Source of the DNA: Ciceribacter lividus
GTDB lineage: Bacteria > Pseudomonadota > Alphaproteobacteria > Rhizobiales > Rhizobiaceae
Assembly: GCF_003337715.1 (NCBI RefSeq)
Contig: NZ_QPIX01000001.1
Span: forward strand, 550,682 to 614,681
DNA: 64,000 bases
Reading direction: 5' to 3'
How positions within the stretch are numbered: the first letter of the stretch is position 1; each line of letters begins with the position of its first letter. The notes under the pieces are model-generated. The model was given only the letters and a program-made list of their open reading frames with translations. It was not told the DNA's origin and did not search any database. Positions 1-64,000 of the stretch are shown in pieces. The position numbers and the translations under genes were made by a program.

Positions 1-708
1 CGGGGCGCGCAGATGAAGCTCGGCCGCGGGTCGGGCGTGTCGCCGGCTTCCGTGGTCAACCAGCTCGACCATATGGGGGTTCGCGCCGTTCCGATCATCG
101 TGCTGATGTCCTTCCTGATCGGCGCGATCATCGCCCAGCAGGGGGCCTTCCAGCTGCGCTACTTCGGGGCCGAAATCTTCGTGGTCGACCTCGTCGGCAT
201 CCTGCAGCTGCGCGAGATCGGCGTGTTGCTGACGGCGATCATGATCGCCGGTCGCTCGGGAAGCGCGATCACCGCCGAGATCGGCTCGATGAAGATGCGC
301 GAGGAGATCGACGCGCTGAAGGTCATCGGCCTCAATCCCGTGGGCGTCCTCGTCTTTCCGCGGCTGGTCGCGCTGGTCGTGGCGCTGCCGCTGCTCACGG
401 TCGTCGCCAATTTCGCGGCCCTTTACGGGGCGGCGTTGGTGGCATGGGCATATTCCGGGATCACCTTCGACGTGTTCACGACGCGCCTCAACCAGGCGAT
501 CGACTATTCGACCGTCGCCTCCGGCATGATCAAGGCACCCTTCATGGCGCTGATCATCGGAATTGTCTCGGCTGTCGAAGGCATGAAGGTCGGCGGAAGC
601 GCCGAGTCGCTCGGTCGCCACGTGACGACTTCAGTGGTGAAGTCGATCTTCGTCGTCATCCTCGTGGACGGGCTGTTCGCCATGTTCTACGCCGCGATCG
701 ACTTCTGA
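1..708 (+). CDS. mlaE: MlaE-family ABC transporter permease (5' end cut by window)
   Basis: Inner-membrane permease of an Mla-type (retrograde phospholipid) ABC transporter. The frame is open from base 1, and the first internal ATG at 13 is unlikely to be the real start, so about 235 C-terminal residues are visible. Long hydrophobic helices alternate with the conserved cytoplasmic stretch around [14 protein letters not shown], followed by [14 protein letters not shown], which is typical of MlaE/PqiA-neighbour permeases. The stop is followed after 11 bases by the ATPase gene, and an MCE-domain gene and a lipoprotein gene follow, which is the standard operon order. Rhizobial members often carry an extra N-terminal STAS-like region; that part would lie upstream of this window. 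Family assignment is firm; lipid direction and substrate are inferred from the family. Confidence 0.93.
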
Positions 709-719
709 CGGAGGGCACG

Positions 720-1541
720 ATGAACGAAGCCTCCGCAGCACCGGTGACACAGGAGAGGGAAACGGTCCTGTCTGTTCGCGGCCTCACCGTCGCCTTCGGC
801 GACAAGGTCGTTCTCGACAACCTGGACCTCGACGTCTACCGCGGCGAAATCCTCGGCTTTGTCGGGGCCTCCGGCGCGGGCAAGTCGGTGCTGATGCGCA
901 CCGTCCTGCGTCTCCTGCCGCGGCGCGCCGGTACGATCCGCATTCTTGGCGCTGACTACGACAAGGTGAGCGAGGCGGAGCGGATGAACCTCGACACCCG
1001 TCTTGGCGTGCTGTTCCAGCATGGCGCGCTGTTTTCGGCGCTCACCGTCAAGGAGAACATCCAGCTTCCGATGCGGGAGTATCTCGACCTGCCGCAATGG
1101 CTGATGGACGAGCTTGCCTATCTGAAGATCAATCTGGTCGGCCTCGATCGGGATGCCGCCGACAAATATCCTTCCGAGCTTTCCGGTGGCATGACCAAGC
1201 GCGCGGCACTCGCACGTGCGCTTGCGCTCGATCCGGACCTCGTCTTCCTCGACGAGCCGACGTCGGGCCTTGATCCCATCGGTGCGGCCGAATTCGACGA
1301 GTTGATCGCCCGGCTTCGCGACACGCTGGGGCTCACGGTCTACATGGTGACGCACGATCTGGACAGCCTGTTTTCCGTCTGTGACCGCATCGCGGTACTC
1401 GGGCAGAAGCGGGTCTTGGTCGAAGGAACGTTAGACGATATGCTCGCCTGCGACGACGAATGGGTGAAGACCTATTTCAGGGGCAAGCGGGCTCGATCCA
1501 TACCACGGCCGGGACATTCCGGCGACAATCCGGTGAAGTGA
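720..1541 (+). CDS. mlaF: Mla-type ABC transporter ATP-binding protein
   Basis: Cytoplasmic ATPase (273 aa) powering the MlaE permease. Walker A GASGAGKS lies at residues 49-56, the Q-loop near FQHGALF, the ABC signature LSGGM at 154-158, Walker B LVFLDEP near 174-180 with TSGLDP after it, and the H-loop at THDL. The open frame extends further upstream, but ATG 720 is preceded by GGAGGG (710-715) and begins just after the permease stop, so it is the natural start. The C-terminal tail of about 20 residues is basic and proline-containing and is not part of the nucleotide-binding fold. Substrate (phospholipid) is inferred from the MlaE and MCE neighbours. Confidence 0.95.
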   Translation: MNEASAAPVTQERETVLSVRGLTVAFGDKVVLDNLDLDVYRGEILGFVGASGAGKSVLMRTVLRLLPRRAGTIRILGADYDKVSEAERMNLDTRLGVLFQHGALFSALTVKENIQLPMREYLDLPQWLMDELAYLKINLVGLDRDAADKYPSELSGGMTKRAALARALALDPDLVFLDEPTSGLDPIGAAEFDELIARLRDTLGLTVYMVTHDLDSLFSVCDRIAVLGQKRVLVEGTLDDMLACDDEWVKTYFRGKRARSIPRPGHSGDNPVK

Positions 1542-1550
1542 CAGGTCTCC

Positions 1551-2921
1551 ATGGAAACCAGAGCCAATTACGCAATCGTCGGTTTTTTCACGGTTTTCGT
1601 CATCGCTGCCGCATTCGGATTCGTCTACTGGATGGCCGAGTACGGCAGGGGCGGCCCCGTGGCCGCGCTGACCATCAAGATACCGGGCTCCGCCAACGGC
1701 CTGAGCATCGGCTCGCCGGTGCGCTTCAACGGCATTGCCGTCGGTACGGTGCGCAGCCTCTTCATCGACAAGGACGACCCGACGTTCTCGATCGCCAACA
1801 CCGAGGTCCAGGCGGACGCGCCGGTCACCCAGTCGACCAAGGCTGTTCTCGAGATCCAGGGCCTGACCGGGGCTGCCTATATCGAACTCTCCGGGACCGC
1901 AGCGGGCGGCGAGAACATTCTGCAGCGCGAGCTTTCGACCGGCGAGCCGGCGGTGCTGGTTGCCGAGCAGTCGAGCGTCACCAACCTGCTTTCGACCGCT
2001 GACAAGATTTTGCAGCGCGCGGACGACGCAATCGGCCAGTTCCAGGGCTTCGTCAACGATGCACGCGGGCCGCTCACCAACACGATCAAGAATGCCGAGA
2101 TCTTTTCGAAGTCGCTCGCCGACAATGCTGACGGCATCGACAAGTTCCTCAAGAGCGTCGGTGATCTCTCCGACTCGGTATCCAGCCTCTCCGGCCGGCT
2201 TGATTCGACTCTGTCGGCTGCGGAAGACCTCTTCCGGGCCCTGAACTCGGAGAAGATCGACACGATTCTTGCCAATACCGAAAAGTTCACCGGCAGCCTC
2301 GCCGAGACATCCGACAAGATCGGTCCCGCGATCGACAGCTTCAAGGAGACTGCCGATACCTTCCAGAAGTTCGGGGTGTCCGCCGGGGAGACGCTCGCCC
2401 AGGTGCGCGAACTCGTTGCCGCGGTCGACCGGCAGAAGGTCTCCAAGGTGGTCGACGACGTATCGGTCGCCTCCGCGGACGCCCGTGCGGCCATTGCCAA
2501 CTTCCAGCAGTTCAGCGAGAAGATCACCGCGCGCCAGGAGGATATCGACCAGGCGATCACCGATTTCACGCAGCTTGGAAACAAGCTCAACAACGCCTCC
2601 GACCAGCTCGACGGCATCCTCAAGAAGGTCGATGCCTTCCTCGGCTCGGGCGAAGCCGACTCGTTGAGCGTCGAGGCGCGCAAGACGCTGGTCTCCATCC
2701 GCAATGCGGCGGACAATCTGAATGCCCGGATCGGGCCGATCGCCGACAATTTCGCGCGCTTCTCGAACACCGGACTTCGCGACATCCAGGCGCTCGTCGA
2801 CGATACGCGCCAGACGGTCCGCGGGCTCGACGACGCAATCAGCAATTTCGACAAGAACCCGCAGAGGTTGCTTTTCGGCGGGGAAACGGTCAAGCAATAC
2901 GACGGACGGACTCGGCGCTGA
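1551..2921 (+). CDS. mlaD: MlaD-like MCE domain protein
   Basis: Periplasmic lipid-binding component (456 aa). Residues about 7-28 form one membrane anchor (hydrophobic run around YAIVGFFTVFVIAAAFGFVY), followed by an MCE domain at about 38-120 with the typical GSANGLSIGSPVRFNGIAVG core. The remaining 300 residues are polar, heptad-like and rich in Ala, Asp, Ser and Leu, predicting a long coiled coil, perhaps a periplasmic stalk or tunnel. This is much longer than E. coli MlaD (about 180 aa) and resembles the long MCE proteins of alphaproteobacteria. It begins 9 bases after the ATPase stop. Family is certain; the stalk role is inferred. Confidence 0.93.
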   Translation: METRANYAIVGFFTVFVIAAAFGFVYWMAEYGRGGPVAALTIKIPGSANGLSIGSPVRFNGIAVGTVRSLFIDKDDPTFSIANTEVQADAPVTQSTKAVLEIQGLTGAAYIELSGTAAGGENILQRELSTGEPAVLVAEQSSVTNLLSTADKILQRADDAIGQFQGFVNDARGPLTNTIKNAEIFSKSLADNADGIDKFLKSVGDLSDSVSSLSGRLDSTLSAAEDLFRALNSEKIDTILANTEKFTGSLAETSDKIGPAIDSFKETADTFQKFGVSAGETLAQVRELVAAVDRQKVSKVVDDVSVASADARAAIANFQQFSEKITARQEDIDQAITDFTQLGNKLNNASDQLDGILKKVDAFLGSGEADSLSVEARKTLVSIRNAADNLNARIGPIADNFARFSNTGLRDIQALVDDTRQTVRGLDDAISNFDKNPQRLLFGGETVKQYDGRTRR

Positions 2922-2952
2922 CGGTTCGAAGGCCGGAAGGGACAAGGTGGGC

Positions 2953-3573
2953 ATGGGAGAATCGGAATTCGATTTGCGCAGGCGGCGCCTTCTACGGGGC
3001 GCGGTGGTTCTGCCTCTGGTGGCTGCGGGGCTTGCCGGCTGCGGAACCGCGCCGGCGAAGAACGACACGTTCGACCTGTCGGTGGCGGCGACCGTCGAGA
3101 CCAGGGCTCAGGCGAAGAAGCGACAGATTCTGATTGCCGATCCCTCCGCGCTGAAGGCGCTGGACAGCGATCAGATCATGGTTCGCGTCTCGGCTTCCGA
3201 GATCCAGTATCTGGCGAAATCGCAGTGGAGCGACCGCCTTCCGCGCATGGTGCAGTCAAAGCTCGTCGAGGCGTTCGAAAACACCGGCCGGATCGGCGGC
3301 GTCGGCAAACCGGGGCAGGGGCTGGCGATCGACTATCAGCTCGTCACGGACATCCGCGCCTTCGAGATCGACACCACGGGCAGCGACCGCGCCGTCGTCG
3401 AGATATCCCTGAAGCTGGTTAACGACCGCAACGGCACTGTGAAGGCCCAGAAGGTGTTCTCCGCAAGCGTGCCTGCGGCGGGCGTGTCGAGCCCGTCCTA
3501 TGTCCGCGCTCTCGACCGTGCCTTTGCGCAGGTCACGGGCGAGATGGTCGCCTGGACGCTGGCACGGCTCTGA
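2953..3573 (+). CDS. ABC transport auxiliary lipoprotein (PqiC/ABC_trans_aux-like)
   Basis: Predicted outer-membrane-facing lipoprotein of 206 aa that completes the Mla/MCE operon. The N-terminus has twin-arginine-like basic residues (RRRRLLRG), a hydrophobic stretch and a lipobox ending in LAGC, so the mature protein would start at Cys about 32. The body has the alternating strand pattern of the auxiliary family (ABC_trans_aux/PqiC), including QYLAKSQWSDRLPRMVQ and a FEnTGRIGGVG-like turn. ATG 2953 is chosen because it places the signal sequence at the N-terminus; GTG 2947 in the same frame is an alternative. It lies 31 bases after the MCE gene, and a strong terminator follows. Role is inferred from operon context. 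Confidence 0.88.
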   Translation: MGESEFDLRRRRLLRGAVVLPLVAAGLAGCGTAPAKNDTFDLSVAATVETRAQAKKRQILIADPSALKALDSDQIMVRVSASEIQYLAKSQWSDRLPRMVQSKLVEAFENTGRIGGVGKPGQGLAIDYQLVTDIRAFEIDTTGSDRAVVEISLKLVNDRNGTVKAQKVFSASVPAAGVSSPSYVRALDRAFAQVTGEMVAWTLARL

Positions 3574-3596
3574 CATTCTTCCGCTCGTCGGAAATG

Positions 3597-3639
3597 AAAA
3601 AGCCCCGGAATGGCGCTCACCATTCCGGGGCTTTCGTTT
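3597..3639. terminator. Bidirectional terminator between Mla operon and GPR-like gene
   Basis: A perfect 13-bp stem (3601-3613 with 3620-3632) and a 6-base loop, flanked by AAAA on the left and TTTCGTTT on the right. It sits between convergent genes and can serve both strands. Confidence 0.9.
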
Positions 3640-3657
3640 GTCGCGTTCTCGTGCCGC

Positions 3658-6600
3658 TCAGCCGAAGCGACCGGCGGCGTGGGCGAGCATCGTGTAGACC
3701 TTGCCCGTATCCGAGGTCAGGTAGGACTGGGTGACCGTCTTGTCCCGGTCGGTGCGGGCGACGTCTGCGAGCAGCTTCTCGAAGTCGGCGATGTAGCGGT
3801 CGACGGCGACGCGGAATTCCGGCTCGCGGTCGTACTTGCGCTTGATCTCGTCGAAGGTCTGCTGGCCCTTCAGCGTGTAGAGCCGCCGGGTGAAGACGTC
3901 GCGCTCGCCGCGCTGATAGCGCCGCCACAGCTCGACCGAGGCGTCGTGGTCGATGGCGCGGGCGATATCGACCGAAAGCGAGTTCAGCGATTCCACCATG
4001 TGGCGCGGGTTGCGGCCGTCTGTCGCGCGCGGTGCCGCCGCCGGCTCGGAGGCCTTCGGCGGGACGCCGCGGCTCTGCAGCCCGCTCGGCTCCTGCTCCT
4101 CACGGGAAGCACCGCGCAGCAGGTCGCTGATCCAGCCTCCGGTCTCCTGCCTCGCCGGCGTCGTCGAGGCGACGGGCTTTTGCTCCAGCCCGAAGCTGCC
4201 GCGAAGGGCAGGGGCTTCGACCGGGCGCTGCGGCACCGGCTGCGGCCCGGGAATGACGGCAGGCGTCGCTGCGGGGGCGGCGGCCTTCCGCGGCGGCTCG
4301 GACGGACGCGTCTCCACGGCCTTGCGCGCGACGGGTTCGGCGATCTCGAGCTGCTGGGTGGACCGGCCGACGAGCTGCGAAATGTCCTGCAGCGCCTTGA
4401 TCTGTTCGGCCACCGCCCGGCGCATCGCAGCCGCGCTCTCCTTGGCTTCTTCCGGAAGATCGAAGGCGCCGCGCTTCAGTTCGCCGCGGGTCGCATCGAG
4501 TTCCTTGCGGATGTCCTGGGCCGATCGGCGGATCTCGTCGGTGGCGCCGGAGAAGCGGGTAACCGCCTCCTCGACGGCCTGGCGCATGACCTCCCGCAGG
4601 TGGTTCGCGGCACCATCCGACTTGCGGCCGGCTTCGCCGAGCAGCCGTTCTACGTCACCGAGCGAGGCGGAGAGCCCGCCACGCAGGCGGTCGGCCAGCT
4701 CGCCGGAGCGCTGTTCGGCTTCCGAGAGCGTCTTCTCGATCGACTTGTTGGCTTCCTCGCCGGCCGAGAGCAACGCGTCGCGCATGTTGGTAGCTGTCGA
4801 CTGGGCCTGCTTCTCGGTGTCGGACAGGATCTTGCCGATATCGGCGAAGGAGGACTGGATGCTCTGGCGCAGGTTGCCTGCAACCTGACCGGAACGCTGT
4901 TCGGCGCGTTCGAAGGCGGATTCGACCATGGAGCCGAGGCCGTGCATCGTCGTCTCGATCTCTTCCGAACGCTTGACGAGACCGACCGCGAGGTCGCGCA
5001 GCGCCTGCTGGCGTTCCTCCAGCGTACCGACGAGGTTCGACTGCGCAGCACCGAGAAGCTCGGAGGCTTGGCTCAGCACCCTCGAGTGTTCGCCGAAGCG
5101 GCCGACGATCGAGGAAACCTGAGAGAGCGTCTGGTCGGAGACGGAGGCGAGCTTTTCGAGCTTGCCTTCGAGCAGCCGGCCCGACGTCTGCAGGAGGTCG
5201 GCGGCTTGCGCGGTCGTGTCGATGAAGCGCGCGGTCGTCTGGCCGAAGCGCTCGTCGGCGGCGGCGATGTTCGACGCTGCCTGTTCGACCATTTCGGTGA
5301 GCCCGGAGTTGCTCTCGGCAAGCCGGTCGATGAGCGTGCCGGCCTTTTCGGCAAGGCTTGCCTCCACGGCGCCGAGTGTCTGGGCGGCAAGCTCCGCGCG
5401 CTCGGTCAGGGCATTGAGCACGACGCCGTTTTCCGCGCGCAGCCGTTCCGCGCTTTCGCGGGCGGCCTCGGTGATCCGCTCGGCGGCGGCGCGTCCGGTC
5501 TCGGCATAGTCGGCGATGACGGGCAGGGCCTTCTCGTCGATGATGCGAGACAGCTCTGCAGAGCGGCCGGCGAGCATCGAGTTCAGTTCGCGGGTCCGCT
5601 CGTCGAGGACGGTGCGGATCGAGTTGCCGCGTGCTTCCAGCGCCTTCTCGACGGAATCCATCGTGGTCGCGAGTTCTTCGGTGTTGCCGGCGAGGGCTTC
5701 ACGGATGGCGGCAGCGCGCGCTTCGAGCGTGCTGCCCGCATCGGCGAGCGTATCGGCAAGCGAGGCGATCCGCGTGTCGACGATCGCCTCGGCTTCCGCG
5801 ATCTTGCCGGCGATCGCATCGCCTGCCTCGGAGAACGTGCGGGCGACCGACGCGGCCTGTCCGGCGAGGCGGTTCTGGGTTTCCTCGATACGGTTCGCGA
5901 GGTCTTCCGAGCGTTCTTCGACGGCACGGCTGAACTCGGCGCTGCGGGCGCCGATCGTGTCGGCGAAGTCGGCGCCGGAGCGGTTGAGGAGCTCGACGGA
6001 GCGCATGGCTTCGGTGTCGAGGGCCTGTGCGGCCTCCCCGACGGCGCTGCGCAGGGCGGCGGCAAGGCCGGCCGCCTTGCCTTCGATCGTCCGGTTGACA
6101 GCATCGAGACCGATGTTCAGGGCGCGGTCCATGGTCGACAGGCGGTCGTCGATGACCGCGGTACGGCTGTCGAAGGATTCCGCGACGCGGTTCGTGCCTT
6201 CCTCCAGCACGCGCGATACGCGCTCCGCGGCCTGCGAACCGACCCGCTCCATGTCCTCGATCTTTTCCGAGAGCTGCGCAGCGAACTTCTCGCCGGCATC
6301 GCCCACGCGGCTGTCGACGCCGTCGAGGCCGTCACGGATGCGATCCTCCAGCGTGCCGAGGCTGGTCTCGATCTTGCTGCTGGTCTCGTCCAGGCGGGCG
6401 GTCATGCCACCGACCGAGCGTTCGACGCGATCGGAGAAGTCGGCAGCCGTCCTGGTGATCTCGCCGGCGGCTTCGCTGAACTGGCCCGCGATCGACCCCG
6501 CTGTCCCGCGGAGCCGCTCTTCGAGAGCCTTGCCGCTTTCGTCGATGGTGCGGCGCAGGGATGCTTCCTGCTCCTCCAGCGACATTTCGAGCATGCCGGT

Positions 6601-9297
6601 GCTCGCCGCGATGGATGCGCCGAAGGACGTGCCCTGTTCGACGAGCGTGTTCTCGATCTGCTCGCGGGCTTCCCGCAGGGTGAGGCTGATCGAATTGGTG
6701 CGGTCCTCGAGGGTCGCGCGAATGCGATCGTGGTTCTCGCCGAGCGCATTGTCGAGGCGTGCCACACCAGTGACAACACTGTCGGAGATACGGGTGGCGC
6801 CATCTTCGATCGCGCGTTCAACGCGGCTGCTGCTGCCGCCGAGGGTGGAGGCGAGGTGCTCGGCATGGCGGAGGAGGGATTCGTCGAGCCGCTGCTGGTT
6901 GTCCGCGTAGGCGCTGCGGATCGCCTCTGCCTTGTCGGCGAAGGTCGCCTCGATCTGCCGGTCGGCATCGGCCACCGCTTCGGTGATCGCGGCCGCCCTG
7001 CGGTCGAGAACGCTCGACAGGCGATCTTCCGTGCCCGAGATGGCGTCGACGATGGCATCCGCGCGACCGGAGAGGGTCTGGTCGAGCCGCAGACGACCTT
7101 CCGAAAGGGCGGCTGCGATCTGGTGCGTCTTGTCTTCGATCGTGGAGGCGAGGCGGCTTTCGGTGCCGGAGATCGCATCGACGAGGGCTTCGGCGCGTCC
7201 GTCGAGTGTCTGATCCAAGCGCTGCTGGCCTTCTGAAAGAGCGGCGGCGATCTGATGGGTCTTGTCCTCGAGCGTCGAAGCGAGGCGGTTCTCGGTGCCG
7301 GAAATCGCACTCATCAATGCTTCGGCGCGACCGTCGAGAACCTGATCGAGGCGCTGCTGACCTTCCGAAAGAACCTCGGCGATCTCGCGGCCACGGTTTT
7401 CCAGCGTTTCGGCGAAGCGATCCTGGTTGCCGGCGAGTGCGTTGATGACGGATTCGGCGCGGCTCGAAAGCGTGTCCTCGAAACGAGTCTGGTTGGAGGC
7501 GAGGGCGTTGTAAAGTGCGCCGCTGCGCTCCTCCATGATCGCGTCGATCCGGCTCTGCGCGGCCTTCAGCGTCTCGTCGAGCGCCTGGGCCTTGCTGGCC
7601 AACGCATCGGCGATTTCCTTGGCGCGACCGGCGAGGGCGTCGTCCATCAGTTCCTGGCCGGTGCCGATTGCCGTCGCGAGCGCGAAGGACTGATCCGTCA
7701 GGGTGGAGCCGAGGCGCTCGATGCTGGAGTTGAGAATGCCGTCGATCGCGTCGGTGCCGCCGCTGACGGTCTCGTTGATCCGGGCGAGGCTCTCCATGAG
7801 CTTGCTGTCAAGGCTGCCGGCGCGCTGGTCGAAGGCGCTTGCAAACTCCGCGACGCGCTCGTCGAAGGCCGCGTTGATCTGGCCGACGGTCGCCTGGAGG
7901 CGGTCCTCGAACAGGCCCGAACGCAGGTCGAGGTCGACGATCGCGTCGTCGGCGCTGGACTGCAGGCTCCGGCGGAAGTTCGCGCCCTTTTCGTCGAGGG
8001 TGGTGTTGAGCTTGCCGAGAACGTCGTCGAGCGAGCTGGTGATGCCGCGCTCGCCGCTCGTCAGGCTCTCGGCGATCTCGCGGGTGCGCTCGACGAGCGT
8101 TTCGTTGAGCTGGCGGGCTCGTTCGTTGAGGGCGGCGTTCAGCTTCTCGGTGTTGGTGTCGAGCGACGAGGCACGAGTCTCGAATTCGCCGAGCAGGTCC
8201 TGGCCGCGCTGCGCGAGCGTGCTGGTCAATTGCTGCAGGCGCGTGTCGAATTCGCTGGCGAGCGAAATGCCGGAGGCCGACAGCGTCTGCACGAGGTTTT
8301 CGGTCTTGTTCGAAAGGAGCGTGCCCAACGACGTTGCCGCCGCGTCGGACTTCTCCATCAGCGCTGCCGCGCGCGTGTCGATCAGGGAGGCGAAGGCCTC
8401 GCCGGAGGTCGCAAGACGGACGGAGATCTCCTCGGTCGCCAGCGAAAGCTCTTCCTTCAGCTGTTCGTGAGCGCCGACGATCGAGCTGCGGATGCGCTCG
8501 GCGTGGTTGACGATCGCATCGCGCTCGGCGCTCAGTTCCTGGACGAGGCCGCGTACCCGCAATTCGTTGTCGGTATAGCTGCGCTCGAGTGCCGTCACTT
8601 CGGAGTGGACGAGGGTTTCGAGTTCGGTCGCCCGTGCGATCGTGCGTTCGATGCCCTCGTTCATCGCCGAGACTTCCCGGCGAACAGCCTGGCCGACGGT
8701 CATGATGCGCTCGGAGGCGATCGTCTCCGGCTCGGAAAGACGAAGGGCGACTTCGGCCATCGACCGGGCGACGTTGCGCAGGTCACGGGCGCGCGCCATC
8801 ATGATCGAGAAGGCGAAGATCAGCAGAACGGGGATGACCGTGCCGAGGAAAATGGCGACGAGACCGGGAACCGCCGTCGTGCCGGGGGCGCCGGATGTAT
8901 CCCAGAGCTGGTCGCCATAGAGAAGTTGTGCCAGCCCGAGCGCACAGACGACCCAGAGGATCGAGACGATCGCGGCATTGCGCAGCGCCGAGCGCATCGA
9001 AGCGCCTTCGAGCGACTTCATGATCATGGCAGGGCTGCGGCGCGAAGCGTCGTTGGCCGGTTCGAACACCGGCGACTTCGGCGCGGTTTCCGAACCGAAT
9101 TCCGCGGAGCGGGTCGCCTTCCTGGCGGGGGCGGGGCGTTGCTGGGTCTTGCCGGACACTTTGCTCTCCCGAGCGTCAGGCTTCTTTGCAAGCTGCGGCG
9201 CCGAGGTCTCTTCCTCGTCGAAATCGATCCGCAATGCCGCTTCGAGAGCCTGGAAGGCGCTTTCGTCAATCGACTCGTTGGTCTTCTTGTTCGCCAT
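3658..9297 (-). CDS. Giant membrane-anchored coiled-coil protein, growth pole ring (GPR/RgsE) type
   Basis: The protein is 1,879 aa. The first 100 residues are polar; two hydrophobic segments (about 107-127 and 143-166) anchor it; the next 1,400 or so residues are apolipoprotein-like amphipathic helix built on 11-residue periodicity; the last 110 residues form a separate conserved domain ending with DTGKVYTMLAHAAGRFG. Three successive 44-residue repeats are nearly identical. This architecture (apolipoprotein-like, about 2,000 aa, N-terminal membrane anchor) is that of Agrobacterium GPR and Sinorhizobium RgsE, which form a ring at the growing pole and are needed for unipolar growth. The start is ATG 9297 (MANKKTNES), with GAGG about 10 bases upstream; the open frame runs on to 9576 without a better start. 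Identity with GPR is from architecture, not from an alignment. Older annotations call such proteins kinesin-like. Confidence 0.82.
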   Translation of the reverse strand: MANKKTNESIDESAFQALEAALRIDFDEEETSAPQLAKKPDARESKVSGKTQQRPAPARKATRSAEFGSETAPKSPVFEPANDASRRSPAMIMKSLEGASMRSALRNAAIVSILWVVCALGLAQLLYGDQLWDTSGAPGTTAVPGLVAIFLGTVIPVLLIFAFSIMMARARDLRNVARSMAEVALRLSEPETIASERIMTVGQAVRREVSAMNEGIERTIARATELETLVHSEVTALERSYTDNELRVRGLVQELSAERDAIVNHAERIRSSIVGAHEQLKEELSLATEEISVRLATSGEAFASLIDTRAAALMEKSDAAATSLGTLLSNKTENLVQTLSASGISLASEFDTRLQQLTSTLAQRGQDLLGEFETRASSLDTNTEKLNAALNERARQLNETLVERTREIAESLTSGERGITSSLDDVLGKLNTTLDEKGANFRRSLQSSADDAIVDLDLRSGLFEDRLQATVGQINAAFDERVAEFASAFDQRAGSLDSKLMESLARINETVSGGTDAIDGILNSSIERLGSTLTDQSFALATAIGTGQELMDDALAGRAKEIADALASKAQALDETLKAAQSRIDAIMEERSGALYNALASNQTRFEDTLSSRAESVINALAGNQDRFAETLENRGREIAEVLSEGQQRLDQVLDGRAEALMSAISGTENRLASTLEDKTHQIAAALSEGQQRLDQTLDGRAEALVDAISGTESRLASTIEDKTHQIAAALSEGRLRLDQTLSGRADAIVDAISGTEDRLSSVLDRRAAAITEAVADADRQIEATFADKAEAIRSAYADNQQRLDESLLRHAEHLASTLGGSSSRVERAIEDGATRISDSVVTGVARLDNALGENHDRIRATLEDRTNSISLTLREAREQIENTLVEQGTSFGASIAASTGMLEMSLEEQEASLRRTIDESGKALEERLRGTAGSIAGQFSEAAGEITRTAADFSDRVERSVGGMTARLDETSSKIETSLGTLEDRIRDGLDGVDSRVGDAGEKFAAQLSEKIEDMERVGSQAAERVSRVLEEGTNRVAESFDSRTAVIDDRLSTMDRALNIGLDAVNRTIEGKAAGLAAALRSAVGEAAQALDTEAMRSVELLNRSGADFADTIGARSAEFSRAVEERSEDLANRIEETQNRLAGQAASVARTFSEAGDAIAGKIAEAEAIVDTRIASLADTLADAGSTLEARAAAIREALAGNTEELATTMDSVEKALEARGNSIRTVLDERTRELNSMLAGRSAELSRIIDEKALPVIADYAETGRAAAERITEAARESAERLRAENGVVLNALTERAELAAQTLGAVEASLAEKAGTLIDRLAESNSGLTEMVEQAASNIAAADERFGQTTARFIDTTAQAADLLQTSGRLLEGKLEKLASVSDQTLSQVSSIVGRFGEHSRVLSQASELLGAAQSNLVGTLEERQQALRDLAVGLVKRSEEIETTMHGLGSMVESAFERAEQRSGQVAGNLRQSIQSSFADIGKILSDTEKQAQSTATNMRDALLSAGEEANKSIEKTLSEAEQRSGELADRLRGGLSASLGDVERLLGEAGRKSDGAANHLREVMRQAVEEAVTRFSGATDEIRRSAQDIRKELDATRGELKRGAFDLPEEAKESAAAMRRAVAEQIKALQDISQLVGRSTQQLEIAEPVARKAVETRPSEPPRKAAAPAATPAVIPGPQPVPQRPVEAPALRGSFGLEQKPVASTTPARQETGGWISDLLRGASREEQEPSGLQSRGVPPKASEPAAAPRATDGRNPRHMVESLNSLSVDIARAIDHDASVELWRRYQRGERDVFTRRLYTLKGQQTFDEIKRKYDREPEFRVAVDRYIADFEKLLADVARTDRDKTVTQSYLTSDTGKVYTMLAHAAGRFG
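6976..7371 (-). repeat. Three tandem 132-bp (44-codon) repeats inside the GPR-like gene
   Basis: Units begin at 7371, 7239 and 7107 (each starting LSEG) and encode LSEGQQRLDQ, then LDGRAEAL, AISGTE, RLAST and EDKTHQIAAA. The first two units are almost identical; the third has drifted in its second half. 44 residues are four 11-residue turns of amphipathic helix. Confidence 0.9.
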
Positions 9298-9766
9298 AGG
9301 GTTACGCCTCGCTACGCATACAAGGCCGATCCGGTCGCCTTGCCCTCGCAACTTCGCCAGGGGCCACCGATCGGCCGAACTCGGGATCTTCCCGCTGCCG
9401 CCACGCCACGGGAAATCCCCTTGCAGACAAGGCCGGAATGCCCGCTTCTTCAAGCGTCGATGAAAAGCTTCCTTATCATCATCCGACCTTCGGGCAAAGC
9501 TTTGCAGCCTATGCCCCTCATATCCGTATCGTAGTGACACATTCGGGTATGCGTTACAATTAAGCGCTCCCGGCATCCCCAGGACAGCTCGTTGTTGTTA
9601 ACAGTTATTTTACAGATAGCACGTGCGAAAAGCCTGCAATGCCGGGCATTTAGGAGATGTTAACCATAGCGACAGGTTTTCCCGCCAAACGAGCGACGTC
9701 TTAAGCAGGTGGCGCCGTATTTCAACCGAGGATCGTCGCCGGGTGTAAGCATGGGAGGTGGCCGTC
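9298..9766. other. 469-bp divergent intergenic region with two CtrA-like boxes
   Basis: Upstream of both the GPR-like gene (left) and the Hpt-like gene (right). Open frames through it lack plausible starts. It has an AT-rich core (about 9590-9670) containing TTAA-N7-TTTA at 9598-9612 and TTTA-N7-TTAA at 9649-9663, each one base from the alphaproteobacterial CtrA consensus TTAA-N7-TTAA. No clear -35/-10 pair could be assigned. Confidence 0.5.
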
Positions 9767-10150
9767 ATGGCAAGTGCAAATGCGGAGATATCGGAACTTC
9801 CTTCGGAGGAAGGACAGGGCGGCGGGCGCTGCCCGTCGCGGGCGAGGCCGGTCGACCTCGTCTATCTGGCCGCGAAGACGCGCGCCGACCGCGCGACCGA
9901 AGCCGAAGTCCTGCAGGCGTTCGCAAGCCAGGTCCGGCAATGCCTGCGATCACTGGTGCCGGGCGGCGACGCGGCCGCCAACAGGACGGCGGCGGCGCGA
10001 CTGAGGGCTGCGGCCCTTGCCGTCGGCGCCTTCGCGCTGTCGGCGACGGCGGAAGCGGTCGAGAGAGACGGTGCGGACACCGATGCGATCGAATCCGTCT
10101 ACTCGCGCGTCATCGAAGCGGAAAACTTCGTCTCGGGCCTTTGTCGCTGA
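9767..10150 (+). CDS. Small Hpt-fold-like protein lacking the phospho-accepting histidine
   Basis: 127 aa, soluble, alpha-helical. Residues 28-100 follow the pattern of histidine phosphotransfer (Hpt) domains: VDLVYLAAKTRADRATEAEVLQ, then FASQ, then RLRAAALAVGA and a final AEAVE. In Hpt proteins the helix reads A-H-x-L-K-G with a phosphorylated His; here it reads A-A-R-L-R-A, so Ala 77 stands where the His would be. ATG 9767 is preceded by GGAGG at 9754-9758 (8-base spacing), better than GTG 9758. It is divergent from the GPR-like gene and upstream of the ferredoxin gene. The fold is inferred from residue pattern only. It could be an adaptor or phosphatase-regulator-like protein rather than a phosphorelay member; function unknown. 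Confidence 0.72.
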   Translation: MASANAEISELPSEEGQGGGRCPSRARPVDLVYLAAKTRADRATEAEVLQAFASQVRQCLRSLVPGGDAAANRTAAARLRAAALAVGAFALSATAEAVERDGADTDAIESVYSRVIEAENFVSGLCR

Positions 10151-10322
10151 GGGGCATTGCGCAAGCGACTATCGTAAAGTCGGCCGCACACGTCGCGGCA
10201 TTTCGGCGGTGCGACACACAGTCTCGTGAAGGAACCCATTCCAGCGGCCCGGAAATGTTGACTGGTTCGGGATTTTCGTGAATGACTTCGGCCGTCTTTC
10301 AATAGTCTATCTGGATGCCCCC

Positions 10323-10643
10323 ATGACCAAGCTGAACATCATCGCGTTCGACGGCACGCGTTTCGAAATCGATGCCGCCGACGGCTCCACCGTGATGGAG
10401 AACGCGGTGCGCAATTCCGTCCCCGGCATCGAGGCAGAGTGCGGCGGCGCCTGCGCCTGCGCGACCTGTCACGTCTATGTCGACGAGGCTTGGACCGAGG
10501 CGGTTGGGGCACCTTCGGCCATGGAAGAGGATATGCTCGACTTCGCCGTCGACGTTCAGCCGAACTCGCGCCTCTCCTGTCAGATCAAGGTGACGCCGGC
10601 GCTCGATGGTCTCGTCGTGAAGGTTCCCGAGCGTCAGGGCTGA
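10323..10643 (+). CDS. Adrenodoxin-type [2Fe-2S] ferredoxin
   Basis: Electron carrier of 106 aa. The cluster ligands are Cys40, Cys46, Cys49 (C-x5-C-x2-C within [14 protein letters not shown]) and Cys86 in RLSCQIK, the layout of vertebrate adrenodoxin and alphaproteobacterial FdVI/FdxB ferredoxins. An additional Cys44 lies inside the cluster loop. ATG 10323 gives the usual N-terminus [11 protein letters not shown]; the open frame begins 45 bases earlier. Partners in this group include cytochromes P450, Fe-S assembly or heme A synthesis; nothing nearby identifies the partner. Likely single gene with its own promoter in 10151-10322. Confidence 0.93.
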
Positions 10644-10946
10644 GCAGCAGACAAAAAAAAGCCTCGCTCGTCGTGCGTCGAGGAGCGAGGCAAGGGGGGC
10701 GCACCGCCAACAGGCGAGGGAGGAGACACCTGCTACCCGAAGATGCGCCGGGGAGAACCTGACAGACCCGAATCTGGCCGGATAAACTCTCTTTGATCAC
10801 ACGTATAATTCTGTTCTTTAGCAAGTTCTACTGTTAGAAATAGCAGGTTATTCACAGGGTGAAACGCAAGTTCCACTCAAGTTTGACGGGGAAAATCAGG
10901 CTTTTTTGGACGGTGAAGGGCGCGCGGACGGCCGAAAGCGTCAGGG
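10644..10946. other. 303-bp convergent gap, partly AT-rich
   Basis: Between the ends of the ferredoxin and DUF922-like genes. Besides the terminator, 10780-10870 is markedly AT-rich with a TATAAT hexamer at 10804-10809 but no -35 at the right distance. No coding frame looks real. A small RNA is possible but unsupported. Confidence 0.4.
10652..10691 (-). terminator. Rho-independent terminator (leftward)
   Basis: A 9-bp stem GCCTCGCTC (10661-10669) with GAGCGAGGC (10683-10691). Eight A residues at 10653-10660 read as a U-tract only on the minus strand, so it best terminates transcription coming from the DUF922-like gene at 10947-11558; the ferredoxin gene may use the hairpin alone. Confidence 0.78.
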
Positions 10947-11558
10947 TTACCGCTTCGATCGGTAGTTGAGGATGCGAATCATCCGCTTCTCGAAATTCGC
11001 TGCCTCGACGCGGTCGAACCGCAACTGGTCCTTGTCATGGGCGTTGATGATCCGGTCGGTGGTTTCGGCGACCTTGATCTCCATGGCCAGGCAATTGCCC
11101 TGCGGGCGCAGGCCTTTCAGGCTCGTTTCCAGCTTGCGTGCGTATTGACGGGCGATTTCCGCGTGCCGCTCCTCATGTCGGCGGATATCACTGGAAAGCG
11201 CATCCCAGATCAGCGCGAGGTCCTTCCCGGCGCGCTTGCGGTTTTTCCATTTCGGCAGGACGAGCTGGGTCTTCAGCGTCACCTTGGCGGAGCCGACGCG
11301 GCAACGGCCGCCGGATTCGACATAGGTCACGTCTCCGCCGAAACGGATGCGCGTGGCGCCGGGATGGCGGGCGCCCGTCGACATCGTGTAGGGACCCCGC
11401 CGCTCCAGTTCGCGGTCGAGATCCTGGGCGGTCGTGCCGCCGATCTGGAAATAGCTGACCGTCTTGTGGACGATCGTCTCGGCGGTCGCCTGGCTGCTCA
11501 GGAGAGCGAGGATTGCCGCGACGGAAACGAGATACCGGGGGCGGCGCGCAATCTTCAT
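10947..11558 (-). CDS. Secreted DUF922-type putative zinc protease
   Basis: 203 aa with a signal peptide (basic MKIARRPRY, hydrophobic core, cleavage probably after ATAE). The mature protein contains HEERH (an HEXXH zinc motif) followed by AEIARQYARKLE, as in the DUF922 family of predicted secreted zinc-dependent proteases. Two Cys residues (in GGRCRVG and PQGNCLAM) could form a disulfide. It is divergent from folP with only a 100-base gap. Zinc protease activity is predicted from the motif alone; natural substrate unknown. Confidence 0.8.
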   Translation of the reverse strand: MKIARRPRYLVSVAAILALLSSQATAETIVHKTVSYFQIGGTTAQDLDRELERRGPYTMSTGARHPGATRIRFGGDVTYVESGGRCRVGSAKVTLKTQLVLPKWKNRKRAGKDLALIWDALSSDIRRHEERHAEIARQYARKLETSLKGLRPQGNCLAMEIKVAETTDRIINAHDKDQLRFDRVEAANFEKRMIRILNYRSKR

Positions 11559-11658
11559 GCTGGATATCCGCTATGTTGTATTCGATAGGACCTTGGGGCA
11601 TAGGCCCGGCAAGTGCAATATCGAACATGTATCTTTTTTCGCTTCGGGAGGATTCGCC

Positions 11659-12525
11659 GTGACGATGCAGGCAGGCAGAACGGACTGGCTTCTCGCCCAC
11701 GGGCGTCGCCTCGATCTCGCGCGCGGGCGGCTGATGGCGATCGTCAACGTCACGCCGGATTCGTTTTCCGACGGCGGGCAGCATTTCGGCGTCGAAAGTG
11801 CCGTCGCTCATGGTCTGCGGTGCCTCGAGGAAGGGGCGGACATTCTCGACATCGGCGGCGAATCCACTCGGCCGGGCGCGGTCGAAGTCTCTCCCGCCGA
11901 AGAGCAGGATCGCATCCTGCCGGTGATCGAACGGCTGGTACGCGAGCGCGATGCGCTGATTTCGGTCGATACCTACCGTGCGGAAACGGCGCGGCTCGCG
12001 ATTGCCGCCGGCGCCCACATCGTCAACGATGTGCACGGGCTGCAGCGTGAGCCCGATATCGCAAAGGTCGCTGCCGAGACGGGGGCAGGGCTCTGCATCA
12101 TGCACACGGGCCGTGGTCGCGAGAAGCTCCCCGACATGATCGAGGATCAGTTCCTCTTCCTGACGCGTTCGCTGGAGATTGCGGAGGCGGCCGGCATCGC
12201 GCGCGGCGCGATCGTTCTCGACCCGGGCTTCGGCTTCGCCAAGGAAACCGAAGCGGAGAATGTCGAGCTCATGGCCCTCCTCGATGAACTGAAGGCTTTT
12301 GGCTTGCCGCTTCTCGTCGGGACCTCTCGCAAGCGCTTCCTCGGGACGATCACCGGCCGCAGCACACCGGAGCGTGATGCGGCGACTGCGGCGACGACGG
12401 TACTGCTCCGCATGAAGGGGGCGGCCGTTTTCCGGGTCCATAATGTCGCGATCAACAGGGACATGCTTGCGGTTACTGATGCCATTCTGGAGGCCGAACG
12501 GCGGGCAAAGGCGGGTAAACGGTGA
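11659..12525 (+). CDS. folP: Dihydropteroate synthase
   Basis: Condenses p-aminobenzoate with 6-hydroxymethyl-dihydropterin pyrophosphate to make dihydropteroate in the folate pathway; this is the sulfonamide target. TIM-barrel of 288 aa with both family signatures: IVNVTPDSFSDGG near residue 30-42 and DIGGESTRPGA near 70-80, and a late GTSRKRFLG. The frame is open from 11464, but GTG 11659 is preceded by GGAGG at 11647-11651 (7-base spacing); ATG 11665 is an alternative. folK overlaps its stop. No folB lies between folP and folK, although these three genes are commonly adjacent in related bacteria. Confidence 0.95.
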   Translation: MTMQAGRTDWLLAHGRRLDLARGRLMAIVNVTPDSFSDGGQHFGVESAVAHGLRCLEEGADILDIGGESTRPGAVEVSPAEEQDRILPVIERLVRERDALISVDTYRAETARLAIAAGAHIVNDVHGLQREPDIAKVAAETGAGLCIMHTGRGREKLPDMIEDQFLFLTRSLEIAEAAGIARGAIVLDPGFGFAKETEAENVELMALLDELKAFGLPLLVGTSRKRFLGTITGRSTPERDAATAATTVLLRMKGAAVFRVHNVAINRDMLAVTDAILEAERRAKAGKR

Positions 12526-13046
12526 ATATGGACGCTGCGCAGGAATGGCACCGGGCGACGCTCGGCCTCGGCGGCAATATCGGCGATCCTATCGCTGCGA
12601 TGGCGGCTGCGCTACAACGGCTCGATGCGCGCGACGACTGCCGCGTGGTCGCGGTCTCCCGTCTCTATCGCACGCCGCCCTGGGGCAAGACCGACCAGGC
12701 GGATTTCTACAATGCCTGCGCGGTGGTCGAGACGCGGCTTTCCCCCGAGGCGTTGCTCGACGCCTGCCTCGAGATCGAGCGGGAGATGAAAAGGGTGCGG
12801 ATCGAGCGCTGGGGACCGCGGACGATCGACATGGACGTGCTGAGCTATGACGCGCTGGAATGCCGGACGGACCGGCTCGAGGTCCCGCATCCGCGGATGA
12901 GTGAGCGAGCCTTTGTGCTGATGCCGCTCGCCGACATCGCGGCCTCGATGCTCGTCCACGGACGTTCCGTCGCCGCATGGCTCAATGAGAGCGACAAGAC
13001 CGGGATCACGGTTGCCAGCGAGAATGGCGACTGGTGGCGGCGGTAG
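12522..13046 (+). CDS. folK: 2-amino-4-hydroxy-6-hydroxymethyldihydropteridine pyrophosphokinase
   Basis: Transfers pyrophosphate from ATP to 6-hydroxymethyl-dihydropterin, making the substrate for FolP. 174 aa, with GLGGNIGDP near the N-terminus, the FYNACAVVET strand, and the HPPK signature RWGPRTIDMDVL. GTG 12522 overlaps the folP stop (GTGA), suggesting translational coupling; ATG 12528 is the alternative start. Its TAG stop (13044-13046) abuts the stop of the convergent gene at 13047 with no spacer. Confidence 0.95.
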   Translation: MNMDAAQEWHRATLGLGGNIGDPIAAMAAALQRLDARDDCRVVAVSRLYRTPPWGKTDQADFYNACAVVETRLSPEALLDACLEIEREMKRVRIERWGPRTIDMDVLSYDALECRTDRLEVPHPRMSERAFVLMPLADIAASMLVHGRSVAAWLNESDKTGITVASENGDWWRR

Positions 13047-13598
13047 TTACTTCTTGAGCGAGGCGGAGGCGTCCGCGTCCATCTCGCGGTTGAGCGACAG
13101 GCCGATGACCGGGATCATGCGATCCTCGACCTTGACCGAGATGGTGATGTTCATCGCCGTCTCGTTCTGGACGCGAGCGACCATGGCGCCGTTCAGCTTG
13201 GCGCGGTTGATGCCCATGACGACCTTGTCGCCGCTGACCGTGCCGGACACGATGTCGAGACCCTTGCCCCCTGCACCATCGAGGAACTTGCCCTGATAGG
13301 TGTTGCCGACCTGGGTGATGACTGCGTTCATCGGCTGCGAGAAGACACCGACGCGGCAGGTGCCGTCGAGCTTCAGTCCGGTCTCGCCGCTCGACGAGAT
13401 GCCGGTCAGGTTGCAGGTGAACTTGGTGCCCTTGTACTTGCCGGCGACGATCTCGCCCGGCCCTTTCCAGATGCCCGACACGGAATCGAAGAAACGCTTG
13501 TCGCGGGATGCCGCTTCGGCGGACGGCGTGGACAGAACCACGGCGGCAACAGTGAGAGCGGCGAGAGAGCCGATAAAGGACAAGGAACGAAACGACAT
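13047..13598 (-). CDS. Secreted protein of unknown function
   Basis: 183 aa starting MSFRSLSF, with a clear signal peptide (hydrophobic run LAALTVAAVVLS, cleavage after AEA). The mature part is mostly beta strand (short polar/hydrophobic alternations, many Gly) with two Cys residues in KFTCNLTG and DGTCRVG that could pair. It resembles small periplasmic proteins common in rhizobia; no named family recognised. ATG 13598 places the signal peptide at the N-terminus; the open frame extends 42 bases further. No catalytic motif seen. Confidence 0.8.
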   Translation of the reverse strand: MSFRSLSFIGSLAALTVAAVVLSTPSAEAASRDKRFFDSVSGIWKGPGEIVAGKYKGTKFTCNLTGISSSGETGLKLDGTCRVGVFSQPMNAVITQVGNTYQGKFLDGAGGKGLDIVSGTVSGDKVVMGINRAKLNGAMVARVQNETAMNITISVKVEDRMIPVIGLSLNREMDADASASLKK

Positions 13599-13725
13599 CG
13601 GTTCACCCTGGCACGAGCAACAAAAAGACCCGTCTGGCATCTAACGCGAAATTGGTTAATGCTTGGTTTCCTCGGCCGCGGGCCGTTTACCCTGTTGCAG
13701 GAAAAGCGCGTCGGAAACCATCCGG

Positions 13726-14814
13726 CTATTCCTTGCGGGCACCGGGAGCCGAAGTCAAGCGGGGCGCGAGGTCGGCGACGAAATCGCTGATCCCCGGGCG
13801 TTTCAACGCTTTGAACGGCAGGGGCCGGCAAAGATCCATGGCGGCGATGCCGATGCGTGCGGTCATCAGGCCGTTGATTACGCCTTCACCGAGCCGTGCG
13901 GAGAGCCGCGAGGCGAGGCCGTGACCGAGAATCTGCTGCGCGAGCCCGTCACCGACGGCGATCGAGCCGGTGACGGCGAGATGGGCGAGGACGTCCCTGA
14001 AGAGCCGCATCATGCCGAAGGCGCCGGGTCGGCCGCCGTAGAGTTCGGCCATCGCCCGGATCAGCCGGACGACCTCGAACAGCACATAGGCGAGGTCGAC
14101 GACTGCCCGCGGACTGACCGCGGTGACGACCGAGACGCGCTTGGCGCTTCCGAGGATCAGCGCGCGCGCCTTGAGGTCGAGCGGGGCGAGCAGCTCGCGT
14201 TCGGCAAGGGCGATGAGATGCGGCGCGTCGATGACGTCGTCGCGAGCCGCTTCCAGCGTCGCACGGCCGCGCGCGGTCTCCGGGCGTCCGGCGACCAGCT
14301 TGACGAGACGGTCGACGATGGCGCGTGCGGCGCGCGGGCGGGTGCCGGCAGCGGCCGTCTCCGCCTCGGTCTTCAGCGACTGGACGGCATCGAGCCGCCA
14401 CACGCCGAGTATTTCACGGCCGACGGCGACGGCAAGTGCAGCCAAGCCGACGGCGAGCACGGCAAGGGCGGCGTAGCCGAGCCAGTCCGAACGGGTGAAG
14501 AGATCGCGCAAGAGACTGTCGACCCAAAGGCCGAGCGCCAGCGACAGCAGGATCGAGAAAGCGCCGAGCGCCAGCTTTGCGAAGGAGAAGCGCCGGGGCC
14601 GAGGTGTCGCGACCGGAGCGTCCGCGATCTCCGACAGGTCGTTCGTCGAGAGAAACGGATCGTCCGCCTCGGCGACCACCGCGACCTCGTGATCGAAGCT
14701 ACGCGGCGCACGGGCCTGCGGCTGCGCCGGTACCGCGTGCTCCTGTGGCTCGACCGTGAAGGCGGCGGGCCGACGCCCGTTTTCCGGCGGATGGGACGGT
14801 GATTTCTTCGTCAT
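13726..14814 (-). CDS. YcjF-like inner membrane protein (DUF697/TIGR01620)
   Basis: 362 aa. The first 75 residues are polar and proline-rich; two transmembrane helices follow (about 78-100 and 115-137); the C-terminal half (about 190-345) is a DUF697 domain containing VVTAVSPRAVVDLAYVLFE and the Gly-rich GSIAVGDGLAQQILGHGL. Start ATG 14814 overlaps the stop of the YcjX-like gene (ATGA), so the two are translationally coupled, as in E. coli ycjX-ycjF. The pair is often stress- or phage-shock-associated in enterobacteria; the role in rhizobia is unknown. Confidence 0.88.
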   Translation of the reverse strand: MTKKSPSHPPENGRRPAAFTVEPQEHAVPAQPQARAPRSFDHEVAVVAEADDPFLSTNDLSEIADAPVATPRPRRFSFAKLALGAFSILLSLALGLWVDSLLRDLFTRSDWLGYAALAVLAVGLAALAVAVGREILGVWRLDAVQSLKTEAETAAAGTRPRAARAIVDRLVKLVAGRPETARGRATLEAARDDVIDAPHLIALAERELLAPLDLKARALILGSAKRVSVVTAVSPRAVVDLAYVLFEVVRLIRAMAELYGGRPGAFGMMRLFRDVLAHLAVTGSIAVGDGLAQQILGHGLASRLSARLGEGVINGLMTARIGIAAMDLCRPLPFKALKRPGISDFVADLAPRLTSAPGARKE

Positions 14815-16274
14815 GCCAGTTTATCCCCGAGCAGGAACTGCATGGCCCTGTCGAGCCGGATGTGCGGGACGGAAAGGGTAACGCCGCCTCCGGTCTCCTC
14901 GATCTGTGGTGGACGGAAGCGCACGATGTTGAGTTCCGGCAGGTAGGCGCCGTGGCCGGCATCGTCTACGCTGCGGAAGAACCGTTCGGGATCGGCCGGC
15001 AGGTCGCCCGGGAAAATGGCGGTCTTGCGGTTGCCGTCGAAGCGTTCCTTGCCGACGGTCTCGCCCGCCATCGGCGTGCCGACCACCACAGGCAGTTCGT
15101 CGCCGTTCTGCTTCACGGTCGCTTCCCGGGTCGCACGCACGGAGGCGATCGCCATCACCTCGATACCCGCTCCGGTCATGCCGATGCGGGTCGTCGCCCG
15201 ATCGACGAGACGGCGGGTGATCGCCTCGAGCCGGTCGTGGCTCTCGTGATGCAGGTGGTCGGCCTTGGTCGCGGCGACAAGCACCCGGTCGATGCGCCGG
15301 CGAACGAGTGCCGTGAGGAACGAGTTCGAACCCGCACGGAAACAGGCGAGCACGTCGGTGAGGGCGCGTTCGAGGTCCTGCACGGCTTCCGGCCCGCGAT
15401 TGATCGCCTGCAGGGCGTCGACCAGCACGATCTGCCGGTCGAGCCGCGCGAAATGTTCTCGGAAGAAGGGTTTGACCACGACCGATTTGTAGGCCTCGTA
15501 GCGGCGCTCCATCATCGCCCGGAGCGAGCCTTTCGGCGCCCTGGTGTCCGGCAGGTCCGGCAGGGGGGCGAAGGTGAGGGCGGGCGACCCGTCGAGGTCG
15601 CCCGGCATCAGAAAACGTCCGGGCGGCAGTGTCGAGAGCGAGCGCTCGTCCGCCCTGCAGGCCCTGAGATAGGCGGTGAACCGTTCGGCGAGTTCCCGGG
15701 CGAGCGTCTCGTCGGCCGGTGCGTCGCCGTCGACCGTCGCCGTTCGTTCCAGCCATTCGCGCGAAAGTTCCGCCCGGATGCCGGTCCGCGCAAGCCCCAC
15801 CGTGGCGGCGCTGAAGTCGCGATAGTCCTGGCTAAGCAGCGGCAGGTCGAGAAGCCACTCGCCGGGGTAGTCGACGATGTCGACGGAAAGCCGGCCCGGC
15901 GAGAAGAGGCGATTCCAGCCACTGGCGCTCTCATAGGCGATCGTCAGGCGCAGTTCGGAGATTGCGCGGGTGGAATCCGGCCAGATGCGGTCCTTCACGA
16001 GCGCGCGGATGTGATCCTCGTACTGGAAGCGCGGCACGGCGTCGTCCGGTTGCGGCTCGAGCCTCGTCGCGGAGATGCGTCCCGCCTGCAGAGGTTCGAA
16101 GAGCGGCAGACGACCACCATGCAGGAGATTGTGGATGAGCGAGGAGATGAACACCGTCTTGCCGGCGCGGGCAAGGCCGGTCACGCCGAGACGGATCGAC
16201 GGGTTGACAAGGTTTGCCGCCCGGTCTGCCAGATTGTCGAAGGCGATCGCGGCCTCGTCGGCGAAGGATGTCAT
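14811..16274 (-). CDS. YcjX-like P-loop GTPase-type protein (DUF463)
   Basis: 487 aa. The P-loop GLARAGKT lies near residues 33-40 (after IRLGVT); further on, VDIVDYPGEWLLDLPLL matches a switch-II/Walker B region, and VLVAATKADHLHHESH corresponds to an NKxD-like guanine-recognition motif (TKAD). This is the DUF463 family. ATG 16274 (MTSFADEA) is chosen; TTG 16286 has an AGGGA 8 bases upstream and is a real alternative. Four-base overlap with the downstream YcjF-like gene. Likely works with that membrane protein at the inner membrane; the substrate process is not known. Confidence 0.9.
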   Translation of the reverse strand: MTSFADEAAIAFDNLADRAANLVNPSIRLGVTGLARAGKTVFISSLIHNLLHGGRLPLFEPLQAGRISATRLEPQPDDAVPRFQYEDHIRALVKDRIWPDSTRAISELRLTIAYESASGWNRLFSPGRLSVDIVDYPGEWLLDLPLLSQDYRDFSAATVGLARTGIRAELSREWLERTATVDGDAPADETLARELAERFTAYLRACRADERSLSTLPPGRFLMPGDLDGSPALTFAPLPDLPDTRAPKGSLRAMMERRYEAYKSVVVKPFFREHFARLDRQIVLVDALQAINRGPEAVQDLERALTDVLACFRAGSNSFLTALVRRRIDRVLVAATKADHLHHESHDRLEAITRRLVDRATTRIGMTGAGIEVMAIASVRATREATVKQNGDELPVVVGTPMAGETVGKERFDGNRKTAIFPGDLPADPERFFRSVDDAGHGAYLPELNIVRFRPPQIEETGGGVTLSVPHIRLDRAMQFLLGDKLA

Positions 16275-16421
16275 GGATGGCGGCAAGTCGGGTATCCCTG
16301 CGGCAGCGTCACGGTTTCGGCTGAGCGTCCGAAGGACGGGCCGAGCGCAAATATAGGCAGCGGAGGGGCGAGGCGAAAGGGCAGCGCAGCATATCCGAGG
16401 CCTTTCGCCGCCTCAGGCCGT

Positions 16422-16931
16422 TCATCCGGCCAGGAAATCCGCGAGCATCCAGGCGCTGTTGTCCGGTGTTGCCGCTGCCGCACGATCGAGGACGGCAAGG
16501 CCGGCCGTCGGGAAGCCTTCGGGTACCGCCGCCTGGGCCGCCTCGCTGCCGGCGAGCAGGAACAGCGCCTCCTCGATCGAAGGGTTGTGCCCGACAAGCA
16601 TCACCGAGCCGTAATCCTTCAGCGCGCCGAGTATGTCGAAATAGCTGTCGGCGGGGCAGTTGTAGAGCTCGTCGAGATAGCGAAACTCGGTCCGTGTCGC
16701 GTATGCGCCCCGGAAGGCATCGGCGGTTTCGCGGCACCGCCGGGCAGTCGAACTGACGATCAGGTCGGGGCGGTAGCCGCGCTCGATTGCCTGTTCAGCG
16801 ACGCTTGCAGCCTCCTGGCGACCGGCGTCGTTCAGCGCCCGGTCGAAGTCGCGCTCCCCCGGTTGTGCCCAACCGGATTTCGCATGCCGCAGCAGGTAGA
16901 TACGATTTTGGGGTGGCGTCACCGAGGTCAT
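16422..16931 (-). CDS. SixA-type histidine phosphatase
   Basis: 169 aa of the histidine phosphatase (phosphoglycerate mutase-like) superfamily. The catalytic LLRHAKS lies near residue 12-18, Arg of SSTARRCRET is the second pocket residue, and GHNPSIEEAL provides the second catalytic His. The length and LRHAKSGW start fit SixA, which in E. coli dephosphorylates histidine phosphotransfer domains. ATG 16931 (MTSVTPPQ) puts the RHG motif at the usual distance; the open frame extends 45 bases upstream. Same strand as the YcjX/YcjF pair, 147 bases upstream of it. Target protein unknown. Confidence 0.9.
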   Translation of the reverse strand: MTSVTPPQNRIYLLRHAKSGWAQPGERDFDRALNDAGRQEAASVAEQAIERGYRPDLIVSSTARRCRETADAFRGAYATRTEFRYLDELYNCPADSYFDILGALKDYGSVMLVGHNPSIEEALFLLAGSEAAQAAVPEGFPTAGLAVLDRAAAATPDNSAWMLADFLAG

Positions 16932-17204
16932 CCGTTCAGCTTTCTGCGACTGCGCGTGCCCTCTGACTAGCTTCACTGGGGGATGGCCGTCAACTGGGCT
17001 TCCGTAGTGCTCCCTTACGCAAGGGGAAGTGCGGGGGCGACCGGCAGCAAGCGTCTCGAATTTGGAAATAATGCTTAAGAAATAGACATTTAGCTTAATT
17101 ATATGACAGAATTAAAAATGGTTTAAAGCCGGTTGTAAGGCTTGAATGCGCTTTAGCGAAAGGATATACAGCCGCCCATTGAGATGTTCTTCAGGAGAAT
17201 CGCG

Positions 17205-17624
17205 TTGAGTGAGAAGATCGATCTTAGCAATTATGTGCTCTCGGAAGACGATGAGTTCATGAACGCGAACCAACGGGCCTACTTCCGCGCAAAGCTCATA
17301 GCCTGGAAAAACGACATCCTTCGCGAGGCCCGCGAAACGCTCGACCATCTTGCCGAGGAAAGTGCCAACCACCCCGATCTCGCCGATCGCGCATCGTCGG
17401 AGACGGACCGTGCCATCGAGCTTCGGGCCCGTGACCGGCAGCGCAAGCTGATCTCCAAGATCGACGCGGCGCTGCAGCGTATCGAGGACGGCACCTACGG
17501 GTATTGCGAGGAGACCGGTGAGCCGATCGGACTGAAGCGTCTGGACGCCCGCCCGATCGCCACGTTGTCGATCGAGGCGCAGGAGCGCCACGAGCGACGC
17601 GAAAAGGTTTACCGGGACGAGTGA
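17205..17624 (+). CDS. dksA: DksA-type RNA polymerase-binding transcription factor with degenerate zinc finger
   Basis: 139 aa. The N-terminal coiled coil (about 20-95) carries the DksA hallmark region (ESANHPDLADRASSETDRAI), including acidic tip residues that enter the RNA polymerase secondary channel; the C-terminal zinc-ribbon region (GTYGYCEETGEPI...LDARPIATLS) keeps only one of the four cysteines (Cys101), as in other alphaproteobacterial DksA proteins. TTG 17205 is preferred over ATG 17184 because AGGAG (17193-17197) lies 7 bases before it and the protein then begins MSEKIDLSNYVLS. The 17040-17160 leader is strongly AT-rich and probably contains the promoter. A terminator follows. Confidence 0.93.
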   Translation: MSEKIDLSNYVLSEDDEFMNANQRAYFRAKLIAWKNDILREARETLDHLAEESANHPDLADRASSETDRAIELRARDRQRKLISKIDAALQRIEDGTYGYCEETGEPIGLKRLDARPIATLSIEAQERHERREKVYRDE

Positions 17625-17635
17625 CCGGATTTCGA

Positions 17636-17662
17636 AGCCCGCTCCTCGGAGCGGGCTTTTTT
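17636..17662 (+). terminator. dksA terminator
   Basis: 9-bp stem AGCCCGCTC/GAGCGGGCT (17636-17644 with 17649-17657), tetraloop CTCG, then a T run to 17662. Confidence 0.92.
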
Positions 17663-17719
17663 GTCACGCCGCCGCTTCTCCGTTCGGCGCGGGCAGGACT
17701 GCGGCGGCAATCGTGAAGG

Positions 17720-18985
17720 TCAGCCGTCGCGGCTCGCCGACATTTCTCCGAATATGCGGGCGATTTCCTTCTGCAGGCTCGGCTCTTCAGCGACATCGGA
17801 AGGGCGGTTGCCGGCGACGTCCACCTTCGGTGCGCCGACGACCGGCGGAATGCCGACGGGGCGTTCGGGCCTGATCGCGGGTGCGGCGGCGATGTCGCTC
17901 GCAGGGACAGGCGCCGCCGACGCAGTTGCCGCGAGGTGGCGCTCCATCTCTTCTTCCAGAACCCGTTCGAAATCGCTCGGGATTCGCTGTGTCGGTGCCT
18001 CGTCCACCTTTGGTTCTTCCAGGGAAGGCTGCGGCTCGGGAGCGAGTTCCGGCTCCGTCGCGGTCGTCTCCGTCAATTCCGGCATGACGCGGCCACGAGC
18101 CGCTTCGAGGATATCCTCAGCCCGGGCGGAAGCGAGCGAAACATCACTGTCTTGCGTCGGGGCGGCCGGCGCGGCGGCTTCCACAGGCTGGGTGGGGGCC
18201 GCAACCGCGGCAGGTGTCGCCGCGGTCATCGACGGGCGGCTCGGAGGCAGAACCGGCAGAGGTTCGACCGGTGATGCGGCCGTCATTTCGGACTTTGGTG
18301 GTTCCGTTGCTGCGACGACCGGTACGATCGTGACCGGGGCGTCATCCCTGACGAGTGCGGGGGCGGCTACAGGCTGGACGGGCGCCGGGCTCGGCGGCGG
18401 TGCGGACGCGGCTATGTCTGCGGCCGGAACTGGCTGTGGCGCCGGCTGCTTTCTCAGCGCCGGCTCGATTGCCGCGGCCGGTTTGACCGGTGCCGGCGGC
18501 TGTCGCGGCGGTTCGCGACGAATGGGTGCCGCGACCGGCTCCGGCCTGTTTGCCGGGAGCTCGGGCTCGGGACGGATGGCGGCGATTGCCGCCGCCGGTT
18601 TGGGGATCGCCACAGGCTCGCGATCACCCGGCCGGTCTTCGTGTGTGAGCGGGACGGCCTGCGACGGCGACACGGGCGTGGCCGAAAGATAGGCGCGTTC
18701 GTCGCCGATCCCGCTTTCGATGACGATGTCGGTCGGCCCGCCGATCATGACGAGATGTTCGACATTGTCGCGGCGCACGAGCACGAGGCGGCGGCGCGCG
18801 TCTACCGCGGCGGCATCGAGGACCTGCAGGCGCGGCTGCCTGTTGCGTCCGCCGCGCACGAAGGGCGAGGGTGCCCGCTTGCGCAGCAGCCAGAGTACGA
18901 TGAACAGGCACAGGAGCGCCAGGCTGACACCCAGTGCCGCGACCAGGAAACGATTGCCGTAAGCGGCGACGAGTTCTTCGATCAT
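17720..18985 (-). CDS. FliO-like membrane protein with long Pro/Ala-rich tail
   Basis: 421 aa. One transmembrane helix (about 11-34, in LVAALGVSLALLCLFIVLWLL), then a FliO-like segment (LQVLDAAAVDARRRLVLVRRDNVEHLVMIGGPTD), then nearly 300 residues of disordered Pro/Ala/Glu-rich sequence, ending in a short helix (QKEIARIFGEMSASRD). FliO proper belongs to the flagellar export apparatus, but no flagellar genes are near; many rhizobia have such a stand-alone gene beside cckA. ATG 18985 is supported by GGAGG 6 bases upstream; the open frame runs 120 bases further. Divergent from cckA. Function unknown; FliO-like is a domain label only. Confidence 0.8.
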   Translation of the reverse strand: MIEELVAAYGNRFLVAALGVSLALLCLFIVLWLLRKRAPSPFVRGGRNRQPRLQVLDAAAVDARRRLVLVRRDNVEHLVMIGGPTDIVIESGIGDERAYLSATPVSPSQAVPLTHEDRPGDREPVAIPKPAAAIAAIRPEPELPANRPEPVAAPIRREPPRQPPAPVKPAAAIEPALRKQPAPQPVPAADIAASAPPPSPAPVQPVAAPALVRDDAPVTIVPVVAATEPPKSEMTAASPVEPLPVLPPSRPSMTAATPAAVAAPTQPVEAAAPAAPTQDSDVSLASARAEDILEAARGRVMPELTETTATEPELAPEPQPSLEEPKVDEAPTQRIPSDFERVLEEEMERHLAATASAAPVPASDIAAAPAIRPERPVGIPPVVGAPKVDVAGNRPSDVAEEPSLQKEIARIFGEMSASRDG

Positions 18986-19263
18986 GTCGGCCCTCCTTTT
19001 TCCCGCTTTGTGGCAGAAGACCGCCGGCAGCGCAATGCGATCACCGGGCAACGTCCTCCCGCAGGCGCTCGCGAACAATCCGGTTGCCCGGATGTTCTGC
19101 GTCAAATGCGGCTTTCCTGTGGGATTGCCTGTGTATGGCAGACCTCAAACTGTGGGGGCGGAGCTTTTTGCCGTACCTGCAACTTGCTAAACATGGCAGA
19201 AAGGTCCGATTCTGCCGATCTTCACGAGTAGGCGGATTGTCGGGCGGTAACGACGAGGCGTTC

Positions 19264-21864
19264 ATGACGAGATTGCAACAGGCCGGCGAAAGCGATGCGC
19301 CCTTGGTCGACCGGGGTAACCGGTCCGGTGCGGCCATACGCATCATCGTGTTGGCGGTCGTGCTGCTCGCCGCCGCGGTCGCCTTCGTCCTCTTCAAGGA
19401 TCAGCTCGAGAACGAATTCGTCCTCGGTATCCTCGGCGTGCTGGCGATGATGGGAATATTCTTCCTCGTCTCGGCGATGATCGGCTTCGTCGCCGTGATG
19501 CCGCAGTCGCAGTCCGACACGCTGGCCCGCAGCTTTCTCGCGAGCCAGCCAGAAGGTACGCTGATCACCGACGACAACGGCCGCATCGTTTTCGCAAACG
19601 CGGCCTACGGGCGGATCACCGGCGCCAGGAAGGCGACCGAAGTACAGACGCTGGAGGCTCTGCTCTCGCGCCATCGCGAATCGAGCGAGGCACTCTATCG
19701 GCTCGCCAACGGTTTGCGCACGGGCCGCGAGGGCTATGAGGAGTTTCGGCTCCTGAAGCCGCTCGGTCCGGTGACCGGCAGCGGCTCCGGCGCCCACTGG
19801 TATCGGCTGAAGGCGCGGCTGCTGCCGCTCGAAGGCAGCGTCAAGGTGCTGCAGATCTGGCAGATCACCGACATCACGTCGGAGCGCGAGGACCAGGAGC
19901 GCTTCTTCAAGGAACTGCAGCACGCGATCGACTATCTCGATCACGCGCCGGCGGGATTCTTCTCGGCCGGGCGAAAGGGCGAGATCTACTATCTCAATGC
20001 GACGCTCGCCGAATGGCTCGGCATCGATCTCACGCAGTTCTCTCCGGGTTCGCTCACCGTTGCCGAACTGGTCGCGGGCGAGGGAATGGCGCTCATCGAA
20101 TCGGTACAGGCGGCGCCCGGCTCGACCAAGACGGAGACCTTCGATCTCGACCTGCGCTGCGCCAACGGCCAAAGCCTGCCGGTGCGGCTCATTCATCGCG
20201 TCCGTGCCGCCCGCGACGGTGCGCCGGGCGAAAGCCGCTCGATCGTGCTGGCGCGGCGGGACGACCACAGCGGCGACCAGTCGGCGTCGATCGCCTCGAT
20301 GCGGTTCACGCGCTTCTTCAACAACACGCCGATGGCGATCGCCTCCGTCGACGGCGAGGGCCGAATTCTCCGGACCAACGCGCCCTTCCTCAAGCTCTTC
20401 TCGGACCTCGTCGGTCGCGACGACGTCGATCGCGGTGCGAGCCTCGACGTGGTTTTCCACGAGAGCGAACGCGAACGTTTCAACCAAGCGCTTGCGGCGG
20501 CGAAGAACCGTCAGGTGGATATCGCGCCGATCGACAGCCGGCATCCGAACAACGAGACGCGGCATTTCCGTTTCTACGTCAACGCGGTCATTGACCAGAG
20601 CGACGAGGCGCCGGAAGAGGCGGCGATCGTCTATGCGGTCGATGTGACCGACCAGAAGGCGCTCGAAACCCAGATGGCGCAGACGCAGAAGATGAATGCG
20701 GTCGGAACGCTCGCCGGCGGTATCGCCCACGACTTCAACAACGTGCTGACGGCGATCCTGCTTTCCTCCGACCATCTCCTGCTGCAGGCCCGGCCGTCGG
20801 ACGCGAGCTTCGCAGACCTGATGGAGATCAAGCGCAACGCCAACCGCGCTGCCGTGCTGGTGCGGCAATTGCTCGCCTTCTCACGCAAGCAGACGATGCG
20901 CCCGTCGGTGCTGAACCTCACCGATGTCATCGGCGACCTGCGCATGCTGGTCGACCGCCTGATCTCGGGTACGGCGGTGAAGCTCCAGGTCGACTACGGC
21001 CGCGACCTATGGCCGGTGAAGACCGACCTTTCGCAGTTCGAGCAGGTGCTGATCAATCTCTGTGTGAACGCGCGCGATGCCATGCCGCAGGGCGGCACGA
21101 TCACCATTTCCACCCGCAACATCAAGGCGGAACAGGCCGCCGCCTACCACTACCGTGAACTGCCTGCCGAAGAGTTCGTGCTGGTCGAGGTGGCCGACAC
21201 CGGAACAGGGATCGCGCCGGAGATCATGGAGAAGATCTTCGAGCCCTTCTTCACCACCAAGGAAGTGGGGAAGGGGACGGGGCTCGGTCTCGCGATGGTC
21301 TACGGGATCGTCAAGCAGTCCGGCGGCTACATCTATCCCGAATCCGAGGTCGGCAAGGGAACCGCCTTCCGCATCTTCCTGCCGCGGCACGTGGCCGAGA
21401 TCGTTCCTGTTCCGGCCGGCGGCGAGGCCGGAGCCGCGGATACCGAAGCGCGTCCGGCGGCGGTTTCGGAGCCCGCCGACCTCACCGGCAAGTCGGCGGT
21501 CGTTCTCCTCGTCGAGGACGAGGAGGCGGTGCGACGCGGCGGCAAGCGCATGCTGGAGACCCGCGGATACACGGTGCACGAGGCCGGCTCGGGCGTCGAG
21601 GCGCTCGACATCATGGACGAGCTCGACGGCGCCGTGGACATCGTCGTCTCCGACGTCGTCATGCCGGAAATGGACGGACCGACGCTGCTGCGGGAACTAC
21701 GCAAGAAATATCCGGACCTGAAATTCATCTTCGTCTCGGGCTATGCCGAGGACGCGTTCGCCCGCAACCTGCCGGCCGACGCCAAGTTCGGCTTTCTGCC
21801 GAAGCCGTTCTCGCTGAAGCAGCTCGCCGTCGCGGTTCGTGAAATGCTGGACGGGGACGACTGA
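19264..21864 (+). CDS. cckA: Cell-cycle hybrid histidine kinase CckA
   Basis: Inner-membrane sensor kinase/phosphatase that, through ChpT, controls CtrA and CpdR phosphorylation in alphaproteobacteria. 866 aa: two transmembrane helices (about 20-40 and 50-75), tandem PAS domains (about 90-460), HisKA dimerization domain with [14 protein letters not shown] (His 489), HATPase with N box [12 protein letters not shown]1 DTGTGIAPE and G2 [14 protein letters not shown] (near 670), and a C-terminal receiver ([11 protein letters not shown] onward) with acceptor Asp about 797 in [14 protein letters not shown] 19264 (MTRLQQAGE) is chosen; an upstream in-frame ATG at 19135 lacks a ribosome site. Divergent from the FliO-like gene. 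No CtrA box was found in its own 278-base promoter gap. Confidence 0.95.
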
Positions 21865-21942
21865 ACAGCGACGTTTCGGTGTCGTGCACGCAGGCAGGTC
21901 GTGTGAGAGACGAGGGAAGAAGTGACCAAGTCGGCGAAGGAC

Positions 21943-21974
21943 TGACGTAGCGGAATGTATCTCCCGCTACGTTA
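21943..21974. terminator. Hairpin between convergent cckA and psuG
   Basis: 9-bp perfect stem ACGTAGCGG/CCGCTACGT (21945-21953 with 21964-21972), extendable by two weak pairs, with a 10-base loop. No T-tract on either side, so termination by this hairpin alone is uncertain. Confidence 0.5.
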
Positions 21975-21993
21975 CCTATGATCGCGAGGGTGC

Positions 21994-22920
21994 TCAGTCG
22001 TTCATCGCGACGGCGATTTCCGCAGCGAGGCGGGCATTGTTCTCGACCAGCGCGATATTGGTCTTGAGGCTGCGGCCGGCGGTCAGATGGAAGATGTTGT
22101 CGAGCAGGAACGGCGTCACGTCCTTGCCCGTCACCTCTTCGCGCTCGGCACTGGCGAGCGCGCGACCGATATAGATCTCCATCTCCTCGCGGGGGATTTC
22201 GTGTTCCTCCGGCACCGGATTGGCGATCAGCATGCCGCCCTCGATGCCGAGTTGCTCGCGCATCCGCTGGAAATTGGCGATGGCCGCGGGGCTGGAGAGC
22301 GAGAGCGGGCTGCGCAGGCCGGAATCGCGCGACCAGAAGGCGGGAAACTCCTCGCTGTCGTAGGTGACGACCGGAACGCCGCGCGTTTCCAGGAATTCGA
22401 GCGTCTTCGGAATGTCGAGGATCGCCTTCGGTCCCGCGGAAACGACGATGACCGGCGTGCGGGCGAGCTCTTCGAGGTCGGCCGAGATGTCGAGGCTTTC
22501 CTCGGCGCCGCGATGGACGCCGCCGATGCCGCCAGTGGCGAAGACCGAGATGCCGGCGCGGCTCGCGGCGATCATGGTCGCCGCCACCGTCGTTGCGCCG
22601 CTGCGGCGTTCGGCGAGCGCGAAGGCGATGTCGGCGCGCGAGAGCTTCATGACGCCGGTCATCTGCGCAAGCGTCGCGATCTGCGTATCCTCGAGGCCGA
22701 TGTGCAGGATGCCGTCGATGACTGCGATGGTCGCCGGCACGGCGCCCTTCTCGCGAATGATCGCTTCGACGCTGCGCGCCATCTCCAGATTGCCTGGGAA
22801 GGGCATGCCATGGGTGATGATCGTCGATTCCAGCGCCACGATCGGCGCGCCGCGGACCTTGGCGGCGGCGACTTCCTTCGAATAGACGATCGGCAGCAGG
22901 GGCGAAATGGCTTTGGTCAT
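21994..22920 (-). CDS. psuG: Pseudouridine-5'-phosphate glycosidase
   Basis: Cleaves the C-glycosidic bond of pseudouridine 5'-phosphate to uracil and ribose 5-phosphate (reversible). 308 aa, the normal family length. Visible hallmarks are ALESTIITHGMPFPGN near residues 29-43, KLSRADIAFAL, GATTVAATMIAA, VFATGGIGGVHRGAE near 125-140, the catalytic-site region VVSAGPKAILD, and the late TPFLLDNIFHLTAGRSLKTN. Start ATG 22920 (MTKAISPLL). The kinase gene ends 28 bases upstream, so the two are an operon, as expected for pseudouridine salvage (kinase then glycosidase). No pseudouridine transporter gene is adjacent. Confidence 0.96.
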   Translation of the reverse strand: MTKAISPLLPIVYSKEVAAAKVRGAPIVALESTIITHGMPFPGNLEMARSVEAIIREKGAVPATIAVIDGILHIGLEDTQIATLAQMTGVMKLSRADIAFALAERRSGATTVAATMIAASRAGISVFATGGIGGVHRGAEESLDISADLEELARTPVIVVSAGPKAILDIPKTLEFLETRGVPVVTYDSEEFPAFWSRDSGLRSPLSLSSPAAIANFQRMREQLGIEGGMLIANPVPEEHEIPREEMEIYIGRALASAEREEVTGKDVTPFLLDNIFHLTAGRSLKTNIALVENNARLAAEIAVAMND

Positions 22921-22948
22921 GGGAGGTTCCGGGTTTCAAGACTGCAGG

Positions 22949-23893
22949 TCATGACAGGATTTTCGCGTCCGGCACAAGGGGCATATACGAATTGGCGAGA
23001 TCGCGGGAGAGGTTTTCCGCGGTTGCGTGCGGCGAGCGAAGGGTAATGGCCGCAAGCGCGGCTCCGTGACGCAGTGCCTCGCCGAGGCCGCAGCCTTCGA
23101 TGCGGGCCGAGATGACGCCGGACGCAAAGGCGTCGCCGGCGCCGGTGACGTCGACCACGTTGTCGAGCCGCGGCGGCGACAGGATCGCTGTTGCGGTCTC
23201 ATCGAACGCCACGACGGCCCCGGCGCCGCAGGTGACGACGCCGCCCCTGAGGCCCTTTTCCCGCAGAAGCGCGGGCCAGTCGGCCGGATCATCGGGGCGG
23301 GCGCCGGTGAGGGCCTCGGCCTCCGCCGCGTTCATGAACAGCATGGTGAGGTCCGCAAGGGAGGGCAGCAGACGCACGACCTTCGCCGGCGAAATCGCGA
23401 TCGCGAAGACCGGCAGGCCACGCGCGGCGGCGGCGTCGGTGAGCGCTGTGAGCGTCTCCGCCGGCAGATTGGCGTCGCAGAGCACGTGGCGTGCTTCGCC
23501 GAGCGCGGCGCGGAAGGAGAGGGTGCGGGTACGGCGTGGCCCGAACAGGTCGTAGAGGTCCATATCGGCAAGCGCGATGACGAGATTGCCGTCCGCCTCC
23601 AGGATCGCCGTGTAGCTCGGCGTGGCGCGGTCGAGAAAGACGACCGGACAATCGTCGATGCCGACGCGGAGGGCTTCGCCCGAGACGGCCATGCCCGCCG
23701 CATCACCGCCGCGCGGCGCGATCAGCCTGACCTCGTGGCCGAGCCGGGCGAGATTGCGGGCAGCGTTGAAGCCGCCGCCGCCCGGTTCCTCGAACCAGCG
23801 GCCGGGATTGCTCGCCCCCATGACAGTCGTGCCGGCGATCCGGCCGCGGCGGTCGATATGGGCGCCGCCGACGACGAGAAGGGAACCACTCAT
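22949..23893 (-). CDS. PfkB-family sugar kinase, probably pseudouridine kinase
   Basis: 314 aa ribokinase-family enzyme: N-terminal VVGGAHIDRRG, Gly-rich EPGGGGFNAARNLARLG (signature 1), and C-terminal VVDVTGAGDAFASGV with catalytic Asp (signature 2). Because it immediately precedes psuG on the same strand, the likely substrate is pseudouridine, phosphorylated to pseudouridine 5'-phosphate for PsuG. Another nucleoside or sugar cannot be excluded from sequence alone. ATG 23893 (MSGSLLVVGG) is chosen; the frame is open to 23986. Confidence 0.88.
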   Translation of the reverse strand: MSGSLLVVGGAHIDRRGRIAGTTVMGASNPGRWFEEPGGGGFNAARNLARLGHEVRLIAPRGGDAAGMAVSGEALRVGIDDCPVVFLDRATPSYTAILEADGNLVIALADMDLYDLFGPRRTRTLSFRAALGEARHVLCDANLPAETLTALTDAAAARGLPVFAIAISPAKVVRLLPSLADLTMLFMNAAEAEALTGARPDDPADWPALLREKGLRGGVVTCGAGAVVAFDETATAILSPPRLDNVVDVTGAGDAFASGVISARIEGCGLGEALRHGAALAAITLRSPHATAENLSRDLANSYMPLVPDAKILS

Positions 23894-24040
23894 GCGCGCT
23901 TCCCGGAGCATTGCAAGCGCGACGAATCGCAAGCGGCCGCAAGTGCGGCGAAAGCACGGTGGGGCATGAGCGACGGTACATGGCATGTCGCCTGAAACAT
24001 AAAGTGAACATCCTGCGAAATCGCAAGTCTATTCAGCAGG

Positions 24041-24080
24041 TTGAACAGGGATTGCCAGATGAGAACAAAACGTGTACACA
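24041..24080 (+). promoter_or_regulatory. Predicted recA promoter
   Basis: TTGCCA at 24052-24057 and TACACA at 24075-24080 with 17-base spacing form a plausible sigma-70 promoter that encloses the LexA operator; TTGAAC at 24041 is an alternative -35. Inferred from hexamers only. Confidence 0.5.
24063..24077 (+). promoter_or_regulatory. LexA operator (SOS box) of recA
   Basis: GAAC-AAAACGT-GTAC, the GAAC-N7-GTAC arrangement established by mutagenesis for the Rhizobium etli recA operator (alphaproteobacterial LexA consensus GAAC-N7-GAAC, i.e. GTTC-N7-GTTC on the other strand). The overlapping TTG-N11-CAA (24052-24068), first proposed for R. etli, is also present. It lies 60 bases upstream of the recA start. 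Confidence 0.85.
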
Positions 24081-24136
24081 TGGTCCGTCGGCTGCTTCAT
24101 TGCCTATGCGGCTTCAATAACCTAAAGGTGGATCGA

Positions 24137-25225
24137 ATGGCACAAAATTCTTTGCGGCTCGTAGAGGACAAATCGGTGGACAAAAGCAAGGCACTTGAAG
24201 CGGCACTTTCGCAGATCGAGCGAAATTTCGGCAAGGGCTCGATCATGAAGCTCGGCGCGAACGAGAGCGTGGTCGAGATCGAGACGGTTTCCACCGGGTC
24301 GCTGAGCCTCGACATCGCGCTCGGCATCGGTGGCCTGCCGAAGGGGCGCATCGTCGAGATTTACGGTCCCGAAAGCTCGGGCAAGACGACGCTCGCACTG
24401 CAGACGATCGCCGAATCGCAGAAGAAGGGCGGTATCTGCGCCTTCGTCGACGCCGAGCACGCACTCGATCCGGTCTATGCCCGCAAGCTCGGGGTCGACC
24501 TGCAGAACCTCCTCATTTCACAGCCTGACACCGGCGAACAGGCGCTCGAAATCACCGACACGCTGGTGCGCTCGGGCGCGATCGACGTGCTCGTCGTCGA
24601 CTCGGTCGCCGCACTCACGCCGCGCGCCGAAATCGAGGGCGAGATGGGCGACAACCTGCCGGGCATGCAGGCCCGCCTTATGAGCCAGGCGCTGCGCAAG
24701 CTCACCGCCTCGATCTCCCGCTCGAACTGCATGGTCATCTTCATCAACCAGATCCGCATGAAGATCGGCGTGATGTTCGGTTCGCCGGAAACGACGACCG
24801 GCGGTAATGCCCTCAAGTTCTACGCCTCCGTTCGCCTCGACATCCGCCGCATCGGCGCCGTCAAGGAGCGCGAGGAGGTCGTCGGCAACCAGACGCGCGT
24901 GAAGGTCGTCAAGAACAAGATGGCGCCGCCCTTCAAGCAGGTCGAGTTCGACATCATGTACGGCGAGGGCGTCTCCAAAACCGGCGAGCTCGTCGATCTC
25001 GGCGTCAAGGCCGGGATCGTCGAGAAGTCCGGTGCCTGGTTCTCCTACAACAGCCAGCGGCTCGGTCAGGGACGTGAGAATGCCAAGACTTTCCTGCGGG
25101 ACAATCCGGAGCTCGCCCAGGAGATCGAGATGGCGTTGCGTCAGAATGCCGGGCTGATCGCCGATCGTTTCCTGCAGAATGGTGGCCCGGACGCCGGCGA
25201 CGGTGATGGTTCCGCGGATATGTGA
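24137..25225 (+). CDS. recA: Recombinase A
   Basis: DNA strand-exchange ATPase and LexA co-protease of the SOS response. 362 aa, the normal rhizobial length. Walker [10 protein letters not shown] at about residue 76, Walker [10 protein letters not shown], loop L1 ([22 protein letters not shown] begins there), [22 protein letters not shown] (L2 region), and the NKMAPPFKQ region of the C-terminal domain. ATG 24137 begins [16 protein letters not shown] with AGGTGG upstream; the frame is open to 24041 without another good start. LexA operator upstream and terminator downstream make it a single-gene SOS unit. Confidence 0.98.
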
Positions 25226-25255
25226 TCCGCAATCATTTCAACGACCGACAGAGCG

Positions 25256-25292
25256 CCGGTCCGATATCGGAAGATGTCGGGCCGGTTTTTTT
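25256..25292 (+). terminator. recA terminator
   Basis: 9-bp stem CCGGTCCGA/TCGGGCCGG (25256-25264 with 25277-25285, one G-U pair) followed by seven T residues (25286-25292). Confidence 0.9.
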
Positions 25293-25381
25293 CCGTGCGG
25301 CTGGACAGTGCCGGTCACGGACGATAAAAGCCTTTGGTTTTTAGGCTTTGGCCGGCATCCGGCAGCAATGAAGGGCGTGAC

Positions 25382-28045
<2,664 letters not shown>

Positions 28046-28134
28046 GGCGGCGGCGTCACGGGCGCAAATCGGCTCGGCATTTTCGAAATCTTCATGCTTG
28101 CCGTATAAGGCGGTCGAGACGAATTGGGGATGCC

Positions 28135-29382
<1,248 letters not shown>

Positions 29383-29410
29383 TCGACGGCGACCCGATAT
29401 CCGTTGCGGA

Positions 29411-30034
29411 TCAGGCCTTCTGCATGGCCTGCATGGCAGCATTGTCGAGCGACCGGGCGCGCGCGGCAGCCGGCCGATCGGTCACCCGGGCGAGGTAGGT
29501 CTCGAAGGCGGGACGCCGTTCGATCGACTCCATATGCAGACCCCAGCCGATTTGAGATCCGACATAGACATCGGCGGCGGTAAAGCGGTCGCCGGCGACG
29601 AAGGGCGTTCGAGAAACGGCATATTCGAGCGTGTCCATCACGTCCTCGAAGGAGCCGTAACCGATCATGCCCCGCCTGTCAGCGGGAACCTCGAAGCCGA
29701 GGGCGCGGTTGGACGTTGCAGCCTCCAGCGGACCTGCCGCGAAGAAGAGCCAGCGATAGTAGCTGCCGCGCTTGTTCGCCGGCGGCGCGAGACCCGCGTC
29801 CGGGAAGGCGTCGGCGAGATAGACGCAGATGGCCGCGCATTCGGTGACCACCGTCTCGCCGTGGCGGATCGAAGGCACCTTGCCCATCGGGTTGACGGCG
29901 CGATATTCGGGCGACTTCATCGGTGCGCCGAAGGGCACGATCTCGGTCCGGTACGGTTCCCCGATCTCCTCCAGCATCCAGCGGACGATGCGTCCGCGCG
30001 ACATCGGATTGGTGTAGAAGGTCAGTTCCGTCAT
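29411..30034 (-). CDS. Glutathione S-transferase family protein
   Basis: 207 aa. N-terminal thioredoxin-like domain (1-75) begins MTELTFYTNPMSRGRIVRWMLEE, with Ser in the NPMSRGR turn as the likely thiol-contacting residue, and has the conserved cis-Pro segment GKVPSIRHGETVVTECAAI. The all-helical C-terminal domain (85-200) contains FVAGDRFTAADVYVG, the conserved GST core motif. GGAGG lies upstream of ATG 30034. Electrophile or substrate unknown. Single gene, convergent with the diguanylate cyclase gene. Confidence 0.92.
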   Translation of the reverse strand: MTELTFYTNPMSRGRIVRWMLEEIGEPYRTEIVPFGAPMKSPEYRAVNPMGKVPSIRHGETVVTECAAICVYLADAFPDAGLAPPANKRGSYYRWLFFAAGPLEAATSNRALGFEVPADRRGMIGYGSFEDVMDTLEYAVSRTPFVAGDRFTAADVYVGSQIGWGLHMESIERRPAFETYLARVTDRPAAARARSLDNAAMQAMQKA

Positions 30035-30112
30035 GCGCAATCCTCCTCTGTGCTGATATCGCGGTTTCGCGTGGACGGAAGTTGAGCGCTCAACGCGAGC
30101 ACACGCAACAAA

Positions 30113-30137
30113 AAAACCCGGCACGAGGCCGGGTTTT
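30113..30137 (-). terminator. icd terminator
   Basis: 10-bp perfect stem AAAACCCGGC/GCCGGGTTTT (30113-30122 with 30128-30137), 5-base loop, with further A residues to the left that read as U on the minus strand, 24 bases beyond the icd stop. Confidence 0.92.
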
Positions 30138-30160
30138 CGTCATTTTCCGGTGCCGATGGC

Positions 30161-31375
30161 TCAGGCGGCCATGGCCTTCTTGAGGTTCTCGTCGACCTTG
30201 TCGAGGAAGGCCGTCGTGGAGAGCCACGGCTGGTCGGGACCGATGAGCAGCGCCAGGTCCTTGGTCATGAAGCCGCTTTCGACGGTGTCGACGCAGACCT
30301 TTTCGAGCGTCGTCGCGAACTTGGCCAGTTCGGCATTGTCGTCGAGCTTGGCGCGATGTGCGAGGCCGCGGGTCCAGGCGAAGATCGAGGCGATCGAGTT
30401 CGTCGAGGTTTCCTGGCCCTTCTGGTGCTGGCGGTAGTGACGGGTGACCGTGCCGTGGGCGGCTTCGGCTTCCACCGTCTTGCCGTCGGGGGTGAGCAGC
30501 ACCGAGGTCATCAGGCCGAGCGATCCGAAGCCCTGCGCGACGGTGTCGGACTGCACGTCGCCGTCGTAGTTCTTGCAGGCCCAGACATAGCCGCCGGACC
30601 ACTTCAGCGCCGAGGCGACCATGTCGTCGATCAGGCGGTGCTCGTAGGTGATGCCGGCTTCGTCGAACTGCGCCTTGAACTCGGCCTCGTAGACTTCCTG
30701 GAAGATGTCCTTGAAGCGGCCGTCATAGGCCTTGAGGATGGTGTTCTTGGTCGAGAGATAGACCGGCCACTTGCGCATCAGACCGTACATCATCGAGGCG
30801 CGGGCGAACTCGCGGATCGACTCGTCGAGGTTGTACATCGCCATGGCGACGCCGGCGCCGGGAGCCTGATAGACTTCCTTCTCGATGACCTGGCCGTCTT
30901 CGCCGACGAACTTGATGGTCAGCGTGCCCTTGCCCGGGAACTTGAAGTCGGTCGCCTTGTACTGGTCGCCGAAGGCGTGACGGCCGACGACGATCGGCTT
31001 GGTCCAGCCCGGAACGAGACGCGGCACGTTCTTGCAGATGATCGGCTCGCGGAAGATCACGCCACCGAGGATGTTGCGGATGGTGCCGTTCGGGCTCTTC
31101 CACATTTCCTTGAGGCCGAATTCCTTCACGCGGGCTTCGTCCGGGGTGATCGTGGCGCATTTGATGCCGACGCCGTGCTTCTTGATGGCGTTGGCGGCGT
31201 CGACGGTCACCTGGTCGTTGGTCGCATCGCGGTTTTCGACGGAGAGGTCGTAGTATTCGATCGGAAGATCGAGGTAGGGCAGGATCAGCTTTTCCTTGAT
31301 GAACTGCCAGATGATGCGGGTCATCTCGTCGCCGTCGAGATCGACGACCGGGTTTGCAACCTTGATCTTCTTCAT
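30161..31375 (-). CDS. icd: NADP-dependent isocitrate dehydrogenase
   Basis: Oxidizes isocitrate to 2-oxoglutarate with NADP in the TCA cycle. 404 aa of the homodimeric, eukaryote-like type: [21 protein letters not shown] at the start, [12 protein letters not shown], the isocitrate-binding [12 protein letters not shown] near residue 95-106, [20 protein letters not shown], metal-binding YDGDVQSD, and [17 protein letters not shown] near the NADP site. Start ATG 31375 is clear. Promoter-like hexamers lie upstream and a strong terminator lies downstream, so it is a single-gene unit. Confidence 0.98.
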
Positions 31376-31436
31376 GAATGCCTCTTGAGCGCTGCGGATC
31401 GAAATCCTGAGGGTGGTTAAAGCGAAAATCCGGAGC

Positions 31437-31464
31437 GCTATAGCATTGCGCGCTCGTCAGGCAA
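31437..31464 (-). promoter_or_regulatory. Predicted icd promoter
   Basis: On the minus strand TTGCCT (31459-31464) and TATAGC (31437-31442) with 16-base spacing, about 60 bases upstream of the icd start codon. Confidence 0.42.
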
Positions 31465-31604
31465 AGGCGCGGGCCTGCGAATATCGGGGTTTTTATCACC
31501 AAAGTTGGACGCACATATCCCACGATTCCCGAGGGTTCGCCGATTGCCGTCCGTCATCTGCGAGATAGAGTGGCGGGGCTTTTCCTTCCCTTGGAACATG
31601 TTCA

Positions 31605-32135
31605 ATGAAGACACCCAAATCCCTCTTGCTGCTGGCCCTGCTGGCTGGTGCGCCTGTCGTTGCGTTCGCCGCCGACCCGACCGTCCCGGTCAAGACCATC
31701 ATCGAGGTTGCCGCCGGCAACTGGTCGGAGACCAGTCCGACTGCAAACGATGTCTTCGACAAGGAGCGTCTCGGACAGTTTTTCAGCGCCGACTTCGCGA
31801 AAACCTATCGCGAGGCGTCGAAGCACCCTGCCTACGATCCACCGGAAGGCGAAACGACCGGGAGCCCGTTCGATTACGATCCGATCGCCGGGGGCCAGGA
31901 GGGCTGCGCCTTCGAGAACATCCGCGTCGAGGACGATGGCGAAGGCCAGGTGACGGCGCTTTTCAACAACCGCAAGTGCCTCGGGGACGATCCAGCCTAC
32001 AAGGAGGACACGGTCCTGATCTTCCATGTGGTCGAGGAGCAGGGGCGCGCGGTGATCGACGACATGTACCGCGTCGAGGACGGGCAGTCGGGCAAGTCCC
32101 TGAAGGACGAGCTCAAAGATATTGCCGGCCAGTGA
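31605..32135 (+). CDS. Secreted protein, first of three tandem paralogues
   Basis: 176 aa with signal peptide (MKTPKSLLLLALLAGAPVVA, cleavage after FAA). Mature features shared with the next two genes: an N-terminal VKTIIEVAAGN helix, FFSADFAKTYREA, a DPIAGGQEGCA turn, a second Cys in NRKC, and the strand FHVVEEQGRAVIDDMYR. The pattern suggests an NTF2-like or DUF3828-like fold with one disulfide; this is a guess from motif spacing. ATG 31605. The following gene starts 23 bases after its stop. No catalytic residues recognised. Confidence 0.85.
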   Translation: MKTPKSLLLLALLAGAPVVAFAADPTVPVKTIIEVAAGNWSETSPTANDVFDKERLGQFFSADFAKTYREASKHPAYDPPEGETTGSPFDYDPIAGGQEGCAFENIRVEDDGEGQVTALFNNRKCLGDDPAYKEDTVLIFHVVEEQGRAVIDDMYRVEDGQSGKSLKDELKDIAGQ

Positions 32136-32158
32136 CGGTCGGTCAGGGAGACATGGAA

Positions 32159-32689
32159 ATGAAGAAGATTATTGTTGCCACATGCATCTCGTTGCTCGCC
32201 GGCGGGGCATTCGCCGCCGACGCCGACGAGCCGGTCAAGGTGCTGATGGATATGGCTGCCAGCAACGCCGCCGTCGAGCCCGGCCCGAACGCGGTCTATG
32301 CCGACTATTTCGCGCCGGGCATGCTGCTCATGTATTTCAGCGACGGCTTCGTTCGCGACTTCACCACTGCCCTTCTCAAGCAGAAGGAAGGAGGCAGCCA
32401 GGTCCTGATCGACTGGGATCCGGTGATCGGCGGTCAGGACGGTTGCGCGCCCAAGGACGTCACCTACGGCAAGCCGGAGACGAAGGGTGCCGTCACCGAG
32501 GTGCTTGTCCGCTTCAAGCGCAGCTGGTGCTACGAGGGCGACGCCGAGACCAAGGAAGAGGTCACGCAGGTGACCTATCGCCTCGTGGAGGAGGGCGATG
32601 AAGTGGATGAAAAGCACTTCGTGATCGACGACATCCATTTCGCGAACGACGTGCCGCTGCGCGTCGAGCTCCGGGAGCTGGCGAAATGA
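32159..32689 (+). CDS. Secreted protein, second of three tandem paralogues
   Basis: 176 aa with signal peptide (MKKIIVATCISLLAGGAFA, cleavage near FAAD). Shares with the neighbours VKVLMDMAASN, YFSDGFVRDFTT, DPVIGGQDGCA, a second Cys in SWCYEG, and HFVIDDIHF. Of two nearby ATGs, 32159 fits the AGGGAG (32145-32150) with 8-base spacing, whereas 32153 is only two bases away from it. Its ATGA end overlaps the start of the third paralogue (translational coupling). Family not named; see the first paralogue. Confidence 0.85.
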   Translation: MKKIIVATCISLLAGGAFAADADEPVKVLMDMAASNAAVEPGPNAVYADYFAPGMLLMYFSDGFVRDFTTALLKQKEGGSQVLIDWDPVIGGQDGCAPKDVTYGKPETKGAVTEVLVRFKRSWCYEGDAETKEEVTQVTYRLVEEGDEVDEKHFVIDDIHFANDVPLRVELRELAK

Positions 32690-33249
32690 GAAAGGCCGTC
32701 GTTCTTACTGCAACCCTCCTCGTTGCGAGCGTGGCCAGCGCCTTCGCAAACGAACCGCAGGATCCTGTCGCGGCGCTGATGGCGGTCGCGGACGGCATCG
32801 AAGGCAACAGCGAGGCGAGTGACTATTTCGACGAGGTTCTCCTGACGTCGATCTACAGCGCGAGCTTCGCCCAGGTCTACCGCATGGCGGTGCTCGGCGA
32901 CCAGTTGCTCGATCTGCAAGGGGAAATGACCGGTCAGGACGAAGTCGTCGTCAGCCAGGACCCTTGCGAAATGAAGGACCTGAAGATCGTTCCCCGACCG
33001 GCGAAGGACAAGGTGACGCCGGTCGACGTCTATTTCGACGTCTCGTCCTGCTGGGGGAACGATCCGCACCTCGATCAGCCGTCCCTGACCGTCCACGTCG
33101 TCTCGGAGAACGGCCGCTACGTCATCGACAACTTCTGGAACAGCGACTACGACGGCGGCCGGCTCGAAACCTCGGTCAAGGCGAAGTTCGCGGCGCTTGC
33201 CAAGCGGTATGTCGACGACATGCTGACGAGCCGGTTCTCTCCCGAATAG
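32686..33249 (+). CDS. Secreted protein, third of three tandem paralogues
   Basis: 187 aa with signal peptide (MRKAVVLTATLLVASVASAF, cleavage after FAN). Same plan as the two genes upstream (VAALMAVADGI, YSASFAQVYRMA, a Cys in DPCEMKD, a Cys in SSCWGN, and HVVSENGRYVIDNFWN), but the GGQxGC turn is degraded to VVSQDPC, and it has an extended C-terminus (KFAALAKRYVDDMLTS). Start overlaps the preceding stop (ATGA). Probably one transcript with the other two. Function unknown. Confidence 0.84.
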   Translation: MRKAVVLTATLLVASVASAFANEPQDPVAALMAVADGIEGNSEASDYFDEVLLTSIYSASFAQVYRMAVLGDQLLDLQGEMTGQDEVVVSQDPCEMKDLKIVPRPAKDKVTPVDVYFDVSSCWGNDPHLDQPSLTVHVVSENGRYVIDNFWNSDYDGGRLETSVKAKFAALAKRYVDDMLTSRFSPE

Positions 33250-33314
33250 CCACGGTCTTTGCCTCCGCCCGATTTTGTGCCAAGGAAACGCCGAATTCCT
33301 TGGAAGGGTACGAG

Positions 33315-34142
33315 ATGGCAGGCACCAACAGCGAGCGCGAACTTTTGGCGGAGGGTCCGGCGATCGTTCTGGTCGAGCCGCAACTCGGCGAGAACATCGG
33401 CATGGTGGCGCGCGCGATGGCGAACTTCGGCCTCTCCGAACTGCGCCTCGTCAAGCCGCGTGACGGCTGGCCGAGCGAGAAGGCGCGTTCGGCGGCATCG
33501 AAGGCCGACCACGTGATCGATGCGACGTGCGTGTTCGATACGCTGGAGGAGGCCGTCGCCGACCTCAATTTCGTCTATGCGACCACGGCACGCGAGCGCG
33601 ACGGCTTCAAGCCGGTGCGTGCGCCCATGGATGCTGCCGCAACGCTCAGGACGAAATTCGGGGCGGGCGAGAAGACCGGCATCCTGTTTGGCCGCGAGCG
33701 CTGGGGCCTTACCAACGAAGAAGTGGCGCTGGCTGACGAAGTGGTGACCTTCCCGGTCAATCCAGCCTTCGCCTCTCTGAACATCGCCCAGGCCGTATTG
33801 CTGATGTCCTACGAGTGGATGAAGTCCGGCATGGAGGATGTGTCGGAGACGCGCTTCCAGGCGGTCGAACAACGGCCCGCGACCAAGGAGCAGCTTTTCG
33901 GCCTGTTCGATCAGGTCGAGGAGGCGCTGGACGCGCGGGGCTATTTCCGCCCGGCAGGCAAAAAGCCGCGCATGGTGGAGAACCTGCGGGCCGTGCTGTC
34001 GCGGCGCGCCTTCACGGAGCCGGAAATCAGCGTGCTGCGCGGGGTTTTCGCCACATTCGACCGTTACAGCCGCCAGAACCCGCGCGGCGGATGGCGGGAA
34101 ACGGCTGGGGACACAAGCGACGATGGCGGCGACACGGACTGA
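33315..34142 (+). CDS. trmJ: TrmJ-like RNA 2'-O-methyltransferase (SPOUT)
   Basis: 275 aa. SPOUT/TrmH-fold methyltransferase with the three family motifs: [20 protein letters not shown] (motif 1), [13 protein letters not shown] (motif 2, with the SAM-binding knot) and [15 protein letters not shown] (motif 3). Length and the C-terminal helical extension (about 175-275) fit TrmJ, which methylates the ribose of position 32 in tRNA. Substrate assignment is by similarity of architecture; a related rRNA methyltransferase is possible. ATG 33315 has GGAAGGG upstream. Its last 20 bases overlap murI in another frame. Confidence 0.88.
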
Positions 34143-34926
34143 TCTGAAACCCGTACTGGTCTTCGATTCCGGTATTGGCGGGCTAACCGTGCTGCGCGAG
34201 GCGCGCGTGCTGATGCCCGAAAGGGGCTTCGTCTATGTCGCCGACGATGCCGGTTTTCCCTATGGCGCATGGGAGGAGGGGCCGCTGAAGTCGCGCATCC
34301 TCGACCTGATGGCCGAACTCATCGAAACCTATGAGCCGGAGGCGGTGATCGTCGCCTGCAATACCGCCTTCACGCTCGCCGGCGCCGATCTTCGCGCCCG
34401 CTTTCCCGACATGCGTTTCGTCGGCACGGTGCCGGCGATCAAGCCGGCGGCGGAGCGCACCCGCTCCGGCCTCGTTTCCGTGCTCGCGACGCCGGGGACC
34501 GTCAAGCGCGCCTATACCCGTGACCTGATCCAGTCCTTCGCCGGCCAGTGCCACGTCCGGCTCGTCGGCTCGCAGAACCTTGCCGGCATGGCGGAAGCCT
34601 ATATTCGTGGCGAATCGATCTCCGACGAACTCGTGCTCTCGGAGATCATGCCGTGCTTCGTCGAGCTGGACGGTCGGCGCACCGACATCGTCGTGCTCGC
34701 CTGCACGCACTATCCGTTCCTTGCAAACATCTTCCGTCGCCTTGCGCCCTGGCCCGTCGACTGGCTGGATCCGGCGGAAGCAATCGCGCGGCAGGCGCGA
34801 CGTCTGGTGCCGCCGGCGCTCGATGCGGAACACCCGGAACAGTATGATTTTGCCGTATTCACCTCCGGCAATCCCGATTTCTCCACCCGGCGGCTCATGC
34901 AGGGTTTCGGTCTCAGGACCTGCTGA
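34123..34926 (+). CDS. murI: Glutamate racemase
   Basis: Interconverts L- and D-glutamate, supplying D-Glu for peptidoglycan. 267 aa with [11 protein letters not shown] (residues 14-24), catalytic Cys79 in VACNTAFT and Cys194 in LACTHYPF, and conserved DDAGFPYG. The start ATG 34123 lies inside the end of the methyltransferase gene (20-base overlap); the frame is open back to 33838, but the N-terminus of the family begins just before FDSGIGG. Co-transcription with the upstream gene is likely. Confidence 0.96.
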
Positions 34927-35071
34927 GGGAATTTTTTCCCCTTCACCGCATTTGCCCTTCTTCGGAAAGGCTCAATTTTCCTACGGTATTTTGAAAAGCG
35001 TCTTCAATGTATGCTAGTGGTTCGCTGATGCGCCCTCGCGGTGCGTCGATCAACGGAGCTCTCGAACTGCC

Positions 35072-36364
35072 TTGGCCATAGAAATCATCATCGTGATTTT
35101 GCTCACCGTCCTGAACGGCGTCCTCGCAATGTCGGAAATGGCGGTCGTTTCCTCCCGCCCCGCGCGGCTCAAGGTGCTCTCCGAACAAGGCAATCACGGC
35201 GCGACCGTCGCCATACGGCTGGCCGAGGAACCGGGTCGCTTCCTGTCGACTGTGCAGATCGGAATCACGCTGGTCGGGGTGCTGTCCGGTGCCTTTTCGG
35301 GCGCGACGCTCGGCAACCGGCTTGCAGGCTGGCTCTTGTCGCAGGGTGTGTCGCCGGCCTTTTCGGACGCCATCGGCGTCGGTTCGGTCGTCGTCCTCAT
35401 CACTTATCTGTCGCTGATCGTCGGCGAACTCGTGCCGAAGCAGATCGCCCTTCACAATCCCGAAATGATGGCCGCGCGGATCGCCCGCCCGATGCTGGTG
35501 CTTTCCAAGGTTTCGGCGCCGCTCGTCTGGCTGCTCGACAATTCCGGCCGGCTGGTTCTGAGCCTGCTCGGCCAGAAGGAAATGGCCGCCGGCACCGTGA
35601 CCGACGAGGAGATCAAGTCGGTTCTCGCCGAGGCCCAGAGCGCCGGTGTCATCGAAACCGAGGAATCGGCGATGATCTCCGGTGTCATGCGCCTCGCCGA
35701 CCGGACCGCGCGCGGGCTGATGACGCCACGCCGCGACGTCGAGGTCCTCGACCTCGAAGACAGCATCGAGGAAATCCGCGAACATCTTCGCCACACCCAG
35801 CATTCGCGCCTGCCGGTGCGCGACGGCACGTCGGACGAGATCATCGGCGTTCTCTTCGTCAAGGATTTCTACAACGCCGTGATCGCCGAAGGCGAGGATT
35901 TCGACCTGCGTTCGATCATCACCCAAGTGCCGATCGTCTCCGATTTCTCGAGCGCAATCGACATCATCGCGGCGATGCGCAAGGCGGCGCCTCACATGGT
36001 TCTGGTCTACGACGAGAACGGCCATTTCGAAGGCATCATCACCTCGGGCGACATCCTGGAGGCGATCATGGGCGCTTTCCTGGAGGACGAAACCGAGGAA
36101 CGCGCGATCGTCAAGCGCGACGACGGTTCCTTCCTCGTTTCCGGCTGGATGCCGATCGACGAATTCGTCGATCATGTGCGCGTCCGCGTGGAGGAAGACC
36201 CGGACTATACGACGGTTGCCGGGTTCGTCATCGACGTGCTGAAGCACATCCCCGAGCTCGGCGAGAGCTTCATCGCCGACGGCTGGCGCTTCGAGGTGAT
36301 CGACCTCGACGGCCGGCGCATCGACAAGCTGCTGGTCTCGCCGGCGGACCAGGGCGAGATCTGA
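35072..36364 (+). CDS. CorC/TlyC-type membrane protein (DUF21-CBS-CorC_HlyC)
   Basis: 430 aa. Residues 1-170 form a DUF21/CNNM transmembrane domain (IEIIIVILLTVLNGVLAMSEMA, then STVQIGITLVGVLSGAFSG, then LITYLSLIVGELVPKQIALHN); 205-320 hold two CBS motifs (MTPRRDVEVLD; VLVYDENGHFEGIITSGDILEAI); 335-425 is the CorC_HlyC transporter-associated domain ending with the conserved GWRFEVIDLDGRRIDKLLV. Such proteins are linked to Mg2+/Co2+ export or homeostasis; haemolysin annotation is historical. TTG 35072 is the only start that keeps the first membrane helix. Confidence 0.93.
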   Translation: MAIEIIIVILLTVLNGVLAMSEMAVVSSRPARLKVLSEQGNHGATVAIRLAEEPGRFLSTVQIGITLVGVLSGAFSGATLGNRLAGWLLSQGVSPAFSDAIGVGSVVVLITYLSLIVGELVPKQIALHNPEMMAARIARPMLVLSKVSAPLVWLLDNSGRLVLSLLGQKEMAAGTVTDEEIKSVLAEAQSAGVIETEESAMISGVMRLADRTARGLMTPRRDVEVLDLEDSIEEIREHLRHTQHSRLPVRDGTSDEIIGVLFVKDFYNAVIAEGEDFDLRSIITQVPIVSDFSSAIDIIAAMRKAAPHMVLVYDENGHFEGIITSGDILEAIMGAFLEDETEERAIVKRDDGSFLVSGWMPIDEFVDHVRVRVEEDPDYTTVAGFVIDVLKHIPELGESFIADGWRFEVIDLDGRRIDKLLVSPADQGEI

Positions 36365-36377
36365 TCACCCGCGCGCG

Positions 36378-36406
36378 GTCAGGGCGAGGAGCGCCTTCGC
36401 CCTGAC
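36378..36406. terminator. Hairpin after the CorC-like gene
   Basis: 10-bp perfect stem GTCAGGGCGA/TCGCCCTGAC (36378-36387 with 36397-36406), 9-base loop, 14 bases after the stop. No T-tract follows. Confidence 0.55.
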
Positions 36407-36538
36407 AGGCCGGCCCTCCATTCCCTGTGGGTTTCTGCAATTGAAATGGCGAAATGCGCCGAGGTCTTTGATAGGTAGGCGGGACGCGCGCCGGGCCGGA
36501 AAGGCCGGGCTTTTGATTCGAAACGAGAGGTAGGGCAC

Positions 36539-38065
36539 TTGCAGGTCGGAATCGACATGGGGACGTTGGCTGGCGGCCAGCCGGCCAAGCTCGATATCGA
36601 GGAGCTGCTCGCTACCCGTCTCTTGGTGCAGGGCAATTCCGGTTCCGGCAAGTCGCATCTCTTGCGGCGCCTGCTGGAACAGTCGGCGCAGTGGGTGCAG
36701 CAGGTCGTCATCGACCCGGAAGGCGATTTCGTCACGCTGTCGGACAAGTACGGTCATCTCGTCGTCGACGGGGAGCGCACCGAAGCCGAGCTTGCCGGCA
36801 TTGCCGACCGTATCCGCCGCCATCGCGTTTCCTGCGTGCTGACGCTGGAGGGGCTGGAGATCGAGCAGCAGATGCGCGCGGCCGCCGCCTTCCTCAACGG
36901 CATGTTCGATGCGGACCGCGAGTTCTGGTATCCGGTGCTCGTCGTCGTCGACGAGGCGCAGATGTTTGCGCCCTCCATGGGCGGTGACGTCTCGGAGGAT
37001 GCGCGGCGCATGTCGCTCGGCGCCATGACCAACCTGATGTGCCGCGGGCGTAAGCGCGGCCTCGCCGGGGTGATCGCCACGCAGCGCCTTGCGAAGCTTG
37101 CGAAGAACGTCGCGGCCGAAGCCTCGAATTTCCTGATGGGGCGCACCTTCCTCGATATCGACATGGCACGAGCCGCCGACCTGCTTGGCATGGACCGCCG
37201 GCAGGCGGAGATGTTTCGCGACCTGAAGCGCGGCAACTTCGTCGCCCTCGGCCCGGCGATGTCGCGCCGGCCGCTGCCGATCGTCATCGGATCGGTCGAG
37301 ACTTCCGCGCGTTCCTCCAGCCCCAAGCTGATGCCGCTGCCGGAGGCGCCGCAGGACGTCGAAGACCTGATCTTCACGCCGGACCCGGAGGAACTCGCCC
37401 GCCCGATCGTCCGCCGTGCGCCGCCACAGCCGCGCCCGACGACGGATATTCTGGCCGAGCTGTCGCGCGCGGCGCCTGCAGCCTCCACCCCGGTCGCGAC
37501 TGAAACCCGTCCCGGCACTCTGGAAATGTCGCCCGAGGAGCGGGAGGAGCGCCTCTCTGCTGTACTCGCCGAAATCCTTGATGATCCGCAGGCCGCCTAC
37601 CGAACCGATTCCGTCCTCTATCAGGAGTTCCTCGTCCGCGCCCGCATGCGCCGGATCGGCGGTCCGCCGATGGCGATGGGCGAATTCCGCCGCCGGGTCG
37701 CCGTCGTACGCTCGGGCGTTGACGCGGAAACGGCGTCCTCCGACGCCTGGAAGACGGCGCTTTCGCTGGCGGAAGGTGTTTCAGACGATCTGCAGGGCGT
37801 CTTCCTGATGATGGCGAAGGCGGCGATCCGGAAGGAAGCCTGTCCGTCGGACCTGAGGATCGCGCGGGCCTACGGCACCCATTCGGCGCGGCGTGCCCGC
37901 AGGCTCCTCGGCTATTTCGAGGAGCAGGGGCTCGTTGTCGTCCACACCGATTTTTCCGGCAAGCGCATCGTCGCCTTCCCGGAGCTCGAGGCGGAAACGG
38001 CGCCCGGAAGCGCCGATGCGGCGGACGACCAGCCGGCGCCGACGGATCATTTCGCGGCGGAGTAG
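36539..38065 (+). CDS. HerA/FtsK-type P-loop ATPase, solitary
   Basis: 508 aa. RecA-like ATPase domain at residues 20-250: Walker A GNSGSGKS (32-39), Walker B VLVVVDEAQMFAPS (near 133-146), sensor-like GVIATQRLAKLAKN. It resembles the HerA/DUF87/DUF853 branch of hexameric DNA-translocating ATPases. The C-terminal 200 residues contain a Pro/Ala linker and a helical region (RRIGGPPMAMGEFRRRVA; RRARRLLGYFEEQGLVVVH, a winged-helix-like end). No NurA nuclease or other HerA partner is adjacent. TTG 36539 has GAGAGG at a suitable distance. DNA pumping is inferred from family; role in rhizobia unknown. Confidence 0.85.
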   Translation: MQVGIDMGTLAGGQPAKLDIEELLATRLLVQGNSGSGKSHLLRRLLEQSAQWVQQVVIDPEGDFVTLSDKYGHLVVDGERTEAELAGIADRIRRHRVSCVLTLEGLEIEQQMRAAAAFLNGMFDADREFWYPVLVVVDEAQMFAPSMGGDVSEDARRMSLGAMTNLMCRGRKRGLAGVIATQRLAKLAKNVAAEASNFLMGRTFLDIDMARAADLLGMDRRQAEMFRDLKRGNFVALGPAMSRRPLPIVIGSVETSARSSSPKLMPLPEAPQDVEDLIFTPDPEELARPIVRRAPPQPRPTTDILAELSRAAPAASTPVATETRPGTLEMSPEEREERLSAVLAEILDDPQAAYRTDSVLYQEFLVRARMRRIGGPPMAMGEFRRRVAVVRSGVDAETASSDAWKTALSLAEGVSDDLQGVFLMMAKAAIRKEACPSDLRIARAYGTHSARRARRLLGYFEEQGLVVVHTDFSGKRIVAFPELEAETAPGSADAADDQPAPTDHFAAE

Positions 38066-38102
38066 CTCCTACTCTTCTTCCGGCTTGGGAGCTTCCGGGC
38101 CC

Positions 38103-39344
38103 TCAGGCCCGCTCTTCCCAGACCTTCACCAGTTCCACGATCGTCTTCACCGCTGTTTCCATATCCTGCACGCTCACCCATTCGAGCGGCGAATGATAGG
38201 CATGGCCGCCGGTGTAGATATTGGGGCAGGGCAGGCCCATGAAGGAAAGGCGTGAACCGTCGGTGCCGCCACGGATGCTGGTGACCTTCGGCTCGAGCCC
38301 GACGCGGCGGGTCGCTTCCAGCAGGTTTTCCATCACCTCCGGATGGCGGTCGAGGACGATCTTCATGTTGCGGTACTGTTCCTTGACCGTGAAGGTGAAG
38401 GTGGAGCCCGGATAGCTTGCCATGACCTCCTCGGTGATCGCCTTCAGAAGCGTCTCCTTTTCGGCGAGGCCCTTTTCCTCGAAATCGCGGATGATGAAAC
38501 CCAGTTCTGCGCCCTCCATCGAGGCGTTGACTCCGACCGGATGGATGAAGCCCTGCCGCTCTTCGGTCGTCTCCGGCGCCTGGTCTTTCGGCAGGCGGGC
38601 AACGATGTCGGCGGCGATCTTGATGGCGTTCTCCATCTTGCCCTTGGCGGTGCCGGGATGGATCGCGACGCCCTTGACCGTGATGGTCACGCCGTCGGCC
38701 GAGAAGGTCTCGTTCTCGATCTCACCGACGGTCGAGCCGTCCATCGTGTAGCCGAACTTCGCGCCGAGCTTTTCCAAGTCCACCTTGTCGGCGCCGCGGC
38801 CGATCTCCTCGTCGGTGGTGAAGAGGATCTTGACCGGCCCGTGCGGTATCTCCGGATTTCGGACGAGGAACTGTGCAGCCGACATGATTTCGGCGACGCC
38901 CGCCTTGTCGTCGGCGCCGAGCAGCGTCGTGCCGTCGGTGGTGACGATGTCGTGGCCGATCTGGTCCTTCAGGTCCGGATGCTCCGCAACGCGGATGATC
39001 TGGTTCGTGTCGCCGACGAGCCGGATGTCGCCGCCCTGGTAGTTCTTCACAATCTGCGGTTTGACACCGGTGCCGGAGAAATCCGGGGCCGTATCCATAT
39101 GTGAGCAGAAGCAGATCGCCGGCACATCCTTGTTTGTATTGGCCGGGATCGTCGCATAGACATTGCCGTGCTGGTCGAGATGAGCGTCTTCGAGGCCGAG
39201 CGCCTTCAGTTCCCGCTCGAGGAGGCGGCCGAGATTCTTCTGCTTTTCCGTCGAAGGTTGCGTGTGCGAGGTCGGGTCCGATTGCGTGTCGATCACGACA
39301 TAGCGGAGAAAGCGGTCAAGAACGGTGTCATTGGGAAGGGACAT
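38103..39344 (-). CDS. pepT: Peptidase T (tripeptidase)
   Basis: M20-family zinc aminotripeptidase, 413 aa (usual 408-410). Metal-site residues: CSHMDTAPD (His82, Asp84), LLGADDKAGVAEI (bridging Asp), FTTDEEIGRGAD (Glu pair), and RGGTDGSRLSFMGLPCPN with a later His in GGHAYHSPLEW. ATG 39344 (MSLPNDTVLDRFLRYV) is the family start; the open frame extends 360 bases further upstream. Convergent with the HerA-like gene, 37-base gap. Cytosolic peptide recycling. Confidence 0.96.
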   Translation of the reverse strand: MSLPNDTVLDRFLRYVVIDTQSDPTSHTQPSTEKQKNLGRLLERELKALGLEDAHLDQHGNVYATIPANTNKDVPAICFCSHMDTAPDFSGTGVKPQIVKNYQGGDIRLVGDTNQIIRVAEHPDLKDQIGHDIVTTDGTTLLGADDKAGVAEIMSAAQFLVRNPEIPHGPVKILFTTDEEIGRGADKVDLEKLGAKFGYTMDGSTVGEIENETFSADGVTITVKGVAIHPGTAKGKMENAIKIAADIVARLPKDQAPETTEERQGFIHPVGVNASMEGAELGFIIRDFEEKGLAEKETLLKAITEEVMASYPGSTFTFTVKEQYRNMKIVLDRHPEVMENLLEATRRVGLEPKVTSIRGGTDGSRLSFMGLPCPNIYTGGHAYHSPLEWVSVQDMETAVKTIVELVKVWEERA

Positions 39345-39423
39345 AGGTGGATATCCGATTGATTCTGGCTGGGACGTGAGGGCGAACTTAGCGTGCCATT
39401 CATGCCGCGGGAATGCCGGTTCC

Positions 39424-39460
39424 CCGGAAAAGAAGACCGCGCCGGAGGCTCCGGCGCGGC
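39424..39460 (-). terminator. Terminator of the TerC-family gene
   Basis: An 11-bp palindrome CCGCGCCGGAG/CTCCGGCGCGG around a central G (39438-39460), followed on the minus strand by TCTTCTTTTCC (39427-39437). Confidence 0.82.
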
Positions 39461-39480
39461 GGTTGGTCGAGAGGGGCCGC

Positions 39481-40482
39481 TTACTCGGCGGGCTTGGTTG
39501 CTGCCGGCCTGTCGCGGGTTGCCCACAGGGACCCGAGAATGCCGGCAGCGAGGATCGCGACGGTGACGCCCAGCGAAACCAGCGGCGGGATTTTGGCAAG
39601 GCCCAGCATGTCGGCGACGAAGATCTTCGAGCCGATGAAGATGAGCACCACCGAGAGCGCATACTTGAGATAGGCGAAGCGGTGGATGAGGGCGGCAAGC
39701 GCAAAGTAGAGCGCCCGCAGGCCGAGGATCGCGAAGATGTTCGACGTGTAGACGATGAACGGATCGGTGGTGATCGCGAAGATCGCCGGGATCGAATCGA
39801 CGGCGAAGACGAGGTCGGCGAACTCGATCAGGATCAGCGCCAGCATCAGCGGCGTCAGATAGGTCTTCAGCCTGCCCGTCTTCGGGTCATTTTCGCGGGC
39901 GAAGAATTTCTCGCCATGCAGCCGGTCGGTGATCGGCAGGTGCTTACGCAGTATCTTCAGAACCGGGTTGTTCTCTACGTCATAGGGCTCGCTGCTTGAA
40001 AACATCATCTTGACGCCCGTGATGATCAGGAAGGCGGCGAAGAGGTAGAGAACCCAGCCATAGTTTTCGACGACGGCAGCACCGGCGCCGATCATGATGC
40101 CGCGCAGCACGATCACGCCCAGAATGCCGTAAAGCAAGACGCGGTGCTGGTATTCGCGCGGAATGGAGAAATAGCCGAAGATCATGGCGATGACGAAGAT
40201 GTTGTCCATCGCCAGGCTCTTTTCGATCACGAAGCCGGTCAGGTATTCGACGCTTGCCTGCTGGCCGAATTGGCTCCAAACGAAACCGGCAAAGAGAATG
40301 CCGAGCGTCATGTAGAAGCCGGTCATCAGGAGGCTCTCCCTGATGCCGATTTCGTGGCTCTTCCTGTGAAGAACGCCGAGGTCGAGGGCGAGCAGAGCGA
40401 TTACGACGGAAATGAAGGCGAGCCACATCCAGACGGCGGCGCCCTGGAAATCAACCCATAGGAAATCCATGACATAATCCAT
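39481..40482 (-). CDS. TerC/Alx-family integral membrane protein
   Basis: 333 aa with nine or so hydrophobic helices. TerC-family signatures: ALDLGVLHRKSHEI near residues 31-44, FVIEKSLAMDNIFVIAMIF (conserved acidic residue in a membrane helix), GAAVVENYGWVLYLFAAFLI, and LILIEFADLVFAVDSIPAIFA. Members are implicated in Mn2+ export or metal/tellurite tolerance. ATG 40482 is used, with an in-frame ATG 12 bases later. I looked for a yybP-ykoY manganese riboswitch upstream (40483-40800, minus strand) and did not find a convincing one. Confidence 0.93.
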   Translation of the reverse strand: MDYVMDFLWVDFQGAAVWMWLAFISVVIALLALDLGVLHRKSHEIGIRESLLMTGFYMTLGILFAGFVWSQFGQQASVEYLTGFVIEKSLAMDNIFVIAMIFGYFSIPREYQHRVLLYGILGVIVLRGIMIGAGAAVVENYGWVLYLFAAFLIITGVKMMFSSSEPYDVENNPVLKILRKHLPITDRLHGEKFFARENDPKTGRLKTYLTPLMLALILIEFADLVFAVDSIPAIFAITTDPFIVYTSNIFAILGLRALYFALAALIHRFAYLKYALSVVLIFIGSKIFVADMLGLAKIPPLVSLGVTVAILAAGILGSLWATRDRPAATKPAE

Positions 40483-40690
40483 GCCGGATCAGGTTGATTG
40501 GAAGAGCACCGACATCACGGTCGATCCGGCGATACACGTCAGAGGGGCCCGGTGCCGAGGATGGAAGTGGGAAGCCGACTGGTGCCGTTCAAGAGGCCGG
40601 CGACAAAAACGAACGCGGTTTTCTAATGGCGCTCCTATGGTCCTGGAAAGGTCGAGCCGCGCCAACTCGGCCGCGTTTGCAGGGTGCTTG

Positions 40691-40719
40691 TTGACAATTC
40701 CGCGACTTCCCCCTAAAGA
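40691..40719 (+). promoter_or_regulatory. Predicted rpsD promoter
   Basis: Consensus -35 TTGACA (40691-40696), 17-base spacer, and -10 TAAAGA (40714-40719). It gives a leader of about 170 bases before the rpsD start. It is the best sigma-70-type promoter seen in the window. Confidence 0.75.
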
Positions 40720-40728
40720 CAGCGCCAG

Positions 40729-40758
40729 CACCGGGTGGCGACGCCCGGTGTTTCATTT
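40729..40758 (+). promoter_or_regulatory. Leader hairpin upstream of rpsD, attenuator-like
   Basis: 7-bp stem CACCGGG/CCCGGTG (40729-40735 with 40744-40750), then TTTCATTT. Placed just after the predicted start of transcription, it could be an early terminator or an S4-binding leader element. Unproven. Confidence 0.45.
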
Positions 40759-40895
40759 GACATGTCCCGTGGCTGCTCCGTTGCTGACGTGAGCCGCCTG
40801 TCAGGAGAAGCCGAAAGGCAATCCAGAGGAGGGCGTGTTTCCTAACAGAGCGGGGCCGGAAGGTGCCGCATAAGAAGACGTTGAAAGGAAATACG

Positions 40896-41513
40896 ATGAG
40901 CAAGCGCGCATCATCCAAGTACAAAATTGACCGCCGCATGGGCGAGAACATCTGGGGCCGTCCGAAGTCCCCGGTCAACCGCCGCGAATACGGCCCGGGC
41001 CAGCACGGCCAGCGCCGCAAGGGCAAGCTCTCCGACTTCGGCGTGCAGCTGCGCGCCAAGCAGAAGCTGAAGGGCTACTACGGCGACATCCGCGAGAAGC
41101 AGTTCCGCGCGATCTACGAAGAAGCCAACCGCCGCAAGGGCGACACCGGAGAAAACCTGATCGGCCTCTTGGAATCGCGCCTCGACGCCATCGTCTATCG
41201 CGCCAAGTTCGTGCCGACCGTCTGGGCTGCCCGCCAGTTCGTCAACCACGGCCACGTCACCGTCAACGGCGTTCGCGTCAACATCGGTTCCTACCGTTGC
41301 AAGGCCGGCGACGTCATCGAAGTTCGCCAGAAGTCCAAGCAGCTGGTTACGGTTCTGGAATCGGTCCAGCTCGCCGAGCGTGACGTTCCGGACTACATCG
41401 AAGTCGACCACAACAAGATGGTCGCGACGTTCGCCCGCGTTCCGACGCTCTCCGACGTTCCGTACCCGGTCGTCATGGAACCGCAGCTGGTCGTCGAATT
41501 CTATTCGCGTTAA
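40896..41513 (+). CDS. rpsD: 30S ribosomal protein S4
   Basis: 205 aa primary 16S rRNA-binding protein of the small subunit. Starts [20 protein letters not shown], has the S4 signature and RNA-binding domain ([38 protein letters not shown] begins there, residues about 95-160) and ends VVEFYSR. Stand-alone locus rather than in the alpha operon, as usual in rhizobia. ATG 40896 has AAAGGAAA upstream. Own promoter, leader hairpin and terminator. Confidence 0.98.
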
Positions 41514-41537
41514 TTGCGTGCTATCTGGAATTCAGGA

Positions 41538-41564
41538 AAGCCGTCCCTCGGGGCGGCTTTTTTG
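41538..41564 (+). terminator. rpsD terminator
   Basis: 9-bp stem AAGCCGTCC/GGGCGGCTT (41538-41546 with 41551-41559, one G-U pair), tetraloop CTCG, and T run. Confidence 0.92.
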
Positions 41565-41580
41565 TTAGAGGGACTGTCTC

Positions 41581-42507
41581 ATGGATCTTCAGACGCTTCT
41601 CGACGACATTGTTGCAGAGCTCGCGGAACGGCGGGGCGAGGGCAAGGTGGCGGACTATATTCCGCAGCTTGCCAAGGTGGACCCGAACCAGTTCGGAATT
41701 GCGGTGACCACGGTCGACGGCAAGGTCTACGCCGCCGGCGATGCCGCGGTGCCCTTCTCCATCCAGAGCATTTCCAAGGTCTTCATGCTGACGCTTGCGC
41801 TCGGCAAGGTCGGCGAAGCGATCTGGCGCCGGGTCGGGCGAGAGCCGTCGGGCACGGCGTTCAACTCCATCGTCCAGCTCGAGCATGAGCACGGCATTCC
41901 GCGCAACCCCTTTATCAACGCCGGCGCCATCGTCGTCTGTGATCTCGTTCTCGCCGGCTACAAGCCAAAGGAGGCGATCGGTGAATTCCTGCGTTTCGTG
42001 CGTTCGCTCGCCGACGACGACACGATCACCATCGACAAGGCGGTGGCGCAGTCCGAAACGGCGACGGGTTACCGCAACTACGCCCTCGCCAACTTCATGC
42101 GCTCGTTCAATAATCTCCAGCATGATGTTGATCATGTTCTCGGAGTTTACTTTCACCAATGCGCGCTTGCGATGACCTGCCGGCAATTGTCGCGGGCCGG
42201 GCTCTTTCTGGCGGCGCGCGGTGCTGACCCGATCGGCGGCTATTCGGTGGTGACGGAAAAGCGGGCGCGGCGTATCAACGCGCTGATGCTCACCTGCGGC
42301 CACTACGACGGCTCGGGCGATTTCGCCTTCCATGTCGGCCTGCCGGGCAAGAGCGGTGTGGGCGGCGGCATCATGGCGATCGCGCCGGGCAAGGCTTCGA
42401 TCGCCGTCTGGTCGCCGGGGCTGAACAAGGTCGGAAACTCCGCACTCGGCACCGTCGCGCTCGAAATGCTCGCCTCGCGCACCGGCTGGTCGGTATTCGG
42501 GGCTTGA
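41581..42507 (+). CDS. glsA: Glutaminase
   Basis: Hydrolyses glutamine to glutamate and ammonia. 308 aa, beta-lactamase-like serine fold, with catalytic S63-x-x-K66 in [11 protein letters not shown], and conserved [61 protein letters not shown] (Y and S-x-N-like site) and [12 protein letters not shown]. Start ATG 41581 with AGAGGG upstream. It begins 17 bases after the rpsD terminator. Full length and all motifs intact. Confidence 0.97.
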
Positions 42508-42568
42508 TCTTCGCTTCCCAAGCGGGCATTGCCAGTGCGAGCCATCCAGGTCGTCCCGGAGTCAGACG

Positions 42569-43456
42569 ATGACATTTTCGACGTCCGCCGAGCAATTCGA
42601 CACCGATGCCGGCGATGATCCCGAAGTTGCGGACGCGGTTTCCGCCCATCCGGTCTTTGCCAACGCCCCGCGCTCGGTCGGCTTCAACAAGCTGCGCAAG
42701 CGGCTGATCCGCCAAGTCCGGCAGGCGATTGCCGATTTCGACATGCTGAAGGGGCAGAAGCGCTGGCTGGTCGGGCTTTCCGGCGGCAAGGACAGCTACG
42801 GGCTGCTCGCGCTGCTTCTCGACCTCAAATGGCGGGGCCTGCTGCCGGTCGATCTCGTCGCCTGCAATCTCGATCAGGGGCAGCCGAATTTTCCCAAGCA
42901 CGTGCTGCCGGACTATCTCTCATCGATCGGCGTTCCGCACCGGATCGAATACCGCGACACCTATTCGGTGGTGACGGAGAAGGTGCCGCAAGGCGCCACC
43001 TATTGCTCGCTCTGCTCACGGCTGAGGCGCGGCAATCTCTACCGTATCGCCCGCGAGGAGGGCTGCGAGGCGCTGGTGCTCGGCCACCACCGCGAGGATA
43101 TCCTCGAGACCTTCTTCATGAACTTCTTCCACGGCGGCCGGTTGTCGGCCATGCCCGCGAAGCTCCTGAACGACGAGGGTGACCTGATGGTGCTCAGGCC
43201 GCTCGCCTATGCCGCGGAGGAGGATCTCGCGCGGTTCGCCGCCGCCATGCAGTTTCCGATCATCCCCTGCGATCTCTGCGGCTCCCAGGACGGGTTGCAG
43301 CGCAATGCGATGAAGGAAATGCTGGCCGGTATCGAAGCGAAGATGCCGGGGCGCAAGGACGCCATGTTGCGGGCGCTCGCCCATGTCGATCCGTCGCATC
43401 TGCTCGATCCGAAGCTCTTCGACTTCTCCTCCCTCTCGCCGACAAAGGACGAATGA
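42569..43456 (+). CDS. ttcA: tRNA 2-thiocytidine biosynthesis protein TtcA
   Basis: ATP-dependent, [4Fe-4S]-dependent thiolation of cytidine 32 in some tRNAs. 295 aa. PP-loop LSGGKDSYG (residues 70-78), Cys146-x-x-Cys149 in [12 protein letters not shown], third cluster Cys in [11 protein letters not shown], and [16 protein letters not shown]. Start ATG 42569 with GGAG upstream. It overlaps the next gene by ATGA. With the TrmJ-like methyltransferase it makes two enzymes acting on tRNA position 32 in this window. Confidence 0.96.
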
Positions 43457-44280
43457 CCATGGCCGATCTCGACATTGCTGCGCTCGCCAACGTGCTTCAG
43501 GAGGCGGCGTATGCCGAGGTCCTGCCCCGCTTCCGCAATCTCGGCGACGGCGACATCCGGATGAAGACCGAGGCGATCGATCTCGTCACCGAGGCCGACG
43601 AGGCGGCCGAGCGGCTGATCCGCGATCGCGTGGCGGAACTGCTGCCCGAGGCTCTTTTCGTCGGTGAGGAGTCTGTCGCCGCCGATCCGGCCCTTCTCGG
43701 GAAGATCGGAGATGCCGATCTCGCCGTCGTCGTCGATCCCATCGACGGCACCTTCAACTTTGCCGCCGGCCTGCCGCTGTTCGGCGTGATGCTGAGCGTC
43801 GTCTCCGAAGGCGAGACCGTCGCCGGCATCATCTACGACCCGATCGGCAACGACTGGGCGATTGCGGAGAAGGGATCGGGCGCGTGGCTCTGCCGTACAG
43901 ACGGCACGCAGGAGCGGATGGTCGTGCGGCCGTCGCAGCCGCTCTCGCAGATGATCGGGATCGCCAACACCGGCTTCTTCGATATCGAGACCCGCCGCAA
44001 GCTGCTCGTCAATCTCGCCGACGTGCGTCTCTTCACCAGCTATCGCTGCGCGGCCCACGAATATCGCATGCTCGCCCAGGGGCACATGGATTTCGCCATG
44101 TATAACAAGCTGATGCCCTGGGACCATCTGGCCGGTACGCTGATCGCACAGGAAGCGGGCGCCTACGCGGCGCGATTCGACGGCTCGCCTTACCTTCCGC
44201 ATCACACGACCGGCGGCCTGCTGATCGCCAACGACGAGGAGAGCTGGCGGGAGCTCATGGAAAAGGTCTTCACCATCTGA
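43453..44280 (+). CDS. Inositol monophosphatase-family phosphatase
   Basis: 275 aa Mg2+-dependent sugar-phosphate phosphatase. Metal-site motifs: [16 protein letters not shown] (near 70), [17 protein letters not shown] (near 95-110), and [16 protein letters not shown] (near 218). Could act on inositol phosphate, histidinol phosphate or PAP-type substrates; the sequence does not decide. Start ATG 43453 overlaps the ttcA stop; ATG 43459 is an alternative. Ends at a long symmetrical terminator. Confidence 0.93.
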
Positions 44281-44315
44281 GACAGAAAAGCCCGGTCAGA
44301 CCGGGCTTTTCTGTC
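44281..44315. terminator. Symmetrical bidirectional terminator
   Basis: A perfect 17-bp palindrome around a central A (44281-44297 with 44299-44315), with GCCCGG core and AAAA/TTTT arms. It lies between, and reaches into, the ends of the phosphatase gene and the convergent exporter gene. Confidence 0.92.
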
Positions 44316-45570
44316 AGCGCGGGGCGTTCTGCGGTCGGAACAAGTGTCCCTTTTCGGCGACCAGCACGAAGACCAGGCCGATCAGCGAAACGGTGAAGTA
44401 GCCGGCCACCATCGGTAGCGCCGTCCCGTCATAGGCCTGGCCGATCGCGGCGCCGATCAGCGAGCCGCCGACCGTTCCCATGAAGCCGAGCACCGAGGAC
44501 GCCGTGCCTGCGACATGGCCGAGCGGTTCCATGGCGAGCGAGTTGAAGTTCGAGCCGATCCACCCGAACTGGAACATCGCCAGCGCGAAGAGCAGGAAGA
44601 ACAGCGGGAAGGGCATCGGCTGCGGCCCGAAGACCTGCACCAGCAGCCATACGAACGTGATGGAGATGAAGCCGACCAGCGAGGCGTGCGAGAGCCGCCG
44701 CATGCCGAAGCGTCCGACGAGGCGTGAATTCACGAAGGACGACAGTGCCATGAAGGTCGCGACGCCGGCGAAGGCGACCGGGAACCATGTGCCGAGATGA
44801 TAGATGCCGACATAGATCTGCTGGGCCGAGTTGATGAAGCCGAAGAGGGCGCCGAAGATGAAGGTGCTCGCCAGCGTATAGCAGAGCGCCACGCGATCGG
44901 TGAGCACGATGCGGAAACCTTCGAGGATCGACCGGACAGTGAACGGCCGAACGTCCGCCGGCGAAAGCGTCTCCGGCAGGCGGATGTACATCCAAGAGCC
45001 GACGAGCGCCGCCGCCACCGCCATGAAGACGAAGATCAACTGCCAGGGGCCGAGCAGCATGATGACCTGCCCGGTGCCGGGGGCGACGACCGGGATCACC
45101 ATGAAGACCATCATGATCAGCGACATGACCTCGGCCATCTGGCGACCACCATAGACGTCGCGCACGACCGAGATGGTGACAACGCGCATCGCCGCTGAGC
45201 CGATCCCCTGGATGAAGCGGAGGGCAAGCAGGACCCCGAAGCTCGGCACCAGGGTGACGGCCAGCGAGGAGAGGACATAGATGCCGAGGCCGAACAGAAT
45301 CGGCTTGCGGCGACCGAAGCGGTCGGCGACCGGGCCGTAGAAGAGCTGCGCGATGCCGAAGCCGATCAGGTAGGCCGAGACGACGTACTGGCGGTGGTTC
45401 TCGTTGGTGACGTCGAGGGCGCTGCCGATCTGTTGCAGCCCCGGCAGCATGATGTCGATCGCCAGTGCATTCAGCGCCATCAGGAACGCCATCAGCGCGA
45501 TGAATTCCGGCCGCCTCATGCCCTTGAGCAGCGAGGGGCGCGATTCCAATGGTTTGTTCATCGAATCCAT
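44314..45570 (-). CDS. Bcr/CflA-family multidrug exporter (MFS)
   Basis: 418 aa, 12 predicted transmembrane helices, inner membrane. Bcr/CflA features: ALNALAIDIMLPGLQQIG in helix 1, FGIAQLFYGPVADRFGRRKPILFG (motif A between helices 2 and 3), RFIQGIGSAAMRVV (helix 4), and VAPGTGQVI (motif C-like, with GxxxGP variants). Drug/proton antiport is the family role; substrate not predictable. ATG 45570 used; ATG 45561 in the same frame (MNKPLESR) is possible. Downstream of grxD on the same strand with a hairpin between, so probably a separate unit. Confidence 0.93.
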   Translation of the reverse strand: MDSMNKPLESRPSLLKGMRRPEFIALMAFLMALNALAIDIMLPGLQQIGSALDVTNENHRQYVVSAYLIGFGIAQLFYGPVADRFGRRKPILFGLGIYVLSSLAVTLVPSFGVLLALRFIQGIGSAAMRVVTISVVRDVYGGRQMAEVMSLIMMVFMVIPVVAPGTGQVIMLLGPWQLIFVFMAVAAALVGSWMYIRLPETLSPADVRPFTVRSILEGFRIVLTDRVALCYTLASTFIFGALFGFINSAQQIYVGIYHLGTWFPVAFAGVATFMALSSFVNSRLVGRFGMRRLSHASLVGFISITFVWLLVQVFGPQPMPFPLFFLLFALAMFQFGWIGSNFNSLAMEPLGHVAGTASSVLGFMGTVGGSLIGAAIGQAYDGTALPMVAGYFTVSLIGLVFVLVAEKGHLFRPQNAPR

Positions 45571-45587
45571 TCCTGAAAAACAGCGAG

Positions 45588-45612
45588 AAGGCGCCGTGGG
45601 AGGCGGCGCCTT
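45588..45612 (-). terminator. Hairpin between grxD and exporter gene
   Basis: 8-bp stem AAGGCGCC/GGCGCCTT (45588-45595 with 45605-45612). On the minus strand CTCGCTGTTTTTC follows, so it may end grxD transcription. Confidence 0.6.
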
Positions 45613-45662
45613 GGCAAGTTGAAGGTCATGGACATCCGCGGCGAAGGCCGCGGGTGGGAAAA

Positions 45663-45998
45663 TCAGGCGGCGCCGCGGGCGCTGATGCCCTGGTCGGCGA
45701 GATGCTTCTGCAGTTCGCCCGACTGGAACATTTCGCGGACGATGTCGCAGCCACCGACGAACTCGCCCTTGATGTAGAGCTGGGGAATCGTCGGCCAGTT
45801 CGAGTAGTCCTTGATGCCCTGGCGGATCTCGTCATCGGCGAGCACGTTGATGCCCTTGTAGTCGACCCCGACGTAATCGAGGATCTGCACCACCTGACCG
45901 GAGAAGCCGCACTGCGGAAACTGCGGGGTACCCTTCATGAAGAGAACCACGTCGTTGCTCTTCACTTCGTTGTCGATGAATTCGTTGATGCCGCTCAT
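45663..45998 (-). CDS. grxD: Monothiol glutaredoxin Grx4-type (CGFS)
   Basis: 111 aa Fe-S cluster carrier/regulator. CGFS active site at residues 30-33 ([12 protein letters not shown]), then [19 protein letters not shown], the glutathione-binding region, intact. Binds a bridging [2Fe-2S] cluster with BolA in other bacteria, and bolA is nearby on the same strand. GAGG upstream of ATG 45998. Confidence 0.97.
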
Positions 45999-46331
45999 GG
46001 CAATATCCTCTCACATGCGGTTCAAGTGCCGCTGCTTCGTCTTTCGCTTAGATAACATGGCGAGCCGAGATTTCCAGCCGCCATTTGAAAAAAGCCAGAA
46101 ACGGGATGAGAGGTGTGTCCTATCGGCTGCGGCGGTTGATCCGGCGCGCCGCGCGCGCCGTCTTGCCCGCCTCGCGTGTGGTGCGCTTCTGCCGCGGTGT
46201 CGACGTGTTGCGGCCTCCCGTGTACGAGCGCCGCCGCCGCCGCGGCCGCGTGAGCCCCGATATGATGCTTCTGACGAGTGCCGCAATGAATTCGCCGAGG
46301 ACGCCCTTCACGATCGTGGCTTTCCGTCGAC
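45999..46331. other. 333-bp region between bolA and grxD
   Basis: Mostly filled by the small basic ORF at 46120-46311. The part 46000-46110 should hold the grxD start region and any promoter; no clear hexamers were found. Confidence 0.5.
46120..46311 (-). CDS. Small basic protein of unknown function, possible
   Basis: 63 codons. The first 20 residues are hydrophobic (VLGEFIAALVRSIISGL) and the rest is extremely Arg/Lys-rich (PRRRRRSYTGGRN and onwards), ending RINRRSR. It lies on the same strand between bolA and grxD. GTG start; only a weak AAAG precedes it. Arg-rich frames arise by chance in GC-rich DNA, so the call rests on the conserved-looking hydrophobic start and its position. Confidence 0.45.
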   Translation of the reverse strand: MKGVLGEFIAALVRSIISGLTRPRRRRRSYTGGRNTSTPRQKRTTREAGKTARAARRINRRSR

Positions 46332-46565
46332 CTATTCGGGAACCGAAGTCTGCAGCGCGAGCGCATGAAGCACGCCGCCCATGTTGCCCTTCAGCGCGTC
46401 ATAGACCATCTGGTGCTGCTGCACACGCGTCTTGCCGCGGAACGCCTCCGCGACAACCTCTGCAGCATAGTGATCGCCGTCTCCGGCCAGGTCACGGATC
46501 ACGACGCGGGCCCCGGGGATGCCAGCCTTGATGAGATCTTCGATGTCGCCGGGTTTCATAGCCAT
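46332..46565 (-). CDS. bolA: BolA-family protein
   Basis: 77 aa, class of small BolA/IbaG-like proteins: DIEDLIKAGIPGARVVIRDL, then GDHYAAEVVAEAFRGKTRVQQHQMVYDAL, where His of QQHQMVY is the conserved residue that ligates the Fe-S cluster shared with GrxD. Start ATG 46565 with GGAG upstream; ATG in MKPGD is an alternative. 28 bases downstream of purL, 20 bases upstream of the small basic ORF. Confidence 0.95.
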   Translation of the reverse strand: MAMKPGDIEDLIKAGIPGARVVIRDLAGDGDHYAAEVVAEAFRGKTRVQQHQMVYDALKGNMGGVLHALALQTSVPE

Positions 46566-46593
46566 GATCGGTACTCCTTGCTTGCGGGCGGCC

Positions 46594-48816
<2,223 letters not shown>

Positions 48817-48922
48817 GATCTTCTCTGGATCGTTGGGACGACGGCTTCGGACTGCCTATAGCCCATGCGCGCCCAAACCGCGATAGGGAAATTGCCCGTT
48901 TTCGACGTGATCCGGAGGAGAT

Positions 48923-50341
48923 TCAGGAATCGGTTTCGTACGCGGCCGGGCCTCCGTCCAGCAACCGCCGCAGGGTATGGAGACCGGCGATCACGGGATC
49001 CCGCTCGCGCCCTTCGCTGAACCCCACACGCACGTGATGGTAAACGCGCGAGGAACGACCGGCCTTGAACTCGTCCTCGTCGTCGATCAGAACGCCCTCG
49101 TTGAGGGCTGCCTGCTTGAAGGTTCCCGAAAGCCATGGCTCCGGCAGTTGCAGCCAGAAGAACGGAATGCGCGGATGGGAACGGAAGACGTGACCGGAAA
49201 AGATATCGCGCACATGCCGCTCACGAATGCCGATCTCTTCCACGACGCGGCGACGGATGTCATCGGCCGCCCCCGAGAGTACGAGCTGTGCGCTCAGTTC
49301 CGCGAGCACGAAGGGCAGACCGCCGGAGGTCATCTTCTGGGTGACCCGCAGGCGCTGCGAGAAATGGTCGGGTGCCGCGACCCAGGCGCCGCGGACGCCG
49401 GCGGCGACCGCCTTCGACAGGCCGCTGACGAGGAAGGTACGATCGGGCGCGATCTCGGCGAGCAGCGGAATGCGGTCCTGGATCAGGGCGCCGTAGATAT
49501 AGTCCTCGATCAGGAAGACATTGTACCTTCGGGCTATGTCGGCGATCTGCCGCCTCCGGTCCTCGGGCAGAGTGCTGAGAGTCGGGTTTTGCCCCGAGCT
49601 GATGATGAAGGCGAGCTTCGGGTGCTCGCGCGCGCAGACCCTCTCGAAGTCCTCGGGCAGAATGCCGTCCCGATCGGAATCGACGAGGCAGACCTGACGT
49701 CCGATCAGCGTCGCACTGCGGGCGACTTGCGAATAGGTCAGATGCTCGCAGAGCAACCGGTCGCCGGGGCTGGTCACCGCGGCGATGATGGCGACGACGG
49801 CGGCGTGGACGCCGAGATGCGGTGTGACGGCTTCCCGCCGCGGCGTCCATTCTCCGTTCGTCAGCCACCGCTGGCCCGCCTCCAGCCAGTGCGGTGCGAG
49901 CGCCCGCGTATAGCTTGCAAGTTCGCCGGGATAGTCGCGGGCGATATCCTGCATCAGCTGGCCGATCAGGGCGGCCTGTCCGACGTCGACTGCGGCGGTG
50001 GTGTCGAATCGCAGCTTGCCGGCGGGCGCCGTCAGCGGCCGCGTGCCGCCGTAGCGCGCGACGACCGGATCCCCGGCGGGCGCGGGGGCTTCCCGATGGC
50101 CGGCGAGCACGTAGGTGCCGCGGCCGACTTCGCCCGAAACCAGACCACGTTCGCGAAGCAGGTTGTAGGCTCTGGAAATCGTGCCGATCGTGACGCCCAT
50201 GTCGTAGGCGATATCGCGCTGCGGCGGCAGCTTGGCGCCGTCGGTGAGGCGACCAACCTTGATGTCGCGCTCAGTCGCTTCGGCAATGCGAACATAGAGG
50301 GGCCCCTCGGTCGAGGTAAGGTCTGGAAGCCAATTTGTCAT
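48923..50341 (-). CDS. MocR-type transcription regulator (GntR HTH plus aminotransferase domain)
   Basis: 472 aa. N-terminal winged helix (about 15-80) with KLPPQRDIAYDMGVTIGTISRAYNLLRERGLVSGEVGRGTYV, the GntR pattern. C-terminal fold-type I PLP domain (about 110-470) with Asn/Asp region SSGQNPTLSTLP, IEDYIYGALI and PLP lysine Lys310 in LVSGLSKAVAAGVRGAW. MocR proteins are usually sensors that use PLP and an amine ligand rather than enzymes. ATG 50341 (MTNWLPDLT) is chosen; the frame extends 24 bases. Divergent from the DUF1127 gene; repeats between them may be its operator. Ligand unknown. Confidence 0.92.
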   Translation of the reverse strand: MTNWLPDLTSTEGPLYVRIAEATERDIKVGRLTDGAKLPPQRDIAYDMGVTIGTISRAYNLLRERGLVSGEVGRGTYVLAGHREAPAPAGDPVVARYGGTRPLTAPAGKLRFDTTAAVDVGQAALIGQLMQDIARDYPGELASYTRALAPHWLEAGQRWLTNGEWTPRREAVTPHLGVHAAVVAIIAAVTSPGDRLLCEHLTYSQVARSATLIGRQVCLVDSDRDGILPEDFERVCAREHPKLAFIISSGQNPTLSTLPEDRRRQIADIARRYNVFLIEDYIYGALIQDRIPLLAEIAPDRTFLVSGLSKAVAAGVRGAWVAAPDHFSQRLRVTQKMTSGGLPFVLAELSAQLVLSGAADDIRRRVVEEIGIRERHVRDIFSGHVFRSHPRIPFFWLQLPEPWLSGTFKQAALNEGVLIDDEDEFKAGRSSRVYHHVRVGFSEGRERDPVIAGLHTLRRLLDGGPAAYETDS

Positions 50342-50351
50342 GGTGACATTT

Positions 50352-50444
50352 TTGTATATTGTCATCGTGAATCTGTCAATTCATAGCAATTGTATCTGTC
50401 TTGCGATGTCGATATCCGGGGAATACGATGACAATCGATACAAT
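50352..50444. promoter_or_regulatory. Possible MocR operator region with TTGTAT-type repeats
   Basis: TTGTAT at 50352-50357, ATTGTATC at 50389-50396 and the inverted copy GATACAAT at 50437-50444 lie between or at the starts of the divergent regulator and DUF1127 genes. Spacing (about 38 and 48 bases) resembles multi-site MocR operators. Inferred only. Confidence 0.42.
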
Positions 50445-50682
50445 GTGCCATATGCAGGGGCAGGCCGGAAGCTCGGCGCCTTGGCGGCGTCGCGTAAGGG
50501 GCGCATTGGTGACCCTCTTCAGGGAGATGGCCCGTCGCAGGCGTGTCCGCAGGACCCGGATCGATCTTGCCGGGCTGACCGCGGACCAGTTGCGCGATAT
50601 CGGGTTGACGCAGCGCGAGGCGGACGCCGAAGTCCGCCGTTCTCTGTTTCTGGTGACCGACAGGACAGTGCTTCCGAAGTGA
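50428..50682 (+). CDS. DUF1127 domain small protein
   Basis: 84 aa. The C-terminal DUF1127 pattern RTRIDLAGLTADQLRDIGLTQREADAEVRRS is clear (residues about 42-75); the middle is Arg-rich (MARRRRVRR). DUF1127 proteins of alphaproteobacteria are often stress- or phosphate-responsive, and some bind RNA or proteins. Start ATG 50428 with GGGGA upstream; an in-frame ATG follows 15 bases later. It is divergent from the MocR regulator, which suggests control by it. Confidence 0.88.
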   Translation: MTIDTMCHMQGQAGSSAPWRRRVRGALVTLFREMARRRRVRRTRIDLAGLTADQLRDIGLTQREADAEVRRSLFLVTDRTVLPK

Positions 50683-50767
50683 GACGCGGGCTGGTACCGG
50701 TACCCGGTTTCCCGCCCTTTTCTCGCGGCCCTTGTTCGGGCTGTGCCAGTATGGCGGACAGGTGGCC

Positions 50768-51340
50768 CTAGAACTTGTAGCCGATCAGGACGCCGCCGCG
50801 GGTGAGGCCGTTGTTCGTGTCACCGCACAGGTTGGCGTGGGAAGAATGCTCGATCTGGGCGATGACCCGCCAGTGAGCGTCGAGGTTGATGCCGGCGGCG
50901 GCGTATTCGTGAAACAACAGCGCGCAGCCGAGCTTCGGTCCGTCCGTTCCATCCACTCTCAGTCTACCGTTGTGAAGGGTTCCGCCGACGCCACCTTCAA
51001 CGAAGAAACCGTCGCCGAGGTCGACGGTCCAGCTGAAGCCGCCGAAGATCTGGCTCGCTTCTCCGGCGGTGCTCATGGTTGCGCCGGCATGGATACGGGG
51101 GCGGATGAGCTTTTGCAGGCCATCGGCCTCGTTGCGGCCCCAAGGATCGAACAAGGCCATCGCCTCGACGAATCCGCCCTTCTCGTCGTTGGTGTCGGTC
51201 TTGTCGGCGGCCATCAGCCCGCCGAGGCGCACTTCATCGAACAGATGATCCTGCGCAGCCGCCGGCTCCACCCCGGCGGTTGAAAGCACCGCCACCGCCA
51301 TTCCGAGGCGCAGAAGCGTCGCAGTAGTGGCAGTACTCAT
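50768..51340 (-). CDS. PagL-like outer membrane lipid A deacylase family protein
   Basis: 190 aa with signal peptide (RLGMAVAVLSTAGVEPAAAQ). The mature part is an eight-strand-barrel-like pattern. The C-terminal region IEHSSHANLCGDTNNG and VLIGYKF matches the PagL (acyloxyacyl hydrolase/lipid A 3-O-deacylase) end, whose active His and Ser lie in an H-x-S-N-A motif; here it reads H-S-S-H-A, with the Asn replaced by His. The terminal Phe is typical of outer-membrane proteins. ATG 51340 has AGGAG upstream. Activity on lipid A is inferred and should be treated cautiously because of the substitution. Confidence 0.82.
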   Translation of the reverse strand: MSTATTATLLRLGMAVAVLSTAGVEPAAAQDHLFDEVRLGGLMAADKTDTNDEKGGFVEAMALFDPWGRNEADGLQKLIRPRIHAGATMSTAGEASQIFGGFSWTVDLGDGFFVEGGVGGTLHNGRLRVDGTDGPKLGCALLFHEYAAAGINLDAHWRVIAQIEHSSHANLCGDTNNGLTRGGVLIGYKF

Positions 51341-51527
51341 GCGCAAGGCTCCTCCCACAACTCACCTAGGAGGCAAGCAGCTCTCGAAGGTTGCGCGGAG
51401 GATAGGCCGACGAGGTTTATTAGTGCAATAGGAAAAACGCAGGTTTGTGGCCCGGCGTTTCAATCGCAGACCGAAGGGCACTTTTCCACAGGGCAAACGC
51501 CACGGACGCCGCGCGATCGACCGGCGA

Positions 51528-51911
51528 TCAGCAGCCCTTGTCGCCCTTGGACCAACGGTTCACGTCGCGGACGATGCGGGCGTGGACCGGTTGGTCCATC
51601 ATCGGCCCGAAGGCATCGAGGCGTGCCGGGTTGCCTTCCGCCTGCACGACGAGGTGCGGGCGGATGTCGCTGCTGTTCTTGCGAACGAGCAGGATGCGCG
51701 GACGGCCGGAATAGGAATCGAGTTCCGGCGCCATGGCGTAACCCTTGAAGTCTCCGTCACCCGATTTGATCCAGCAGGTGTTGGCGCCGACCGCGACCCG
51801 TTCCATGACGTCAAGCGCGGAATGGCCGCGGATCGGCTTCGGCTTGTCGGACTGGCAGGCGGTCAGTGCGAGCGCGCCGGAAAGGCTGAGCACGACGAGG
51901 GCAGGGCGCAT
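51528..51911 (-). CDS. Small lipoprotein of unknown function
   Basis: 127 aa. Signal peptide with lipobox LTAC (Cys about 19) after ALVVLSLSGALA. The mature part has VGANTCWIKSGDGDFKGYAMAPELDSYSGRPRILLV and a final Cys pair candidate (NTCW and KGC). Common rhizobial lipoprotein pattern; no named family recognised. ATG 51911. It lies 47 bases downstream of purQ on the same strand and upstream of the PagL-like gene. Confidence 0.82.
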   Translation of the reverse strand: MRPALVVLSLSGALALTACQSDKPKPIRGHSALDVMERVAVGANTCWIKSGDGDFKGYAMAPELDSYSGRPRILLVRKNSSDIRPHLVVQAEGNPARLDAFGPMMDQPVHARIVRDVNRWSKGDKGC

Positions 51912-51958
51912 GGGCGGGGTCCAGATTTTGGGCGCGGGTGACTTTCGGCCGGACGGCG

Positions 51959-52633
51959 TCAGGCAGCGATGACGTCGAGAGCCGAGGCGAAGAGGCCGCG
52001 ACCGTCGCTGCCGCCGTGGGCCGCTTCGATCAGGTTTTCCGGATGCGGCATCATGCCGAGCACGTTGCCCCGGGCATTGATCACGCCCGCGATATCGTGG
52101 ATCGAGCCGTTCGGATTGGTACCCTCGGCGTAACGGAAGACCACCTGGCCGTTGTCTTCGATGCGCTTCAGCGTTTCGTCGTCCGCGAAATAGTTGCCGT
52201 CATGATGGGCGACGGGGCAACGCAGGATCTGACCCTTCGAGTAGGCGCGGGTGAAATCCGTCTCGGCGTTGACGACTTCTAGCTTGATCTCTTTGCAGAC
52301 GAACTTCAGCGATGCATTGCGCATCAGCGCACCCGGCAGCATGCCCGCCTCGACGAGAATCTGGAAGCCGTTACAGACGCCGAGCACCTTGGTGCCGCGT
52401 TCCGCCGCCGCCTTGACCGCCTGCATCACCGGCATCCGCGCGGCAATCGCGCCGCAGCGCAGATAGTCGCCGTAGGAGAAGCCACCGGGAATGACGATCA
52501 GGTCGACGCTTTCGGGAATTTCCGTCTCGGTCTGCCAGATGGTGAGCGGGGCCTTGCCGGAAATCTTGGTGAGCGCGGCAATCATGTCGCGGTCGCGATT
52601 GAGGCCGGGGAGTTGGAGGACGGCTGATTTCAT
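51959..52633 (-). CDS. purQ: Phosphoribosylformylglycinamidine synthase, glutaminase subunit PurQ
   Basis: Class I glutamine amidotransferase supplying ammonia to PurL. 224 aa, with nucleophile Cys87 in [28 protein letters not shown] near 50-64, and the His/Glu of [12 protein letters not shown] 52633 overlaps the stop of the small coiled-coil gene (ATGA), and PurQ, the small gene, PurS and PurC form one operon. Confidence 0.98.
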
Positions 52634-52887
52634 GGCTGGGGCTCAAACCTTGCTTGGGCTTCCTGGAATTCGCGCAATTCCAGGCGATTTTCAATGCGGT
52701 CCAGACGCGCCTCGTGACGCGCCAGAGTGGTATGGATATTCAGCATGTCCTGATGCGTCGGCACGAGTGTGCCACGCATGACATTCAATTCCGCCCGCAG
52801 CTCTCGCTGACCCAGCCTTGTGTCGGTCACATCCGCGTGGACCCGCTTCAGTAGCTCGTACATCAGTTCGCTGGTCACCTCGGCCAC
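52630..52887 (-). CDS. Small helical protein inside the purS-purQ operon
   Basis: 85 aa, soluble. GTG 52887 ([19 protein letters not shown]) has AAGGAG with a 6-base spacer; TTG 52902 in the same frame is weaker. The sequence is nearly all helix with heptad spacing ([41 protein letters not shown]), predicting a coiled-coil oligomer. It starts 18 bases after purS and overlaps purQ by ATGA, so it should be translated with the Pur proteins. Short proteins of this type occur widely in rhizobia with no known role. Confidence 0.82.
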
Positions 52888-52905
52888 GGCCGGCTCCTTC
52901 AACCG

Positions 52906-53148
52906 TCAGGCGATGGAGATAGTATAGTTCTCGATGACCGTGTTTGCGAGGAGTTTCTCGCACATGGCCTTGAGCTCGGCTTCCGCCTTCGTCTTGTCGG
53001 TACCTTCGAGCTCGAGGTCGAAGACCTTGCCCTGGCGGACATGGTCGACGCCTTCGAAGCCGAGCGCGGAGAGGGCGCCCTCGATCGCCTTTCCCTGCGG
53101 GTCCAGAACGCCGTTCTTCAGAGTTACGGTCACGCGTGCCTTGATCAC
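52906..53148 (-). CDS. purS: Phosphoribosylformylglycinamidine synthase subunit PurS
   Basis: 80 aa bridging subunit that joins PurQ to PurL. MIKARVTVTLKNGVLDPQGKA, then GFEGVDHVRQGKVFDLELEG and MCEKLLANTVIENYTI are the PurS hallmarks. GTG start 53148 with GAGAAG upstream. 18 bases downstream of purC. Confidence 0.97.
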   Translation of the reverse strand: MIKARVTVTLKNGVLDPQGKAIEGALSALGFEGVDHVRQGKVFDLELEGTDKTKAEAELKAMCEKLLANTVIENYTISIA

Positions 53149-53166
53149 TTGAGGCTTCTCCTGTCC

Positions 53167-53931
53167 TTACTTGACCAGAACCGGCCCGGTGCCGCGCAGC
53201 GGTTCATTCAGATTGATGATGCCGAGGCGGCGCGCCACCTCCTGATAGGCTTCGAGCAGTCCGCCGAGATCCTGACGGAACCGGTCCTTGTCCATCTTTT
53301 CCTTGGTCTCGATGTCCCAGAGACGGCACGAATCGGGAGAGATCTCGTCGGCGAGAATGATGCGCATCATGTCGCCCTCGTAGAGGCGGCCGCATTCGAT
53401 CTTGAAGTCGATCAGCTGGATCCCGACGCCGAGGAAGAGGCCGCTCAGGAAGTCGTTGACGCGGATGGCGAGCGCCATGATGTCGTCGAGTTCGGCAGGG
53501 TTGGCCCAGCCGAAGGCGGTGATGTGCTCCTCCGAGACCATGGGGTCGTCGAGCGCATCGGACTTATAGTAGAATTCGATGATCGAGCGCGGCAGGACCA
53601 CGCCTTCCTCGATGCCGAGGCGGCGGGCGAGCGAGCCGGCGGCGACGTTGCGCACGACGATCTGGAGCGGAATCATCTCCACTTCCTTGATCAGCTGCTC
53701 GCGCATGTTGATCCGGCGGATGAAATGCGTCGGAATGCCGATCTTGTTGAGATGCGTAAAGACGTATTCGGAGATGCGGTTGTTGAGCACCCCCTTGCCG
53801 TCGATGACGGCGTGCTTCTTCTTGTTGAAGGCGGTGGCGTCGTCCTTGAAGTGTTGAATCAGCGTGCCCGGCTCCGGTCCTTCATATAGGATCTTGGCCT
53901 TGCCCTCGTAAACACGGCGGCGACGGTTCAT
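53167..53931 (-). CDS. purC: SAICAR synthetase
   Basis: Joins CAIR with aspartate (ATP) in purine synthesis. 254 aa, complete: [18 protein letters not shown], the [15 protein letters not shown] region, LPLQIVVRN-like ([21 protein letters not shown]), [26 protein letters not shown] (conserved Lys/Glu), and [15 protein letters not shown] 53931. First gene of the purC-purS-X-purQ operon. Confidence 0.98.
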
Positions 53932-53991
53932 GGCTGGTTGTCTCTGCTGTTGGCGTCACATCGAGGACGCGTGGATCGATATGTTGCGGTC

Positions 53992-54030
53992 CCATAGCGG
54001 AAAACAACGGTTTTCACAATGCGGGTATTG
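53992..54030 (-). promoter_or_regulatory. Possible purC promoter
   Basis: On the minus strand TTGTGA, a 17-base spacer, then TATGGG lie in the gap upstream of purC (coordinates approximate). Weak match to sigma-70 hexamers. Confidence 0.3.
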
Positions 54031-54088
54031 TTCGTTTCGATCGAATCCTCAAATCGCACCCGGCGCCCCGGATGCGCCTAACTTCGCA

Positions 54089-54116
54089 TTGGACTTTGGC
54101 GGGGCTTTTGATTAAT
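54089..54116 (+). promoter_or_regulatory. Possible promoter of the DUF1476 gene
   Basis: TTGGAC (54089-54094) and ATTAAT (54111-54116) with 16-base spacing, about 45 bases before the start codon. Confidence 0.4.
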
Positions 54117-54160
54117 GGGGGCTGAAACCCTTGGATGGCGCTAGTTTTTGGGAGACACAG

Positions 54161-54472
54161 ATGAGCGGCATGAGCGATCGCGAAAAGGCATTTGAAAACA
54201 AGTTCGCGCACGATCAGGAACTGAAGTTCCGGGCTGAAGCACGGCGCAACAAGCTGCTCGGTGTCTGGGCGGCTGCGCTGATGGGCAAGGATCCGGAGGC
54301 CTACGCCAAGGAAGTGATTGCCTCGGACTTCGAGGAAGCGGGCCATGAGGACGTTTTCCGCAAGGTCCGCGACGATCTCGCCGCAGCCGGCGTTTCCGTC
54401 GACGAGCAGGAACTGCGCACGAAGATGAGCGATTTCCTCGCCCAGGCCGTCGATCAGATACAGAGCGAATAA
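54161..54472 (+). CDS. DUF1476 protein, ATP synthase inhibitor (zeta-subunit) family
   Basis: 103 aa, entirely helical. MSDREKAFENKFAHDQELKFRAEARRNKLLG is the conserved N-terminus of the family; in Paracoccus a member (the zeta subunit) binds F1-ATPase and blocks ATP hydrolysis. The middle VWAAALMGKDPEAYAKEVIASDFEEAGHEDVF and the acidic end also match. ATG 54161 has GGAG 7 bases upstream; ATG 54170 (MSDREKAF) is a possible inner start. Direct inhibition of ATP synthase here is inferred from the family. Confidence 0.93.
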   Translation: MSGMSDREKAFENKFAHDQELKFRAEARRNKLLGVWAAALMGKDPEAYAKEVIASDFEEAGHEDVFRKVRDDLAAAGVSVDEQELRTKMSDFLAQAVDQIQSE

Positions 54473-54511
54473 TACAGTCATGCGCGGGCGCGGTCCTCGC
54501 GACCGCGCCGG

Positions 54512-57034
54512 TCACGTTGCGCGCCAGCTTTGCGCGCGCAGGAAGGCGAACGTGTCTTCCATGCCCATCGGCTTTGCCAGGCCGTAACCCTGCAGCACAT
54601 CGCAACCGAGTTTCGCGAGCACGCGCACGTGGTCTCGCGTTTCCACGCCTTCTGCGATGATTTTCACGTTCAGCGACCGTCCTATATCGATGATCGAGCC
54701 GACCAGCCGGCGCTGTTCGGGCGAACGTGTCACGTCGCGCACGAGCTCGCGATCGATTTTCAGCGAATCCGGACCGATCCGCAGAAGGCTCACGATCGAT
54801 GCATGACCGGTGCCGAAATCATCGATCTCGATGCCGATCCCAAGCTTGCGGATGTGGGCGAGGTTGGCGCGGGCCTGTTCGTCGGATTCGTCGAGGAAGA
54901 TCGACTCCAGGAGTTCGAACGAGACTGATCCGGGCTCGAAGGCGAGCGCGGCGAGCTTCTGGGTGAGGTGCGGATCGTGGAGGCGGCGGGTCGATACGTT
55001 GACGGATACCTTCGGAACGCGCAGCCCCTCGGCTCGCCAGCGGGCGGCATCCGCGACAGCCTTCTCCAGCAGCAAACCGTCGATCTGCGCGACGATACCG
55101 ATCTCCTCGGCGACCGCGAGGAACTCGGCGGGCGCCAGAAGGCCGCGCCCGGGGTGTTGCCAGCGAACGAGGGCCTCGGCGCCGACCACGTCGAGGCTGC
55201 GGGCGCAGAACTGAAACTGGTAGTGCGGCACGAACTCATCGTTCTCCAGTGCGCGCATCAGATCGTCGGCAAGGCGATGCGCAGTCACCATCTGATGGCG
55301 GCGGTCGCGACAGAAGAACTCGTAGCGGTTCCGTCCGGCATTCTTGGCGTGGTAGAGAGCGATGTCGGCATTGAGAAGCAATTGCCGAGCATCGATCCTG
55401 CCGCTGCGCTCGATGGCGATGCCGATGCTCGCGCCGGCGCGGCATTCGTGTCCCTCGAAGATGACCGGGCGCCGCAGTTCGGCGATAAGCCGCTCCGCCA
55501 TGGCGGCAAGCTCGTCCTCGTTCCCGTCGCATGGAGCGAGGAAGACGAACTCGTCGCCACCGATCCGGGCGACGAAGTCGCCATCGTGGCGCACGGCGTC
55601 ACGCAACACGCGCGCCGCGTGACGAAGCATCTGGTCGCCGGCATTGTGGCCGAGCGTATCGTTCACCTGCTTGAACCGGTCCAGGTCTATGTGCAGAGCC
55701 GCGAGCCCCTGGCCGCGCTCGTCGCAGTCGGCGGCGAGGCGATCGAGCATCTGGTCGAGATAGCGGCGGTTCGGGAGGTCGGTCAGGTAGTCGTGCAGGG
55801 CTATATGCTCGATGCGCGCCTTGGCTGCTTCGAGCTCCGCGTTGCGTGCTTCGGCAAGCGTTTTCGCCCGTTCGAGCTCCCGATGCAGGACGACATCGCC
55901 GGTGACGTCCCAGTTAGCGCCGATCATCTTGCGGTGGCCATCTGAATCGATGAAGGGCAGGGTGCGTGAACGGATATAGTGCGTCGAACCGTCCCTGAGG
56001 ATCACACGGTATTCATCCGAGAACGGCAGCAGGTTGGCAACGTGGCGCTCGACCTCGTCGAACACACGGCCACGATCGTCCGGATGCAGCATGCTCTCCC
56101 ATAGCCCGCCGATCTTGACCTCCTCGTTCCTGTCGACGCCATAGAGGGCGAACATCCCGTCGTCCCAGTCAGACGTTCCGAGATCGAAATCGGCCTCGAA
56201 CACGCCGACGCGGGAAACCTCCAGGGCGACCTTGAGTCGCCGCGAGAGGTGGGTGAGTCTCTCCTCGGTCTGTTTGCGTGCCGTTATGTCGATATCGGTT
56301 CCGATGATCCGCAGCGGTCGTCCGTCGGGATAGCGCTCGACGCATGAGCCGCGGCATTCGATCCATAGATAATGGCCGTCCCTGTGTCGTTCCCGGTAGT
56401 CGAAGATCATATAGTCGGGATCGCCAGCGGTCTGGCGTTCGACATAATGGGCGACGCGTTCGCGGTCTTCCGGATGGATGCGCTCGAGCCAGGCGTCCGT
56501 CTCGGTCTGGATGGGTTCGTCGGGGCCGATCCCGCGCATCTGCCGCCAGATGTCTGAACAGTACCATTGGTCGAGATCGGCACGGTATTCCCATACGCCG
56601 GAGAATGATCCAACCAAGGCGCTGTGCCAGCGCCTTTCGGCGGCCTCGCTCACCGCCAGCCGGTTCTTCAAGGCGCTTACATCCGTGAGGGTGACGAGAA
56701 AGAGGTCGCCGTTCTGCGGATACGGCGCGAGTGCTGCCATCAGCCAGATATCGCCGCCAGCCGAGGTGATCGCGAGCTCGAGACCGTGCTGCGCCGTTCC
56801 GGTTGCCGACGTCGCAAGAAGAGCAGCCGTCAGCTGGGCCGCGCAAGCCGGAGTAAGAAGGTCAGAGAGGCGTTCACCACCCTTCAGCAGCGCAAGTCCA
56901 GTCGCATTCGCCGCCTTTACGGAGGTTCGGATGTCTATGACAAGTGCCGGCGACGGGATGACACCAAGCAGGTCAGTGGTCTTTGTCAGGCGCCACTCGT
57001 CTTTCTTTCGGCAGCTACCGTCGGCCTTTGGCAA
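54512..57034 (-). CDS. PAS-PAS-GGDEF-EAL cyclic di-GMP signalling protein
   Basis: 840 aa, soluble. N-terminal small PAS-like part, two PAS/PAC domains (about 130-255 and 265-390), GGDEF domain with LTDLPNRRYLD, DLDRFKQVNDTLGHNAGDQ and ARIGGDEF (near residue 491), and EAL domain with GAEALVRWQHP (near 619), FELLESIFL, DDFGTGHAS and IAEGVET, all intact. The I-site upstream of GGDEF reads HDGD instead of RxxD. It can in principle both make and degrade c-di-GMP. The first codon is uncertain: no ATG lies near the start, and TTG 57034 or a later CTG/TTG may be used. Confidence 0.92.
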   Translation of the reverse strand: MPKADGSCRKKDEWRLTKTTDLLGVIPSPALVIDIRTSVKAANATGLALLKGGERLSDLLTPACAAQLTAALLATSATGTAQHGLELAITSAGGDIWLMAALAPYPQNGDLFLVTLTDVSALKNRLAVSEAAERRWHSALVGSFSGVWEYRADLDQWYCSDIWRQMRGIGPDEPIQTETDAWLERIHPEDRERVAHYVERQTAGDPDYMIFDYRERHRDGHYLWIECRGSCVERYPDGRPLRIIGTDIDITARKQTEERLTHLSRRLKVALEVSRVGVFEADFDLGTSDWDDGMFALYGVDRNEEVKIGGLWESMLHPDDRGRVFDEVERHVANLLPFSDEYRVILRDGSTHYIRSRTLPFIDSDGHRKMIGANWDVTGDVVLHRELERAKTLAEARNAELEAAKARIEHIALHDYLTDLPNRRYLDQMLDRLAADCDERGQGLAALHIDLDRFKQVNDTLGHNAGDQMLRHAARVLRDAVRHDGDFVARIGGDEFVFLAPCDGNEDELAAMAERLIAELRRPVIFEGHECRAGASIGIAIERSGRIDARQLLLNADIALYHAKNAGRNRYEFFCRDRRHQMVTAHRLADDLMRALENDEFVPHYQFQFCARSLDVVGAEALVRWQHPGRGLLAPAEFLAVAEEIGIVAQIDGLLLEKAVADAARWRAEGLRVPKVSVNVSTRRLHDPHLTQKLAALAFEPGSVSFELLESIFLDESDEQARANLAHIRKLGIGIEIDDFGTGHASIVSLLRIGPDSLKIDRELVRDVTRSPEQRRLVGSIIDIGRSLNVKIIAEGVETRDHVRVLAKLGCDVLQGYGLAKPMGMEDTFAFLRAQSWRAT

Positions 57035-57147
57035 AACCAGTGCTCGCGTTTACATGGACGTTTCGGTCGAGACGCTAGTGCCGCCGGATTAATATCGAAT
57101 TAAACCGATACATGCTGGCCTGTTCCGTACCGGGACGCAACCCCTCG

Positions 57148-57717
57148 TCAAAGGCGCGCCAGAAACTGGGCGAAGACCATGGTCCCTTCCGGCCATGGGC
57201 CGTGGCCGGACTCGGCGTTGATGTGGCCGCATTCTCCGGCATCGAGGAGCAACGAGCCCCAGGCGTTCGCAATATCCTCGGCCTGTTCGAACGCGCCGAA
57301 AGGGTCGTTCCGGCTCGCCACCGTTATTGAGGGGAACGGCAGGGGCGCGCGTGGGTAAGGGCCGAAGGTCATCAGGTGTTTCGGCCTGATCTCCGGATTG
57401 GCGACGTCCGGCGGCGCGACGAAGAAGGCGCCGGCGACCGTGCTCGTGAAACGGGGTACGGCCTGGACCGCGGTCGCCACACCCAATGAATGGGCGACCA
57501 GGACCACCGGTCGGGTCGAAGCATTCACCTCCTCGACCACGCGCTCCACCCAATCCTCCCTGACGGGTTTCGACCATTCCGCCTGCTCCACGCGGCGGGC
57601 GGTCGAGAGTTTCGCCTGCCAGCGGCTTTGCCAGTGATCGGGCCCGGAATTGGTGTAACCGGGAATGATGAGGATATCGGCGTCGGATGCTTTCATGCCG
57701 CTTATCTGCGTTCGCAT
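57148..57717 (-). CDS. RBBP9/YdeN-like alpha/beta hydrolase
   Basis: 189 aa. DILIIPGYTNSGPDHWQSRW at the N-terminus, nucleophile Ser in VAHSLGVATAVQA, then PSITVASRNDPFGAFEQA (acidic residue) and GECGHINAESGHGPWPEG with the catalytic His. This is the RBBP9/YdeN serine hydrolase family; esterase activity is likely but the substrate unknown. ATG 57717 is chosen; ATG 57696 is an alternative. 58 bases downstream of the flavocytochrome gene on the same strand. Confidence 0.9.
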   Translation of the reverse strand: MRTQISGMKASDADILIIPGYTNSGPDHWQSRWQAKLSTARRVEQAEWSKPVREDWVERVVEEVNASTRPVVLVAHSLGVATAVQAVPRFTSTVAGAFFVAPPDVANPEIRPKHLMTFGPYPRAPLPFPSITVASRNDPFGAFEQAEDIANAWGSLLLDAGECGHINAESGHGPWPEGTMVFAQFLARL

Positions 57718-57775
57718 AGCCTCCACGTCAAGACGAAGGCGGCTGCCGAACGCAGAAATAGCATGCCCTGTGGCC

Positions 57776-59239
57776 TCACCGGATGAGGGCGGCAACCAGG
57801 GCCACAGCCAATGTCGCCCCGTAGACGAGTGCGATCACCGAGATGAAGCGGCGCCTCACGATCCGGCACACGACATCGTTGCCGCCGTCGAAGTCGAAGC
57901 GTTCCATGACGATGTGAGCGGCCGGCACGCCGGCCTGCACGAGCAGCCCGATGGCGCTTTCCATCATGGCGGGCGGACCGCAGACGAATGCCGTGACCGC
58001 TCCTCGGTCGAGGTCCTCCAGGATGCGATTGAGGTGACCGGCGTCGCAGGTTCCCTTTTCGCAGCCGGAATCATCGTCCATGTCCGCGAGGAAGATCGCC
58101 CGGAAATCGTGCCCCGCCATCGCGTCCTCGATTTCCTTGCGAGCGACGTGGTCGGCGGCCGACCGGGCGCCAGCGATCAGCCGCACGGGCCGCCGATCGT
58201 CCGTTGCGGCGAGTGCACGAACAAGGCTGAGCACCGGCGCGATGCCGATGCCCCCGGCAAGGAGAGCGATCGGGCCATTGCCCGCCTCCCGCAACGTGAA
58301 ACTGCCATGCGGTCCGTCGACGCCCATCCGCGTGCCGGGAGCGAGGCTGCTGACGCTGCCGCTCATGTCGCCGGCGTTGCGGATCAGGAATCGCAACTGC
58401 GGCAAGTCGGACGGGGCGGAGGCGATCGAGAAGGGGTTGTCGGTGAATGTGTGGCGGCGGCCGATCGTCAGCCAGACGAACTGACCTGCGGCGAAGGAAA
58501 AGCGTTCGGGTGTATCCGTCGTCAGCACGAGTTCGGCGATCGAAGGGCTGAGCGAGCGCGCGGAGGTAACGGTGAAACCGCTGCGAAAGGCGTGGACGGG
58601 CCTGAAGACATAGACAACGAGGAGCGATGCCAGCGCGACGAGCGCGATGAAGAGCAAGGCGGCTGCGCCCAGGGGATCGGCCATGAAGCGTGCGTTCGTG
58701 AATGCATGGTGAAGGCCGAGCAGCACCAGTGCCACCGCCATCGCGCCGTGCCCGACGCGCCAGCCCTGGTACGGCAAGACCCTTCCGCGCATATATTTGC
58801 CGGTGACGATGAGGATGACTGCAAGCAGTGTCGCGATGACGCCCGTGAGCAGGTCCGGCCTCAGGAAATAGGTGAGCAGCCGGCTCGCCATAGCCGTGAC
58901 ACCGCTTTCGCCAGCCCGAAAGAGGAAGAGGATGACGTGGAGGCCGACCATGCCGAGAGCGCCGACGGCCGCAAGCCTGTGAAAGCCCATGGTCCGATCG
59001 AGCCCGATCCGTCCGGAGATGGTTTCGAAGCGGCCCGAGGTCACGAACTGCATCAGGAACATGGAAAGTGCCGCCACGCCGCCCGCGCGCGCAAGAAGCG
59101 AAAACACGGTCGATCCGCGCGGCCCCCCGGTGAAGGACGCGAGCAGGACGGGGCCGGCTGTCAGGGCGACATAGATGACGGCAAGCACCGGCGCGGGCAA
59201 ACCGATGAATCGATCTCCGGCTGATCTGGGCTGCGGCAT
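57776..59239 (-). CDS. Ferric-reductase-like flavocytochrome (FRD membrane domain plus FAD/NAD-binding domain)
   Basis: 487 aa. Residues about 15-215 form a six-helix ferric-reductase transmembrane domain with candidate heme His in MGFHRLAAVGALGMVGLHVILF and GHGAMAVALVLLGLHHAF. The cytosolic half has an FAD-binding barrel (FSFAAGQFVWLTIG; TDNPFSIASAP) and an NAD(P)-binding part (LLAGGIGIAPVLSLVRAL; FVCGPPAMMESAI). The C-terminus is unusual: after the reductase domain comes one extra hydrophobic helix (ISVIALVYGATLAVALVAALI). Electron acceptor (iron, oxygen or periplasmic partner) unknown. ATG 59239 (MPQPRSAG) has AGGGAG upstream; the frame extends to 59374. Confidence 0.9.
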   Translation of the reverse strand: MPQPRSAGDRFIGLPAPVLAVIYVALTAGPVLLASFTGGPRGSTVFSLLARAGGVAALSMFLMQFVTSGRFETISGRIGLDRTMGFHRLAAVGALGMVGLHVILFLFRAGESGVTAMASRLLTYFLRPDLLTGVIATLLAVILIVTGKYMRGRVLPYQGWRVGHGAMAVALVLLGLHHAFTNARFMADPLGAAALLFIALVALASLLVVYVFRPVHAFRSGFTVTSARSLSPSIAELVLTTDTPERFSFAAGQFVWLTIGRRHTFTDNPFSIASAPSDLPQLRFLIRNAGDMSGSVSSLAPGTRMGVDGPHGSFTLREAGNGPIALLAGGIGIAPVLSLVRALAATDDRRPVRLIAGARSAADHVARKEIEDAMAGHDFRAIFLADMDDDSGCEKGTCDAGHLNRILEDLDRGAVTAFVCGPPAMMESAIGLLVQAGVPAAHIVMERFDFDGGNDVVCRIVRRRFISVIALVYGATLAVALVAALIR

Positions 59240-59703
59240 TCGATCGTTCTCCCTGGGGCGGACGCCATCCGGCCGCGGATGTATTGCCATTTCCGTATAC
59301 ACGAATGTTCTGCGGTCGGTCGTGACACAAGTCAATGTGCGAGCGCGTTCGGATCCGCCGGAACGTTGAGGCACTTCGCGCGTTTACCTGCGGCTTTCTC
59401 GAGATGAGCGAAAATGGAAAATAAAATCAGTATCTTCGCGTGACAGCCGTGCAATCCGAACCAGGCTCGACGAAATCATACTGACCAGTCGGGCGGAGAA
59501 CCGCTTCATCGGTATCGAAAATCGCGATGAGGAGGAACTAAAGCATCCCAACGCAACGCGCTGCTTGGCGACGCGGCGAAGCGCGACCGGCGCGCGCAGG
59601 AGACTGTGCTCTCCGTCTGCCACACGGTTCGGAGGCGGGACGAGACGGGACGGAAAAGGCGCCGCCACTCGAAAGGGCGGCGCCGCGCTGAGCGGACGAC
59701 GGC
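59240..59703. other. 464-bp non-coding region upstream of the flavocytochrome gene
   Basis: Holds the purB terminator at its right end and an AT-rich patch (about 59401-59470) that may contain the leftward promoter, although no hexamer pair is convincing. Open frames here look like chance. Nothing else recognised. Confidence 0.55.
59654..59684 (-). terminator. purB terminator
   Basis: 9-bp stem GGCGCCGCC/GGCGGCGCC (59658-59666 with 59676-59684), followed on the minus strand by TTTTCC, 20 bases beyond the purB stop. Confidence 0.85.
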
Positions 59704-61005
59704 TCAGCCGAAGACGCGCTTGAAGATCGTGTCGACGTTCTTGGTGTGATAGCCGAGGTCGAACTTTTCGCGGATGTCCTCTTCGGAAAGCGCCTTCCGG
59801 ACATCGGCGTCGGCGAGCAGTTCTTCGAGGAAGTCCGCGCCCTTTTCCCAGACTTTCATGGCATTGCGCTGGACGAGCCGGTAGCTGTCCTCGCGCGACA
59901 CGCCGGCCTGGGTGAGCGCCAGGAGCACGCGCTGGCTCATCACAAGGCCCTTGAACTTGTTCATGTTCTTCAACATGTTCTCGGGATAGATCACGAGCTT
60001 CTCGATGACGCCGGCGAGGCGGTTGAGGGCGAAATCGAGGGTGATCGTCGTATCCGGGCCGATGGCGCGCTCGACGCTCGAATGGCTGATGTCACGCTCG
60101 TGCCAGAGCGCCACGTTTTCCAGCGCCGGCGTCACCGACATGCGCACGAGACGGGCGAGGCCGGTCAGGTTTTCCGTCAGCACCGGGTTGCGCTTGTGCG
60201 GCATGGCCGACGAGCCCTTCTGGCCCGGTGAGAAGAACTCTTCCGCTTCGAGCACTTCCGTGCGCTGCATGTGGCGGATCTCGATCGCGACGTTTTCGAT
60301 CGAGGAGGCGATGACGCCGAGGGTGGCAAAGAACATCGCATGGCGGTCGCGCGGGATGACCTGGGTCGAAATCGGCTCCGGCTTCAGGCCGAGTTTTTCG
60401 CAGACATGTTCCTCGACGCGCGGATCGATGTTGGCAAAGGTGCCGACGGCGCCGGAGATGGCACCGGTCGCGACTTCGGCGCGTGCCGCCTCGAGGCGCG
60501 CGCGGTTGCGGCTCATCTCGGCATAGAAGCGCGCGAAGGTGAGGCCCATCGTCGTCGGTTCGGCATGGATGCCGTGGCTGCGGCCGATGCGGATCGTATC
60601 CTTGTGCTCGAAAGCGCGCGTCTTCAGCGCGGCGAGAACGCGGTCCATGTCAGCCAGCAGGATGTCGGCGGCGCGTACGAGCTGGATGTTGAAGGTCGTG
60701 TCGAGCACGTCCGACGAGGTCATGCCCTGGTGGATGAAGCGGCTGTCCGGGCCGACGAATTCGGCAAGATGGGTGAGGAAAGCGATGACGTCATGCTTGG
60801 TGACGGCCTCGATCTCGTCGATGCGGGCGACGTCGAACTCCGCCGCGCCACCCTTCTCCCAGATGGTCTTCGCCGCTTCCTTCGGGATCACGCCGATCTC
60901 GGCGAGCGCGTCGCAAGCGTGGGCCTCGATCTCGAACCAGATGCGGAACTTGGTTTCGGGCGACCAGACGGCGACCATTTCGGGCCGGGAGTAGCGGGGG
61001 ATCAT
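59704..61005 (-). CDS. purB: Adenylosuccinate lyase
   Basis: Acts twice in purine synthesis, on SAICAR and on adenylosuccinate, releasing fumarate. 433 aa, fumarase/aspartase superfamily, with signature GSSAMPHKRNPVL (catalytic Ser loop) near 262-275, IGRSHGIHAEPTTMG, QGMTSSDVLDTTF, and C-terminal SYRLVQRNAMKVWEKG. ATG 61005 (MIPRYSRPEM). Last gene of the rpe-DUF2259-membrane protein-purB run; terminator follows. Confidence 0.98.
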   Translation of the reverse strand: MIPRYSRPEMVAVWSPETKFRIWFEIEAHACDALAEIGVIPKEAAKTIWEKGGAAEFDVARIDEIEAVTKHDVIAFLTHLAEFVGPDSRFIHQGMTSSDVLDTTFNIQLVRAADILLADMDRVLAALKTRAFEHKDTIRIGRSHGIHAEPTTMGLTFARFYAEMSRNRARLEAARAEVATGAISGAVGTFANIDPRVEEHVCEKLGLKPEPISTQVIPRDRHAMFFATLGVIASSIENVAIEIRHMQRTEVLEAEEFFSPGQKGSSAMPHKRNPVLTENLTGLARLVRMSVTPALENVALWHERDISHSSVERAIGPDTTITLDFALNRLAGVIEKLVIYPENMLKNMNKFKGLVMSQRVLLALTQAGVSREDSYRLVQRNAMKVWEKGADFLEELLADADVRKALSEEDIREKFDLGYHTKNVDTIFKRVFG

Positions 61006-61066
61006 AGGCCTATCTTTCCTGGAAAGCTGCGGGATGGCGTCGCTTTAGCAAAGACTGCCGGCAATC

Positions 61067-61588
61067 TCAACGGTTGCGGCGCGCCAGCAGGAGGCTTGCC
61101 GTGACGAGGAACAGGAGTCCGAACGGCAGGAAGAGGCGCAAGCCCAGGACACTGAACTGGAAAATGGCCGAGGCGGAGGTGAACACGAACTGAAACGCCC
61201 ATATCCTGGTGCCGAACGGCGCATGCCACTGTGCGTAGAAGCTGCGGTACTGCATGGCGAAGAGAAAGGCCGTAAACGCGACCGTACCGACGGATAGAAA
61301 CAGGAATCCGGCGGCAAAGCGCGTCTCCACCGGGCGGTTGAGGCTGAAGAAGCGGGTGACGGGCACGGCGGTCAGCCATCCGAGCATGCCGCCGCCCAGA
61401 AAGAGCAGGAGCAACTGGTCGCGGTGCGCGTAGGGTGTCCAGTGCAGCATCCACATCGCGAGCAGGCAGGAAAGCGCCATGACCGCGCCCCAGACCAGCG
61501 CGCCGAGAAGCCAAAGGCCGGCAGACGGAATGCTGGCGGCGAGGCGGGCACGCAGGTTGAGCGGCGAGGAGCGGGAGGCCTGGAGCAT
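61067..61588 (-). CDS. Four-helix membrane protein of unknown function
   Basis: 173 aa with four predicted transmembrane segments (AGLWLLGALVWGAVMALSCLL; LLLLFLGGGMLGWLTAVPV; FAAGFLFLSVGTVAFTAFLF; LFLPFGLLFLVTASLLLA) and a cytosolic Arg-rich end. No family recognised. It starts one base after the DUF2259 gene's stop, and the purB start follows 61 bases after its own stop, so it probably belongs to the rpe-purB transcript. Confidence 0.82.
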   Translation of the reverse strand: MLQASRSSPLNLRARLAASIPSAGLWLLGALVWGAVMALSCLLAMWMLHWTPYAHRDQLLLLFLGGGMLGWLTAVPVTRFFSLNRPVETRFAAGFLFLSVGTVAFTAFLFAMQYRSFYAQWHAPFGTRIWAFQFVFTSASAIFQFSVLGLRLFLPFGLLFLVTASLLLARRNR

Positions 61589-61589
61589 T

Positions 61590-62324
61590 TCAGGGATGCA
61601 CCGGCACGGCGATCCAGCGTCCGTCGCGGCCCTCGAAGCCGAAGCTCAGCACGAGGACCAGCGCCATGTGGACGGGAGGTGCTCCCGGCGGCGTATGGGT
61701 CACCACACCGGCGAGACGATAACCGGTCGCGCAATTGCGGCTCGCAGGCAGGTGGTCGTCTTCATGGACCAGGTCGTCTAAGGCAGCGCCGTCGCGCTCT
61801 GTCAGTCGCAGCCGGAAGCCCCTGACCTCCTCGACGATGTCCTTGCAGGCCGGCGGCGAGGGAAGTGCGTATTCCTCCAGCACCAGCGCATAGGGCTTGC
61901 CGAAGGGTGGGTCGCTGGGGAAGGGCAGATACCGAAGCCGATGTGGGTCGGAGTCGACTTCCGTCATCGGGTTGAAGGTGACGACCTGCCCGGGTTCATC
62001 GGCAAGACCATTGCTTTCGATGAGTGGGGACGCCTTCTTCGCCGCTTCGGCACGGGCGGCCCCGAGGCCTGCCTGCTCGTCGTCGATCCGCACGCGGATC
62101 GGCGTTCCGGAGAGGTAGGCGTCCTTTACCGTGTCGAGAAAGTAGATGTTCGAATAGGGAAAGCCGGACCCGTCCTGGATGCCGTATTCCTCGAAGGCGT
62201 AGACCTTGCCGTCGCCGGAGAAGCCGATCGACCGGAAGCCGGCGATGTCGCCGGCCGCAGCGGATGTCGCGGCGAGCGCGAAACCGGCCGTCAGTCCTGC
62301 AAGCGATCCCCACAATCCCTTCAA
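61590..62324 (-). CDS. Secreted DUF2259 protein
   Basis: 244 aa. Signal peptide ([18 protein letters not shown]), then [41 protein letters not shown], the DUF2259 hallmark. Two Cys residues (in PACKDIV and RNCATGY) may pair. Predicted periplasmic; role unknown. TTG start at 62324 overlaps the rpe stop (TTGA), so it is translated after rpe. Confidence 0.88.
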
Positions 62325-62998
62325 CGACGTCCCTCTTCGGCAGCCTTCTTCAGACTGTCGACGGTTTTGCGGTAGTCGTCAACGCCTTCGCCCTTGTAGA
62401 TTGCCGAGCCTGCGACCAGCACGTTGGCGCCGGCAGAGGTGACGAGCGGGGCGGTGGTCGCGGTAATCCCGCCGTCCACCTGGAGCATGATCGGGCGATC
62501 GCCGATCATCCGGTTCGCCTGGGCAATCTTCTCGACCATGGCAGGGATGAACTTCTGCCCACCGAAGCCGGGATTGACGCTCATGATCAGGAGCAGGTCG
62601 ATGTCGTCGAGCACATGTTCGAGAACCGAGACCGGGGTCGCCGGGTTGAGCGATACGCCGGCCTTCTTGCCGAGCGCCCGGATGGTCTGCAGCGAGCGGT
62701 GCAGGTGCGGGCCGGCCTCGGCATGAACGGTGATGTAGTCGCAGCCGGCCTCGGCAAAGGCCTCAAGATAGGGGTCGGCGGGCGCGATCATCAGGTGGCA
62801 GTCGAAGACGGCCTTCGTGTAGGGACGGAGCGCCTTGACCACCGCCGGGCCGAAGGTGATGTTCGGCACGAAGTGGCCATCCATCACGTCGAGGTGGATC
62901 CAGTCTGCGCCCGCGTCCACGACGTCGGCGACTTCCTGGCCGAGCTTCGCGAAATTGGAGGCGAGGATCGAAGGGGCGATCAGCAACGGGCGGGTCAT
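62321..62998 (-). CDS. rpe: Ribulose-phosphate 3-epimerase
   Basis: Interconverts ribulose 5-phosphate and xylulose 5-phosphate (pentose phosphate pathway; Calvin cycle where present). TIM barrel, 225 aa: [33 protein letters not shown] (metal His/Asp), [19 protein letters not shown], and [17 protein letters not shown] 62998 ([10 protein letters not shown]) starts the family core; the frame is open to 63070. Confidence 0.97.
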
Positions 62999-63142
62999 GG
63001 GCTCTTTCCTTGTCGGCGGTGACTTTGGCGTGGCCTTAACATTGCGGGCCGGGCGCGGCAACCGTACCAAGGGCGAGGATGGCGAGCCACTTGACGTTGC
63101 CCGCTTGCCGGGCCATCCCTGCGATGGTTGACGGAGGAGAGC

Positions 63143-63898
63143 ATGAAGCGGTTTGCGATCATCACCGGTGGTAGTTCAGGTATCGGCCGGCACCTGGTGT
63201 CGGCCTTTGTCGCGGAGGGCTATGACGTCGCCTTCAGCCATCTCGGGGCCGCCGAGGACGCCGAGGCGACGGTTGCCGCCGCCTCCGGCTGCGGGCGGGT
63301 CATGGCCGCGGCCTGCGACGTCGGTGATGCCGTGGCTGTGGAACGTTTCGTTGCCGAAGCCGAGAAATGGGCGGGGCAGGCACCTGACGTGCTCGTCAAC
63401 AATGCCGGCATCCAGACCTGGTCGCCGCTGCTCGAATTGTCCGAGGAGCGGTGGGACGCCGTTATCCGCACCAATCTCAAGGGCACATTCCTGAACACGC
63501 AGATCGTCGCCCGGCACATGGTCAGCGCCGGCAAGGGCGGCTCGATCGTCAACATCGGCTCCGGCTGCAACAAGCACGCCTTCCCACGGCTTGTCGACTA
63601 CACGGCTTCGAAGGGCGGGGTCGAACAGTTCACCAAGGTCGCGGCGGTCGAACTCGGGCCGAGCGGTATCCGGGTCAACTGCGTCGCGCCGGGCGCTATC
63701 GAGACCGAGCGGACCAAGGCGGAGGCGCCGGACTACGCCGAGACATGGGGCGCGGTGACGCCGCTGCGCCGCGTCGGCACGCCTCAGGATGTCGCCGGAC
63801 CGGTCCTGTTTCTTGCAAGCGAGGCAGCCGGCTTCGTGACCGGCCAGACGATATGGGTCGACGGCGGCGTGTTTTCGCAGCCGCAATGGCCGTATTGA
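63143..63898 (+). CDS. Short-chain dehydrogenase/reductase
   Basis: 251 aa Rossmann-fold oxidoreductase. Cofactor loop TGGSSGIG (residues 8-15), [13 protein letters not shown], catalytic Ser in [11 protein letters not shown], and Tyr-x-x-x-Lys in VDYTASKGG; then [17 protein letters not shown]. The structure suggests a 3-oxoacyl-ACP reductase or sugar/glucose dehydrogenase-like enzyme (ends [16 protein letters not shown]); substrate unclear. ATG 63143 has GGAGGAG upstream; TTG 63128 in the same frame is possible. Confidence 0.93.
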
Positions 63899-63914
63899 GG
63901 AGTAGGTGGCGGCG

Positions 63915-64000
63915 CTACTGTCCGACGGCGCCGACGGGTACGAAGCGTCCGTCCCGCCACTCCATCAGCACGTAGGGATTGTCGGCCAGTTCGTGGCCGG
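63915..64000 (-). CDS. 3' end of a gene, possibly an ABC transporter substrate-binding protein
   Basis: On the minus strand a frame enters from the right edge and reads GHELADNPYVLMEWRDGRF and then PVGAVGQ before a TAG stop (63915-63917). The LMEWRDGRFVPVG style ending is seen in branched-chain-type substrate-binding proteins. Convergent with the dehydrogenase gene. Only 27 or so residues are visible, so the family call is weak. Confidence 0.5.
   Translation of the reverse strand, partial: GHELADNPYVLMEWRDGRFVPVGAVGQ

Follow-up and report, generated by a model that had tools for sequence, protein, structure and literature searches.

In the window, the whole 64,000-nucleotide stretch of the Ciceribacter lividus genome analysed here (contig NZ_QPIX01000001.1, positions 550,682 to 614,681), a GPR/RgsE orthologue gene of 1,879 codons lies at 3658..9297 on the minus strand, as do all of the protein features described below. 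The minus-strand open reading frame at 3658-9297 translates to exactly 1,879 residues. A longer frame, with an ATG at 9576, would give 1,972 aa; the start at 9297 is preferred because the orthologues (best 80 loci of at least 557) have a MAN/MAT..ESIDExAFQALE start there in common. From the N terminus onward, a conserved helix and a variable stretch precede a TM hairpin, after which come the rod, a linker rich in proline and the conserved C-terminal domain. The N-terminal helix (residues 5-23, 9229..9285) carries the ESIDExAFQALEAAL motif of the conserved orthologue start, is modeled as a helix by AF2 with low to moderate pLDDT (52-71), and is probably cytoplasmic. Hydropathy places TM segment 1 at residues 103-129 (8911..8991), within AF2 helix 89-133, and TM segment 2 at residues 137-171 (8785..8889), from which a single AF2 helix (144-298) runs into the rod. 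The conserved juxtamembrane helix after TM2 (residues 176-275, 8473..8772) contains numerous invariant columns in an alignment of 29 orthologues and overlaps an AF2 block at 201-290 with pLDDT of 91-97; it is a possible candidate for a partner-binding site.

The helical rod spans residues 191-1614 (4456..8727), as delimited by Pfam, proline count and periodicity, and its 1,424 residues include a single proline, at 1259. The standard helix rise is 0.15 nm per residue, so the rod would be about 214 nm long if it formed one straight helix. Within it are 54 consecutive hendecads with no phase slip in the 11-phase model (residues 378-971, 6385..8166) and, inside that run, a tandem unit of 44 residues (4 x 11) that is present three times (residues 642-773, 6979..7374) and was identified by TRF, the hendecad model and pair comparison. 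The rod is followed by a Pro/Ala-rich linker, assigned by composition (residues 1655-1764, 4006..4335), which encloses a conserved GGWISDLL motif (residues 1720-1727, 4117-4140), and by the conserved C-terminal domain (residues 1770-1879, 3661..3990), all-helical in the AF2 model. Both AF2 models, one for either end of the protein, are partial, their mean pLDDT values being 63.4 and 73.3 in no particular order, and a fold search with both against the PDB returned nothing at E<=0.001. The initial annotation had given the same coordinates and length, which are exact, and its outline of the protein also stands: the N-terminal double membrane anchor corresponds to the two hydrophobic segments with an AF2 helix at each, the apolipoprotein-like helix of about 1,400 residues to a PF01442 match over a stretch with one proline, and the conserved C-terminal domain is present and conserved in relatives.

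Downstream of and convergent with GPR, on the plus strand (13..3573), lies an mpcEFDA-like lipid-transport operon encoding an MlaE permease, an ABC ATPase, an MlaD/MCE protein and an ABC_trans_aux lipoprotein. The mpcEFDA operon has been described in Brucella, in an article whose accessible text does not mention RgsE (PMC12436622). At least three of the four operon genes were found downstream in 41 of the 78 orthologue loci of the best-80 set with at least 5 kb of flank, convergent in 41/41; at least two of the four, convergent, were found at 7/20 loci outside Rhizobiales and 8/20 distant Rhizobiales loci, where the downstream flank was about 4 kb or less. No such operon turned up in the flanking sequence retrieved for the Sinorhizobium meliloti locus (L099) or for two Agrobacterium loci (L096, L106). 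That the two are convergent is no more than a hint that GPR and the lipid-transport operon have a task in common. Upstream of GPR, a small gene and a 2Fe-2S ferredoxin gene (9758-10643, plus strand) recur in all 76 orthologue loci of the best-80 set with enough flank; the small gene at 9758 has no Pfam match and is provisionally labeled Hpt, which is a guess. A RepC gene at G000:C8:241513-242703 (minus strand) is 57% identical to pAtC58 RepC, indicating that the C. lividus genome probably carries a repABC replicon.

Both end regions of the protein align to GPR and RgsE, in agreement with the orthology proposed by the initial annotation. Residues 1-249 are 59% identical to the S. meliloti 4H41 protein (L099) and 61-63% to the Agrobacterium proteins (L096, L106); over the last 180 residues the corresponding values are 73% and 79-82%, and the identity of the C-terminal region across eight compared loci is 73-83%. 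The references were S. meliloti 4H41 and an A. tumefaciens MAG rather than the type strains' own GPR/RgsE records, and their protein lengths (2,094 aa in S. meliloti, 2,120-2,121 aa in Agrobacterium) agree with the printed 2,089 aa of RgsE (SMc00190; PMC7327166) and 2,115 aa of GPR (Atu1348; PMC8262873). The gene has one copy in the C. lividus genome, and each of 142 positive Rhizobiales genomes has one C-domain match. Judged by its sequence, then, the protein is a single-copy orthologue of GPR/RgsE, the giant scaffold behind unipolar growth of rhizobia and agrobacteria. A C-terminal alignment scan of contigs gave at least 557 relatives among at least 594 stretches, of which the best 80 loci were kept, mostly from Rhizobiaceae genera and some named only "Rhizobiales bacterium"; four without the gene's 5' end (L035, L045, L073, L085) were left out, and 76 orthologues remain.

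According to the accessible text of the two primary reports, GPR/RgsE acts in a polar ring and in cell shape and interacts with TolQ, RgsA and RgsS (PMC8262873, PMC7327166); Agrobacterium without GPR forms round cells (PMC8262873), and the Brucella RgsE homologue sits at the new pole (PMC9938171). A. tumefaciens GPR is described with an N-terminal TM hairpin, an apolipoprotein-like rod, a Pro-rich region and an essential C terminus (PMC8262873), the layout seen here, although GPR is longer (2,115 aa, against 1,879 aa in C. lividus). The GPR paper reports apolipoprotein domains and two short coiled-coil predictions, and its main text, as accessible, does not contain the words "hendecad", "heptad", "repeat" or "periodicity" (PMC8262873).

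The hydrophobic periodicity of the C. lividus rod has its maximum at 3.656 residues with a power of 78.7, where the best of 200 shuffles reached 10.0; the power is 44.4 at 11/3 and 0.1 at the heptad value of 3.5, i.e., the rod lacks the periodicity of a heptad coiled coil. An 11-phase model scored 485, compared with at most 98.5 in 20 shuffles. In this model large hydrophobic residues make up 84-86% of two core phases, where charged ones account for about 1%, and phase 5 is 56% Ala/Gly/Ser/Thr; outside the 54-hendecad run there are 17 phase slips, eight of which leave a 7-residue unit. The undistorted helix has 3.63 residues per turn, and hendecad coils have little twist and depend either on a small residue in the core, as described for hendecad dimers such as FilP and Scy, or on a higher oligomer state (PMC9858780). 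These Streptomyces cell-growth proteins resemble the rod in being long hendecad coiled coils whose core includes small residues (PMC9858780), but they have a DivIVA-related N terminus, and the similarity is one of working rather than of membership. The Pfam apolipoprotein family PF01442 matches in 10 stretches (E 1.3e-51, 175.5 bits vs a gathering cut-off of 90), which we read as a match to the repeat pattern and as no proof of lipid binding.

The 44-residue unit (132 nt) is found by TRF as 2.7 copies with 78% match; its best adjacent pair shares 38/44 amino acids and 106/132 nucleotides, and the next pair 27/44 amino acids. The initial annotation was thus right about the 11-residue periodicity, which is hendecad and not heptad, and overstated the repeats as near-perfect, the copies having diverged. 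In the orthologue set (best 80 of at least 557 loci), near-identical internal DNA repeats occur in 64/77 genes, and copies at least 92% identical over 66 nt in 32/77; of 190 repeat lags, 160 are multiples of 33 nt (5.8 expected) and all are multiples of 3. Rod indels were counted as gaps of at least five residues in 140 near-neighbor orthologue pairs of the best-80 set, leaving out three loci with uncertain starts (L072, L103, L108). Multiples of 11 residues account for 341 of 482 rod gaps, where 44 are expected, and the next commonest class is 7 modulo 11 (67 gaps), i.e., hendecads plus one heptad; outside the rod only 19 of 178 gaps are multiples of 11. These indels are not independent events, because the orthologue pairs have a common history; when only rod gaps with both flanks at least 72% identical are taken, 65/87 are multiples of 11, and 52/66 after removal of same-context repeats. 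Total length ranges from 1,844 to 2,571 aa with a median of 2,169 (76 orthologues of the best 80), one orthologue being shorter than the C. lividus protein. Among orthologues, then, the hendecad phase is kept and the rod length is free, a new observation. The earlier proposal that repeats set the length of the rod stands for the step size (11 residues, 33 nt); given such wide variation between related species it does not stand for a target length, and the same range rules out a molecular ruler of one fixed length.

We consider it fairly probable (roughly 65%) that GPR/RgsE is a membrane-anchored, phase-locked hendecad strut bundled at the growth pole. The TM hairpin would anchor the protein in the inner membrane, and the TM2 helix would extend unbroken into a nearly straight hendecad coiled coil of up to about 210 nm, several chains of which may be held together by layers of Leu/Ile at phases 1 and 8 and of small residues at phase 5. 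The C-terminal domain, on its flexible Pro-rich tether, would be a putative recruiter of envelope-building partners; polar localization and the ring come from the Agrobacterium and Sinorhizobium publications in their accessible text (PMC8262873, PMC7327166). Unequal exchange between internal repeats may change the length by 11 (or 7) residues and selection would purge out-of-phase products, the steps being of this size because only in-register units keep the core continuous. The rod would thus be phase-locked and length-free, a scaffold strut and not a fixed ruler.

The alternative that survives best is an apolipoprotein-like lipid binder, with the rod resting on the inner membrane or binding lipid by its hydrophobic face and organizing polar lipid supply, which is close to the proposal of the GPR authors in the accessible text (PMC8262873) and which we regard as rather unlikely. 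Phase-locking fits a coiled coil and a lipid-lying amphipathic helix alike, and for this reason the latter keeps a place at lower odds. The PF01442 match speaks for it, as do the solved chains matched at E<=0.01, only two apolipoprotein A-IV sequences, and the disturbed cell shape on deletion of ApoA-IV-like domains (PMC8262873). The adjoining lipid-transporter operon in C. lividus and some distant relatives points the same way; however, convergent gene order is weak functional evidence and, as noted, the operon was not found in the fetched flanks of the S. meliloti and Agrobacterium loci. Shortage of proline and a narrow hydrophobic stripe favor bundling: the rod has one proline in 1,424 residues, whereas prolines in the matched stretch of ApoA-IV are mostly 22 residues apart, and of every 11 positions two are strongly hydrophobic and a third is small. 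Some weak lipid binders are also built of 11-mers with a narrow face, so this argument is not decisive. Human apolipoprotein A-IV, a PF01442 protein, shares the 11/22-residue amphipathic helix pattern; unlike the nearly proline-free GPR rod, it is a proline-punctuated, small single-domain lipid-transport protein (PMC8262873).

Very improbable, in our judgment, is a role of the rod as cytoplasmic shaft in a TolQ-type, proton-driven motor complex, with TolQR moving or tilting it. Matches of ZorA models to the rod reach E 8.3e-29, the ZorA tails of Zorya defense form a pentameric cytoplasmic rod (PMC11890865), and RgsE interacts with TolQ (PMC7327166); both systems would share a membrane-anchored, long cytoplasmic helical rod with profile similarity along it. 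However, the matched ZorA stretches (PADLOC) fall in the rod and not in a motor domain, the NCBIfam ZorA model scores 50.9 bits against a cut-off of 190, and the fold search with the N-terminal model reached a TolAQR chain only at E 7.4. Shared hendecad composition explains the ZorA matches more simply; other long helical families (LmuB, LeoA) match as well, and MotA_ExbB is not among the Pfam families found in the protein. Homology with ZorA is therefore rejected; the likeness is confined to the repeat, with no motor domain found in the C. lividus protein, and does not amount to membership. It is scarcely credible that the 11-residue indel steps are an alignment artefact, since periodic sequence is able to draw gaps into register but indels simulated at random positions in the same proteins gave only 14/175 multiples of 11, so that the pattern is not made by the aligner, and the 33-nt repeat lags need no gapped alignment.

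Beyond the closest relatives, the C-domain was found in 142 of 150 sampled Rhizobiales genomes (E<=1e-5), and a profile search of the other eight gave a sole match at E 0.82; three of the eight are the sampled members of family f36. RgsE homologues have been reported from every Rhizobiales family (PMC7327166, accessible text). Neither the C-domain nor MreB was found in five genomes, G036, G078 and G113 of f36 and G068 and G135 of f23, three of them at least 99% complete. Outside Rhizobiales, the C-domain is present in 84 of 237 genomes (E<=0.001) from more than 50 family codes; the sample as drawn had 87 positives of 240, three of the 240 belonging to Rhizobiales. Distant RgsE homologues in Emcibacterales and Rhodospirillales are already in print (PMC7327166), and the relatives found here outside the order may in part be these. 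Two outside genomes (G247, G378) have two C-domain matches each, which may be paralogues, contamination or split contigs.

Rods were read in 40 of the 84 outside and 60 of the 142 Rhizobiales genomes, hand-picked across families and enriched for MreB-bearing ones; L175 was left out for its short rod, which leaves 59 Rhizobiales rods, and L185, L204 and L217 were retained though 5'-open. The layout is the same outside the order: 39 of the 40 relatives are 5'-complete, and all 39 combine the C-domain with a long stretch of helical pattern and with hydrophobic segments near the N terminus, two in 29 proteins and a single one in 10 at the threshold used. In 40/40 rods read, however, this layout is built on a 25-residue repeat, a new observation: the 25-residue autocorrelation exceeds the 11-residue one, and lies above all 200 shuffles, in every one, whereas Rhizobiales rods are 11-dominant in 55/59. 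Three outside rods were fitted, of which two hold the 25-residue register unslipped over 929 and 739 residues and one of 1,075 slips once. Signals can be mixed, the 11 signal lying above all 200 shuffles in 17/40 outside rods and the 25 signal in 24/59 Rhizobiales rods; in L136, L138, L140 and L218 the 25 signal is narrowly above the 11 signal, and the outside rods L145 and L218, with 12 and 13 prolines, are not clean rods. An N-terminal profile matched 12/40 outside proteins vs 57/59 in Rhizobiales (E<1e-3), and two rod controls were likewise hit by this profile, at E values around 1e-9 to 1e-10, so that outside Rhizobiales it is mostly the C-domain alone that is homologous by sequence. Two close pairs outside Rhizobiales were compared for putative 25-residue indel steps; one has a gap of 54 residues and the other has gaps of 2 and 3. 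Full-text searches of open-licence papers listed none that appears to report a hendecad rod in this protein, a change of its repeat from 25 to 11 or its neighboring Mpc operon.

In an RpoB tree of 78 genomes made by a quick method, including 22 of the 40 outside genomes (the RpoB search found none in G018 and G049), Rhizobiales fall on one side of a branch with support 99, and the repeat type requires two changes. One Rhizobiales clade, of 15 genomes (support 100), takes an intermediate position, mostly near 3.62; in another, of 29 genomes that all lack MreB (support 99), the rods span 1,006-2,384 residues and lie at 3.654-3.668, with G136 as the exception at 3.608. Three 25-dominant Rhizobiales rods, L197 (f51) and L154 and L155 (f4), group on the tree (support 92), and their 25-dominance is either the old state retained or a reversal. 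Since Rhizobiales are nested in the class, the 25-residue repeat is likely the older state. By the rule of 3.63 residues per turn, a 25/7 rod would be twisted mildly to the left and an 11/3 rod very mildly to the right.

MreB (E<=1e-40) was found in 18 of 150 Rhizobiales genomes, 17 of which also have the C-domain; the exception, G128, has MreB without the GPR domain in a genome 88% complete. Outside Rhizobiales, MreB accompanies GPR in 78 of 84 genomes; among the six negatives, G363 is counted as one because it is missing from the positives. GPR thus mostly coexists with MreB outside Rhizobiales, and does so in 17/18 inside, a new observation against the published reading of Rgs and MreB as mutually exclusive, which came from four MreB-bearing Rhizobiales species without Rgs homologues (PMC7327166, accessible text) by that study's own homologue search, while the present count is of the C-domain. 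The median rod is 687 residues in 14 MreB-bearing and 1,378 in 45 MreB-less Rhizobiales genomes. We do not retain loss of MreB as the driver of longer rods: four independent pairs lie on well-supported RpoB branches, and sign tests were not significant.

In a tentative scenario, possible in our view though doubtful, GPR would be an ancient strut of the alphaproteobacterial envelope that first arose for something other than polar growth without MreB. Its rod, originally built on a 25-residue (7+7+11), mildly left-handed repeat, would have switched close to the base of Rhizobiales to an 11-residue repeat with an almost straight or slightly right-handed course, and would then have been extended by hendecad duplication to 1,000-2,400 residues; the new twist and modular growth may have enabled a pole-ring scaffold in MreB-less lineages, alongside mpcEFDA. 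The swap of repeat from 25 to 11 with the end domain kept would be an unusual natural experiment on what such a rod requires, and if the rod is phase-locked, insertions of 11 or 7 residues are expected to be tolerated and those of 3 or 5 to fail. The overlap with MreB means that the original job of GPR could be studied in bacteria that keep MreB, and the findings bear on how an MreB-less bacterium restricts wall growth to one pole.
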